Shown here: positions 1-44,074 of the stretch, piece after piece
Layout of the letters: every line of letters starts with the position of its first letter
How positions within the stretch are numbered: the first letter of the stretch is position 1
Origin: Rhodovastum atsumiense
GTDB taxonomy: Bacteria; Pseudomonadota; Alphaproteobacteria; Acetobacterales; Acetobacteraceae
NCBI GenBank assembly: GCA_026225115.1
Contig: JAMFSE010000063.1
Location: 1-44,074, forward strand
Direction: 5' to 3'
Length of the DNA: 44,074 bases
Program-made: the position numbers and the translations under genes
The notes under the pieces: generated by a model
Seen by the model: only the letters and a program-made list of their open reading frames with translations
Told to the model about the DNA's origin: nothing
Databases searched by the model: none

Positions 1-1379
1 CGCAGCCAGATATGGCCGTTTTCCGGGCTGAAGGAGATGGCGTTGCCGATCAGGTTGCGCAGCACCTGCACCAGCCGGCTCTCCACGCCGCGGACCATCA
101 GGCCCATGGGGGGCGCGTCCAGCGACATGATCGGGCCGTTGGGTTTGCGGGTGGCGTCGTGCATTTCGTTCAGCGTGCCGAGGATAGGGGCGAGGTCGAT
201 TACTTCCATGGTGGTTCGGGAAAGTTCGGAATCCAGGCGCGAGCTATCCGAGATATCAGTGATCAGCCGGTCCAGCCGCGCGACATCCTGGGTCACGATC
301 GCCAGCAGGCGGGAGGCGCGGGTGGGGTCTTCCACGCGCGTGAGGGTTTCGATTGCCGAGCGGATCGAGGATAGCGGGTTTTTGATTTCATGGGCGACGT
401 CGGCGGCGAAGCGCTCAATGGCGTCCATCCGGGCCCAGAGGGCTTTAGCCGAACCGTCCAATGCCCGGGCGAGTTCGCCGATTTCGTCGTTGCGCTCGGT
501 AATTTTCTCGGGCAGGGCGCCGGTACGGGTGCGGCCCTCACGCATTAGCGCAGCCGCACTTGCGAGGCGCAGAATCGGGTTGGCGATGGTGCCGGCGAGG
601 TAGACCGAAACCAGCACGGTCAGAGCAAGCGCCAGCGCGAACAGGCCGAGGATGGAAATCCGGATCGCGAAGACCGCGCGGTCCACCTCATTGGCTTCGC
701 TGGTCAGCAATACGGTGCCGACGCTTTGCTGGCTGGCGTTGACCGGCTCGGCCACGGTGATGAGCAGCTGGCCATCGGCGCTGCGGCGGATGAAAGGTGC
801 GGCTTCCTGGTCCGGCGAGGCGCTGGTCAGCTGCAGGGCCTCGCGGGCGTCGGGCTGCCAACCCAGGGTATTCGGGTCTTCGCCTGCGCCGGAGCCGACC
901 AGCCCGCTGTCATCGGCGGTGCCTGCGACGGAACCGGAAAGATGGTCGTATACAAATCCAACCAAGGTGTTGAGGAGGCTGTGCGACTGCGCCACCGGCA
1001 GGGGTTCGGTAATGATCGCCCCGCCTGGCCCCGGATGCACCCGGGAATTGGCGATCACCTGGCCGTCCGGCCCGTAGATCAACGCCTGCGCATTCGGGGT
1101 TGGTTCGATCAACTGGACCAAAAGCGGCTGGGCCAGATCCTGGTTCAATACCGGCTGGTTGGACTGGTTATTCTGCACGGCACTCTGCGCCAGCGCGCCG
1201 GCGTAAATCCGCGCCTGCTCGCGCAAGGCGGAGACCTCGGCGGCCAGCAAGCCCTGCTGGTATTGGTCCAGATAGAACAGGGCCGCGAAGATGAGCGCCA
1301 CCGGCAGGAAGTTAACCAGCAGAATATCCCGCAGCAGCCGCGACATGCGGGTCCGTCCGGCCCGTGTCCGGCTAGCCAT
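1..1379 (-). CDS. chvG: ChvG-type sensor histidine kinase, C-terminus cut by window edge
   Basis: This is the membrane sensor kinase partner of ChvI (ChvG/ExoS family), which in rhizobia responds to acid and envelope conditions. No stop is reached before base 1, so the end of the ATPase domain lies outside the window; about 459 residues are visible. The ATG at 1379-1377 begins a short basic N-terminus, followed by a membrane segment near residues 20-38, a periplasmic domain of about 200 residues, a second membrane segment near 235-255, a HAMP-like linker, and the H-box VAHEIKNPLSS with phospho-acceptor His330. The N-box (NLIGNAISFSPENG) is just inside the edge. The gene starts 5 bases after the chvI stop, so the two are co-transcribed. 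Family and role come from the H-box, the domain order and the partner gene. The signal sensed here is unknown. Confidence 0.9.
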   Translation of the reverse strand, partial: MASRTRAGRTRMSRLLRDILLVNFLPVALIFAALFYLDQYQQGLLAAEVSALREQARIYAGALAQSAVQNNQSNQPVLNQDLAQPLLVQLIEPTPNAQALIYGPDGQVIANSRVHPGPGGAIITEPLPVAQSHSLLNTLVGFVYDHLSGSVAGTADDSGLVGSGAGEDPNTLGWQPDAREALQLTSASPDQEAAPFIRRSADGQLLITVAEPVNASQQSVGTVLLTSEANEVDRAVFAIRISILGLFALALALTVLVSVYLAGTIANPILRLASAAALMREGRTRTGALPEKITERNDEIGELARALDGSAKALWARMDAIERFAADVAHEIKNPLSSIRSAIETLTRVEDPTRASRLLAIVTQDVARLDRLITDISDSSRLDSELSRTTMEVIDLAPILGTLNEMHDATRKPNGPIMSLDAPPMGLMVRGVESRLVQVLRNLIGNAISFSPENGHIWL

Positions 1380-1384
1380 GGAAG

Positions 1385-2098
1385 TCAGGCTTCCTTGTAG
1401 CGGTAGCCGATCCCGTAAAGGGTTTCGATCTGGTCGAACTCTTCGTCCTCATGGCGGAATTTTTTACGCAGGCGCTTCACATGGCTGTCGATGGTGCGGT
1501 CGTCGACATAGATATTCTCGCCGTAAGCCGCGTCGATCAGCTGGTCACGGGATTTTACCATGCCCGGCCGCGCCGCCAATGCCTTCACCAACAGAAATTC
1601 GGTAACGGTCAGCTGGATATCGAGGCCTTTCCAGAGGCATTGGTGCTTGGTCTCGTCCAGCGTCAGATGTCCGCGGGTGAGCACGCTGGCGGGTGCGGCG
1701 CCGGAGCCCTCGGCCTTTGACGCCTCATTACGGCGCAGCAGGGCCCTTATCCGCTCCAGCAGCAGGCGCTGGCTGAAGGGTTTGGTGATGTAGTCGTCCG
1801 CGCCGAGGCGCAGGCCCATCAGCTCATCGAGCTCATCATCCTTGCTGGTTAGGAAGATGACCGGCATGGCGGAGCGGGCGCGGAGTTTCTGCAACAGCTC
1901 CATGCCGTCCATCCGGGGCATTTTGATGTCCAGCACGGCAAGATCCGCCGGTTTGGCGAGCAGCGCCTGCAGAGCGGATTCGCCGTCCGTATAGGTGCGT
2001 ACTAAAAACCCCTCCTGTTCCAGCGTCATCTGGACCGAGGTCAGGATATTCCGGTCATCGTCAACCAGGGCGATCGTCTGCTTCATATTTTGGCTCAT
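1385..2098 (-). CDS. chvI: ChvI-type OmpR-family response regulator
   Basis: This 237-residue regulator has a receiver domain (about residues 8-122) with the acidic pair in ALVDDDR, phospho-acceptor Asp57 in [12 protein letters not shown] and a Lys in the ITKPFS loop. A C-terminal OmpR winged helix (about 138-235) ends in the DNA-contact stretch [16 protein letters not shown]. It is the cytoplasmic output of ChvG, encoded 5 bases downstream. In rhizobia ChvI controls envelope, exopolysaccharide and acid-response genes and lies next to pckA; here pckA is also close, with one small gene between. The start may be Met1 or Met5; neither has a strong ribosome site. Only 34 bases separate it from the divergent gene at 2133. 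Confidence 0.93.
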
Positions 2099-2132
2099 AT
2101 TGCGGAGTATGGTAGCGGGGAGTGACCGGATT

Positions 2133-2591
2133 ATGGCAGCAGCGCAAGAGCGGGATTATTATTACCAGGCTCGCTTACTTATTCGTAATGCGAAAACCGC
2201 GACATTGGCGACGGGTGAGGGTGGCATGCCGCATGCCGCATTCGTCACCGTGGCGAGCCTGGCGGATCATGTGCCGGTTCTGCTGCTATCCCAGCTTGCG
2301 ATCCATACACGGCAGTTACAAGTCAACCCTGCCTGCGCGCTGCTGATCGCAGGCGAGCCCGGCCTCCCCAACCCGCAGACCACGCCGCGCATTTGTCTTT
2401 CGGGCACTGCGGTAATCACCAATGATCCGGCGGCGCGGGCGAGTTTCCTTGAGCGGCATCCCTATGCCGCCGGCTATGCCGATTTTGCCGATTTTGCGTT
2501 CTGGAACATTGTCATAACGGAGGCGTATTATATTGGCGGTTTTGCGGCGGCGAGCCACCTCGCAATCAGTCAACTCATTGGTCCGCAATAG
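2133..2591 (+). CDS. HugZ/pyridoxamine-phosphate-oxidase-fold small protein
   Basis: This 152-residue protein resembles the split-barrel flavin- or heme-binding family (pyridoxamine 5'-phosphate oxidase-like, HugZ type). The N-terminus matches that family: a helix ([19 protein letters not shown]) leads into a strand pair with [21 protein letters not shown], then a helix holding [15 protein letters not shown], and later [17 protein letters not shown]. An upstream in-frame start at 1995 would overlap chvI on the other strand, so the ATG at 2133 is chosen; GGGGAG lies about 10 bases before it. Members bind FMN or heme, or act on F420 or heme; which applies here cannot be told. It is divergent from chvI across 34 bases and lies ahead of pckA, perhaps under shared regulation (inference). 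Confidence 0.75.
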
Positions 2592-2621
2592 TTTCTTTTG
2601 CGGCGCAGCATTCAAATCCAG

Positions 2622-2649
2622 TTGCTACGCTACGTAAAATTGTTATGAA
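2622..2649 (+). promoter_or_regulatory. Weak sigma70-like promoter candidate for pckA
   Basis: TTGCTA at 2622-2627 and TATGAA at 2644-2649 are 16 bases apart, about 44 bases ahead of the preferred pckA start. Each box matches four of six consensus bases. The gap between the preceding stop and pckA (about 100 bases) is less GC-rich than the flanking genes, as promoters often are. Weak evidence. Confidence 0.25.
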
Positions 2650-2692
2650 TTGCCTGGCAGAATTAGAACATCGAAAAAGGAATGAACGAACA

Positions 2693-4309
2693 GTGACCCA
2701 AACGACCGATGACGCGCCGACCAATGACGCTCTTCTACTGGCCGGAACCGGGGTCCAGGCTGCGGCATCGCTGCACGCCAACCTGACGGCGCCGGCGCTG
2801 ATGGCGCATTCGCTGCGCAAGGGTGAGGGGCGTTTGTCGGCCGATGGCGCGATCATTGTGCGCACCGGTATTCATACCGGCCGTTCGGTCGGCGATAAAT
2901 TCGTGGTCGACGAGCCTTCCACCTCGGAACATGTCTGGTGGGGCAAGATCAACCAGAAACTACCGCAAGCGAAATTTCAGGTGCTCAAGGGCCGGGTACA
3001 GGCTTATTTGCAGGGCCGCGAACTTTTCACACAGGATTTATTCGCCGGCGCAGATGCGGCCAATCGCATCCGGGTCCGGCTGGTAACCACCGGCGCCTGG
3101 CAGGCTTTGTTCGCGCGTAACATGTTCATTCGCCCGGAGCCCGCGGAGCTTGAGGGTTTCGAGCCGGATTACGTTATTCTGCATGCGCCGTTTTTCGAAG
3201 CCGATCCTGCGGTCGACGGCGTCAACAGCAGTTCGGCCGTCGTGCTGTCGTTTGCCGAGAAGCTCATTGTCATTGCCGGAACGCAATATGCGGGCGAGAT
3301 CAAGAAATCCATCTTCACGGTGATGAACTGGATATTGCCTGAACGCGGCATCCTGCCGATGCACTGCAGCGCCAATATCGGCAAGAATGAGGATTCCGCC
3401 TTGTTCTTCGGTCTTTCGGGCACTGGAAAAACGACCCTGTCGTCCGATCCCGCGCGCCGGCTGATCGGCGATGACGAGCACGGTTGGGGCCCGGATGGCG
3501 TGTTCAATTTCGAGGGCGGCTGCTACGCCAAGGTGATCGACCTCAGCCAGTCTGCGGAGCCGGAAATCTGGGCTGCTTCACATCGTTTTGGAACCGTATT
3601 GGAAAACGTGGTCGCGGATGCGCAGGGCGATCTCGACCTCACCGATCAGCGTTTTACGGAAAATACGCGCAGCTGCTATCCGGTGCATTTCATTCCCAAT
3701 GTCGAGCTGTCGGGACGCGGGGCCACGCCGAAAAACGTCTTCATGTTGACGGCGGATGCGTTTGGCGTCCTGCCGCCGATCTCCAAACTCAGCCCGAGCC
3801 AGGCGATGTATCATTTTCTTTCCGGCTACACCGCGCGCGTTGCGGGCACGGAGAAGGGCATGGGCTCGGAACCGCAGGCGACGTTCTCCACCTGCTTTGC
3901 GGCCCCCTTCCTGCCGCGCCACCCCTCGGTCTACGGCAAATTGCTGGAATCGCTGATCGCCGAACACGGCGCGTCCTGCTGGCTGGTTAATACCGGCTGG
4001 ACCGGCGGCGCCTACGGCACCGGCAAGCGGATGTCGATCAAACACACCCGGGCGCTGCTGCGCGCGGCGCTGACGGGCGAGTTGGAGAAAACCACCTACC
4101 GCCGCGACCCCTTCTTCGGCCTGCAAATTCCCGAACAGGTGGATGGCGTGCCGAGCGAAGTGCTGGACCCGCGGGCAGCCTGGTCGGACCGCGCCGCTTA
4201 TGACGCAGCCGCCACCGCTCTGGTCAAACGCTTTGAAGACAATTTCGCGACCTTCTCCGACCTGGTGGGTGACGACGTGAAAGCCGCCGCCGTCCGCGCC
4301 GCAGCGTAG
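2693..4309 (+). CDS. pckA: Phosphoenolpyruvate carboxykinase (ATP)
   Basis: It converts oxaloacetate and ATP to phosphoenolpyruvate, CO2 and ADP, the first committed step of gluconeogenesis, in the cytoplasm. The P-loop GLSGTGKTTLSSDP is near residue 240, followed by the metal-binding IGDDEHGWG and the C-terminal adenine-site stretch NTGWTGGAYGTGKRMSI. From the GTG at 2693 the protein is 538 residues, the usual length of the ATP-type enzyme. An ATG at 2645 would add 16 residues of poor quality. AAGGA at 2677-2681 sits 11 bases before the GTG. The four-codon reading frame MNEQ (2682-2696) starts at an ATG just after that ribosome site and its stop overlaps the GTG. Nearness to chvG/chvI matches rhizobial gene order, where ChvI affects pckA; regulation here is inferred. 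Confidence 0.96.
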   Translation: MTQTTDDAPTNDALLLAGTGVQAAASLHANLTAPALMAHSLRKGEGRLSADGAIIVRTGIHTGRSVGDKFVVDEPSTSEHVWWGKINQKLPQAKFQVLKGRVQAYLQGRELFTQDLFAGADAANRIRVRLVTTGAWQALFARNMFIRPEPAELEGFEPDYVILHAPFFEADPAVDGVNSSSAVVLSFAEKLIVIAGTQYAGEIKKSIFTVMNWILPERGILPMHCSANIGKNEDSALFFGLSGTGKTTLSSDPARRLIGDDEHGWGPDGVFNFEGGCYAKVIDLSQSAEPEIWAASHRFGTVLENVVADAQGDLDLTDQRFTENTRSCYPVHFIPNVELSGRGATPKNVFMLTADAFGVLPPISKLSPSQAMYHFLSGYTARVAGTEKGMGSEPQATFSTCFAAPFLPRHPSVYGKLLESLIAEHGASCWLVNTGWTGGAYGTGKRMSIKHTRALLRAALTGELEKTTYRRDPFFGLQIPEQVDGVPSEVLDPRAAWSDRAAYDAAATALVKRFEDNFATFSDLVGDDVKAAAVRAAA

Positions 4310-4317
4310 GTAAGGAA

Positions 4318-4446
4318 GCGCGCCGGCCGCAAAGCATTAATTCTGGCCCATCGGCGTTGTCGTCACCAGCGCCCTGGCCGGAATGACAAAATTTTTTTGC
4401 GGCTGCGCGGGCGGCCAGCCTTTTCAAAAAACGCCTGCTTCCCTTA
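4318..4446. repeat. Diverged copy of the A/T-hairpin intergenic element, between convergent stops
   Basis: This stretch fills the gap between the pckA stop and the stop of the minus-strand zinc-ribbon gene. It shares the layout of the better copies near 11.8, 14.8 and 41.7 kb: an outer AAGCR-type edge, an A-run/T-run block (CAAAATTTTTTTGCGG at about 4386-4401), an imperfect AGCC-TTTTC-AAAAAACGC hairpin near 4418-4433, and the inner motif TTCTGGCCCAT in the opposite orientation near 4341. The minus-strand gene's TAA lies at its right edge. Similarity was judged by eye and this is the weakest copy. It may act as a two-way terminator. Confidence 0.45.
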
Positions 4447-4908
4447 GTGCAGCCCCAGGGCGTCGAATAGCCGCAGGCTAGGCGGCCAGGCGTCGGCGAC
4501 TTGCCGATGCTCCGCCAGTACAACCGCGATGATCACCACCACGATCAGGATCGAGATGCCTAAAGCACGATTGGGCGCCGGCGCAGGCTTTGGCGGCGTC
4601 GGCTTGGATGCGGCCGGGGTCGTCCGTACCGCCGCCAGGGCCGGTGCCGCCGGTTCGATGATTTCGGCAGGCACTTCGGTGAAGGCCATTTGCGCCATGG
4701 AGGCATCGGGTTCGGCGTCGGGTTCGGTTTCCGGCGCGGCTGCCTCGAGGGGCAGCGGCTCCGGCAGCACCGGCTCGACCACTTCCGGCAACGCCGGGGC
4801 CTTGAATTTGGCGCCGCAATCGGCACAGCGCAGCGTCCGCGCCCGTCCGGCAAGGGCGGCATCCGGTACGTCGTATTCAGTGTGACATTGGGGACAGGTT
4901 AGACGCAT
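4444..4908 (-). CDS. MJ0042-type zinc-ribbon protein with one membrane helix
   Basis: The first 40 residues form a zinc ribbon of the MJ0042/zinc_ribbon_5 type: CPQC near residues 5-8 and CADC about 23 residues on, in a frame ending CGAKFKAP. A Pro/Glu/Ala-rich, low-complexity region (about 45-120) follows, then one hydrophobic helix (ISILIVVVIIAVVLA) and a short tail. The total is 154 residues from the ATG at 4908; the longer frame from 4950 adds 14 residues with no support. Such proteins are common beside ftsE in alphaproteobacteria and their function is unknown. The gene diverges from ftsE across about 140 bases and converges with pckA. The domain is clear; the role is not. Confidence 0.85.
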   Translation of the reverse strand: MRLTCPQCHTEYDVPDAALAGRARTLRCADCGAKFKAPALPEVVEPVLPEPLPLEAAAPETEPDAEPDASMAQMAFTEVPAEIIEPAAPALAAVRTTPAASKPTPPKPAPAPNRALGISILIVVVIIAVVLAEHRQVADAWPPSLRLFDALGLH

Positions 4909-4983
4909 GATATCGTTGGCAATGACATTATTGCCGGCAGCGCGCAACAACGCCGATATTAAAACAAAATTTGCGGCGAAAAA

Positions 4984-5001
4984 CCTGCAATGCCTTGCAG
5001 G
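4984..5001 (+). promoter_or_regulatory. Small hairpin upstream of ftsE
   Basis: CCTGCAA and TTGCAGG form a 7-base-pair stem with a TGCC loop, 46 bases before ftsE and in the spacer it shares with the divergent zinc-ribbon gene. No T-run follows. It could be a leader hairpin or an operator; nothing decides between them. Confidence 0.3.
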
Positions 5002-5046
5002 CGCCGGCAGGGTAACGGCAGAGAGAAGGCGAAGCGAGCGAGGCTA

Positions 5047-5727
5047 ATGATCCGATTCGTCGACGTCTGGCTTAAATACCGGCATAATGGGGAGGCTTCC
5101 GCGGCTTCGGCGGACGTGATCTCCGGCATGTCTTTCGACGTGCCGGATGGCGGCTTCCGCTGGCTTACCGGGGCTTCCGGCGCCGGCAAGACCAGCCTGC
5201 TGAAACTGATGTATCTTGCCGAGCACCCCTATCGCGGGCGGATCGAAATTCTGGGTATCCCGGCGGCCCGCATCTCGCGCCGCGAAGCGGCGATGCTGCG
5301 CCGCCGGATCGGCGTGGTTTACCAGGATTTCCGGCTGCTCCCGCATCTTTCGGTTTACGACAATGTGGCGCTGCCGATGCGCCTGGCGCGGCGGCCGGAA
5401 AAACAAATTCGCTCCGACGTTTCCGAATTGCTGCATTGGGTCGGGCTTTCCAACAAGCTTGACCGCCGCCCCAACGAGCTTTCAGGCGGCGAGCAGCAGC
5501 GCATCGCGATCGCCCGCGCGGTGGTCGTGCAGCCGCATTTGCTGCTGGCCGATGAGCCGACCGGCAATCTCGATGACGAGCAGGCCGATCGGCTGATGCT
5601 GCTGATCACCTCCCTCAACCGGCTTGGCACCACGGTGGTGGTGGCGACGCATAATCTCTCGCTGGTTCGCAATTATCCGGCGCCCTGCCTTGAGATCTCC
5701 GGCGGACGGCTGGTTCATGAGGGCTGA
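5047..5727 (+). CDS. ftsE: Cell division ATP-binding protein FtsE
   Basis: This is the ABC-type ATPase of the FtsEX complex, which works with FtsX at the division site to control peptidoglycan hydrolases. It has a Walker A motif TGASGAGKTSLL (near residue 40), Q-loop VYQDFRLLPHLSVYDNV, signature LSGGEQQRIAIARA, Walker B LLLADEPTGNLD and switch His in VATHN. From the ATG at 5047 it is 226 residues, typical of FtsE; the reading frame is open from 4990 but the extra codons look like leader. FtsE usually begins M-I-x-F, as here. It sits six bases ahead of ftsX. Confidence 0.95.
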   Translation: MIRFVDVWLKYRHNGEASAASADVISGMSFDVPDGGFRWLTGASGAGKTSLLKLMYLAEHPYRGRIEILGIPAARISRREAAMLRRRIGVVYQDFRLLPHLSVYDNVALPMRLARRPEKQIRSDVSELLHWVGLSNKLDRRPNELSGGEQQRIAIARAVVVQPHLLLADEPTGNLDDEQADRLMLLITSLNRLGTTVVVATHNLSLVRNYPAPCLEISGGRLVHEG

Positions 5728-5733
5728 CCGGTA

Positions 5734-6654
5734 ATGGCGAAGCGACGCATCAAACCGGCGCCGCGCGCCCGCAGACGGGTTGACCAGCTTGGCCTGCGCA
5801 CGGCGATGGCCGACCGGCTGCTGCCGACGCTGGTCGGCGCCATGAGTTTTTTGGCGGCGCTGGCGATTGCCGGCACGCTTGCCGCCGCCACGCTGGCATC
5901 GCACTGGCAGGGCGATACCGGCTCGGCGCTGACGGTGCAGGTCACCGATCCAGGCGACCCCGCCGTTTCCGGCGGCGTTACCCGGTTGCAAGCCGTCCTT
6001 TCCACACTAAAAGCCAGTCCGAATGTCAGTAACCTGCATCAACTCAGCGCCGATGAAATGAACAGCCTGCTAAAACCCTGGCTGGGCGAAGATGTGACGA
6101 AATTGAATTTGCCCGTGCCCGCGGTCATTGCCGCCAGCTGGAACCAGGCCGGCCCGCCCGATGCGCTTGCCTCGGCGCTCGGCGCCGTGGCGCCCGGAAC
6201 TTTGGCTGAAACCGGGGCCGCCTGGGCGTCCCGGGTGGCGGCGCTTACGAACAGTATTCAGGCCTCGGCGCTCTCGGTGCTGCTGATCGTGGCGCTGGTT
6301 GCGGCCGCGGTGATTTCGGTGGCCACAAGGGCGGGTCTGGCGCAGCGGCGCGAGGCGATTGAAATCGTGCACGGGCTCGGCGCGCTTGATTCCGATATTG
6401 CCGGCAGCTTCGCAATGCGGGCCACAAGGCTGGCGGCAACCGGGTCCGCCATCGGCGCGCTGATCGCACTCCCGGTGTTGCTCTGGCTGGCGCGGCTGGC
6501 CGAACCCTTCGCCGGCGTCCTGCCGCAGAGCAACCTGCCGGTCTTGCCGATGCCGTTGATGGCGTCGCTGCCCGCTTTGCCGGTCGTCGCAGCGCTGATC
6601 GGCTGGGGTACCGCGCAAATTACCGTGCGCGGCTGGCTGCGGCAGCTCGCCTGA
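5734..6654 (+). CDS. ftsX: Cell division permease-like protein FtsX
   Basis: This 306-residue inner-membrane partner of FtsE has the FtsX layout. A basic cytoplasmic N-terminus is followed by a first membrane helix near residues 30-55, a periplasmic domain of about 110 residues (55-170), and three more helices (about 175-200, 225-255 and 270-295). The ERxEI-type stretch QRREAIEIVHGLGALDSDIA lies between helices 2 and 3, as in FtsX. Sequence identity in this family is low, so the call rests on topology, this motif and direct adjacency to ftsE. Its stop overlaps the start of the next gene by one base (TGATG), implying translational coupling. Confidence 0.9.
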   Translation: MAKRRIKPAPRARRRVDQLGLRTAMADRLLPTLVGAMSFLAALAIAGTLAAATLASHWQGDTGSALTVQVTDPGDPAVSGGVTRLQAVLSTLKASPNVSNLHQLSADEMNSLLKPWLGEDVTKLNLPVPAVIAASWNQAGPPDALASALGAVAPGTLAETGAAWASRVAALTNSIQASALSVLLIVALVAAAVISVATRAGLAQRREAIEIVHGLGALDSDIAGSFAMRATRLAATGSAIGALIALPVLLWLARLAEPFAGVLPQSNLPVLPMPLMASLPALPVVAALIGWGTAQITVRGWLRQLA

Positions 6655-7286
6655 TGCCCAGCCGCCGCCGCTTTAAAAGCCGCCGGTTTCATCCGCTGCG
6701 CTGGCTTGTCAACCTTGTCGTTTTATTGGCCGGCGCCTGGGCTGTCGGCTTGCTGTGCTTCATGGTCGTCATCTGGGCAGCCGCGCCGCCCAACCCGATT
6801 CCGCGCGCCGATGGTATTGTCGCGCTTACAGGCGGCGATGGCCGGGTGAGCGCCGCCTTGGCCCTGCTGGCGCAGCGGTCCGCCCCGGCGCTGCTTATTT
6901 CCGGCGCCGGCCGCGGCACCTATCTGGGGGATTTTACCGCCGATGATGCCGCCGCCACCACCTATTATGCAGGTGAAATCACGCTCGGCCATGCGGCGCT
7001 GACCACACGCGGCAATGCCGTGGAGACCGCCGCCTGGGCCAACGCGCGCCACATGCATTCGCTGATCATCGTTACCGCCGATTACCATATGCCGCGCGCC
7101 AGTCTGGAAATTCAGCGCTGCCTCCCCGAGGTGAGACTGATCGAGGTGCCGGTGCGGCCGCCCGCCATTCTGCACTTGTTCGGCCTGCCGACGCTTCGGC
7201 TGCTGGCGGTGGAATACAGCAAATATCTGGTGGTGCGCGCCGGTCTCTCAGACGCGGCCGGCGCGCCGGACGGGACCGGGCAATGA
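6654..7286 (+). CDS. YdcF/DUF218-family membrane-anchored protein
   Basis: This 210-residue protein has a basic start, one membrane helix (about residues 17-42) and a DUF218 (YdcF/SanA/ElyC) domain. Family features seen are ADGIVALTGGDGRVSAA at the domain start, the LLISGAG strand-turn, the acidic patch, TRGNAVETAAWA and the TADYHMPRA loop. DUF218 proteins act in envelope or peptidoglycan processes in enterics; the biochemical activity is unsettled. It overlaps ftsX by one base and plsC by four, so it belongs to the ftsEX operon, which points to an envelope role (inference). Confidence 0.88.
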   Translation: MPSRRRFKSRRFHPLRWLVNLVVLLAGAWAVGLLCFMVVIWAAAPPNPIPRADGIVALTGGDGRVSAALALLAQRSAPALLISGAGRGTYLGDFTADDAAATTYYAGEITLGHAALTTRGNAVETAAWANARHMHSLIIVTADYHMPRASLEIQRCLPEVRLIEVPVRPPAILHLFGLPTLRLLAVEYSKYLVVRAGLSDAAGAPDGTGQ

Positions 7287-7996
7287 TGCTGTTTTTACGC
7301 TCGCTGGCGTTCAACATTGTGCTGTTCAGTACCGGTATTTCGATCGGGCTTTGGCTTCGCGTCAGCCGCAGCCAGGATTCGATCCTTATTTTGCAAGGAG
7401 GCCAGCTTTGGGCACGCATTTCGCTGCGTGCCCTCCGGGCCATTTGCGGTACGCGCATCGAGGTTGAGGGCCGCGAATTTTTGCCGAGGTCAGGTCCGGC
7501 GCTGATCGCGGCGCAACACCAATCGGCTTTCGATATCCTGCTCTGGCTGACCCTGCTGCCGCAGCCGGCCTATGTGCTGAAGCAGGAACTCGTTGATATT
7601 CCGGTGCTGGGCATTTTGCTGCCGGGGGCCGGATTTATCGCCGTCGATCGGGATGGTGCGGCGGCCAGTCTGCGTAAAATGGTGGCGGATTGCCGCAGGG
7701 CGGTCGCAGCCGGACGGCAGATTGTGATTTTTCCGGAGGGGACGCGGGTGGCGCCCGGCGAACGCGGGACCGTCCAGCCAGGCATCGTGGCACTTGCGCG
7801 GAGCCTGAGGCTGCCGGTGATACCCGCCAGCACCGATTCCGGCCGGTATTGGGGCAAGCGTGCGTTCAAGAAATATCCCGGCACCCTGCGGGTGACGCTC
7901 TACCCGCCAAGCCCTGAGACCGCGGATCGCCAGGGGCTGATCGACGCGCTGGAAGACAAATATTACGATCAACGTGTGGATAACTCTGTGCGCTAA
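7283..7996 (+). CDS. plsC: 1-acyl-sn-glycerol-3-phosphate acyltransferase
   Basis: It transfers an acyl chain to lysophosphatidic acid to make phosphatidic acid, at the inner membrane. The catalytic HX4D motif is HQSAFD (His79, Asp84) and the substrate-binding block FPEGTR is at residues 150-155. A membrane helix occupies about residues 8-25, and the GAGFIAVDRDG block lies between the two motifs as expected. At 237 residues it has the usual length. The start ATG overlaps the DUF218 gene by four bases. The acceptor could be another lysolipid, which sequence alone cannot decide. It is the last gene of the ftsEX operon; the 128 bases after it are AT-rich with no clear GC-stem terminator. Confidence 0.92.
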   Translation: MMLFLRSLAFNIVLFSTGISIGLWLRVSRSQDSILILQGGQLWARISLRALRAICGTRIEVEGREFLPRSGPALIAAQHQSAFDILLWLTLLPQPAYVLKQELVDIPVLGILLPGAGFIAVDRDGAAASLRKMVADCRRAVAAGRQIVIFPEGTRVAPGERGTVQPGIVALARSLRLPVIPASTDSGRYWGKRAFKKYPGTLRVTLYPPSPETADRQGLIDALEDKYYDQRVDNSVR

Positions 7997-8124
7997 CCTT
8001 CAAATCTCTTTCGACGTAAGATTTAGAAAAAATTGTAAGCTATTAAAAAATAACACAATTAATCCTTAACACTTTAGATTGCCGCCTCCGGACAGGCCTG
8101 GGGATAAAATGCCATCCGCCGATC

Positions 8125-9453
8125 TTATGCCGGCAGCTCGATTACCGCGCGCAGTCCTCCCATCGGGCTCTCCGCGAGAATGATGTTGCCGCCATGCGCC
8201 CCGATGATGTCCCGGGCGATCGCGAGGCCAAGGCCGGTACCGCCCGGTGCGGATGTTTCGAACGGCCTGAACAGGGTTTCTCGTTTCTGGGCTGGGATTC
8301 CGGGGCCATCGTCGTCGATTGTGACCCGGATCGTCCGCTCGCTGATCTGGGCTGCGGATAGCGCGATGTTTTTGGCGTGCTGCCGGGCATTATCGACCAG
8401 ATTCGTAATCGCGCGCCGCATCGCCTCCGGACGCAGGGTCACAAACAAGGTCTCCGGCGCCGTGCAGGTGATTTTTGCGCCGGCGCGCCGTGCCCCATAC
8501 GCCACCTCATCAAGTAGCAAAGCGAGGTCGATGGGCTGGGCGCCCTCATTGCCCTCGCCGCGGGCAAAAGCGAGATAGATGCCGATCAGCTTCTCCATCT
8601 CCTCCACATCGCTCGTCATTTCCGCCAGATCTCCAGCCGGAGTCTCCGGCAGCATCGCCAGCGTCAGCCGCAGCCGGGTGAGCGGGGTGCGCAGATCATG
8701 TGAAACGCCGGCCAGCATGGTGGTGCGCTGGGCCACGAACCGCCGCAGCCTTTCCTGCATGCGGTTGAAGGCGGTCGCCGCCCGCCGCACCTCGATCGCG
8801 CCCTCCGGCTTGATCGGGCCGGGGTCGCGCCCCATGCCGAAGGCCTCGGCGGCGACTGCCAGCCGGCGGATGCCGCGCACCTGGTTGCGCAGGAACAAGG
8901 CAGAGATGCCGAACAGAATGACCGCCGTGCCGAGCAGCCAGATCAGAAACAGATAGAGTGTGCCGACGTATAGATGTTTGCGCGGCACCTCGATGCTGAT
9001 CACGCCGTCGACCATCTGTACATTGATGCGAATGTAGGCGGGGGCCGTATACCAGGCCACGTTGAACGGCCGGCGCAGATTATCCGTCAGGCTGGTTGCC
9101 AGATCCTGATCCACCGGGCCGGGGGCGTCAGGATGCGGCAGATGCCGCAGCACCTGGTTCGGCAGAAACCGCGATTGGAAGTCGAAATGCGCGGCTGCCT
9201 CCTCGAAGACCAGCCCACGGGTTGCCGGCTCGCGGTCGATCGCGTCGATCTCGAAGGCGACCTCGCCGGCGACGGCTTCGGCCAGCCGGCGGGAGAGCTC
9301 ATGCAGATGGCTGCCGTAGAAAATATCCAAAGCGACGACCTGCAGCAGGATCAGTGGGATCAGCACGGTCAACAACGAACGGCCGAACAAGCCGCGGGGC
9401 AGGATTTTTCGGAACATGTAATCCAGCGAAATGCCGCCCGGCCGAAACTTCAT
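8125..9453 (-). CDS. EnvZ-type sensor histidine kinase
   Basis: This 442-residue kinase has a first membrane helix near residues 25-47, a periplasmic region of about 115 residues, a second helix near 165-188, HAMP (190-242), the H-box AGVSHDLRTPLTRLRL with His252, an N-box around NLVDNARQHAKN, G1 DDDGPGIP and G2 GGTGLGLAIARDI. The SHDLRTPLTRLRL form is typical of EnvZ and its relatives. A start at Met13 is possible. It overlaps the response regulator by four bases (ATGA). In alphaproteobacteria this pair with a MarR gene and ilvE is a recurrent neighbourhood. The stimulus is unknown; osmolarity is not implied by sequence. Confidence 0.92.
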   Translation of the reverse strand: MKFRPGGISLDYMFRKILPRGLFGRSLLTVLIPLILLQVVALDIFYGSHLHELSRRLAEAVAGEVAFEIDAIDREPATRGLVFEEAAAHFDFQSRFLPNQVLRHLPHPDAPGPVDQDLATSLTDNLRRPFNVAWYTAPAYIRINVQMVDGVISIEVPRKHLYVGTLYLFLIWLLGTAVILFGISALFLRNQVRGIRRLAVAAEAFGMGRDPGPIKPEGAIEVRRAATAFNRMQERLRRFVAQRTTMLAGVSHDLRTPLTRLRLTLAMLPETPAGDLAEMTSDVEEMEKLIGIYLAFARGEGNEGAQPIDLALLLDEVAYGARRAGAKITCTAPETLFVTLRPEAMRRAITNLVDNARQHAKNIALSAAQISERTIRVTIDDDGPGIPAQKRETLFRPFETSAPGGTGLGLAIARDIIGAHGGNIILAESPMGGLRAVIELPA

Positions 9454-10145
9454 GCGCCCGGCTTCAGAACATAACCTTTGCCCCGCACGGTGTGTAGAAA
9501 ACGCGGCTCGCGCGAGTCCGGCTCGATTTTGCGCCGCAGCCTAGTTACCTGAACGTCAATCGCGCGTTCGCTGGTCTCATCCATTTCCAGCAGGCCGGCC
9601 AGATATTCGCGAGTCAGTATCTCATGCGGCCTAGCGGCGAACGCCACCAGTAGCGCGAGTTCCGCGCCGGTCAGGCGGATGCGGCTGGTCGGGGTTACCA
9701 ACTCGGCGCGCGCGGGATCGAAAACCGCGTCGCCCAGCCGCAGCGGCCCGGCGGGTGAGGGCAAAGGGGCGGCGCGCCGCAGCATCGCCCGGATCCGCGC
9801 CAGCAATACCCTGGGGTCGAAGGGCTTGCCGAGATAATCATCAGCCCCGGCCTCAAACCCGGCGACGATGTCCTCCGGCGCGCCGCGCGCGGTCAGCAGC
9901 AAAATCGGCATTGAGGGCGAGCGGTCGCCGCGCAGATCCTCAGTTAGCGCGAGGCCGGTTTCGCCCGGCATCATCACGTCGAGCACCATCAGGTCGAAAT
10001 CCAGAAACCGCAACTTGTCCCTGGCATCCGCGGCACTTTCCGCACTGGTGACGCGGAAACCCTGCTCGCCGAGAAAACGGCTCAACAACCCGCGCAGACG
10101 GGCGTCGTCATCCACAAGTAGAATATGCGCCGGATCCAAACTCAT
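9450..10145 (-). CDS. OmpR-type response regulator
   Basis: This 231-residue regulator has a receiver domain with ILLVDDDARLRGLL, phospho-acceptor Asp56 in MVLDVMMPGETG and Lys in GKPFDP. Its winged helix has the OmpR-specific ERAIDVQVTRLRRKIE and ends KGYVLKPGA. It pairs with the overlapping kinase downstream. The winged-helix ending and the VTRLRRKIEPD stretch resemble OmpR more closely than PhoB or ChvI, so this is a second system distinct from chvI in the same window. It lies 25 bases after the MarR gene and is probably co-transcribed with it. Confidence 0.92.
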   Translation of the reverse strand: MSLDPAHILLVDDDARLRGLLSRFLGEQGFRVTSAESAADARDKLRFLDFDLMVLDVMMPGETGLALTEDLRGDRSPSMPILLLTARGAPEDIVAGFEAGADDYLGKPFDPRVLLARIRAMLRRAAPLPSPAGPLRLGDAVFDPARAELVTPTSRIRLTGAELALLVAFAARPHEILTREYLAGLLEMDETSERAIDVQVTRLRRKIEPDSREPRFLHTVRGKGYVLKPGA

Positions 10146-10170
10146 TCCGCCGATTATGGCATAGCCGCAC

Positions 10171-10764
10171 TCAGGTTAGAATGCGCGGACCCTTCTGGCT
10201 GCGCGCGGCCTCCAGCGCGTCGAGATATTTCCGGCCCTGCTCGGTCGTCATGCCCCGCAACACCTTACGGAAACCTTCCACAGCCGGTCCCCCGGCCTCG
10301 CGATAGGCGGCGGCCAGGCGCTCGCGCGCGGCCTCGAACAACCTGCGTTCCAAAGCGACACCCTTGTCGGTCAGCACCAGCAGCCGCTGCCGCCGATCCA
10401 CCTTGCCCTTGCCCTGCTCAACATAGCCTTCACGGATCAACGGTCCCAGCACCCGTGCCAGGCTTTGCTTGGTGATGCCGAGGATCAGCAGCAGATCGCC
10501 GACCTTCAACTCCGGCATCCGGCCGATCCAGTGCAATGCCCGGTGATGCGCGCGGCCATAGCCCAGCTCATGCAAAATCGCATCCGGCGCCGCGTTCAGA
10601 TCCCGGAAGGCGAAAAATAATTTGTCCTGGGCAATCCGGAATTCTTCCTCGCGCAGGAACAGCAACCCGGCGCCCGCCTGCGGATGACCTGCCTGGGTAT
10701 GGCCGGGTTGCGTGCCGGGCTCGGGTTTTGACGCGTTTGAACCTTGAGAAGGATTATGTTGCAT
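10171..10764 (-). CDS. MarR-family transcriptional regulator
   Basis: The protein is about 197 residues from the ATG at 10764, where GAGAG lies six bases upstream; an earlier in-frame start adds 16 residues. A Gln/Gly/Pro-rich N-terminal tail of about 40 residues precedes the MarR domain. The helix-turn-helix is GRAHHRALHWIGRMPELKVGDLLLILGITKQSLARVLGPLIREGYVEQGKG and the wing is KVDRRQRLLVLTDKG. Dimeric MarR proteins usually repress their own divergent region and are released by small ligands. It diverges from ilvE and is followed by the OmpR/EnvZ pair. The disordered N-terminal tail is longer than in most MarR proteins. Confidence 0.9.
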   Translation of the reverse strand: MQHNPSQGSNASKPEPGTQPGHTQAGHPQAGAGLLFLREEEFRIAQDKLFFAFRDLNAAPDAILHELGYGRAHHRALHWIGRMPELKVGDLLLILGITKQSLARVLGPLIREGYVEQGKGKVDRRQRLLVLTDKGVALERRLFEAARERLAAAYREAGGPAVEGFRKVLRGMTTEQGRKYLDALEAARSQKGPRILT

Positions 10765-10801
10765 GGCAGGCTCTCGATCTATATCGGGTTTCCGGGCAAT
10801 A

Positions 10802-10844
10802 TATGACAGCAATGCTGACTTATGTGCAAGTCTTATTTGTCATA
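10802..10844. promoter_or_regulatory. Candidate operator between marR and ilvE
   Basis: In the gap between the two divergent genes there are two nested inverted repeats. The outer arms are TATGACA (10802-10808) and TGTCATA (10838-10844); the inner arms are GACTT (10817-10821) and AAGTC (10828-10832). Their centres differ by only 1.5 bases. MarR dimers bind palindromes of this general size next to their own gene. Binding is inferred only. Confidence 0.4.
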
Positions 10845-10899
10845 ATGGAAGCGCTTTGTGTCGGGTTTATGGCCCGTTTGATTTCTGGAGACGATAGTT

Positions 10900-11799
10900 A
10901 TGGCTTTGATACCGTTCGACGACCGCGATGGCCTGATATGGTTTGATGGCGAAATGGTGGCATGGCGCGACGCCAAGCTGCATGTTCTGACCCACGGCCT
11001 GCATTACGCCTCGGCGGTCTTCGAGGGTGAGCGCGCCTATGGCGGCAACATCTTCAAGCTGGAAGAACATACCCAGCGGCTGATCAATTCCGCCAAGCTG
11101 CTGGGCTTCGATCTTCCGTACGCCGCCGCCGAAATCAACGATGTCTGCAAAGCAGTGCTGAAGGCCAATAATCTTACCGACGCTTACGTCCGCCCGATCG
11201 CCTATCGCGGTTCCGAACAGCTTGCCGTCTCCGCGCAGCTGACCAAAACCCATCTCGCCGTCGCCTGCTGGCCCTGGCCCAATCTGTTCGGCGCCGACCG
11301 CATGCAGGGCGTGCGCCTCGGCCTTGCCGAATGGCGCCGGCCGCATCCGCAGACCGCCCCCACGGCCTCCAAGGCGGCGGGTCTGTACATGATCGGCACG
11401 CTGGCCAAACACGCCGCCGAAGCCGAGGGCTTCAACGATGCGCTGATGCTCACCTGGGACGGCTACGTCGGGGAAGCCACCGGCGCCAATATCTTCTTCG
11501 TCATCGACGGTAAAATCCACTCGCCGACCCCCGATTGCTTCCTCGACGGCATCACGCGGCGCACCGTCATCTCATTGGCCAAAGCCCGCGGCTATGAAGT
11601 GATCGAGCGCCACATCACCTTGGAAGACATGGCAACCGCCACCGAAGCCTTCCTCGCCGGCACGGCTGCGGAAGTAACCCCGGTCCGCCAGATCGGCACG
11701 CAGGACTTCACGCCGGGCAAGATCACCCAGACCTTGATCGACGATTATTCGGCGCTGGTGATGATGCAGCCCGAGGAAGTCGCCAAGCGGGCTGCTTGA
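10900..11799 (+). CDS. ilvE: Branched-chain amino acid aminotransferase
   Basis: This PLP enzyme transfers the amino group between glutamate and branched-chain keto acids, the last step of leucine, isoleucine and valine synthesis. At 299 residues it is typical of bacterial class IV aminotransferases. It has the N-terminal WFDGEMVAWRDAKLHVLTHGLHY block with substrate-loop GLHYASAVFEGERAY, the PLP-lysine region TASKAAGLYM, the EATGANIFF block and the FLDGITRRTVISLA segment. GGAG lies about 11 bases before the ATG. D-amino-acid transaminase is less likely given the length and the GLHY..VFEG motif. It diverges from the MarR gene. Confidence 0.94.
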   Translation: MALIPFDDRDGLIWFDGEMVAWRDAKLHVLTHGLHYASAVFEGERAYGGNIFKLEEHTQRLINSAKLLGFDLPYAAAEINDVCKAVLKANNLTDAYVRPIAYRGSEQLAVSAQLTKTHLAVACWPWPNLFGADRMQGVRLGLAEWRRPHPQTAPTASKAAGLYMIGTLAKHAAEAEGFNDALMLTWDGYVGEATGANIFFVIDGKIHSPTPDCFLDGITRRTVISLAKARGYEVIERHITLEDMATATEAFLAGTAAEVTPVRQIGTQDFTPGKITQTLIDDYSALVMMQPEEVAKRAA

Positions 11800-11805
11800 A
11801 AAGTT

Positions 11806-11946
11806 AAGCAAGTAGCCGCTTTTTGAAAAAAGCGGCGCAAAAATTTTTGTACTCTGGGTCTGGGGCTGTGGCGGGGCAAACGCCCATGGCCCAGATTAAC
11901 AGAAGTTTTTTGGTTCTTTTTTTTAAAAACGAACTGTTTCTTCTTA
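11806..11946. repeat. A/T-hairpin element, head-to-head pair, between ilvE and yejB stops
   Basis: Two oppositely oriented half-elements fill the gap between convergent stops. The left half (about 11806-11871) carries a perfect 10-base-pair stem, GCCGCTTTTT (11815-11824) with AAAAAGCGGC (11827-11836), then CAAAAATTTTTGTACTCTGGG. The right half (about 11880-11946) carries GGCCCAGATTAACAG, then a T-rich imperfect stem (GTTCTTTT with AAAAACGAAC). The right edge TTCTTA supplies the TAA stop of yejB on the minus strand. The same order of blocks occurs at the other copies. It may be a two-way terminator. Confidence 0.7.
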
Positions 11947-12990
11947 CGGCCTTGTATCAAAATCGATGCGTGGGTCGATGATTGTGTATAGGAAGTCGCC
12001 GAGTACCTGCATCGCCAGACCGGTCAGCGTGTAGATGTACAGCGTTCCGAACATCACGGGGTAATCGCGCTGCAGAACGGCGTCGTAGCCCAGCAGGCCA
12101 AGGCCATTCAGCGAGAATACGATCTCCACCAGCAAAGCGGAGGTGAACAGGATCGAAATGAAGGCGGCTGGGAAACCTGCGATCACCAGCAGCATGGCGT
12201 TTCGGAAAACATGCCCATAGAGCACGCGTGTTTCGGATGCGCCTTTTGCGCGCGCTGTCAGCACGTAGAGTTTTCTTATCTCTTCCAGAAAAGAATTCTT
12301 CGTCAGCATGGTGAGCGATGCAAAGCCGCCGATGGTCATCGCGATCGTCGGCAGGACCAGATGCCATGCGTAATCCGCGATCCGCCCCGGCCAGGAATAA
12401 CTATCCGCATCCGGCGATGCCAGCCCGCGCAGCGGAAACGCCGGCGCCAGGCCGCCGCTGCCGAACAGGACGATCAGAAATATCGCCAGCAAAAAGCCGG
12501 GAATAGCGTAGCCAGTCAGTATCAGCAGGCTGCTCGTCAGATCGAAGCGCGACCCATCCCGAACGGCCTTGCGAATGCCAAGCGGAATTGAAACCATATA
12601 GACGATCAATGTCGACCATAGCCCGAGCGAAATGGAAACCGGCAGGCGCTGCCACACCAGGGAAAGCACGCTCTGTCCCTGGAAGAAACTGGTTCCGAGG
12701 TTGAAGGTCAGATAGCCCCGCAGCATCATGGCGAAACGCGTCAGCGGCGGCTTGTCGAAGCCGAACTGGGACTTCAGCTGCGCCACCATTTGCGGATCCA
12801 ACCCCTGCATCCCGCGATACACGCCATGTTCCGGCGTATCGCCAATTTTCATGCTTTGGGCTTTGACTTTGGCGATCACCGTTTGAATTGGACCGCCGGG
12901 CGCCAGCTGCACCACCGCGAAATTGATCGCGATGATTCCGAAAAGCGTCGGAACAATCAACAACAGCCGCTTGAGGAGGTAGCGCAGCAT
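11944..12990 (-). CDS. yejB: YejB-type oligopeptide/microcin C ABC transporter permease
   Basis: This 348-residue inner-membrane permease of the binding-protein-dependent (OppB) class begins [19 protein letters not shown], as YejB does. It has the long periplasmic insertion after helix 1 ([13 protein letters not shown] to [18 protein letters not shown]) that is typical of YejB and OppB, and the cytoplasmic EAA-like loop [26 protein letters not shown]. It starts directly after the yejA stop (TAGATG), so translation is coupled. A functional importer also needs a second permease (YejE) and an ATPase (YejF); neither is in the window. After this gene comes the repeat and then convergent ilvE. Confidence 0.92.
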
Positions 12991-14796
12991 CTAATTTGTG
13001 CCCGCCTTTGCCCACCATAAATCGAAATCAACGCCTTGTTGAACGGGTGCTGCCGGAACTTCCAGCCGGTTCCAGAATGCCACCCGCACGTTCTTGCTGG
13101 TCCAGGCCGGCACCATGTACCAGCCGTTCAGTAGCAGCCGGTCCAGCGCGTGGATTGCGGTGATTTTGCCGGCATTGCCGCTGGCGTTATTCTGCGCGTT
13201 GACCATCGCATCGATCGCGCTGGAACATATCCCGATCAGATTATTGCTCCCCGGCGTATTGGCGCTGGCACATCCCCAGTAATCGCTCTGCTCGGTTCCG
13301 GGGAAATCCGATTCCGGATAATCGGTGAACACCATGTCGAAATCGAAATTCTGCAGCCGGCGCTCGTAGGTTGCCGTATCGATCGTGCGCACCTGCGCGC
13401 TGATGCCCAGCAGTTTCAAATCCGCCGCATAGGCGATCGCGATCCGCTCGTATAGCTGGTTGAAGAGCAGAATTTCGATGCTCATCTGCTCGCCCTCAGC
13501 GTTCACCAGCTTGAAGTTTTTGACGGTCCAGCCGGCCGCGTTGAGCAACTTCATGGCCTGTTCCAGCTGCGGCAGATTATAGCCGGACCCATCGGTAATC
13601 GGCAGCGCAAAAACCTTTGTATAAACTGCTGGCGGAACCTGGCTTTTAAACGGCGCCAGCAATTTTATCTCCGCCGGTGAGGGCAGACCGGAGGAGGCCA
13701 GAAAGGAATTGGTGAAATAGCTATCGTAGCGCACATAGGAATTATAAAATAAAACCCGGTTCATCCACTGAAAATCGAAAGCCAGCGTCAACGCCTGCCG
13801 GACCCGTGCGTCGGAAAATTGCGGCCGCCTGGTGTTCATCGCAAATCCGTCCATGCCGGCGGGCAGGCTCTGCGGCTCCAATCGCCGGATCACCTTGCCA
13901 TCGCGCAGCGCCGGAAAATCATAGGCTGTCGCCCATTGCTTGGCGGAAGGCTCGATCCGCGCATCGATCTGCCCGGCCTTGAAGGCCTGCAACGCCACCG
14001 CGTCGCTTTGGAAATATTCTTCCTTATATGTATCGAAATTGTAAAACCCTCTATCCGCCGGCAGATTTTCCGCCCACCAGTTTTTCACATGGGTATAGGT
14101 CACCGAATTGCCGAAGCTGACGCTGGCAACCTGATACGGGCCGGATCCGACCGGTGGCACCAATAACGGATCCGCAAAATTGCGCCCCTTCCAGAAATGC
14201 TCCGGCAGTACGTAAAACCCGCCGAGGTTGCTCGGCATATCCCGCCCGGCGCCGGGGCGCAGCTTGAACACTACCGTCTCCGCATCCGGCGCGGCTACGC
14301 TCGCAACCGCGGCATAATAGCCGGCAAAAAATGGCTGGCCCTGCGTGATCAAGGTGTTGAACGTCCACATCACATCGGCAGCCGTCACCTTCGTCCCATC
14401 GGAAAACCGCGCCCGCGGATCAAGATGAAAAATCACCGTCAATCCATCCGGACTTATATCGACCGACTGCGCCAGGTCCGCATAGGACGTAACAGAATCG
14501 GTGTCGGATTGCTTGAACAAGGTCTGCCAGACCTTATAGACGCTCGCCGGCGCGGTCCCGCGCAGAATAAAGGGATTTAAATTATCGAAGTCGCCCACAG
14601 CGGAAACCGTAAGCGACCCACCCTTCGGCGCCGCCGCATTGGCGTAAGGCAAAGACGTAAACCCAACCGGCGGCTGCGCCACCGTACTCAACGTCATCAA
14701 ATCGGTACGCGCATAAGCGGCGGGCAGGAAGGACAAGCCCAAAGCAAAAGCAAGAAAGTTCTTTTTTGAAAAAAAGAACCAAAAAACTTTTGTCAA
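12991..14796 (-). CDS. yejA: YejA-type extracellular solute-binding protein
   Basis: This is the periplasmic binding protein for oligopeptides (family 5, SBP_bac_5). The body shows PYANAAAPKGGSLTVSAVGD, FDNLNPFILRG, the RFSDGTKVTAADVMWTFNTL block, VNTR-like MNTRRPQFSDARVRQALTLAFD and the YWGCASANTPGSNNL stretch seen in YejA. A signal peptide is clear (KKNFLAFALGLSFLPAAYA), but its start is not. The frame stays open through the intergenic repeat to 14871, with no ATG carrying a good ribosome site. A TTG at 14796 is used here; an ATG at 14841 is an alternative. Either way the basic N-region Ser-Lys-Lys is encoded by the repeat. About 600 residues, the family's usual size. Confidence 0.88.
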   Translation of the reverse strand: MTKVFWFFFSKKNFLAFALGLSFLPAAYARTDLMTLSTVAQPPVGFTSLPYANAAAPKGGSLTVSAVGDFDNLNPFILRGTAPASVYKVWQTLFKQSDTDSVTSYADLAQSVDISPDGLTVIFHLDPRARFSDGTKVTAADVMWTFNTLITQGQPFFAGYYAAVASVAAPDAETVVFKLRPGAGRDMPSNLGGFYVLPEHFWKGRNFADPLLVPPVGSGPYQVASVSFGNSVTYTHVKNWWAENLPADRGFYNFDTYKEEYFQSDAVALQAFKAGQIDARIEPSAKQWATAYDFPALRDGKVIRRLEPQSLPAGMDGFAMNTRRPQFSDARVRQALTLAFDFQWMNRVLFYNSYVRYDSYFTNSFLASSGLPSPAEIKLLAPFKSQVPPAVYTKVFALPITDGSGYNLPQLEQAMKLLNAAGWTVKNFKLVNAEGEQMSIEILLFNQLYERIAIAYAADLKLLGISAQVRTIDTATYERRLQNFDFDMVFTDYPESDFPGTEQSDYWGCASANTPGSNNLIGICSSAIDAMVNAQNNASGNAGKITAIHALDRLLLNGWYMVPAWTSKNVRVAFWNRLEVPAAPVQQGVDFDLWWAKAGTN

Positions 14797-14889
14797 TTCA
14801 GGCGTTGGGCGCTGTCGGTGCAAACGCCCCAGGCCTAGCATAAAAAAGTTTTTTTGCTTCTTTTTGTTCACAAAAAGAAGTGCTTCTTA
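14757..14889. repeat. A/T-hairpin element, head-to-head pair, between hisN and yejA
   Basis: This is the clearest inverted pair. The left half has a perfect 10-base-pair stem, GTTCTTTTTT (14758-14767) with AAAAAAGAAC (14770-14779). The right half has a perfect 11-base-pair stem, CTTCTTTTTGT (14857-14867) with ACAAAAAGAAG (14870-14880). Between them are GC-rich blocks (GGCGTTGGGCGC; GCAAACGCCCCAGGCC). The right edge TGCTTCTTA contains the TAA stop of hisN read on the minus strand; the left end runs into the yejA signal-peptide codons. Here both neighbours are on the minus strand, so one end is at a gene start, unlike the other copies. Confidence 0.8.
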
Positions 14890-15663
14890 CAATACGGCCA
14901 AAGCTGCGCTGTGGAGTTCGGCGTTGGCCGCGGCCAGCACGCTGCCGTCGCCCCCCAGGCGCAGCGGGGCGCCGGACCAGTCGGTGATTTTGCCGCCGGC
15001 GGCTTCGACGACGGGCGCCAGGGCCGCCCAGTCCCAGGGTTTCAGTCCGGATTCGGCGACGATGTCGATCTGGCCCAGGGCCAATAGCCCGTAGGCATAG
15101 GCATCGCCGCCCCAGTAGACGCGGCGGCATTCTGATTGCAGGCGGGCGAAGCGGGCGGCTGATTCCGCGTTGAACATTTCGGGCGCGGTTGAGGATAGTT
15201 CGGCATCTGCCAGGCGGGCGGCGTTGCGCGGGCCGATTTTGCCGCCGAGCGGTCCGTTGAAACTAGCGGCAAAATCGCGGCCGCCGATCCAGCGCTCGCC
15301 GGTGATCGGCTGGTCGATCAGGCCAAGGATGGGCACGCCGTCTTCCAGCAGGCCGAGCAGCGTGCAGAAGCTGGGGCGCCCGGTCAGGAACGCGCGGGTG
15401 CCGTCAATCGGGTCGATGACCCAGACATAACGGGCGTCTTGCCTGGTGGCGGGGAATTCTTCGCCGAGCAGTCCGAAATCCGGAAATTGTTTTCCCAATT
15501 TGTCGCGCAGGATCTCTTCGGCCAGACGGTCGGCCACCGTGACCGGGCTTTCATCAGCCTTCAGATCGGCGGCAACGCCGGCCCGGAAATGGGGTTTGAT
15601 GGCAGCGCCCGAAGCATCCAGTGCGGCCTGCGCGGCGTCGATCCAGGCTGCGGCCGCGGGCAT
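14887..15663 (-). CDS. hisN: Inositol-monophosphatase-family phosphatase, probably histidinol-phosphatase
   Basis: This 258-residue Mg2+-dependent phosphatase of the IMPase fold has metal-site motifs GEE (in LLGEEFPA), the signature WVIDPIDGTRAFLTG, and KPWDWAALAPVVEAAGG near the C-terminus. In alphaproteobacteria and actinobacteria this subtype is often the histidinol-phosphatase HisN of histidine synthesis. GRPSFCTLLGLLEDG and ARYVWVIDPIDGT fit that subtype, but inositol phosphatase or 3'-phosphoadenosine phosphatase activity cannot be excluded. Its start overlaps the cytochrome stop by one base, so it is the second gene of that unit. Confidence 0.85.
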   Translation of the reverse strand: MPAAAAWIDAAQAALDASGAAIKPHFRAGVAADLKADESPVTVADRLAEEILRDKLGKQFPDFGLLGEEFPATRQDARYVWVIDPIDGTRAFLTGRPSFCTLLGLLEDGVPILGLIDQPITGERWIGGRDFAASFNGPLGGKIGPRNAARLADAELSSTAPEMFNAESAARFARLQSECRRVYWGGDAYAYGLLALGQIDIVAESGLKPWDWAALAPVVEAAGGKITDWSGAPLRLGGDGSVLAAANAELHSAALAVL

Positions 15664-16661
15664 CAGGTGCCGGGGAGTTTTGTCGGCTTGTCCGAATTCT
15701 TGTTGAGATAGGCGATCACATCCGCGCGGGTCTGGGTGTTTTTAAGCCCGCCATAGGACATTGCGGTCCCCGGCGCGAAGCCTTGCGGGTTCTCGAGCCA
15801 GTCGCTCAGATTATCCGCGTTCCAAACGCCGTTTGCCTTGGCGGCGACGGCGCCGGAATAGGTGAACCCGGGGGTGACGAACATTTTGGAGCCGACGATC
15901 CCGTAGAGATTCGGGCCGACCAGAATTGCACCGCCTTTGCCGATCGAGTGGCAGGAGCTGCATTGTTCGTTCACGATGGATTGGCCTTTGGCGAGATCGG
16001 CGGTTTTGAACATCGTATCGATGCTCGGAGGTGCTGCCGGTGCGGGTGCGCCGCCGCCGGTGCTGGCCGTTGTGGCGGCGGGTGCGGCGCTTGCCGCCTT
16101 CACCTCGGCCGGCGTCGGCAGCGCCAGCGGGCTTGCCGCCTGCGCCCGCAGATACGCCACCACATCGGCGCGGGTCTGGGTGTTCTTGATCCCCGGATAG
16201 GACATCTCGGTGCCCGGCGCGAAGCCTGCCGGGTCGGCCAGCCAGGCATTCATGTTGTCGTAATTCCAATTGCCCTTGGCCTTGGCCTTCACCGCGGCGG
16301 AATAGGCAAAGCCGGCCCCGGCAAACATCGGGCCGCCGACCACATTATATAAATTCGGTCCAACGCCGGCAGCACCGCCCTGGTTGAGGGTGTGGCAGGA
16401 GGAGCATTGTTGCTGAACGAATGCCTCGCCCTTCGCCACATCGGCGCCCCCGATCAGCGGTATGATCGAGGCGAGGCCCGCCGCCGCGACGGGTGCGGCC
16501 GCGGTTTGCATGGCGATGATGGTGATGGCGGTTTTCTCAGGCGCCTCGGTATGGATGACGACGGATGCGATCCGGTTAGCCCCCCAGAGCACAATGCCGG
16601 CGGTGAGGAATCCTGCCATGATTTTGTTCATTAGCAGCCCGTCTTTACCCGTCTCGCTCAT
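15663..16661 (-). CDS. Membrane-anchored diheme cytochrome c (two fused class I domains)
   Basis: This 332-residue electron carrier begins at the ATG at 16661, where GAGAGG lies five bases upstream; an earlier start at 16721 is less likely. An N-terminal helix (IMAGFLTAGIVLWGANRIASVVI) acts as an uncleaved anchor. Two c-type domains follow, each with CSSCH and a distal Met in MSYxGxKN (EMSYPGIKN and AMSYGGLKN), joined by an Ala/Pro/Gly-rich linker of about 45 residues. The two domains are clearly duplicates: both share GPNLYxxVG, the PGFxYS-like strand, NxWLxxPxGFAPGTxMSY and NTQTRADVxAYL. Single-domain relatives are the membrane-bound cytochrome c552/CycM type carrying electrons from bc1 to terminal oxidases. 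Divergent from kdsB. Confidence 0.93.
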   Translation of the reverse strand: MSETGKDGLLMNKIMAGFLTAGIVLWGANRIASVVIHTEAPEKTAITIIAMQTAAAPVAAAGLASIIPLIGGADVAKGEAFVQQQCSSCHTLNQGGAAGVGPNLYNVVGGPMFAGAGFAYSAAVKAKAKGNWNYDNMNAWLADPAGFAPGTEMSYPGIKNTQTRADVVAYLRAQAASPLALPTPAEVKAASAAPAATTASTGGGAPAPAAPPSIDTMFKTADLAKGQSIVNEQCSSCHSIGKGGAILVGPNLYGIVGSKMFVTPGFTYSGAVAAKANGVWNADNLSDWLENPQGFAPGTAMSYGGLKNTQTRADVIAYLNKNSDKPTKLPGT

Positions 16662-16764
16662 TGTACCTCTCGAATGACGCTTTATCCCGTCCCGGTATAG
16701 CGAATTGAACGGTGCCGACAAGAACCGCCGCCTGATTTACACGGCGCAAGCGGGCCCATAGAAC

Positions 16765-17508
16765 GTGGCCGTGACCCCCATCATCCTGATTCCCGCCCGC
16801 CTGGCCTCCACCCGCCTGCCCGGCAAGCCGCTGGCCGATATTTGCGGCCTGCCGATGATCGTCCATGTGCTGAACCGGGCGCGCGAATCCGCCTTGGGGC
16901 CGGTTGTGGTTGCCTGCGCGGAGCCGGAGATTGCCGAGGCCGTTACCACCGCCGGCGGCACCGCAATCCTCACCGACCCAGCGCTGCCCTCCGGTTCCGA
17001 CCGGATTTTCGCGGCTTTGCAAAGCTTTGACGCCGCCGGCGCGTATGATGTCATCATCAACCTGCAGGGCGATCTGCCCAGCATTCCGCCGGAATATCTG
17101 GCCGCCGTTCTCGCGCCATTGGCGGAGCAGAAATACGACATTGCGACCCTGGTTGCGCCAATAACCACGGCTGAGGAGGCGGCAGCCCCTTCTGTGGTGA
17201 AATGTGCCTGCGCGTTTCCCGCAGGCGCGCGTATTGCGCCGGCTTTGTATTTTTCCCGGAAAATCATCCCGTCCGGAGACGGGCCGCTGTGGCACCATAT
17301 CGGCATCTATGCCTACCGGCGCGCCGCGCTGGAGACATTCGTCGGCCTGCCGGAATCGCCGCTCGAATCCCGCGAAAAGCTCGAACAGCTTCGGGCTTTG
17401 GAGGCCGGGATGCGGATCGGCGCCGCACGGGTTGCGGAGGCGCCTTTCGGGGTCGATACCCCGTCGGACCTCGACCATGCGCGCAAAATCCTGGGACAGA
17501 ATTTATGA
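16765..17508 (+). CDS. kdsB: 3-deoxy-manno-octulosonate cytidylyltransferase
   Basis: It activates Kdo with CTP to CMP-Kdo for the inner core of lipopolysaccharide, in the cytoplasm. The N-terminus IILIPARLASTRLPGKPL is diagnostic, followed by SGSDRIF, NLQGDLPSI, the WHHIGIYAYRR block and PLESREKLEQLRALEAG. Family length is about 245 residues; here 247. The start is GTG, either 16765 or two codons on at 16771, with no strong ribosome site for either. The stop overlaps the next gene's ATG by four bases. It places LPS synthesis in a unit with pheA. Confidence 0.95.
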   Translation: MAVTPIILIPARLASTRLPGKPLADICGLPMIVHVLNRARESALGPVVVACAEPEIAEAVTTAGGTAILTDPALPSGSDRIFAALQSFDAAGAYDVIINLQGDLPSIPPEYLAAVLAPLAEQKYDIATLVAPITTAEEAAAPSVVKCACAFPAGARIAPALYFSRKIIPSGDGPLWHHIGIYAYRRAALETFVGLPESPLESREKLEQLRALEAGMRIGAARVAEAPFGVDTPSDLDHARKILGQNL

Positions 17509-18356
17509 AACCTGAGAAAATCGCCTTTCAAGGCCAGCACGGCGCCTATTCCGATCTGGCCTGCCGCACCGCTTTTCCGGATTTCGTGACGCTGCCTTGC
17601 GAGACCTTCGAGGCTGCCATCGACGCGGTGCGTGACGGCACCGCGACGCTGGCCATGCTGCCCACCGAGAACTCGCTGGCCGGAAGGGTGCCGGACATGC
17701 ACGCGCTGCTGCCCGATAGCAGCCTGTCGATCATCGGCGAGTTTTTTCTGCGCGTCGAGCACTGCCTACTGGCTTTACCCGGCGCCCAAGAGGCCGGCAT
17801 CAAGCGTGTCCACTCTCACTCGGTCGCCCTCGGCCAGATCCGCGCCCTGATCCGGGAGCTTGGCGCGGTGCCGGTTGTCGAGGCCGACACCGCGGGCGCG
17901 GCTGAGATCATCGCCCAGCTGAAAAATCCGGAAGACGCGGCGATTGCCTCCAGCCTGGCTGCCGAATTGCACGGCCTTCAAATTTTGCGCCGCAACGTCG
18001 AGGACGCCGCCCATAACACGACGCGTTTTTATGTCATGGCAAAAACCCCGAAGCTGCAGCCGCAAAGCACACCCAACCTGATGACGACGTTTGTGTTCCG
18101 GGTCCGCAACGTGCCGGCGGCGCTGTATAAGGCTTTGGGCGGCTTTGCCACCAACGGCGTCAACATGACCAAGCTGGAAAGCTATATGGTCGACGGCCGT
18201 TTCACCGCGACCCAGTTCCTCGCTGAAGTCGACGGCCACCCGGAAGATAAAGCACTGCGGCTTGCCTTCGAGGAGCTGAACTTTTTTTCGCAAGAAACCA
18301 AAATTCTTGGCGTCTACCCGGCCGCAGCCTTCCGGCTGCAACAGCGCCAAGGATAG
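17505..18356 (+). CDS. pheA: Prephenate dehydratase
   Basis: It decarboxylates and dehydrates prephenate to phenylpyruvate in phenylalanine synthesis. This 283-residue monofunctional form has no chorismate mutase domain. The catalytic domain (about residues 1-185) has IAFQGQHGAYSDLA, MLPTENSLAGRV and NTTRFYVM with the catalytic Thr-Arg-Phe. A C-terminal ACT domain (about 200-275) has the NGVNMTKLESYM ligand-site stretch in place of the usual ESRP form, so phenylalanine feedback is probable but not certain. The ATG at 17505 overlaps the kdsB stop. An open frame extends far upstream in another frame of kdsB and is not real. Confidence 0.94.
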   Translation: MKPEKIAFQGQHGAYSDLACRTAFPDFVTLPCETFEAAIDAVRDGTATLAMLPTENSLAGRVPDMHALLPDSSLSIIGEFFLRVEHCLLALPGAQEAGIKRVHSHSVALGQIRALIRELGAVPVVEADTAGAAEIIAQLKNPEDAAIASSLAAELHGLQILRRNVEDAAHNTTRFYVMAKTPKLQPQSTPNLMTTFVFRVRNVPAALYKALGGFATNGVNMTKLESYMVDGRFTATQFLAEVDGHPEDKALRLAFEELNFFSQETKILGVYPAAAFRLQQRQG

Positions 18357-19355
18357 ATGGAGCTTTTCACCCTCCAGAACCGGCAGGCCCGTGTTTGCGT
18401 CAGCCGCTACGGTGCGCGGATGGTGTCGATTGAAACGCCCGATCATGACGGGGCTTTTGGCCATATTCTGCTGGGCTTCGACGATGTCGGCAGTTACGAG
18501 AATGCCGGCGGTTCGTTCGGCGCCGTTCTCGGCCGGTATGCCAACCGCATTGCAGGCGGGCGGTTCACGGTGGATGGCCAATGTTTCCAGCTCGACTGCA
18601 ACGATCACGGCAATATATTGCATGGCGGCATTGGCGGTTTCGGCAACCGGTATTGGGATCTGGAATCATTTACCGAAAGTGAACTGGCGCTGACCCTGTC
18701 CAGCGCCGATGGCGACCAGGGTTTTCCCGGAACGGTGGCCGCGCGCGCTGTCTATCGGCTGCAGGGCACGGAACTGCGGCTGGAATTGACCGCCACGACC
18801 GACGCCACCACCGTCATCAATCTCAGCTCGCACCCGTATTTCAACCTCACGGGCAGCGCCCGGCATGACATTCTGGACCATCAAATCAGCATCGATGCGA
18901 CAAGCTTCCTGCCGACGGATGCGGCGCAGATTCCCACCGGCGAGCTGCGTCCTGTTGCCGGGACCGTCTTTGATTTCCGCCGGCCGAAAGCCGTCGGCGA
19001 TAATATCCACGACGATGATCCGCAGCTGCTGATCGCGCGCGGTTACGATCACTGCTTCGTGCTCAACAAATGGCCGCAGGCCGGACCGCAATTTGCCGCC
19101 CGCGCTTATCATCCGCGGAGCGGCCGGATGCTCGAACTTCACACGACTCAGCCGGGATTACAGTTTTACTCCGGAAATTCGCTGGACGGCGGGCTCAAAG
19201 GGCGGGACGGCATCACCTTGCGCCAATCCTCCGGTTTTGCGTTCGAAGCGCAAAACTTCCCGGACGCCCCCAATCATAACAATTTTCCCTCTGCCGTCCT
19301 GCGGCCGGGCGACCGCTACCAGCAGATCATTGTGTATAAATTTCTGACTGCGTAA
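18357..19355 (+). CDS. galM: Aldose 1-epimerase
   Basis: It interconverts alpha and beta anomers of aldoses such as galactose or glucose. It has 332 residues, typical length. Motifs: GRYANRIAGGRF near residue 60, the catalytic-His region HGGIGGFGNRYW, SSHPYFNLTG with the second conserved His, ARGYDHCFVLN and the C-terminal Glu region FAFEAQNFPDAPNH. The ATG follows the pheA stop with no gap (TAGATG), so it is coupled to pheA despite having no pathway link; it may be a passenger of the operon. The exact sugar is unknown. Confidence 0.93.
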   Translation: MELFTLQNRQARVCVSRYGARMVSIETPDHDGAFGHILLGFDDVGSYENAGGSFGAVLGRYANRIAGGRFTVDGQCFQLDCNDHGNILHGGIGGFGNRYWDLESFTESELALTLSSADGDQGFPGTVAARAVYRLQGTELRLELTATTDATTVINLSSHPYFNLTGSARHDILDHQISIDATSFLPTDAAQIPTGELRPVAGTVFDFRRPKAVGDNIHDDDPQLLIARGYDHCFVLNKWPQAGPQFAARAYHPRSGRMLELHTTQPGLQFYSGNSLDGGLKGRDGITLRQSSGFAFEAQNFPDAPNHNNFPSAVLRPGDRYQQIIVYKFLTA

Positions 19356-19423
19356 CCATTCGGCGCTTGCGAAAGCCGCTTCGAATGACGACTTACACAG
19401 CGGCAATCGCAGGAGCAGATCAG

Positions 19424-19897
19424 ATGACCGAGGCTTTCAAAACCACCGGCGCGGATTGGCAGAAGCGCCATCTGGAATCCTACCTGGAAACCAACGGCAA
19501 GATCGGCCATTTCGCGGATTTCACGCCCTTGGGCGGCCCGCCGGACGTGCCCTGCCTGCTGCTGGAAACCACCGGTCGCAAATCCGGCATCCAGCAGATT
19601 CTGCCGTTGATCTACGGCACGGACGGCAAAAATTTCGTGATCATCGCCTCCAAGGGCGGCGCCCCGAAACACCCCGCTTGGTTCCTCAACCTCGAATCCG
19701 ACCCCGCAGTAAAATTTCAGGTCGACGATAAAAAATACAGCGGGAAGGCGGTGTTGGCGCCCGCCGCGGACCGCCAGCGGCTGTACGACATGATGGCGAA
19801 AATCTACCCGCCGTACGTCGAATACCAGCAAAAAACCGACCGCGAAATTCCCGTCGTGTTGCTGCAGCCTGCAGCGGAAATCGATCGTTTGGGGTGA
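19424..19897 (+). CDS. Deazaflavin (F420)-dependent nitroreductase-family protein
   Basis: This 157-residue protein is of the DUF385/Ddn split-barrel family best known in mycobacteria as F420-dependent nitroreductases. Family motifs are LLETTGRKSG, PLIYGTDGKNFVIIASKGGAPKHPAWFLNL and the terminal PVVLLQPA. AGGAG at 19411-19415 is eight bases before the ATG at 19424, which fixes the start; an earlier start at 19367 lacks this. In an alphaproteobacterium the cofactor could be F420 or FMN, so activity is open. The gene is 68 bases after galM and ends near motA on the other strand. Confidence 0.8.
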   Translation: MTEAFKTTGADWQKRHLESYLETNGKIGHFADFTPLGGPPDVPCLLLETTGRKSGIQQILPLIYGTDGKNFVIIASKGGAPKHPAWFLNLESDPAVKFQVDDKKYSGKAVLAPAADRQRLYDMMAKIYPPYVEYQQKTDREIPVVLLQPAAEIDRLG

Positions 19898-19929
19898 CCC
19901 GAAAAGCCGCTTTTTATAAGGAGAAGCCG

Positions 19930-20798
19930 TCAGCCCGGGACTTTTAGATTCTGTAGCGTTTCCTCCAGTTCCTGAAAACTGGGCATATATTGGTTTGGCA
20001 CCATTTTACGCCCGGTTTCCACGCTTACCGGCGGGGCGTTTCCGTGCAGATGTGCAACCAGCACCGCGCGAACCACTTCGAAATACTTGGCGTCCTCTTC
20101 TACCACCGCGGTCAGCCGAACTGAAAATGGTCCGACGACGCCGTAAGCCAGCAGCACGCCAAGAAAGGTTCCGGTCAATGCATCGCCGATCATTTCTCCC
20201 AGCACGGCCGGCGGCTGGCTGATATGTGCCATGGTTTTGATGACGCCCAGCACCGCCGCCACGATACCCAAAGCCGGCAATCCGTCCGCCATGTTCTGCA
20301 ATGCATGCGCGCCGTGCAGCGATTCTTTTAACGTTTTTTTCAACTCCCGCGCCATCACGTCTTCAATCTGGTGCGGATCATCGGCGTTCATTCCCACCAT
20401 CCGCAGATAGTCGCAAACCATATTGGTGGCGTATTTATTGGCGAGGATTTTCGGAAAATGCTGGAATACCGGGCTCTCGCTGGCCGTTTCGATATGCGCT
20501 CCAGCGCCATAGAGCCCTTGGTGGCAGCGAGCTTGACGAGGAAAAACAGTAGACACAGCAAGTCGACATAATCGGTCTGGTGAAACTGGCTGCCCTTGAT
20601 GATTTTTTTGAAATCACCCAGCGTATGTTTCAAATCGTGCATCGAATTGCCCGCCACCAGCACGCCGATCGCCGCACCTCCGATCGTTAGCAATTCAAAT
20701 GGCATCGACCCCATCAACGGCCCGATCGCCCCGCCGGTAACAATAAAGGTTCCGAAAACGCAGGCCAGCAAAAATACGATGCCACCAATACTCAGCAT
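19930..20798 (-). pseudogene. motA: motA, flagellar stator protein, interrupted by a one-base frameshift
   Basis: Two overlapping frames together encode a MotA proton-channel stator of about 289 residues. The first part (20798 to about 20499) reads MLSIGGIVFLLACVFG, PFELLTIGGAAIGVLVAGN and the DYVDLLCLLFFLVKLAATKGSMALE block. The second (about 20496 to 19930) reads HIETASESPVFQHFPKILANK, the NMADGLPALGIVAAVLGVIKTM membrane segment with its conserved Pro, and GPFSVRLTAVVEEDAK. The family reads LEPHIE across this join; here only two bases (20497-20498) lie between the Glu and His codons, so one base is missing. Unless it is a sequence error, translation stops early after about 100 MotA residues plus 36 unrelated ones. 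It follows motB by 13 bases; usual order is motA then motB. Confidence 0.88.
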
Positions 20799-20811
20799 GG
20801 GAAGTTAGCAC

Positions 20812-21855
20812 TCAAGGGGTAGTTGAAGCGGGAGTAGTAGAAGCGGGGGAAGTGGAAGCGGGGGCAGCAGGAGCGGCAGGAGCGGCAGGAGCGGGGACAG
20901 CGGCGCCAGGCGAGATGAAGGCAGGCGTGGGACCTTTGGCTACCGTGATGGTAATACGCCGGTTCGCAGCGCCGAGCGGATCGTTTGGATGCAGCATCTG
21001 ACGGTCGGCATAGCCTGCAACCTGCGTCAATTCGGATTCCGGTAGACCGCCGCTGACCAGGATCGCGCGTGTGGCGTCGGCGCGTTCGACGGAAAGTAGC
21101 CAGTTGCTTTGCGAAGGATCGGCATAGGGCCTTGCATCCGTATAGCCGGCGATACTGATGGGATGCGCCAGTTTTGCCAGCACCGGGGCAATTTTGCTCA
21201 GGATGATCTGGGTCGCCTTGGCCGGATCGGCCGAGCCGATGGCGAACATCGGCTGGTTATGTGAATCAATGATCTGGATTTGAATGCCCTGCGGCGTGAC
21301 GGTGATCGAGATCTGGTCGGCATAGGGCTTCAGGTCTTTATCGGAATCGATCGCGGCGTGCATTTTTTGCGCGGCCGCCTGAAATGCGGCCTGCTCGGCC
21401 TTGCGCTCGGCCTGCTGCATCGCGTTGTTGAGATCATGGGTGGTGATCGCCGGCCGCCGGACCAGCGGGTTGGCGCCGCCCGGGGTCGGCACCGGGGGAT
21501 GAATGCTTTGCGGCTGGTGCTTGCCCGGCATAATCTGCACCGTGCCAAGATTAGAGGCCAGAGCGCCGCTATCGAACGGGTCGCTGCCCCCGAAGGGCTT
21601 GCCCTCTCCGGAGGCGCCGCGGTTGAGCACATTGGCCTGGCTGAAATAATCGGCAAGGCCGATCCGCTGCGCTTCCGTGGTGGCGTTGATCAGCCACATC
21701 AAAAGGAAAAAGGCCATCATTGCAGTAACGAAATCAGCATAGGCCACTTTCCAGGCCCCGCCGTGATGGCCGCCTTCGACGACCTCCTCCTTGCGGATGA
21801 CGATCGGCCGCACCGCCTTGCCCGCGCCCTTCGCCGCCTTACCCTTCGCCGCCAT
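20812..21855 (-). CDS. motB: Flagellar motor protein MotB
   Basis: This 347-residue peptidoglycan-anchored stator subunit has a basic cytoplasmic N-terminus (RPIVIRKEEVVEGGHHGGAW), then the single membrane helix with AYADFVTAMMAFFLLMWL, where Asp41 is the proton-binding residue. A plug and linker (60-170) follow, then the OmpA-like domain with IAGYTDARPYADPSQSNWLLSVERADATR. The last 35 residues are an Ala/Pro then Ser/Thr/Pro tail (ASTSPASTTP) coded by short GC-rich repeats. It lies upstream of motA on the same strand. It appears intact, but its partner is frameshifted. Confidence 0.93.
   Translation of the reverse strand: MAAKGKAAKGAGKAVRPIVIRKEEVVEGGHHGGAWKVAYADFVTAMMAFFLLMWLINATTEAQRIGLADYFSQANVLNRGASGEGKPFGGSDPFDSGALASNLGTVQIMPGKHQPQSIHPPVPTPGGANPLVRRPAITTHDLNNAMQQAERKAEQAAFQAAAQKMHAAIDSDKDLKPYADQISITVTPQGIQIQIIDSHNQPMFAIGSADPAKATQIILSKIAPVLAKLAHPISIAGYTDARPYADPSQSNWLLSVERADATRAILVSGGLPESELTQVAGYADRQMLHPNDPLGAANRRITITVAKGPTPAFISPGAAVPAPAAPAAPAAPASTSPASTTPASTTP
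20819..20892 (-). repeat. Short tandem repeats coding the MotB tail
   Basis: On the plus strand this reads as repeats of GGAGCGGCA and GAAGCGGG-type units (for example three neighbouring copies of CAGGAGCGG). They code the Ala-Pro and Ser-Thr-Pro tail of MotB. Such repeats can change length by slippage; they lie inside the frame so changes by three would be tolerated. Confidence 0.6.
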
Positions 21856-21929
21856 GCATCGCTACCCAGTGAGTTGAGCATTTTTTATGCGGGAGGGACG
21901 TTAAGAAACGGTCTCCGCAGCGGCATTTC

Positions 21930-22919
21930 TTATCCGCGCATAAGCACTTGCGCGAACGCCGGAGGGTCAATATTGCCGCCGGAGAGGACGACGCCGACGG
22001 TCAGGCCGCGCGCATCGAAACCGCCGGCAAGCAGGGCTGCAAGCGCCACGGCGCCGCCGGGTTCCAGCACCAGTTTCAACGCCGTAGCCGCGAATTTCAT
22101 CGCGGCAACCACCTGCTGGTCGGTCACCGCAAATCCGCCGGCAAGCAGACGCCGGTTGATGCTGAAGGTGAGCTGGCCCGGTGTCGGGGTTAACAAAGCG
22201 TCGCAAAATTTGGAGCCGGTTCCGGTATTTTTTTCGCGGGCGCCGGATATAAGTGAACGCGCGGTATCGTCCCAGCCGGCCGGTTCCACGCAATAGATGC
22301 GCGTGTCGGGTGAAGCAGAGGAGAGCCCCAGTGCGCAACCGGCAATCAGCCCGCCGCCGCCGGTGCACACCAGCAAGGCATCCATCTGTAACCCGGCGCC
22401 GGCTGCGTCATCGGCCAGTTCCAGCGCCAGCGTGCCTTGGCCGGCGATGACATCCGGATGCTCGTAAGGCGGGATCAGCGTGGCGCCGGTCCGGGCGGTG
22501 ATTTCCGCGGCGATGGCCTCACGATTTTCATGCGCCCGGTCATAGGCAATGATTTTGGCGCCCCAGCGTTCCGTGGATTCCCGTTTGATGGCGGGCGCAT
22601 CGGAAGGCATGACGACGGTAGCGGCAACGCCCATGGATTGCGCCGCGCAGGCGATGGCCTGGCCATGATTGCCGGAGGAATAGGTAACCACACCGCGCTG
22701 TAAAATCTCCGGGGCAAGGCTGCGCAGGGCATTCGTGGCGCCGCGTAGTTTGAAGGCGCCGGTGCGTTGCAGAACTTCCGGTTTGATCAGGATCTTGCCG
22801 CCGGTGAGATGGTCGAGTTCGGCATTCCGCAGCATCGGCGTGCGGATAATATGCGGGGCGATGCGCCGCCGTGCCGCCAAAACGTCATCGGCGGTGGGGG
22901 CGCGCAAAGCAGAACTCAC
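21930..22919 (-). CDS. Threonine/serine dehydratase (PLP fold type II)
   Basis: This 329-residue catabolic-type enzyme has no C-terminal regulatory ACT domains. The PLP-binding Lys lies in RTGAFKLRGATNAL; SSGNHGQAIACAAQ is the phosphate-side loop; a GGGGLIAGCALG glycine loop and a final VLSGGNIDP follow. It removes the amino group from threonine or serine to give 2-oxobutyrate or pyruvate; serine racemase or other relatives share these motifs. The start is GTG at 22919. It follows the glycosyltransferase stop by 10 bases and is 74 bases ahead of motB. Confidence 0.87.
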   Translation of the reverse strand: MSSALRAPTADDVLAARRRIAPHIIRTPMLRNAELDHLTGGKILIKPEVLQRTGAFKLRGATNALRSLAPEILQRGVVTYSSGNHGQAIACAAQSMGVAATVVMPSDAPAIKRESTERWGAKIIAYDRAHENREAIAAEITARTGATLIPPYEHPDVIAGQGTLALELADDAAGAGLQMDALLVCTGGGGLIAGCALGLSSASPDTRIYCVEPAGWDDTARSLISGAREKNTGTGSKFCDALLTPTPGQLTFSINRRLLAGGFAVTDQQVVAAMKFAATALKLVLEPGGAVALAALLAGGFDARGLTVGVVLSGGNIDPPAFAQVLMRG

Positions 22920-22929
22920 GGGCGGCTCG

Positions 22930-24336
22930 TCATTTCAAAATTACCCCATTGCTTGCAGCGGTAATGCCGCAAACCCGATAGGTCCAGACGACGCCGCGCC
23001 GCGACGGGCGGTCGATGGTTCCGAGCGGGACGGGGCAAAGCGTGTCGCTGCGGTGGGTCAGCAATATTCCGCTGCTGCCTTTGAGGCTGCCGGCAGCGAA
23101 ATGAAAATATTGCCAGCGCGGGTCGAAAGCGGCGACGGTGGCGCCCGGCACGTGATAGGCCAGTTCAGCAAGCGTTGCGTAATTATCCGAGGTGACAAAA
23201 CCGGCGTGGCGGGCGGCGAGTTGGCGGGAAAGATCGCCCCAGCCGGAAAGCTGCAGCGCGGCCGGGTCGCGGCCAGGCGGCAGCGGGAAAAGTGCAGCAG
23301 CGGCTTGCGCGTAGACCAGCAGCGTCAGCAGAAAGCCGCAGGCCAAAGCAGGTTTCAGCCAGCGGTCAATGATGGCGGTTGGCAGGCAGGAAGCGGCGAT
23401 GCAGGCGGCGGGGTAGATGACTGCCGGCCAGTTGGCCTGCACGCGCTCAGCCAATGTGTTTTGCAGAAAAATAGCGGCCGGCAGCAGCGTCAGCCAAAGC
23501 AATAGCGCCGCCACCCGGTTGCAGGCGCGGCCGAGGCGCCAGATGCCGGCGGCCATCAATCCAAAACTGATCGGGGTTACCAGGCCGATCTGGCCAAAAA
23601 CCAGCTCGGCCAGAAATTGCAGCGTGCGCGCCGGGCCGGCATGCGTTACCCGGCCGCCTTGCTTGTAATAGCTGACCCAGCCATGGGCGTCATTCCAGGC
23701 GATGTTCGGGGCGAAGATGATCACGCCCAGTGCCAGCCCGGCCCAGGGCCACGGCGTCTTCAGGGCGCTGCGCCCCTCCCGTGTGGTGAGCAGCCAGAGC
23801 CCGATGGCTGCGAGAAGGAGGCAGGCGGTGTATTTGGACAGCAGCGCCAGCCCGGCGCAGGCGCCGATTCCGAGCCACCAGCGCGGATCCCGCGCTGCAA
23901 GCAGGCGCCCGACCGCTGCCAGCGTTGCGGTCCAGAACAGAAGCAGCGGCGTGTCGGGCGTCATCAGGATCGCGCCGACACCGGCAATGATGCTGGCATT
24001 GAACAAGCCGGCCGCGATCAGCCCGGCGTGACGATTCGGGCAGAAATCCTCCGCCGCGCGCCAGAGTAAAAGCGAGCCGGCGGCGGCGGCAAAAGGTCCG
24101 GGCAGGCGGATGCCGAGCGGGCTTGGGCCCAGCACCGACGTGCCGATGCGAATGAACAAGGCGACCATCGGTGGATGGTCGTAATAGCCGGCCTGCAGAT
24201 GCTGGGACCACAGCCAATAATAGGTCTCGTCTGGCGACAACGGCAGCGTGGCCGCCAGAATGAGGCGCAGCAACGTGAGCCCCAAAAGCGCCGCCAGCCA
24301 CATGCTTTCGGTTTGCCGGGCCGCCGCGGTGTTCAA
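22930..24336 (-). CDS. Membrane glycosyltransferase, GT39/GT83 (ArnT-like)
   Basis: This 468-residue integral membrane protein has about ten hydrophobic helices. The luminal or periplasmic first-loop motif LSPDETYYWLWSQHL-AGYYDHPPMVAL is diagnostic of ArnT/PMT-like transferases that use polyprenyl-phosphate sugars. The catalytic Asp-Glu pair is in PDETYY. A short C-terminal soluble part (LAYHVPGATVAAFDPRWQYFHF) follows. The gene lies 47 bases after a GT2-GtrA protein, which would make a polyprenyl-phosphate sugar donor; the two likely form one pathway modifying a lipid or envelope glycan (inference). The acceptor is unknown. Confidence 0.9.
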   Translation of the reverse strand: MNTAAARQTESMWLAALLGLTLLRLILAATLPLSPDETYYWLWSQHLQAGYYDHPPMVALFIRIGTSVLGPSPLGIRLPGPFAAAAGSLLLWRAAEDFCPNRHAGLIAAGLFNASIIAGVGAILMTPDTPLLLFWTATLAAVGRLLAARDPRWWLGIGACAGLALLSKYTACLLLAAIGLWLLTTREGRSALKTPWPWAGLALGVIIFAPNIAWNDAHGWVSYYKQGGRVTHAGPARTLQFLAELVFGQIGLVTPISFGLMAAGIWRLGRACNRVAALLLWLTLLPAAIFLQNTLAERVQANWPAVIYPAACIAASCLPTAIIDRWLKPALACGFLLTLLVYAQAAAALFPLPPGRDPAALQLSGWGDLSRQLAARHAGFVTSDNYATLAELAYHVPGATVAAFDPRWQYFHFAAGSLKGSSGILLTHRSDTLCPVPLGTIDRPSRRGVVWTYRVCGITAASNGVILK

Positions 24337-24383
24337 ATGGTCACCCCCAGCAGCTCAGCTTCGGTTGCAGCTGCACGGCGTTT

Positions 24384-25505
24384 TCAACGAACCCGCCACA
24401 CCAGTGTCGCCGATACCGCGTAGTTCCACACCACGCTGATCGCAGCACCGGCGGCGCCGGCCAGGATATCATGACCGCCCTCGGCATATAAAGCGCGGGC
24501 GATACCGATATTGGCGATCGCGCCGAGGCTGCAGACCAGCAGGAACAGCAGCAGGCCGGTCCAGACCTTGTTGCCCTTAAGGCGCTGCGCCCGGTAGGTC
24601 AGCTGGTTGTTCAGCTGAAAATTGGCGATCATCGCGACGACGGTGCCCAGCGTCTGTGCGGCGGCGAAATTCATCCCGGCGCGGCGGGCAATTTCCAGCA
24701 CCAGAATATTGATGATGACGCCGAAAGCGCCGACCAGCGCGAAGCTGATAAAGCGCAGCGGCACGGTGCGGTGCAGTGCCTTGTCGATCAGCAGGCCGGC
24801 GAACTGCGCGAGAACCAGCGCGTCCAGCTTGCTGGTGCCGGCGGTGCGCGGGCGGAAACGATACGGAATTTCGGTGATTTTAAGCGGCAAGGGGGAAGCC
24901 AGCACCAGGTCCAGCATGATCTTGAAACCCTGGCCGGTCAGTCGGCTGGCAAGCCGCTCGAACAGCGGACGGGGCAGGGCGAAGAAGCCGCTCATCGGAT
25001 CAGAAATCTCGGCGCCGGTCAGGCGCTGGGCAATGCGGATGCCGGTGATCGAGAGTTTTTCGCGCAATGGCGAGCTGAGGCCCTGGGAATCGCCGCCGGC
25101 GACATGGCGGCTGCCGATGACAAGCTCAGCGCCCGATTGCAGAGCTTTGAGCATGACCGGCAGCCGGGTCTCATCATGCTGTAAATCGCCATCGATAACG
25201 GCGATATAATCTGCGGAGGAGGACAATGCACCCTCGATCACCGCCGAGGACAGGCCGCGGCGGCCGACCCGGCGGATGCAACGCACCCGTGGATCGGCAA
25301 TCGCGATGGCGCGGGCGGCCTCGCTGGTACCGTCCGGGCTGTCGTCATCGACGAAGACGACTTCCCAGGCAATGCCCGCAAGTGCTGCATCGAGAGAAGC
25401 CACCATCGGCGCCACATTGGCGCGCTCATTGTAACAGGGAACGACGACCGTAAGGCTGCAAGGCCGGGGGGCCGTCGCCCCGGACGGCCCGGACGCTGAG
25501 CTCAC
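24384..25505 (-). CDS. Polyprenyl-phosphate glycosyltransferase (GT2) fused to GtrA-like domain
   Basis: This 373-residue protein has an N-terminal GT-A domain (1-235) with VVPCYNERANVAPM, VFVDDDSPDGTSE and IDGDLQHD. It is like dolichol-phosphate mannosyltransferase and uses an NDP-sugar and polyprenyl phosphate. The C-terminal GtrA/DPMS_2 domain (about 245-373) holds four membrane helices, beginning LRFISFALVGAFGVIINILVLEI. It makes the lipid-linked sugar that the adjacent ArnT-like enzyme may use. Its start overlaps the peroxiredoxin stop by four bases. The sugar is not predictable; mannose, glucose or an amino sugar are all possible. Confidence 0.92.
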   Translation of the reverse strand: MSSASGPSGATAPRPCSLTVVVPCYNERANVAPMVASLDAALAGIAWEVVFVDDDSPDGTSEAARAIAIADPRVRCIRRVGRRGLSSAVIEGALSSSADYIAVIDGDLQHDETRLPVMLKALQSGAELVIGSRHVAGGDSQGLSSPLREKLSITGIRIAQRLTGAEISDPMSGFFALPRPLFERLASRLTGQGFKIMLDLVLASPLPLKITEIPYRFRPRTAGTSKLDALVLAQFAGLLIDKALHRTVPLRFISFALVGAFGVIINILVLEIARRAGMNFAAAQTLGTVVAMIANFQLNNQLTYRAQRLKGNKVWTGLLLFLLVCSLGAIANIGIARALYAEGGHDILAGAAGAAISVVWNYAVSATLVWRVR

Positions 25506-25981
25506 AAAGCTTCCAGCACAGCCTCCGCCCGGCTGACGTCGAAGCCCCCGGGCTCTTCGACCGCAAGATGGGTGATAATGCCGTCCTCGGCGATCAGCGC
25601 GTAGCGCTGGCTGCGCACGCCCATGCCGCGGGCGGAAAGGTCGAGTTCCAGGCCGACCGCCTTGGTGAAGACGCCCGAGCCATCGGCCAGCATGACGATG
25701 TTTTCGCCGACTTTCTGGTCTTTGCCCCAGGCACTCATGACGAAAGCGTCATTGACCGCAAGGCAGATGATCTTGGCCACGCCCTTGGCTTTGAAATCGG
25801 CCAGATGGTTGAGGAAGGCGGGCAGATGCTTGGCGCTGCAGGTGGGGGTGAAGGCGCCGGGCACGGCAAAGAGCACGATTTTTTTGCCTGCGAATAATTC
25901 GCCGGTGTCGACCTCGCGCGGGCCTTCCGCGGTGGCGGCCATAAGTTTGATGGCCGGAACCCTGTCGCCTGTTTTTAGCAT
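25502..25981 (-). CDS. Peroxiredoxin, Prx5/AhpE-like thiol peroxidase
   Basis: It reduces peroxides through a peroxidatic Cys in VPGAFTPTCSAKHLPAF (family motif PxxxTxxC). At 159 residues from the ATG at 25981 it has the Prx5 length; GGGAG is about ten bases upstream. An earlier frame start at 26047 adds 22 unsupported residues. Other family blocks are CLAVNDAFVMSAWGKDQ, MLADGSGVFTKAVGLELDLSARGMGVRSQRYAL and VEEPGGFDVSRAEAVL. The reductant is probably glutathione or glutaredoxin. It is the first gene in a minus-strand run that continues into the glycosyltransferases. Confidence 0.92.
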   Translation of the reverse strand: MLKTGDRVPAIKLMAATAEGPREVDTGELFAGKKIVLFAVPGAFTPTCSAKHLPAFLNHLADFKAKGVAKIICLAVNDAFVMSAWGKDQKVGENIVMLADGSGVFTKAVGLELDLSARGMGVRSQRYALIAEDGIITHLAVEEPGGFDVSRAEAVLEAL

Positions 25982-26098
25982 CTGTTGGTGTCTCCCTGTG
26001 ACTGCGTGCCTTGTCCTAGCGGAAGCCAGGCGGGACGTGAAGATCATGTCGTATTTGGGTGTTGGCTTGCGTCAGCGCGGCAGCTGGAACAGATTTGC

Positions 26099-26134
26099 CA
26101 TATGAGTGTGGGCATATGAGTGTGGGCATATGAG
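26099..26134 (+). repeat. 14-base tandem repeat carrying the yqgE start codon
   Basis: The unit CATATGAGTGTGGG occurs twice in a row, at 26099 and 26113, followed by a partial third CATATGAG from 26127. Each unit contains an ATG (26102, 26116, 26130). The first two open five-codon frames (MSVGI) whose TGA overlaps the next ATG; the third is the true start. Fourteen is not a multiple of three, so the three ATGs lie in different frames. Confidence 0.8.
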
Positions 26135-26714
26135 TTTGAAAGATACCGACGGGTTTGCGGAAAGCTCGCTGACCGGACAGATTCTGATCGCGATGCCGGC
26201 GATGACCGATCCGCGCTTTACCCAAAGCGTGATTTTTCTGTGCGCACATACGCCGGACGGTGCCATGGGCATTGTGCTCAACCAGCCGCTGAATGAGCCG
26301 CGTTTTGCCGATCTTCTGGGGCAGCTGGGCGTGGAGCCGGTGCCGCCGGCGCGCGAGATCCGGCTTACCCGCGGCGGCCCGGTTGAGGATAACCGGGGCT
26401 TTGTGCTGCATTCGGCGGATTGGATGACCGATGGCAGCCTGGAGGTGGACGGCGCCTATGTGCTGACTGCCAATATGGGTATTCTGGAGGCGATCGCCGA
26501 AGGCGGCGGTCCCAAGGACGGGCTGCTGGCGCTGGGCTATGCGGGCTGGGGGCCGGGGCAGCTGGATGCCGAGATTCTGCAAAATGGCTGGCTGAATGCG
26601 CCGGCCGACCCGCAGATTGTGTTCGATGACGACTATAAGACCAAATGGCAGCGAGCGCTCGCAAAACTACGCATCAACCCCGCCAAACTATCCCCCACCG
26701 CCGGCCACGCATAA
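26130..26714 (+). CDS. YqgE/AlgH family protein (UPF0301)
   Basis: This 194-residue protein shows the family blocks LTGQILIAMPAMTDPRFTQSVIFLCAH, GAMGIVLNQPL, the RGGPVE loop, and GYAGWGPGQLDAEI-NGWL. These proteins are widespread; AlgH affects alginate regulation in Pseudomonas, but no enzymatic activity is established. The start at 26130 is the third ATG in a tandem repeat and has no separate ribosome site; initiation may be coupled to the two micro-frames before it. It is divergent from the peroxiredoxin gene. Confidence 0.9.
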   Translation: MSLKDTDGFAESSLTGQILIAMPAMTDPRFTQSVIFLCAHTPDGAMGIVLNQPLNEPRFADLLGQLGVEPVPPAREIRLTRGGPVEDNRGFVLHSADWMTDGSLEVDGAYVLTANMGILEAIAEGGGPKDGLLALGYAGWGPGQLDAEILQNGWLNAPADPQIVFDDDYKTKWQRALAKLRINPAKLSPTAGHA

Positions 26715-26858
26715 AACACACTGTGGCGGCCATCTGAGGCGTCTGTCTGCGCTTACGGTCCTCACGACCAGTAGGGTGGCGCCGGTCCGGGTCTCGACAG
26801 CCGCCCCAGCTGACCCACCACAGCGCGTTTTAGACCTGAGTCTTTCTGGAGTTTTTTG

Positions 26859-27542
26859 ATGAGCGAATTGGTTTTTGCGGCTCCTGCTGGGGTGGTTGTG
26901 CCGGTTGCGGGCGGTGGGTTGTTTCCGGTGCGCAGGGTGTTTTGCGTTGGGCGCAATTATGCGGCGCATGCGCGGGAAATGGGGAACGATCCGGATCGAG
27001 AGCCGCCGTTTTTCTTCTGCAAGCCGGCCGATGCGGTGGTGACCGGCGGGGAGGTGAAATATCCTTCGGCGACCGCGAATTTGCATCATGAGATGGAGCT
27101 GGTGGTGGCGATTGGGCGGGGTGGGGCGGATGTCGCGGCGGCAGATGCACTTGGACTGGTATTTGGGTATGCTGCCGGGCTCGATCTCACGCGGCGGGAT
27201 TTGCAGGATGAGGCGAAAGCGGCGCGCCGGCCTTGGGATATGAGCAAAGGCTTCGATGAGTCCGGGCCGATTGGCGAGATTGTGCCGGTCGGGAAGGTTG
27301 GGCATCCGGCGGCGGGGCGGATCGTTTTAAAGGTTAATGGCGAGGTTCGTCAGCAAGGCGATCTGGCGGATCAGATCTGGGCGGTGCCGGAGGTGATTGC
27401 GGCACTCTCGAAATTGGTGCGCCTGGAGGCCGGGGATTTGATTTTTACCGGGACGCCGGATGGCGTTGGGCCGTTGGTGAGGGGCGATTTGGCCGAGGGT
27501 GAAATTGAGGGCGTCGGAAAACTCCGGGTAAGAATGGTTTAA
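26859..27542 (+). CDS. Fumarylacetoacetate hydrolase family protein
   Basis: This 227-residue protein with the FAH beta-roll shows VFCVGRNYAAHAREM, the metal-site cluster HHEMELVVAIGR, LGLVFGYAAGLDLTRRDLQ and FTGTPDGVG. Relatives hydrolyse C-C bonds in acylpyruvates or decarboxylate oxaloacetate (FAHD1/UGL type). Its length fits acylpyruvase or oxaloacetate decarboxylase rather than full fumarylacetoacetase. GGAG lies seven bases before the ATG. Its TAA overlaps the arfB stop on the other strand by four bases. The exact substrate is not clear. Confidence 0.9.
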   Translation: MSELVFAAPAGVVVPVAGGGLFPVRRVFCVGRNYAAHAREMGNDPDREPPFFFCKPADAVVTGGEVKYPSATANLHHEMELVVAIGRGGADVAAADALGLVFGYAAGLDLTRRDLQDEAKAARRPWDMSKGFDESGPIGEIVPVGKVGHPAAGRIVLKVNGEVRQQGDLADQIWAVPEVIAALSKLVRLEAGDLIFTGTPDGVGPLVRGDLAEGEIEGVGKLRVRMV

Positions 27543-27961
27543 TCCAAAGGGTTTTTGCCGCGCAGGCGCTTGGTGTCCGCGCGGTGGCTTTTGGCTTCCA
27601 GCCGTCGGGTTCGGGACGCTTTGGTGGGTTTGGTCGGGCGGCGGTAGATCGGCGCTACTGCCGCCGCCCGGATCAGTTCCAGAAGCCGCTCCAGCGCGTC
27701 CTCGCGGTTGCGGTTCTGGGTGCGAAAGCGATTGGCGATGATGAGAATGGTGCCGTCATTGCCGAGGCGGCGCCCGGCAAGGGTGGCCAGACGTGTCTTC
27801 ACGGCCTCCGGCAATGTCGCGCAGGCGCCGAGATTGAAACGCAGCTGAACGGCGGTGGCGACCTTGTTGACGTTCTGGCCGCCGGGGCCGGATGCGGTAA
27901 TGAAGCTTTCTTCGATGTCGGATTCCGAGATCGAAAGCCGGGGGGTGACTTGAATGGTCAT
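27539..27961 (-). CDS. arfB: Alternative ribosome-rescue factor ArfB
   Basis: This 140-residue peptidyl-tRNA hydrolase releases nascent chains from ribosomes stalled at mRNA ends. It has the GGQ motif at residues 27-29 in ASGPGGQNVNKVATAV, the RF-1-type domain, then a basic tail (RRPTKPTKASRTRRLEAKSHRADTKRLRGK) that enters the empty mRNA channel. Length matches ArfB (YaeJ). It lies 39 bases after rpmB on the same strand and its stop overlaps the FAH stop, so the two genes are tightly convergent. Confidence 0.95.
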   Translation of the reverse strand: MTIQVTPRLSISESDIEESFITASGPGGQNVNKVATAVQLRFNLGACATLPEAVKTRLATLAGRRLGNDGTILIIANRFRTQNRNREDALERLLELIRAAAVAPIYRRPTKPTKASRTRRLEAKSHRADTKRLRGKNPLD

Positions 27962-28000
27962 GCTGCACCCGCCGGATGGGGGCGCATGGCCCCCGGGTGG

Positions 28001-28300
28001 TTAGGCGGCTTTGGCTTCCTTTTTGGCCGCGGCGCGCTCCAGGCGGCGCTTCAGCGCAACACCTTCGATGGTGTGCTTGCGGTCGGACTTGCTGAGGATG
28101 AAGGCATCCAGGCCGCCGTTATGCTCGATGGTGCGGATCGCACGGGTCGACAGGCGCAGGCGCACGATGCCGAGCAGGTCGGATGTGAGCGAGATTTCCT
28201 GCAGATTGGGCAGGAAACGGCGGCGGGATTTGTTGTTCGCGTGGCTGACGTTATTGCCAGAGAGCACGGTCTTCCCGGTTAGTTCACAGCGGCGGGCCAT
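28001..28300 (-). CDS. rpmB: 50S ribosomal protein L28
   Basis: This 99-residue large-subunit protein opens with [33 protein letters not shown], the family signature, and has the L28 C-terminal part [17 protein letters not shown] with an alphaproteobacterial basic tail. The N-terminal CELTGK has only one Cys, so this is the zinc-free form. It is followed by arfB and preceded by a well-formed leader hairpin and promoter. Confidence 0.97.
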
Positions 28301-28325
28301 CGGATCATCCTTAAATACGCAAAGC

Positions 28326-28345
28326 GGGCCAGCGGTGACTGGCCC
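28326..28345 (-). promoter_or_regulatory. Leader hairpin upstream of rpmB
   Basis: GGGCCAG (28326-28332) and CTGGCCC (28339-28345) form a 7-base-pair GC stem with a six-base loop. It lies in the rpmB 5' leader, ending 25 bases before the start and after the promoter boxes. Such leaders sometimes serve autoregulation of ribosomal proteins; not shown here. Confidence 0.45.
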
Positions 28346-28357
28346 GAAAGTCGGCGG

Positions 28358-28386
28358 CTTATGGCCATAATCGATAAAGAGGTCAA
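28358..28386 (-). promoter_or_regulatory. Candidate rpmB promoter
   Basis: On the minus strand TTGACC (28386-28381) is followed after 17 bases by CATAAG (28363-28358). Spacing is ideal and the -35 box matches five of six bases; the -10 box is weaker. Transcription would start just ahead of the leader hairpin. Confidence 0.5.
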
Positions 28387-28439
28387 GGGTGGAAGGCGTG
28401 GATGGAAGTTTTTAGAAGGGCTTCGGCGGAATTCACATC

Positions 28440-28495
28440 CGTGGCCCAGAATAAAAAGTCTTTTTGGTTCTTTTCTTCAGAAAAAAAACTGCTTA
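28440..28495. repeat. A/T-hairpin element, single half, at the stop of a small gene
   Basis: A lone half-element is present: GTGGCCCAGAATAAAAAGTC, then a T-run, then an imperfect stem GTTCTTTTCT/AGAAAAAAAAC (28467-28489), then CTGCTTA. The final TTA is the TAA stop of the minus-strand gene that begins at 28747. No clear inverse half is seen on the left, which is the spacer to rpmB. Confidence 0.65.
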
Positions 28496-28747
28496 CGCTT
28501 CCCCTGCGTGATCTTTCCCGGCGTTCTGCCGCATTTCGCCGGATTCGACGCTTTCGATGGCGTTGGAGAGGATCTGCACGACCACGTCGTCCGGCAGCGC
28601 GCGGGTGAGCATGCCCATGGCGCCGCCCAGGAGGGCGGAAGCAATGGCGATCGAGTTGATGTTTTTGCCCATCATATGCTCGATCGCCTTGTCGATGATC
28701 GAGCCCGCAAGCGAGAGGTCGCGGTCGGGGATTTCAGGTGAAGTCAT
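28493..28747 (-). CDS. Small conserved-looking protein of unknown function
   Basis: This 84-residue protein has no family that I recognise. From the ATG at 28747 (GGAAG about eight bases upstream; a GTG start at 28759 adds four residues) it reads as an amphipathic, mostly helical protein with SIIDKAIEHMMGKNINSIAIASALLGGAMGML. An acidic start and a polar tail with three acidic residues follow. One weak hydrophobic stretch (INSIAIASALLGGAMGML) might touch a membrane. It sits 67 bases after the Atm1 transporter and may share its transcript. Good ribosome site, codon use like its neighbours and position suggest it is real. Confidence 0.7.
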   Translation of the reverse strand: MTSPEIPDRDLSLAGSIIDKAIEHMMGKNINSIAIASALLGGAMGMLTRALPDDVVVQILSNAIESVESGEMRQNAGKDHAGEA

Positions 28748-28813
28748 GGTCGCTTCCACTATTGTTCTCGCTCCTATGTGGGTGCGGCCGGGCTGGATTG
28801 CAGCGGCCGCAGG

Positions 28814-30700
28814 TCAGTTGGCGGGTTCTGACACGGAATTTTGAAGTTGCAAGGGGTCGACGCCGACCACTTCTGCCACCTCGTCCAACTCCGCCTGTGC
28901 GGCCCACATGGCGGCGTAGACGCCGTCCAGGCTCAGCAAAGCCAGATGGCTGCCGCGTTCAACGATTTCGCCGTCGCGCAGCACCAGGATCTCATCCGCA
29001 TCGGTAATGGTGGAAAGCCGGTGGGCAATGACCAAGGTGGTGCGGTCATGGGCAACCGAACTCAGGGCGGCGCCGATTTCCTGTTCGGTGGCTGTGTCCA
29101 GGGCCGAGGTTGCTTCGTCGAGGATCAGGATCCGCGGATTTTTGAGGATGGTGCGGGCGATGGCGACGCGCTGTTTTTCACCGCCGGAGAGTTTCAATCC
29201 GCGCTCGCCGACCTTGGTTTTATAGCCCTGCGGCAGCCGGGTGATGAAATCATGGATTTGTGCCAAGCGCGCGGCGTTCTCGATTTCCACATTGGTGGCG
29301 CCCGGTTTGCCATAGGCGATGTTGTAATAGATGGAATCGTTGAACAGCACGGTGTCCTGCGGGACGACGCCGATGGCGCTGCGCAGGGAATGCTGGGTCA
29401 GATCGCGGATATCGGTGCCGTTGATCAGCACCGCCCCCTGGGTCACGTCATAAAACCGGAAGAGCATGCGGCTGATGGTGGATTTGCCGGAACCGGTAGG
29501 GCCAACCACGGCGATCTTATGGCCGGCCGGCACCGTGAAGGAGACACCTTTGAGGATTTCGCGGTCCGGGTTGTAGCTGAAATGCACGTTCTCGAAGCGG
29601 ATCTCGGCGGGCGCCCCTTGGGCGGGGAGGATCTTGGCGCCCGGCCTGTCGGTAATTTCGTGATCGACCCGCATCAAAGCGAACATCTGCTCCATGTCGA
29701 CCAGGCCCTGGTTGAGCGAGAAATACACGAAGCCCAGCATGTTGAGCGGGATGTAGAGCTGCATGAGATAGGTGTTAACCAGCACGAATTTGCCGACGGA
29801 CATGCTGTGGTGCGCAACCCCGTTGGCTGCCATCAGCATCATGATGCCAAGGGCGATGGAGATGATGGTGGCCTGGCCGATGTTCAGCGTGTTCAGCGAG
29901 ACCTGGGATTTGACCGAGGCTTTCTCATAGCGAGCGAGGCTTTCATCAAACCGCTTGGATTCGTGTGCTTCATTGCCGAAATATTTGACGGTCTCGAAGT
30001 TGATCAGGCTGTCGATCGCCTTGGTCTGCGCCTCGTTATCGGTCTCGTTCATGATGCGGCGGAATTTCGAGCGCCAGGCCGTGAAGGCGAAGGTGAAGGT
30101 CATGTAGCAGCCGACGGCGGCGAAGGTGATCAGCGCGTAATAGACATTGAACAGATGCCAGAGGATGCCGACGGTCAGCAGCAGTTCGATAATCGTCGGC
30201 ACGACGTTGAAGGTGGCAAGGCGTAGCACCGTCTGGATGCCGAGCGTGCCGCGGAGAATAATATTGGAGAGGCCGCCGGTCTGGCGGTCGAGATGGAAGC
30301 GCATCGACAGCCCGTGCAGATGCTCGAATGTCTGGCGGGCAACGTCGCGCGAGGCCCGCATCTGCACGGCCGCGAAAATGGCGTCGCGCAATTCGCCAAA
30401 GCCGGCGGCGGCGATGCGCACGCCGGCATAGGCAACGATGATGGCGGCAGGCACGATGATGAGGGCATCCGCCGGCCGATGCGCAAGGCGGTCGACCGCA
30501 TGGGAATACAGGATCGGGACGTAAACCGTGGCGATTTTGGCAAGCAGCATCGCGACGCTGGCGAGGATGAGGCGCAGCCGCAGGGCCGGCTCGTTTTTCG
30601 GCCAGAGATAGGGCATCAGCGAGAAGACGGTGGACCAGGAACCGCGCGGATTTTTTGCCGCAGTTGGGGGTACCATCGCGTGGGGGTTGGCAGGACGCAT
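28814..30700 (-). CDS. Atm1-type ABC exporter (half-transporter, permease fused to ATPase)
   Basis: The protein is about 628 residues. The membrane domain (about residues 40-330) has six helices and the TAWRSKFRRIMNETDNEAQTKAIDSLINFETVKYFGNE block typical of Atm1/HMT1 transporters. The ATPase domain has Walker A VGPTGSGKSTISRML, Q-loop GVVPQDTVLFNDS, signature LSGGEKQRVAIART, Walker B ILILDEATSALD and H-loop IAHRLSTI. Relatives export glutathione-linked sulfur compounds or heavy metals and support cytosolic Fe-S assembly. The start is unclear: GTG 30721, ATG 30712, ATG 30700 or ATG 30676. The ATG at 30700 shares the palindrome CATATG with the divergent Nudix start. Confidence 0.92.
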   Translation of the reverse strand: MRPANPHAMVPPTAAKNPRGSWSTVFSLMPYLWPKNEPALRLRLILASVAMLLAKIATVYVPILYSHAVDRLAHRPADALIIVPAAIIVAYAGVRIAAAGFGELRDAIFAAVQMRASRDVARQTFEHLHGLSMRFHLDRQTGGLSNIILRGTLGIQTVLRLATFNVVPTIIELLLTVGILWHLFNVYYALITFAAVGCYMTFTFAFTAWRSKFRRIMNETDNEAQTKAIDSLINFETVKYFGNEAHESKRFDESLARYEKASVKSQVSLNTLNIGQATIISIALGIMMLMAANGVAHHSMSVGKFVLVNTYLMQLYIPLNMLGFVYFSLNQGLVDMEQMFALMRVDHEITDRPGAKILPAQGAPAEIRFENVHFSYNPDREILKGVSFTVPAGHKIAVVGPTGSGKSTISRMLFRFYDVTQGAVLINGTDIRDLTQHSLRSAIGVVPQDTVLFNDSIYYNIAYGKPGATNVEIENAARLAQIHDFITRLPQGYKTKVGERGLKLSGGEKQRVAIARTILKNPRILILDEATSALDTATEQEIGAALSSVAHDRTTLVIAHRLSTITDADEILVLRDGEIVERGSHLALLSLDGVYAAMWAAQAELDEVAEVVGVDPLQLQNSVSEPAN

Positions 30701-31546
30701 ATGTGGGCTCATGTGACGCACATGGCATGCGACCCCCTCATTGCAAAGCTCTTATCACATATTACGGCCTGCCAGACCGCATGCCTGCCCGGCGAACGGC
30801 TGGGGTTTTACATCGGCAGCGCACTTGCGGGCTATGTCCGGCCGGAATTCGCGACCCGGCTGGCGGCGGCCTCGCGCAGCATCTCGCTAAGCGACCGGGT
30901 GGTGCTGGCGCCGCCGGCTGCGGCGGGTTTGAACGAGATTGCGCTGACGGCCGGTTGCCGGGTCCGGGGCGAGAATTTCGATGTGCGGGCGGTGCTGGAT
31001 GGCCCGGTGCTGGCGGTGCTGGACCGCGGCGCGTTGCCCGATTTCGGCGTGATGGGCGTCGGCGTTCACGTCAATGGTTTGGTGCGGCGTCTGGATGGCT
31101 GGCATTTATGGGTGGGCAAGCGCGCGGCGGATAAAAAGCTCGATCCGGGCAAGCTGGATAATCTGGTCGGCGGCGGCGTTGCGGCCGGCCATACGCCGTT
31201 CGAGACGCTGCTCAAAGAGGCTGGCGAGGAAGCGGGATTGCCGGAGGATTTGGCGAAGACGGCGACGCCGCAGGGACGATTCTCTTATAATATGGAGCGT
31301 CCGGAAGGGCTGCGGCGGGATGTATTATATGTCTACGACCTGATCCTGCCCGAGGATTTCGAGCCGAGTCCAACCGATGGCGAGGTCGAGCATTTTGAGC
31401 TGTGGCCATTGGCAAAAGCGTTTGAGACGGTGCGGGAGACGGATGCGTTCAAATTCAATGTGAATTTGGTCCTGATCGATCTTTTTATTCGTTTCGGGCT
31501 GCTGCAGGGCGAGGACGCAAAGATGCTGCGCAAGGCACTGCGGTAA
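30701..31546 (+). CDS. Nudix hydrolase with DUF4743 N-terminal domain
   Basis: This protein of about 281 residues has an N-terminal DUF4743 domain (LGFYIGSALAGYVRPEFA and VRGENFDVRAVLD), then LWVGKRAADKKLDPGKLDNLVGGGVAAG leading into the Nudix helix. The Nudix box reads GGVAAG-TPFETLLKEAGEEAGL; the usual first Glu and the Arg before Glu are replaced by other residues, as in the thiamine-linked Tnr3/YJR142W group. In yeasts relatives clean up damaged thiamine diphosphate; function here is inferred. AGGA lies five bases before the ATG at 30701; ATG 30722 is the alternative. Confidence 0.85.
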   Translation: MWAHVTHMACDPLIAKLLSHITACQTACLPGERLGFYIGSALAGYVRPEFATRLAAASRSISLSDRVVLAPPAAAGLNEIALTAGCRVRGENFDVRAVLDGPVLAVLDRGALPDFGVMGVGVHVNGLVRRLDGWHLWVGKRAADKKLDPGKLDNLVGGGVAAGHTPFETLLKEAGEEAGLPEDLAKTATPQGRFSYNMERPEGLRRDVLYVYDLILPEDFEPSPTDGEVEHFELWPLAKAFETVRETDAFKFNVNLVLIDLFIRFGLLQGEDAKMLRKALR

Positions 31547-31628
31547 CGTTAAAATAAGTCAATATCGCGCTGGTAATCCAGATGCCAGTTGGCTTACGGT
31601 TCATCCAATAGGGGGTGTATCGAAGTTA

Positions 31629-33221
31629 ATGGGTGCAGCGGCAATTCTGGTGGGGCAGTACAATCCGGCATTGGTCGGACTGTCGATCGTGATCGCAATC
31701 CTGGCCTCGGCGACCTCGCTCGACGTTGCGGGCCGAATCCGCGGCGCGATCGGCGGGCTGCGTCTGGCCTGGATTGTGGCGGCGGGCGTTGCGATGGGCG
31801 GCGGCATCTGGGCCATGCATTTCGTGGCCATGCTGGCCTTCAGCCTGCCGGTCACCGTTGGTTACGACGTGCCGATCACCCTGGCCTCGCTGGCACTTGC
31901 GGTGGGGGTCACGAGCGTCAGCCTGCTGATCGTCTTCAGTGGCGATTTCAGCGTCGCGAAAGTGCTGCTGGGCGGCGTGATCATGGGGGCCGGCATCGGC
32001 GGGATGCATTATCTCGGCATGGCGGCGGTCATCGCTTCGGCGACGATGTCGTACCAGCCATGGTTGGTAACGGCGTCTGTCGCCATCGCGGTCGGTGCCT
32101 CAATGGCGGCGCTATGGATCGCCGCCCGGGTGACCGGCATCGCCTGGCGGCTGGCCGCTGCCGTGGTGATGGGCTTCGCCGTTGCGGGGATGCATTACAC
32201 CGGCATGGCGGCCATCTGCTTTACCAGGGCCAGCGCGCAACACGGTGCCGGCACCGAGCGTTTTGATACCGGCAGCGTCGCTTTGGCGGTTGCCGCCGGC
32301 GCCGTCGTTATCCTTACCCTGGCTTTGATTTCGGCGACGATTGACCGGCGCTTTGCGGCGCTGCGGCAACGTGAGACGGAAGAATCGCGGCGCGCCGCGG
32401 CGCAAGCGGAAGCAGCGCTTCACGAACTCAAGGCGACGCAGCAGAGCCTGATTCAAGCCGAAAAAATGGCATCATTGAGCCGGCTGACAGCCGGGGTCGC
32501 GCATGAGATCAACACACCGATCGGCACCGCTTTGACGGCGGCGACCACGCTGCAACGGCGCAGCAAGGAATTCGCGGCCAGTGTGCAGGCCGGCACGATC
32601 ACCAAGACAGCGGCGCAGAGCTATGCCGCCATCGCCGCCGATGGCAGCGAACTGATCGTCTCCAACATCATGCGGGCCGCCGAACTCATCCAGAGTTTCA
32701 AACAGGTTGCCGTCGACCAGACCAGCGGCGAGCGCCGTGAGTTTGGACTGCAAGCGTATTTGCACGAAATTGTGCGTAGCCTCAGCCCGCGCCTCAAGCA
32801 GACCGCGCATCAGGTGAGCGTCGACTGCCCGGCTGGATTGCGGCTTTTCAGCTCCCCGGGCGCGTTGTCGCAGATCCTCACCAATCTCATCATCAACAGC
32901 ATCGTCCATGCCTATCCGGACAACCGCGCGGGGCAGATCCAGGTCAGCGCCCGCCTGTCCAAGAAAGGCCAGGTGGAGCTTACCTATAGCGATGACGGCA
33001 GCGGCATTCCCGCCCACCATCTCGATCGGATTTATGACCCGTTCTTCACCACCAGCCGCGCTGCCGGCGGCACCGGACTTGGCATGCATATCGTCTATAA
33101 CCTTGTCACCCAAACGCTGAAGGGCACGATCGCTGTGGAAAGCCCGGTCACCGGCACCCGCTTCACGATCCGTTTTCCCATCCATATGCCGAGCACCGCG
33201 GAGGTAATTGAAACCGTATGA
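31629..33221 (+). CDS. MHYT-domain sensor histidine kinase
   Basis: This 530-residue protein has an N-terminal MHYT sensor region of seven membrane helices (about residues 15-235). It carries three MHYT-type motifs: MHFV (63-66), MHYL (126-129) and MHYT (188-191), proposed to bind copper and sense oxygen, CO or NO. A coiled-coil linker (about 240-278) leads to the kinase H-box TAGVAHEINTPIGTAL with His292. Then come an N-box (NLIINSIVHAYPDN), G1 DDGSGIP, F-box YDPFFTT and G2 GGTGLGMHIV. The next gene overlaps by four bases and is the probable partner. Confidence 0.92.
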   Translation: MGAAAILVGQYNPALVGLSIVIAILASATSLDVAGRIRGAIGGLRLAWIVAAGVAMGGGIWAMHFVAMLAFSLPVTVGYDVPITLASLALAVGVTSVSLLIVFSGDFSVAKVLLGGVIMGAGIGGMHYLGMAAVIASATMSYQPWLVTASVAIAVGASMAALWIAARVTGIAWRLAAAVVMGFAVAGMHYTGMAAICFTRASAQHGAGTERFDTGSVALAVAAGAVVILTLALISATIDRRFAALRQRETEESRRAAAQAEAALHELKATQQSLIQAEKMASLSRLTAGVAHEINTPIGTALTAATTLQRRSKEFAASVQAGTITKTAAQSYAAIAADGSELIVSNIMRAAELIQSFKQVAVDQTSGERREFGLQAYLHEIVRSLSPRLKQTAHQVSVDCPAGLRLFSSPGALSQILTNLIINSIVHAYPDNRAGQIQVSARLSKKGQVELTYSDDGSGIPAHHLDRIYDPFFTTSRAAGGTGLGMHIVYNLVTQTLKGTIAVESPVTGTRFTIRFPIHMPSTAEVIETV

Positions 33222-35098
33222 ACAATTCCGACCTGCTGTTTGCCGATAGCGACGAAACCCCGCATGCGGCCGTTACCGGGCTGGCGCCATGGACGATTCT
33301 TATCGTGGACGATGATCCGGAAGTGCATCTGGCGACGACGCTGGCCTTGTCGGATATCGTTTTTCTGGGCCGTCCGCTTGAATTTCTAAAAGCCTATTCG
33401 GCGGCGCAAGCGCGCGAGATCCTTCGCGGCTCCGCCGAGATCGCCGTCATTTTGCTCGATGTCGTCATGGAATCGGACGATGCGGGTCTGCAGCTTGTGC
33501 GCCATATCAGGCAGGACCTTAACCTGCATACGACGCGCATTATTCTGCGGACCGGACAGCCCGGCTCGGCGCCTGAACGCGATGTCATCGTGGAATATGA
33601 CATCAACGATTATAAGGCGAAAACCGAGCTGACCGACACGCGTTTATTTACGACCATCGTCGCGGCGCTGCGCGGCTACCGCCATCTGGCCAGTCTGGAA
33701 AGCAGCCGGCTGGGCTTGCGCAAAGTCATAGATGCGGCGGCTTCGCTGCATCAAAGCCGGTCGCTGGATTTGTTCGCCGATGGCGTGTTGATGCAACTCT
33801 CCGCCATTCTCGATTCCGACGCGCATAGCATCCTATGCACGCAGCGCCGCTTTGAGGCGCCGGGTGGAATGGTCATGCTGGCCTGCAGCGGGCGTTTCCG
33901 TGCATTGACGTGTGCTGCCGAGGAGCTGCCGCTGGATGCCGGGATTCGGCAACAGGTGCAGGCTGCGCTGGAAAGTCAAAACCATGTTTTCAACGGTTCC
34001 CATGCCGCACTCTATTTAAGAACGCCGACCGACTGGGAGGTGGTGGTCTATGTCGAACGCGGCCGGCCGTTCAGTGAGCTCGACCTCTCCTTGCTTGAGA
34101 TGTTCGGGCAAAATATTTCCATCGGTTATGATAATCTGGAAATTTATCGGCAGTTGCAGGACACGAACGCCACCCTTGAGCAGCGCGTGATGGAACGCAC
34201 TTTGGCCCTCAGCCAGAGCGAGATTCATCTGCGGCAGTTCAAATCCGCCGTCGAATACAGCTCGGCCGCGATTCTCATTACCAATCGCGACGGCGTGATC
34301 ACCTATGCCAATCCGGCGATGTCGCATAACAGCCTGTATTCGTCATCGGAGTTGCTGGGCCGGCACTTCAGCATGTTCAAGTCTGATGCGACCCAGGACG
34401 TCATTTATGATGCGATGTGGGCGAAGATTCTGAATGGGGAAAGCTGGCGTGGCGAGCTGCTGAACCGCCGCAAGGACGGCGTACTGCATTGGGAAGACGT
34501 ATCGATTTCACCGGTCACCGATCCCAGCGGCGAGATCACGCATTTTGTCGCGGTCAAGGATGAGATTTCCGAGCGCAAGAAGCTGGAAGCGGAATTGCGC
34601 CATCTGGCGACGATCGATCCGTTGACTGGCCTGCTCAACAGGCGGTCCTTCTTTGCGCTTGCCGAGCAGGAAATATCCCGCTTGCGGCGCCATCCGGGGA
34701 TGCTCTCGGTGGTGATGCTCGATGTCGACCATTTCAAATCGATCAATGATTTGCACGGCCATCAGGCAGGCGATGAGGTGTTGCGAGGGTTGGCCGAAGC
34801 CTGCGGCGGATGCTTGCGCGAGCGCGATATCATGGGCCGGCTCGGTGGTGAGGAATTCGCCTGTGTCCTGCCGGAGACATCCCTGGACCAAGCGATACTG
34901 GCGGCCGAACGGTTGCGGGCGGCGGTGTCATTCAAAAAGCTGAGCCTTGCCGATGGTCGCGAGGTCGCGATCACGGCAAGCATGGGCGTTGCGGTATTTC
35001 AGGACGCGGATAGCAGCATTGACGCGGTATTGCACCGCGCCGATCTCGCCCTCTACGCCGCAAAACAGGCGGGCCGCGATTGCATCCGCACCGCTTGA
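33218..35098 (+). CDS. Response regulator with DUF3369, PAS and GGDEF domains (diguanylate cyclase)
   Basis: This 626-residue protein reads, in order, as follows. The receiver (about 25-155) has acidic DDD at 31-33 and phospho-acceptor Asp81 in VILLDVVMESDDAG. DUF3369 (about 160-310) shows SLHQSRSLDLFADGVLMQL. A coiled coil comes at 310-335 and a PAS domain at about 340-455. The GGDEF domain (465-625) has ATIDPLTGLLNRRSF, DVDHFKSINDLHGHQAGD and active-site GGEEF at 543-547. The inhibitory site RERD (534-537) lies five residues before it. The motif form is active in known cyclases, so it likely makes cyclic-di-GMP, subject to product inhibition. ATGA overlap links it to the MHYT kinase. Confidence 0.93.
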   Translation: MNNSDLLFADSDETPHAAVTGLAPWTILIVDDDPEVHLATTLALSDIVFLGRPLEFLKAYSAAQAREILRGSAEIAVILLDVVMESDDAGLQLVRHIRQDLNLHTTRIILRTGQPGSAPERDVIVEYDINDYKAKTELTDTRLFTTIVAALRGYRHLASLESSRLGLRKVIDAAASLHQSRSLDLFADGVLMQLSAILDSDAHSILCTQRRFEAPGGMVMLACSGRFRALTCAAEELPLDAGIRQQVQAALESQNHVFNGSHAALYLRTPTDWEVVVYVERGRPFSELDLSLLEMFGQNISIGYDNLEIYRQLQDTNATLEQRVMERTLALSQSEIHLRQFKSAVEYSSAAILITNRDGVITYANPAMSHNSLYSSSELLGRHFSMFKSDATQDVIYDAMWAKILNGESWRGELLNRRKDGVLHWEDVSISPVTDPSGEITHFVAVKDEISERKKLEAELRHLATIDPLTGLLNRRSFFALAEQEISRLRRHPGMLSVVMLDVDHFKSINDLHGHQAGDEVLRGLAEACGGCLRERDIMGRLGGEEFACVLPETSLDQAILAAERLRAAVSFKKLSLADGREVAITASMGVAVFQDADSSIDAVLHRADLALYAAKQAGRDCIRTA

Positions 35099-35113
35099 TT
35101 TACGCCAATCGGC

Positions 35114-35148
35114 TGGAGCATGATCGCTTCAGGTGCGATCATGCTCCA
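35114..35148. repeat. Palindrome 1 downstream of the GGDEF gene
   Basis: Perfect 14-base arms TGGAGCATGATCGC (35114-35127) and GCGATCATGCTCCA (35135-35148) with a seven-base spacer. It sits 15 bases after the GGDEF stop, where a terminator is expected, and is followed by GCATTTTTGC, so an intrinsic terminator is possible. Confidence 0.75.
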
Positions 35149-35187
35149 GCATTTTTGCTGAGGGCGATTCACGGTTTCGGCCGCTCA

Positions 35188-35218
35188 AGAGCATTTTCCG
35201 ATCAATCGGAAATGCTCT
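35188..35218. repeat. Palindrome 2 (alphaproteobacterial GAGCATTTTCC-type)
   Basis: Arms AGAGCATTTTCCGAT (35188-35202) and ATCGGAAATGCTCT (35205-35218) with one bulged T. This form is familiar to me as a dispersed intergenic palindrome in many alphaproteobacteria; whether it is repeated in this genome cannot be seen from one window. Confidence 0.75.
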
Positions 35219-35232
35219 AGTTTTGCTTTAGC

Positions 35233-35289
35233 GAGCAATTTCATCCGATCAGCTTGGTTCTGGCGAACCAAGCTGATCGGATATTGCTC
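35233..35289. repeat. Palindrome 3, long hairpin before fdhD end
   Basis: Inner perfect arms of 18 bases (35243-35260 and 35265-35282, starting ATCCGATCAGC) have a TGGC loop; outer arms are GAGCAAT (35233-35239) and ATTGCTC (35283-35289). The outer arms match the start of palindrome 2 (GAGCATT), which suggests the three are related modules. Confidence 0.75.
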
Positions 35290-35318
35290 TAGATGAGCGG
35301 ACCTCAACCGATCGCGCT

Positions 35319-36125
35319 CTAATCCATCTCAATCCGCCAGCCATGGGTAAACACTTCGAACCCGTCCTCGCGGACGATGGCGGCCAGCGTGATGCCGGCG
35401 TGCTCGGCGGTGCGCACGGCGAGGGCGGTGGGCGCCGAGATCGCGGCAAGCAGAGGGACACCGAAAACCGCTGCCTTCTGAACCAGCTCGATCGAAATGC
35501 GGCTGGTCAGCAGGACGGCCCCATGGGCTGGGGCGAGGCCCGCCTGCGCCATCGCGCCGGCCAGCTTGTCCAGCGCGTTATGGCGTCCGACATCCTCGCG
35601 CACCGGCCCCAAACCAGCGCCCGGCAACCAGAAGGCCGCGGCATGGACGGATCGTGCCGCGTGATTAAGGGGTTGCGCTGCGGCTAGCGCAACAAAGGCC
35701 GTGCGCAACGCCTCCGCCTGGATGATCGTGCCACGGGCCACCTTCGGCAATGGGCGCATTGCCTGTTCGAGACTTTCCAGCCCGCACATCCCGCAGCCGG
35801 TATAGCCTGCAACGCGGCGGCGGCGGGTCAGCACGCGCTCCAAAGCGGGGCGGGCCAGCACCATTCGCATTTCCACGCCCAGTTCATGCGGCACGGTTTT
35901 ACAGCTGATGATCTCGCCGGGATGTGCTGCAAAACCTTCGGTCAGGGTGAAGCCGATGGCGAAATCCTCGAGGTCCAGCGGGCTCGCCATCATCACCGCA
36001 TAGGGCAGGTCGTTATAGGTCAGCGCGATGGGCGTCTCTTCCGCAAGGCTGCGCTCGGCCGCGCTGGAGACGCCATGCCGCCAGGCGCGCTCCGGCAGAC
36101 GGCTTATGCCGGCCGCCGCTTTCAC
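35319..36125 (-). CDS. fdhD: Formate dehydrogenase sulfurtransferase FdhD
   Basis: It carries sulfur from IscS to the molybdenum cofactor, needed for active formate dehydrogenases. It has 268 residues. The CxxC-type sulfur-relay motif is in GYTGCGMCGLESL (about residues 109-121); other blocks are ETPIALTYNDLPYAVMMASPLDLEDFAIGFTLTEG, EDVGRHNALDK and LLTSRISIELVQKAA. The start is GTG at 36125. It diverges from the molybdoenzyme gene at 36259 across about 130 bases, consistent with serving that enzyme. Confidence 0.95.
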   Translation of the reverse strand: MKAAAGISRLPERAWRHGVSSAAERSLAEETPIALTYNDLPYAVMMASPLDLEDFAIGFTLTEGFAAHPGEIISCKTVPHELGVEMRMVLARPALERVLTRRRRVAGYTGCGMCGLESLEQAMRPLPKVARGTIIQAEALRTAFVALAAAQPLNHAARSVHAAAFWLPGAGLGPVREDVGRHNALDKLAGAMAQAGLAPAHGAVLLTSRISIELVQKAAVFGVPLLAAISAPTALAVRTAEHAGITLAAIVREDGFEVFTHGWRIEMD

Positions 36126-36258
36126 CGGAACGCCCCGGTCAATCTGATCCGAAAATATTGCATCACATCCATCATGTAATGCGATAACTCAAAAGCCCAA
36201 ACCCGCTTGCACCCAAATGCCGTCGGGCGCCATCATAGCGCAGGTTAAGGAGCAGGCC

Positions 36259-38526
36259 ATGGCACAGGAAAAAACAGTCACAGGCGTCAAAACCTATGAT
36301 AATCCCGCCGGCGGCTGGGGCGCGTTGCGGGCGACGGCCCAGGCGGTCGCAACACAGATGCACGCGGTTGAGGCCTCCAAAACCTTGCTGCGCACCAACC
36401 AGCCAGACGGGTTCGACTGCCCGGGCTGCGCCTGGCCGGACAAAAAGCACAGCTCCACCTTCCAGTTCTGTGAGAATGGCGCCAAGGCGGTCACCTGGGA
36501 GGCGACCAAAAAGCGGGTGCCGCCGGAATTTTTTGCCGCCCATAGCGTCACCGAATTGCTGGAATGGTCCGATTACGCGCTCGAAAATGAAGGGCGTCTT
36601 ACGCATCCGATGCGCTATAACGCGGCCGCCGACAAATACGAGTCGGTGGCATGGGGGGCCGCCTTCGCCGAAATCGGCGCGCAGTTGCGTGCGCTCGATC
36701 CTAATACGGTGGAATTCTATACCTCCGGCCGGACCTCGAACGAGGCGGCATTCCTGTACCAGATCTTTGCCCGTGAATACGGCAGCAGCAATTTCCCCGA
36801 TTGTTCCAATATGTGCCACGAAGCCTCCAGCGTCGGGCTCCCGCAGTCGATCGGTTTTGGCAAGGGAACCGTGCCGCTGGAAGGCTTCGATCATTGCGAG
36901 CTGATCATCGCCATCGGCCATAATCCCGGCACCAACCATCCGCGCATGATGGGCACCTTGCATGATGTTTCCAGGCGGGGCGTTCCGATCATCGTCATGA
37001 ACCCGTTGCGCGAACGGGCGCTGGAGCGCTTTGCCGACCCGCAGGACCCGCTGGAGATGGCGACGATGGGTGCCACCCCGATTGCCTCGACCTATCTGCA
37101 GGTGAGCGTCGGCGGCGATGCGGCAGCGTTGAAGGGCATCATGAAGGCGCTGCTGGAAATGGAAGCGGCGGCTGGCGGCGTACTGGATCGTGCATTCATC
37201 GCCGCGCATACGATGGGGTTCGACGAACTGGCGGCCGATCTTGCCGCCACCAGCTGGGAGAGCATCACCGCCGGTTCCGGGCTGACGCAAGCTGCGCTGG
37301 AGAGCGTCGCCAAAGCCTATGCGGCGTCGAATGCCACGATTGTGACCTATGGCATGGGCGTCACCCAGCACGTGCACGGCACCGAAAATGTCCAGCAGAT
37401 CGCCAATCTGCTTTTGCTGCGCGGCAATTTCGGCAAGCCGGGCGCCGGGATTTGTCCGCTGCGCGGCCATTCCAACGTGCAGGGAAATCGCACCGTCGGC
37501 ATTACGGAAAGGCCGAGTGCGGAGATGCTGGACGGTATCGAGCGGACCTTTGGTTTTCGCCCGTCGGCAGCGCGTGGGCATGACGCGGTGGCGGCGATGC
37601 AGGCGATCCGCGCGGGCAGCTCAAAGGCTTTGATCTGCGTGGGCGGCAATCTGGCGGTGGCGATGTCAGACCCGGAGCAATGCGCCGCGGCCATGCGCGG
37701 TCTGTCGCTGTCGGTGCATCTTGCCACCAAGCTCAACCGTTCGCATCTGCTGGTGGGAAAGACGAGCCTCCTTTTCCCGGTGCTGGGGCGCACGGAAAGC
37801 GATGTGCAGGCAAGCGGGCAGCAGGCGGTGACCGTCGAAGATTCGATGTCGATGGTGCATGCATCGCGGGGCAATTTGCCGCCGGCGTCGGAGCATCTGC
37901 GCTCGGAGCCCGCGATCGTCGCCGGCATGGCGAAAGCGACCTTGCCTGCAACCAGAGTCGACTGGGACGGGTTGGTTGCGGATTACGACCGCATTCGTGA
38001 TGCGATCGAGAGCGTGTATCCGGAATTTGCCAATTATAATGCCGGCATCCGCGTACCCGGGGGCTTCGAGCTGCCGATTCCGCCGAACAGACTGGTGTGG
38101 AAAACCACGACCGGCAAAGCCATGTTCAAGCTGTTCAAAGGACTTAACGAGGATGGTCCAGGCTACGGCGCCGATGTTCTAAAACTCACTACGCTGCGCA
38201 GCCATGATCAGTACAACACGACCATTTACGGGCTGGACGATCGGTATCGCGGTATTTTCGGGCGCCGCGATGTGGTGTTTGTCAATGCTAAGGACCTGGC
38301 CGCACGCGGGCTGGAACATGGCAGCGTGATTGATGTGGAGGCGGCTTTTACCGATGGCAGGCGGCGTATCCTCAAGGGCTTTACCGCGGTTGCCTATAAT
38401 CTTCCGCAAGGATCGGCGGCGGCCTATTACCCGGAAGCCAATTGCCTGGTGCCGCTGGATTATGCCGATGCGCAGAGCGGCACGCCCGGCTATAAATCCG
38501 TGCCGGTGAGAATAGCGGCGAGTTGA
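36259..38526 (+). CDS. FdhF/YdeP-family molybdopterin oxidoreductase
   Basis: This 755-residue protein of the YdeP subgroup starts at the ATG at 36259, where AAGGAG is six bases upstream; an open frame from 36217 adds 14 residues. Its N-terminal stretch NQPDGFDCPGCAWPD is the YdeP form rather than a classical CxxCxxxC iron-sulfur ferredoxin-like motif. Further features are the SNMCHEASSVGLPQSIGFGKGTVP active-site region, GHNPGTNHPRMMGTLHD, the pterin block PLRGHSNVQGNRTVGITERP and the RSHDQYNTTIYGLDDRYRGIFGRRD C-terminal domain. Activity is uncertain; YdeP aids acid resistance in E. coli. No electron-transfer or formate-channel subunit is adjacent. Confidence 0.92.
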   Translation: MAQEKTVTGVKTYDNPAGGWGALRATAQAVATQMHAVEASKTLLRTNQPDGFDCPGCAWPDKKHSSTFQFCENGAKAVTWEATKKRVPPEFFAAHSVTELLEWSDYALENEGRLTHPMRYNAAADKYESVAWGAAFAEIGAQLRALDPNTVEFYTSGRTSNEAAFLYQIFAREYGSSNFPDCSNMCHEASSVGLPQSIGFGKGTVPLEGFDHCELIIAIGHNPGTNHPRMMGTLHDVSRRGVPIIVMNPLRERALERFADPQDPLEMATMGATPIASTYLQVSVGGDAAALKGIMKALLEMEAAAGGVLDRAFIAAHTMGFDELAADLAATSWESITAGSGLTQAALESVAKAYAASNATIVTYGMGVTQHVHGTENVQQIANLLLLRGNFGKPGAGICPLRGHSNVQGNRTVGITERPSAEMLDGIERTFGFRPSAARGHDAVAAMQAIRAGSSKALICVGGNLAVAMSDPEQCAAAMRGLSLSVHLATKLNRSHLLVGKTSLLFPVLGRTESDVQASGQQAVTVEDSMSMVHASRGNLPPASEHLRSEPAIVAGMAKATLPATRVDWDGLVADYDRIRDAIESVYPEFANYNAGIRVPGGFELPIPPNRLVWKTTTGKAMFKLFKGLNEDGPGYGADVLKLTTLRSHDQYNTTIYGLDDRYRGIFGRRDVVFVNAKDLAARGLEHGSVIDVEAAFTDGRRRILKGFTAVAYNLPQGSAAAYYPEANCLVPLDYADAQSGTPGYKSVPVRIAAS

Positions 38527-38538
38527 GGGGATCTTTCC

Positions 38539-39006
38539 GTGGGTTTTGATACCGTATTTGATTTTGAGCTGGATTTTGCCGGGACGTTGCAATGCATCCC
38601 AATGGCTGTGCGCTATAAGCTCGACCGCACCGGCGTGAAACTCTCACTGCCGCAATGGCGCCGATTTGACGCTGAAGATCGCCGTGATCTGGTGCTTCGG
38701 CCATGCGGGAGCGCGGCGGAGGTCAGGCAATACCGCGAGGCGCTGGCGGCGCTCATTACCGCGCGTGCGGATGAAGCGCCGAAGTTCCTGCCCATTGAAC
38801 CCGCCGCTGCCTGGGAGAATATCAACGCCGTTCCCGAGCAGATTACCGCCTATGAAAAGAAACTGGGTATTGAGCCGATTACATTGGGCCAATGGCAATC
38901 ACTCTCCGCATTGCAGCGATTCACGCTGTTGAAACTCTCGCGGGATAGCCACGACAATGCCAATTTCATTCCGGCGCTGAAAGAATTCAATCTTCTGTCT
39001 GCGTAA
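38539..39006 (+). CDS. Nitrate reductase-associated protein family (function unknown)
   Basis: This 155-residue soluble protein begins FDTVFDFELDFAGTLQCIPMAVRYKLDRTGVKLSLPQWRRF. That matches a family named for being near assimilatory nitrate reductase in cyanobacteria; no biochemical function is known. Here it follows the YdeP-like enzyme by 12 bases with GAGGGGAT ahead of a GTG start, so the two are co-transcribed. The link to a molybdoenzyme other than nitrate reductase is of interest. The rest is Arg/Glu-rich helices without further motifs. Confidence 0.85.
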   Translation: MGFDTVFDFELDFAGTLQCIPMAVRYKLDRTGVKLSLPQWRRFDAEDRRDLVLRPCGSAAEVRQYREALAALITARADEAPKFLPIEPAAAWENINAVPEQITAYEKKLGIEPITLGQWQSLSALQRFTLLKLSRDSHDNANFIPALKEFNLLSA

Positions 39007-39017
39007 AGCTGGCGTCG

Positions 39018-39476
39018 CTATTCGAGGGGTTTCCAGTAATCTGAAAGATAGCCCCCAGCATCGACCGGCGCCGGTTTGCCGGTGATGGCCGGGGCGCCGT
39101 TATTGCAGCGCCACTGCTCGGCGCTGTCATGGCCGGTGATATAGGCCGGGATGAAATCCGAATTTGGGTTTTGTTTGCACCAGTCAACGCCGGCCGGCAG
39201 CATCAAGGCCGTGTTGGCTTTACCGCAGGGCAGGTTGGCGCCGGCGTTGCAAGCTAGAAGCTTGCCGTCCATGCAGCGCACCACGGTGCTGCGCTCGACC
39301 CAGGCGGGATCGGCGTTATGCAGGCCAAAGACTTGTTCCACCTCCGGCACCAGAGATCCGGGGAGGGGGCGCGGCGTGGCATCGTCACGCTGGCAGATCT
39401 GACCGGCATACGCGGGCGCGGCGGCCAGCGTGATCGTCAAAACACCAGCCACAAGCATCAAAACCCGCATCATCAT
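39018..39476 (-). CDS. Secreted six-cysteine protein of unknown function
   Basis: This 152-residue protein has a clear signal peptide (MMMRVLMLVAGVLTITLAAAPAYA) and cleavage after AYA. The mature part has six Cys (28, 68, 76, 84, 100, 124), enough for three disulfides, in a setting of Trp, Pro and Asp with GLHNADPAWVERSTVVRCMDGKLLACNAGANLPCGKANTAL. I do not know the family; the pattern suggests a periplasmic protein with disulfides. A much longer reading frame runs up to 40145 but crosses the methyltransferase region out of its frame and is not real. It follows the methyltransferase by 56 bases. Confidence 0.75.
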   Translation of the reverse strand: MMMRVLMLVAGVLTITLAAAPAYAGQICQRDDATPRPLPGSLVPEVEQVFGLHNADPAWVERSTVVRCMDGKLLACNAGANLPCGKANTALMLPAGVDWCKQNPNSDFIPAYITGHDSAEQWRCNNGAPAITGKPAPVDAGGYLSDYWKPLE

Positions 39477-39532
39477 GGACACGAGCGTATCGCGGCGCGG
39501 CGGCGATGGAAATGGGTTGGAGCGGCGGTTAC

Positions 39533-40171
39533 CTACCCGTAGGCAGGGACCGGAATGGCGCACGCTTCGCCGTGCCGCGCGAAGATGAAAAAATCGGCGA
39601 AGCTGGTGTCGTCTGGCTGGGCCGGGTCGAAAGGATAGGGGTTGGGGCAATGGGCGGCGAGCCGCCAATCGGCAAAATTCCACTGTACGTAATCGGTAAA
39701 GCGGCGATGACGGACATGCGGGGAAGACCAGGCGGCATCGGTATTGCTGGCATAGATGACGACGAAACGCTTCGAAATATCGAATAAGGTGCTCATGTAA
39801 TCGGCAAAGCCGGAATCCTCGGTCAGGTGGTAGATGACGTCCATCGACAAGCCCATCGTCGCACGGCGCTCGGGTGAAAGCTCGGAGCGCAGATAGAATT
39901 GCCGGGAGCAGTCGTTCAGCACCAGCGCCCGGCAATGCGCGAGCGCTTCCTCCGATACGTCCACCCCGACATAGCGGGGAATTTTCAGCTCCTGCATCAC
40001 GCTGCCATCGCCGCAGCCGAAGTCCAGCAGGTCCATAATCCCGTTTTCGCGGGCGAAACCGTTGATGAAGTCCACCTTGAACCGGGCGAGCCGGCCATAG
40101 GAGCCGGCGCCGGAATTGCCGCCGCTTTGGTAGCGCTGCTTCCAATAGGCAATCGGGTTAAAATTGTTCAT
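39533..40171 (-). CDS. Class I SAM-dependent methyltransferase
   Basis: The protein is 212 residues from the ATG at 40171. Motif I is the SAM-binding LLDFGCGDGSVMQEL; motif II is YVGVDVSEEALAHCRAL; MGLSMDVIYHLTEDSGFADYMSTLF fits the Asp-Val-Ile-x-His motif seen in small-molecule methyltransferases. The substrate is unknown. The frame continues upstream to 40837 through the start of ffh on the other strand; those codons are not supported. The region 40172-40339 separates it from divergent ffh. Confidence 0.85.
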   Translation of the reverse strand: MNNFNPIAYWKQRYQSGGNSGAGSYGRLARFKVDFINGFARENGIMDLLDFGCGDGSVMQELKIPRYVGVDVSEEALAHCRALVLNDCSRQFYLRSELSPERRATMGLSMDVIYHLTEDSGFADYMSTLFDISKRFVVIYASNTDAAWSSPHVRHRRFTDYVQWNFADWRLAAHCPNPYPFDPAQPDDTSFADFFIFARHGEACAIPVPAYG

Positions 40172-40339
40172 GCGGTAAGGATCGGTCCAAAAGGCTAATA
40201 AATCCTTAGTATTGGCGGGAAATCCGAGGTCGTCTTGACTCTCGCAGGGGCCAGGCGCAGAGGGTGCCCAGATATTCGGTTCCGCCGTGCTGCGAGGGTT
40301 CGCACCACGGCGTGTTTTCTGTTGTGGAGTACACCGGCC

Positions 40340-41719
40340 ATGTTCGACTCGCTGTCGGGCAAGTTTTCCGAGGTTTTCGAGAAGCTCCGCCGCCGCGGTT
40401 CGCTGAACGAGGCGGACGTGACCGAGGCGCTGCGCGAAATCCGCCTGGCGCTGCTGGATGCCGACGTGGCGCTGCCGGTGGTGAAGGATTTCATCGCCCA
40501 GGTTCGGGAAAAAGCCGTCGGCGCCGAAGTGCTGCGCTCCGTCTCCCCCGGCCAGATGGTCGTCAAAATCGTTAATGACGCGCTGGTTGAGGCCCTGGGG
40601 GGCACCGCCGTCCCCCTCAACCTGCTGGCGCCGGCGCCACTGCCGATTTTGATGGTCGGCCTGCAGGGTTCCGGCAAAACCACCACCTCCGGCAAAATCG
40701 CGCTGCGGCTGAAAACCCGGGACCGTAAGAAAGTTCTGCTGGCGAGCCTGGATACCCAGCGCCCGGCCGCGCAATTGCAGCTGGAACAGCTGGCGCAGCG
40801 CGCCGAAGTCGCCAGCCTGCCGATCATCGCGGGGCAAACCCCGATGCAGATCGCCATCCGGGCCATGGACACCGCCCGGCGCGAAGTCTTCGACGTCGTG
40901 ATCCTGGACACCGCCGGCCGCCTTTCCATCGACCTCGCCTTGATGGAAGAGGTCAAAGCCATCCGTAAGGCGGTCAACCCGGTGGAAACTCTGCTGGTCG
41001 TGGACGCCATGACCGGGCAGGACGCGGTTGCCACTGCCACCGCCTTCAACGAAGCGCTAGGCATCAGCGGCATCGTGATGACCCGGCTCGACGGCGATAG
41101 CCGCGGCGGTGCCGCCCTTTCCATGCGCGCCGTCACCGGCGCCCCGATCAAACTGGTCGGCACCGGCGAGAAACTCGACGCGCTGGATAATTTCGACCCC
41201 GAACGCGTCGCCGGCCGTATCCTCGGCATGGGCGATATCGTCGGACTCGTCGAACGCGCCTCCGAGACCATCGATCAGGCCGAAGCCGAAAAACTCGCCA
41301 AAAAGATGGCGAAAGGCAAATTCGACCTCGAAGACTACGCCTCGCAGCTCAAACAAATCGCCAAAATGGGTTCCCTCTCCGGCATCCTCGGGATGCTGCC
41401 CGGCGTCGGCAAAATCAAAAAACAGCTCGAGGACGCCAATCTCGAGACCACCATGTTCAAGCGCCAGGCCGCCATCATCGGCTCAATGACCGTCGCTGAA
41501 CGCCGCAATCCGGATTTGATGAAAGCCAGCCGCAAAAAACGCGTCGCCGCCGGCTCCGGCACCTCGGTGCAGGAAGTCAACAAACTGCTCAAACAGTTCG
41601 ACGAAATGTCCACCATGATGAAGCGCATGAATAAAATGGGCGGCCAGGCCGCCATGATGCGCCAAATGCAAGCAGCTATGGGCGGCCAAGGGCCAAAGGG
41701 AGGACGCAGGCCGTTTTAA
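40340..41719 (+). CDS. ffh: Signal recognition particle protein Ffh
   Basis: This 459-residue GTPase binds signal sequences with SRP RNA and targets ribosomes to FtsY and SecYEG. It starts at the ATG in MFDSLSGKFSEVFEKLRRRG. N domain about 1-90. G1 is VGLQGSGKTTTSGKIA; other G-domain motifs are DTQRPAAQLQLEQLA, LDTAGRLSIDLALMEE and TRLDGDSRGGAAL. The C-terminal M domain is Met-rich (MSTMMKRMNKMGGQAAMMRQMQAAMGG). TGGAG lies ten bases before the ATG. It begins the conserved block ffh-rpsP-rimM-trmD-rplS. I see no SRP RNA gene near it. Confidence 0.97.
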   Translation: MFDSLSGKFSEVFEKLRRRGSLNEADVTEALREIRLALLDADVALPVVKDFIAQVREKAVGAEVLRSVSPGQMVVKIVNDALVEALGGTAVPLNLLAPAPLPILMVGLQGSGKTTTSGKIALRLKTRDRKKVLLASLDTQRPAAQLQLEQLAQRAEVASLPIIAGQTPMQIAIRAMDTARREVFDVVILDTAGRLSIDLALMEEVKAIRKAVNPVETLLVVDAMTGQDAVATATAFNEALGISGIVMTRLDGDSRGGAALSMRAVTGAPIKLVGTGEKLDALDNFDPERVAGRILGMGDIVGLVERASETIDQAEAEKLAKKMAKGKFDLEDYASQLKQIAKMGSLSGILGMLPGVGKIKKQLEDANLETTMFKRQAAIIGSMTVAERRNPDLMKASRKKRVAAGSGTSVQEVNKLLKQFDEMSTMMKRMNKMGGQAAMMRQMQAAMGGQGPKGGRRPF

Positions 41720-41877
41720 TCAAGCGGTTCTTTTTTGAAGTGGCTTGCGCGGCCCGATTTAGACTTCGCGGCTTCGCCGCTCAGTCATCGGGGCGCGGGC
41801 GTTACGGCGCCAATGCCCCAGGCCCAGAGTAAAAAAGTCTTTTTGCTTCTTTTTCTTCAGAAAAAGAAGTGCTTAAT
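41717..41877. repeat. A/T-hairpin element between ffh and rpsP, one half degraded
   Basis: The right half (about 41800-41877) is the best-formed copy: CCCCAGGCCCAGAGTAAAAA, then a perfect 11-base-pair stem CTTCTTTTTCT (41846-41856) with AGAAAAAGAAG (41859-41869), and the edge TGCTTAATG. The left half (41717-41745) begins at the ffh TAA and keeps CAAGCGGTTCTTTTTTGAAG with a short CAAGC/GCTTG stem, so it is diverged. A GCGGC-TTC-GCCGC hairpin (41768-41780) and a GC-rich block (GGGCGCGGGCG) lie between. rpsP is on the plus strand, so the right edge here faces a gene start. Confidence 0.75.
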
Positions 41878-41904
41878 GTTTTGTTTTTTATAGGAGTCTA
41901 CTTA

Positions 41905-42249
41905 ATGTCTTTAAAAATTCGTCTAGCGCGTGCGGGGGCCAAGAAGCGGCCGTTTTATCATATTGTGGTGGCGGATGCGAACAGCCCGCGCGATGGCAAG
42001 TTCATCGAGCGCGTTGGCACGTATAACCCGATGCTGCCGGCGGATCATGTGGATCGCGTGACCTTGGTGACCGAGCGTTTGACGCATTGGATTTCCAATG
42101 GTGCGCAGGCAACCGATCGCGTTGCGCGTTTTCTTGGCAAAGCGGGCCTGATCAAGATGCCGGTTTATGTTGAGCAGCCGAAGCAGTCGGCGCCGAAGAA
42201 GAAGGCACAGGAGCGGGCAGCTGAGCGGGCGAAAGCCGAAGCGGCCTAA
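41905..42249 (+). CDS. rpsP: 30S ribosomal protein S16
   Basis: The protein is 114 residues from the ATG at 41905; TAGGAG is eight bases upstream and decides against the open frame from 41869. The opening [23 protein letters not shown] is the S16 signature, followed by RVGTYNPM and a Lys/Ala-rich tail ([22 protein letters not shown]) that is longer than in E. coli, as often in alphaproteobacteria. The first gene after the repeat in the ribosomal block, nine bases ahead of rimM. Confidence 0.97.
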
Positions 42250-42258
42250 TCGGAGCCA

Positions 42259-42783
42259 ATGGACGATCGGTTGATATTGATGGGCGTGATCGGCAGGCCG
42301 CATGGTGTGCGGGGTTTGGTGCGGGTGAATGCCTACACCGAGGATTCTGCCGCGCTGGCCGATTACGCGCCGCTTATTGATAGGACCGGGCGGAAGTTTG
42401 ATCTGGAGTGGGTGGCGGAGAATATCGCGCAGTTGAGCGAGATTACCGCCGCCGGACCGCGCCGGATTACCGATCGTAATGAGGCGGAACGGCTGACCAA
42501 TACCGAACTGTTCGCGCCGCGATCTGCCTTGCCGGAAGCCGAGGAGGAAGAGTTCTACCTTGCGGATCTGGTGGGGCTGGCAGCGCGCAATGCCAATGGT
42601 GCGGCACTCGGCAAGGTAATCGCCGTGCACGACTACGGCGGCGGGGTCAGCCTGGAAATCGGCGGCAGCGGTGCGCCGCTGATCGTGCCGTTTACCCGGC
42701 AGGCCGTGCCGGTGGTGGATGTGCCCGGCGGGCATATCGTCGTCGACCCGCCGGCTGAAACGGAAGCGGAGGCAGCGCCATGA
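42259..42783 (+). CDS. rimM: Ribosome maturation factor RimM
   Basis: This 174-residue protein binds S19 in 30S assembly. It has an N-terminal RimM barrel ([19 protein letters not shown]) and a C-terminal PRC barrel ([57 protein letters not shown]). The start is nine bases after rpsP with GGAG just ahead. It overlaps trmD by four bases, so the two are translationally coupled. Confidence 0.96.
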
Positions 42784-43484
42784 CCTGGCATGCCGATATT
42801 CTGACGCTGTTTCCGGCGATGTTTCCGGGGCCGCTGGGCGAATCCCTGGCGGGCAAGGCGCTTGGCGCCGGGATATGGTCCCTTAAGGCGACCGATATCC
42901 GGGAATTCGGCCAAGGCGCGCATCGCGCCGTGGACGACACGCCGTTCGGCGGCGGTGCCGGCATGGTCATGCGCGCGGATGTGCTGGATGCAGCCATCGG
43001 CTCGGTTGCGGATGGGCAACGGCCGCTGGTCGTCCTCACCCCCCGCGGCGTGCCGCTCACCCAGAAGCGGGTCCAAAAGCTGGCCGCCGGCCCCGGCGTC
43101 ATCCTCCTCTGCGGCCGTTTCGAAGGCATCGACCAGCGCGTCATCGAAGCCCGCAACGCCGAGGAAATCAGCATCGGCGACTACGTGCTATCCGGCGGTG
43201 AAATCGCCGCTTTGGCGCTGCTGGACGCCGCTATCCGCCTGCTCCCCGGCGTCATGGGCACCGCCGCCAGCGCCGATGAGGAAAGTTTTTCGACCTCCCT
43301 CCTCGAATACCCGCACTACACGCGCCCCGCCACCTGGCAGGACCGCGCCGTCCCGGAAACCCTCACCTCCGGCAACCATAAAGCCATCGCCGACTGGCGC
43401 CGCCAGGCCGCCGCCGACATCACCAAAATCCGAAGACCAGACCTCTACGCCCAATACATTGCATCTGGCGCAATCGCGCCCTAA
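42780..43484 (+). CDS. trmD: tRNA (guanine37-N1)-methyltransferase
   Basis: It methylates G37 next to the anticodon, limiting frameshifting. At 234 residues it is of family length. Motifs: [16 protein letters not shown], the FGGGAGM loop, [33 protein letters not shown] (SPOUT knot) and [14 protein letters not shown]. Coupled to rimM by ATGA overlap. The end [12 protein letters not shown] is typical. It precedes rplS by 28 bases. Confidence 0.97.
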
Positions 43485-43512
43485 ACAGCCTCCCCAGAAG
43501 GACCTTTTTACC

Positions 43513-43896
43513 ATGAACATCATCCAGACCATCGACGCCGAACAAATCGCCAAATTGACCGAGGGCAAACCCGTCCCCACTTTCGCGCCCGGCGATACGC
43601 TCCGCGTCAGCGTAAAAGTGGTCGAAGGTGAGCGCTCGCGTATCCAGGCCTTCGAAGGCGTCTGCATCGCCCGCTCCAACCGCGGCATCAATTCCAGCTT
43701 CACCGTCCGGAAAATCTCCTACGGCGAAGGCGTGGAACGTATCTTCCAGCTCTACGCGCCAACCATTGCCGAAATCCACGTGATGCGCCGCGGCGACGTC
43801 CGCCGCGCCAAACTCTACTACCTCCGCGGCCGCCGCGGTAAATCCGCCCGCATCGCGGAGAAAGCCCGTGAGGTCGATGCCCCGGCCGCTGAGTAA
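43513..43896 (+). CDS. rplS: 50S ribosomal protein L19
   Basis: This 127-residue protein of the intersubunit face reads [46 protein letters not shown], the L19 signature, then [51 protein letters not shown] lies ten bases before the ATG; an open frame from 42862 is only an extension across trmD and is not real. It ends the ffh-rplS block and is followed by stacked GC-rich hairpins. Confidence 0.97.
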
Positions 43897-43904
43897 AGTA
43901 AGAC

Positions 43905-43923
43905 AAGGGGGCTTTGCCCCCTT
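43905..43923 (+). terminator. Probable terminator hairpin after rplS
   Basis: AAGGGGGC (43905-43912) pairs with GCCCCCTT (43916-43923) across a TTT loop, nine bases after the rplS stop. The stem is very GC-rich. No T-run follows, so it may block transcription or protect the 3' end instead of ending it alone. Confidence 0.6.
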
Positions 43924-43931
43924 GACCCCCA

Positions 43932-43950
43932 CTAAGGGCTCAGCCCTTAG
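43932..43950. repeat. Second hairpin after rplS
   Basis: CTAAGGGC (43932-43939) and GCCCTTAG (43943-43950) form an eight-base-pair stem with loop TCA, eight bases after the first. It lies between two larger palindromes and shares the GGGC/GCCC theme. Confidence 0.55.
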
Positions 43951-43965
43951 AACCCGCGACTTGAG

Positions 43966-44025
43966 TTAGGGGCAGGCGGGGTGCGGGGGTTCCCAGTGGG
44001 AACCCCGCACCCCACCTGCCCCTAA
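43966..44025. repeat. Large GC-rich hairpin near the window end
   Basis: Arms of 29 (43966-43994) and 28 bases (43998-44025) flank an AGT loop; only one mismatch and one extra G interrupt pairing (TTAGGGGCAGG at one end, CCTGCCCCTAA at the other). It is the most stable structure in the window. With the previous two it forms a row of three hairpins after the rplS gene, of a kind I recall from Acetobacteraceae genomes. Confidence 0.75.
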
Positions 44026-44074
44026 GGCCTATTGGATTCCAAAGGCGCAGCCGTTGGCGGGGGGCCAGGGGGCC

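Follow-up and report, generated by a model that had tools for sequence, protein, structure and literature searches.

The motA gene of Rhodovastum atsumiense is interrupted by a change of reading frame but is otherwise undamaged, and in the same genome the hook gene, flgE, is likewise split by a change of frame, an observation that is new here. Taken together, these two breaks probably mean either that swimming has just been lost or that the draft carries two sequence errors. On balance we regard it as somewhat probable that the sequenced population has recently lost motility. The window is the whole stretch of DNA that was analysed, 44,074 nucleotides of contig JAMFSE010000063.1; the genome to which it belongs comprises 3.67 Mb in 149 contigs and is 98.8% complete.

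motA is encoded in two reading frames

On the minus strand, motA starts with an ATG at 20798 and changes frame after codon 100, at 20499; the protein picks up again at a His at 20496, in a second frame of 188 residues that ends at 19930 (Table 1). A single continuous frame is therefore absent, the change falling at 20497-20498, and an unshifted reading of the first frame meets a stop at 20388 after 136 aa in total. Pfam MotA_N matches the first frame and MotA_ExbB the second, both above the Pfam cut-off, while the two halves also match the TIGR03818 model (MotA1), neither reaching the cut-off for the whole protein, as is normal for part of a protein. Frames from relatives span the break in two registers in 116 query pairs, which are not independent because some of the fetched loci overlap. 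The lesion lies well inside the contig (20.5 of 44.1 kb) and outside any homopolymer run.

Table 1. Positions of the motility genes and neighbouring features in the window and on contigs C25 and C30 of the same genome
Feature	Position	Strand	Evidence
Convergent neighbour gene, ORF of 176 aa, also beside motA in genome G020	19367..19897	+	ORF list
motA, remaining 188 codons and stop, another frame (MotA_ExbB part)	19930..20496	-	Pfam MotA_ExbB; pN/pS
Continuation of the first motA frame out of register, up to its stop	20388..20498	-	Translation
motA lesion, two bases	20497..20498	-	Whole codon in 80 of 80 relatives (best 80 of 424)
motA, first 100 codons (N-terminal part)	20499..20798	-	Pfam MotA_N; pN/pS
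motB, 347 aa, open	20812..21855	-	Pfam MotB_plug and OmpA; 13 bases upstream of motA start
Second motA (motA2), 294 aa, open	C25 47767-48651 (L035:7768-8652)	-	70% identical to the 3' half of motA
flgE (hook gene), split in two frames	C30 ~59279-60603 (in L168/L169)	-	Proteins of relatives

Relatives of MotA were collected by scanning one genome per species, which yielded 424 encoding stretches, and the best 80 of these were used. All 80 carry a whole codon at the site of the lesion and none is shifted. The initial annotation had placed a missing base between the frames beginning at 20798 and 20496 and had proposed this comparison; the frames, the Pfam matches and the codon of the relatives all confirm its claim. 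It had also given the family sequence at this point as LEPHIE, which is only partly accurate, as the best 80 of 424 encode P (48), A (27), T (2), S (2) or N (1) at the lesion codon. In two of the loci a contig end comes close: the alignment of L102 starts at residue 77, near the end of its contig, such that its first third cannot be judged, and the motA frame of L073 extends to the end of its contig.

Among the 36 genomes that carry the same genus label (G001-G036), a close MotA (83%) is present in G020 only, with A at the lesion codon. Weak MotA matches (best E 9.9e-8) occur in 27 of the 36 and none in 8, so the label may lump unrelated genomes. The start of motB is present both at the end of G020:C274 (11728-11877) and on G020:C101; these two contigs may adjoin or be strain variants.

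Both halves of motA remain under constraint

When compared with its unbroken counterparts in G020 and L040, motA has a pN/pS of 0.18-0.21 in the part preceding the lesion and of 0.16-0.19 in the part that follows. Values of about 0.2 on both sides are what would be expected of a recent lesion, and the relaxed constraint that a decaying gene would have is not seen; constraint on motA extends up to the present. Moreover, the two halves keep 102 of 103 near-invariant columns, as defined by 79 relatives, and depart at one, and the end branch of the operon copy is short (0.083, in a tree whose bootstrap is not settled). motA was kept in working order until very recently, or works still, and the lesion is either young or not real.

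Another explanation would be recoding, in which the ribosome shifts frame at the motA site and gives full-length MotA. In its favour, both halves are conserved, and the two frames overlap and are both open over more than 150 bases (20388-20556). However, no slippery heptamer is found at the site by reading, the RNA fold is unremarkable (z -0.23, with 81 of 200 shuffled sequences folding as well or better) and all of the best 80 of 424 relatives do without a shift. The combination of slippery site, stimulatory structure and conservation in relatives that defines a programmed frameshift was thus not found at motA, and we consider recoding very improbable.

flgE is broken while other flagellar genes are open

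On contig C30, the proteins of G062, G063 and G067 (440, 471 and 443 aa, respectively) align to flgE in two frames that meet at ~59545-59557, with a net loss of one base. The Flg_bbr_C domain falls in a frame of 113 aa, in contrast to the 440, 471 and 443 aa of the three relatives, of which G063 and G067 are Acidiphilium-type genomes. Like that of motA, the flgE lesion is inside its contig (~59.6 of 99.8 kb) and not in a homopolymer run. In G020, which is 77% complete, the Flg_bbr_C test showed no flgE. Three further Flg_bbr_C genes, on C9 and C50, are open, with alignments free of stops.

By family search, C30 has open frames for FliF, FliG, FliN, FlbD, FlhA, FlgK, flagellin, FlbT, FlaF, a FlgD-like protein and a FlgL-like protein, several of these matches scoring below the strict NCBIfam cut-offs. 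Open frames elsewhere encode FlgI (C65), FlhB, FliR and FliQ (C14) and FliP (C9). In all, two of the ~22 flagellar genes examined are broken (motA and flgE) and 20 are open, a count that does not include FliM, FliI, FliE, FlgB, FlgA, FlgH, FliL or the chemotaxis genes by name. Also on C30, a short element at ~45989-46136 (L168 ~5990-6137) matches both strands of G063 and G067, at dozens of places at the least, and is therefore probably a palindromic dispersed repeat.

Two frameshifts are judged convincing in the stretches examined

Two screens partly cover ~583 kb of the genome. In the protein screen, frames from 221 loci of relatives cover 90,585 of 582,888 bases of the genome's own sequence, and the breaks in motA (116 pairs) and flgE (3 pairs) were recovered along with five candidates supported by a single query each. 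The candidate on C30 proved on alignment to be a neighbour-gene artefact, and that in L170 was read as two neighbouring genes; the three remaining ones (one in L173 and two in L243 that overlap on opposite strands) have weak pieces or contain an internal stop. A C30 candidate at ~39.2 kb likewise proved to be an artefact.

The composition screen is blind to a frame break that runs straight into a stop. It classed 499,891 bases as coding and flagged 92 same-strand switches; at nine of these, motA included, both frames are open over more than 20 bases. Twenty-five of the 92 switches were read by eye, without family search: motA and flgE were each judged to be a single protein divided between two frames, and the remaining 23 to be ordinary neighbours rather than frameshifts, as at 43430 in the window, where the two genes are presumably trmD and rplS. 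We judge motA and flgE to be the sole convincing frameshifts in the ~583 kb that the two screens partly cover, and a generally error-rich assembly is not seen in the stretches examined.

Both breaks affect motility genes, which is suggestive only, since flagellar clusters were deliberately over-represented in the fetched sample; as motA was moreover the starting point, flgE alone is independent evidence of clustering. Short inverted repeats were considered as a cause of the deletions, with a stem of 5 at motA and of 4 at flgE; stems of at least these lengths occur at 802 and 2059 of 5000 random sites, respectively, so there is no signal.

The motB-motA order is typical of this group

The motB gene beside motA is open, as had been claimed, and gives the genome's single MotB_plug match (E<=0.001). 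Its position ahead of motA had been described as reversed. This is correct with respect to other alphaproteobacterial families (13 loci, L007-L019), in which motB lies downstream of motA in 11 and has no match within the stretch examined in two, but there is nothing odd about it among relatives: for 76 of the best 80 of 424, a script found a same-strand motB directly upstream of motA, and a downstream motB match was found in 0 of the 80. The four exceptions are L118, where the motB match runs into the start of motA and was missed for lying outside the script's limit, and three loci whose contigs start less than 240 bases before motA. We therefore take the order to be a trait of this group and reject it as a sign of oddity. 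On the other side of motA, ~19424-19887 of the window matches DNA of G020:C101 (71%). Further along the window, ~35180-35297 is a short dispersed repeat with at least 21 matching places in G062 (76-86%).

A diverged second motA lies on another contig

The genome has four PF01618 matches, in the window and on C25, C95 and C120. A search for a further motA, which the initial annotation had suggested, yields one: the diverged copy on C25, near which a neighbourhood search found no MotB. It departs from 16 of the 103 near-invariant columns of the 79 relatives, versus one for operon motA. In the tree, the window, C25 and G020 copies form a three-row group (100/98), in which the C25 end branch is 0.99 long versus 0.083 for the operon copy; the fork joining these two copies is weak (90/23), and so long a branch can be wrongly placed. 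The composition of C25 is the genome's own, with a GC content of 0.622 versus 0.616 and a tetranucleotide distance of 0.08 to the window versus 0.15-0.27 to G020, G062, G063 and G067. A second MotA (E<=1e-30) occurs in three of 44 genomes of relatives (44 of the 80 loci); in L265, the sole one of the three whose neighbourhood was read, a MotB-like ORF lies directly upstream. Solved MotA structures gave weak matches to the C25 copy (nine sequences, lowest E 1.1e-9) and were set aside, and in our literature search we recognised nothing on a second MotA in this group or on this genome.

An open copy with native composition, together with the single MotB_plug match in the genome, might suggest a stator hand-over, in which operon motA is dead and the C25 MotA and the single MotB drive a changed motor. 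This is hard to reconcile with the altered near-invariant columns and long branch of the C25 copy and with its lack of an adjoining motB, and the break in flgE means that no flagellum would be expected anyway; we consider it highly unlikely. We give equally little credence to a history in which motA was duplicated in the lineage and the C25 copy diverged fast and now takes the single MotB, the operon copy having only just died.

Discussion

The simplest reading of these results would be that motility was lost recently and that the remaining gene set is still present. An ordinary motB-motA stator operon of an Acidiphilium relative would very recently have lost one base from motA, which as written would give a fragment of 136 residues that ends in a wrong tail and lacks the MotA_ExbB part. 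The pore helices sit in the MotA_ExbB part, and the stator of this operon should therefore not form; with flgE broken likewise, no working hook or flagellum is expected. We infer that the two lesions are real and lie in the same cells, and that these cells do not swim.

The whole codon in every one of the best 80 of 424 relatives, the split flgE, the restriction of convincing frameshifts to motility genes, and the placement of both lesions inside contigs and outside homopolymers argue for a recent loss of motility. One published account counts motility genes as belonging to the variable portion of Acidiphilium genomes (PMC7677001). Against a loss, consensus errors could also produce two breaks in ~0.5 Mb of coding sequence, and the halves of motA are without any decay, as an error would also leave them. 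An error in the consensus or assembly, with motA and flgE working in the cells and the draft having dropped one base at each, is a serious possibility, albeit one we hold to be less probable: the draft is in 149 contigs, 102 of 103 near-invariant motA columns are kept and the other flagellar genes examined are open, while the lack of any general excess of frame breaks in the stretches examined, the non-homopolymer sites within contigs and the occurrence of the second break in another motility gene are not what an error would predict. Of the three explanations initially offered for the motA break, frameshifted decoding is without support, and between loss and error the second frameshift, in flgE, leans towards loss.

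Either a real loss or sequence errors would be an event of an ordinary kind. If real, the two frame breaks, with no other decay in the stator gene, would show the very beginning of motility loss in a free-living relative of acidophiles; if an error, they are a warning against calling a draft genome non-motile because a gene is broken. Annotation of this group should benefit from knowledge of its motB-motA order and of the second, diverged MotA.

The locus resembles the TIGR03818-type MotA with MotB of Acidiphilium, in that both halves match, the operon is the same with its motB-motA order, the near-invariant residues are kept (102 of 103) and MotB is encoded beside motA; it also shares its neighbours with the G020 locus. 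Unlike the TIGR03818 MotA, its frame is broken after codon 100. Motility is reportedly lost in Campylobacter jejuni under experimental evolution, and the few frame-breaking lesions in a gene set that is otherwise present are similar to the flagellar pseudogenes of newly non-motile bacteria, although here, in contrast to such bacteria, both lesions and the phenotype are predicted from draft sequence.
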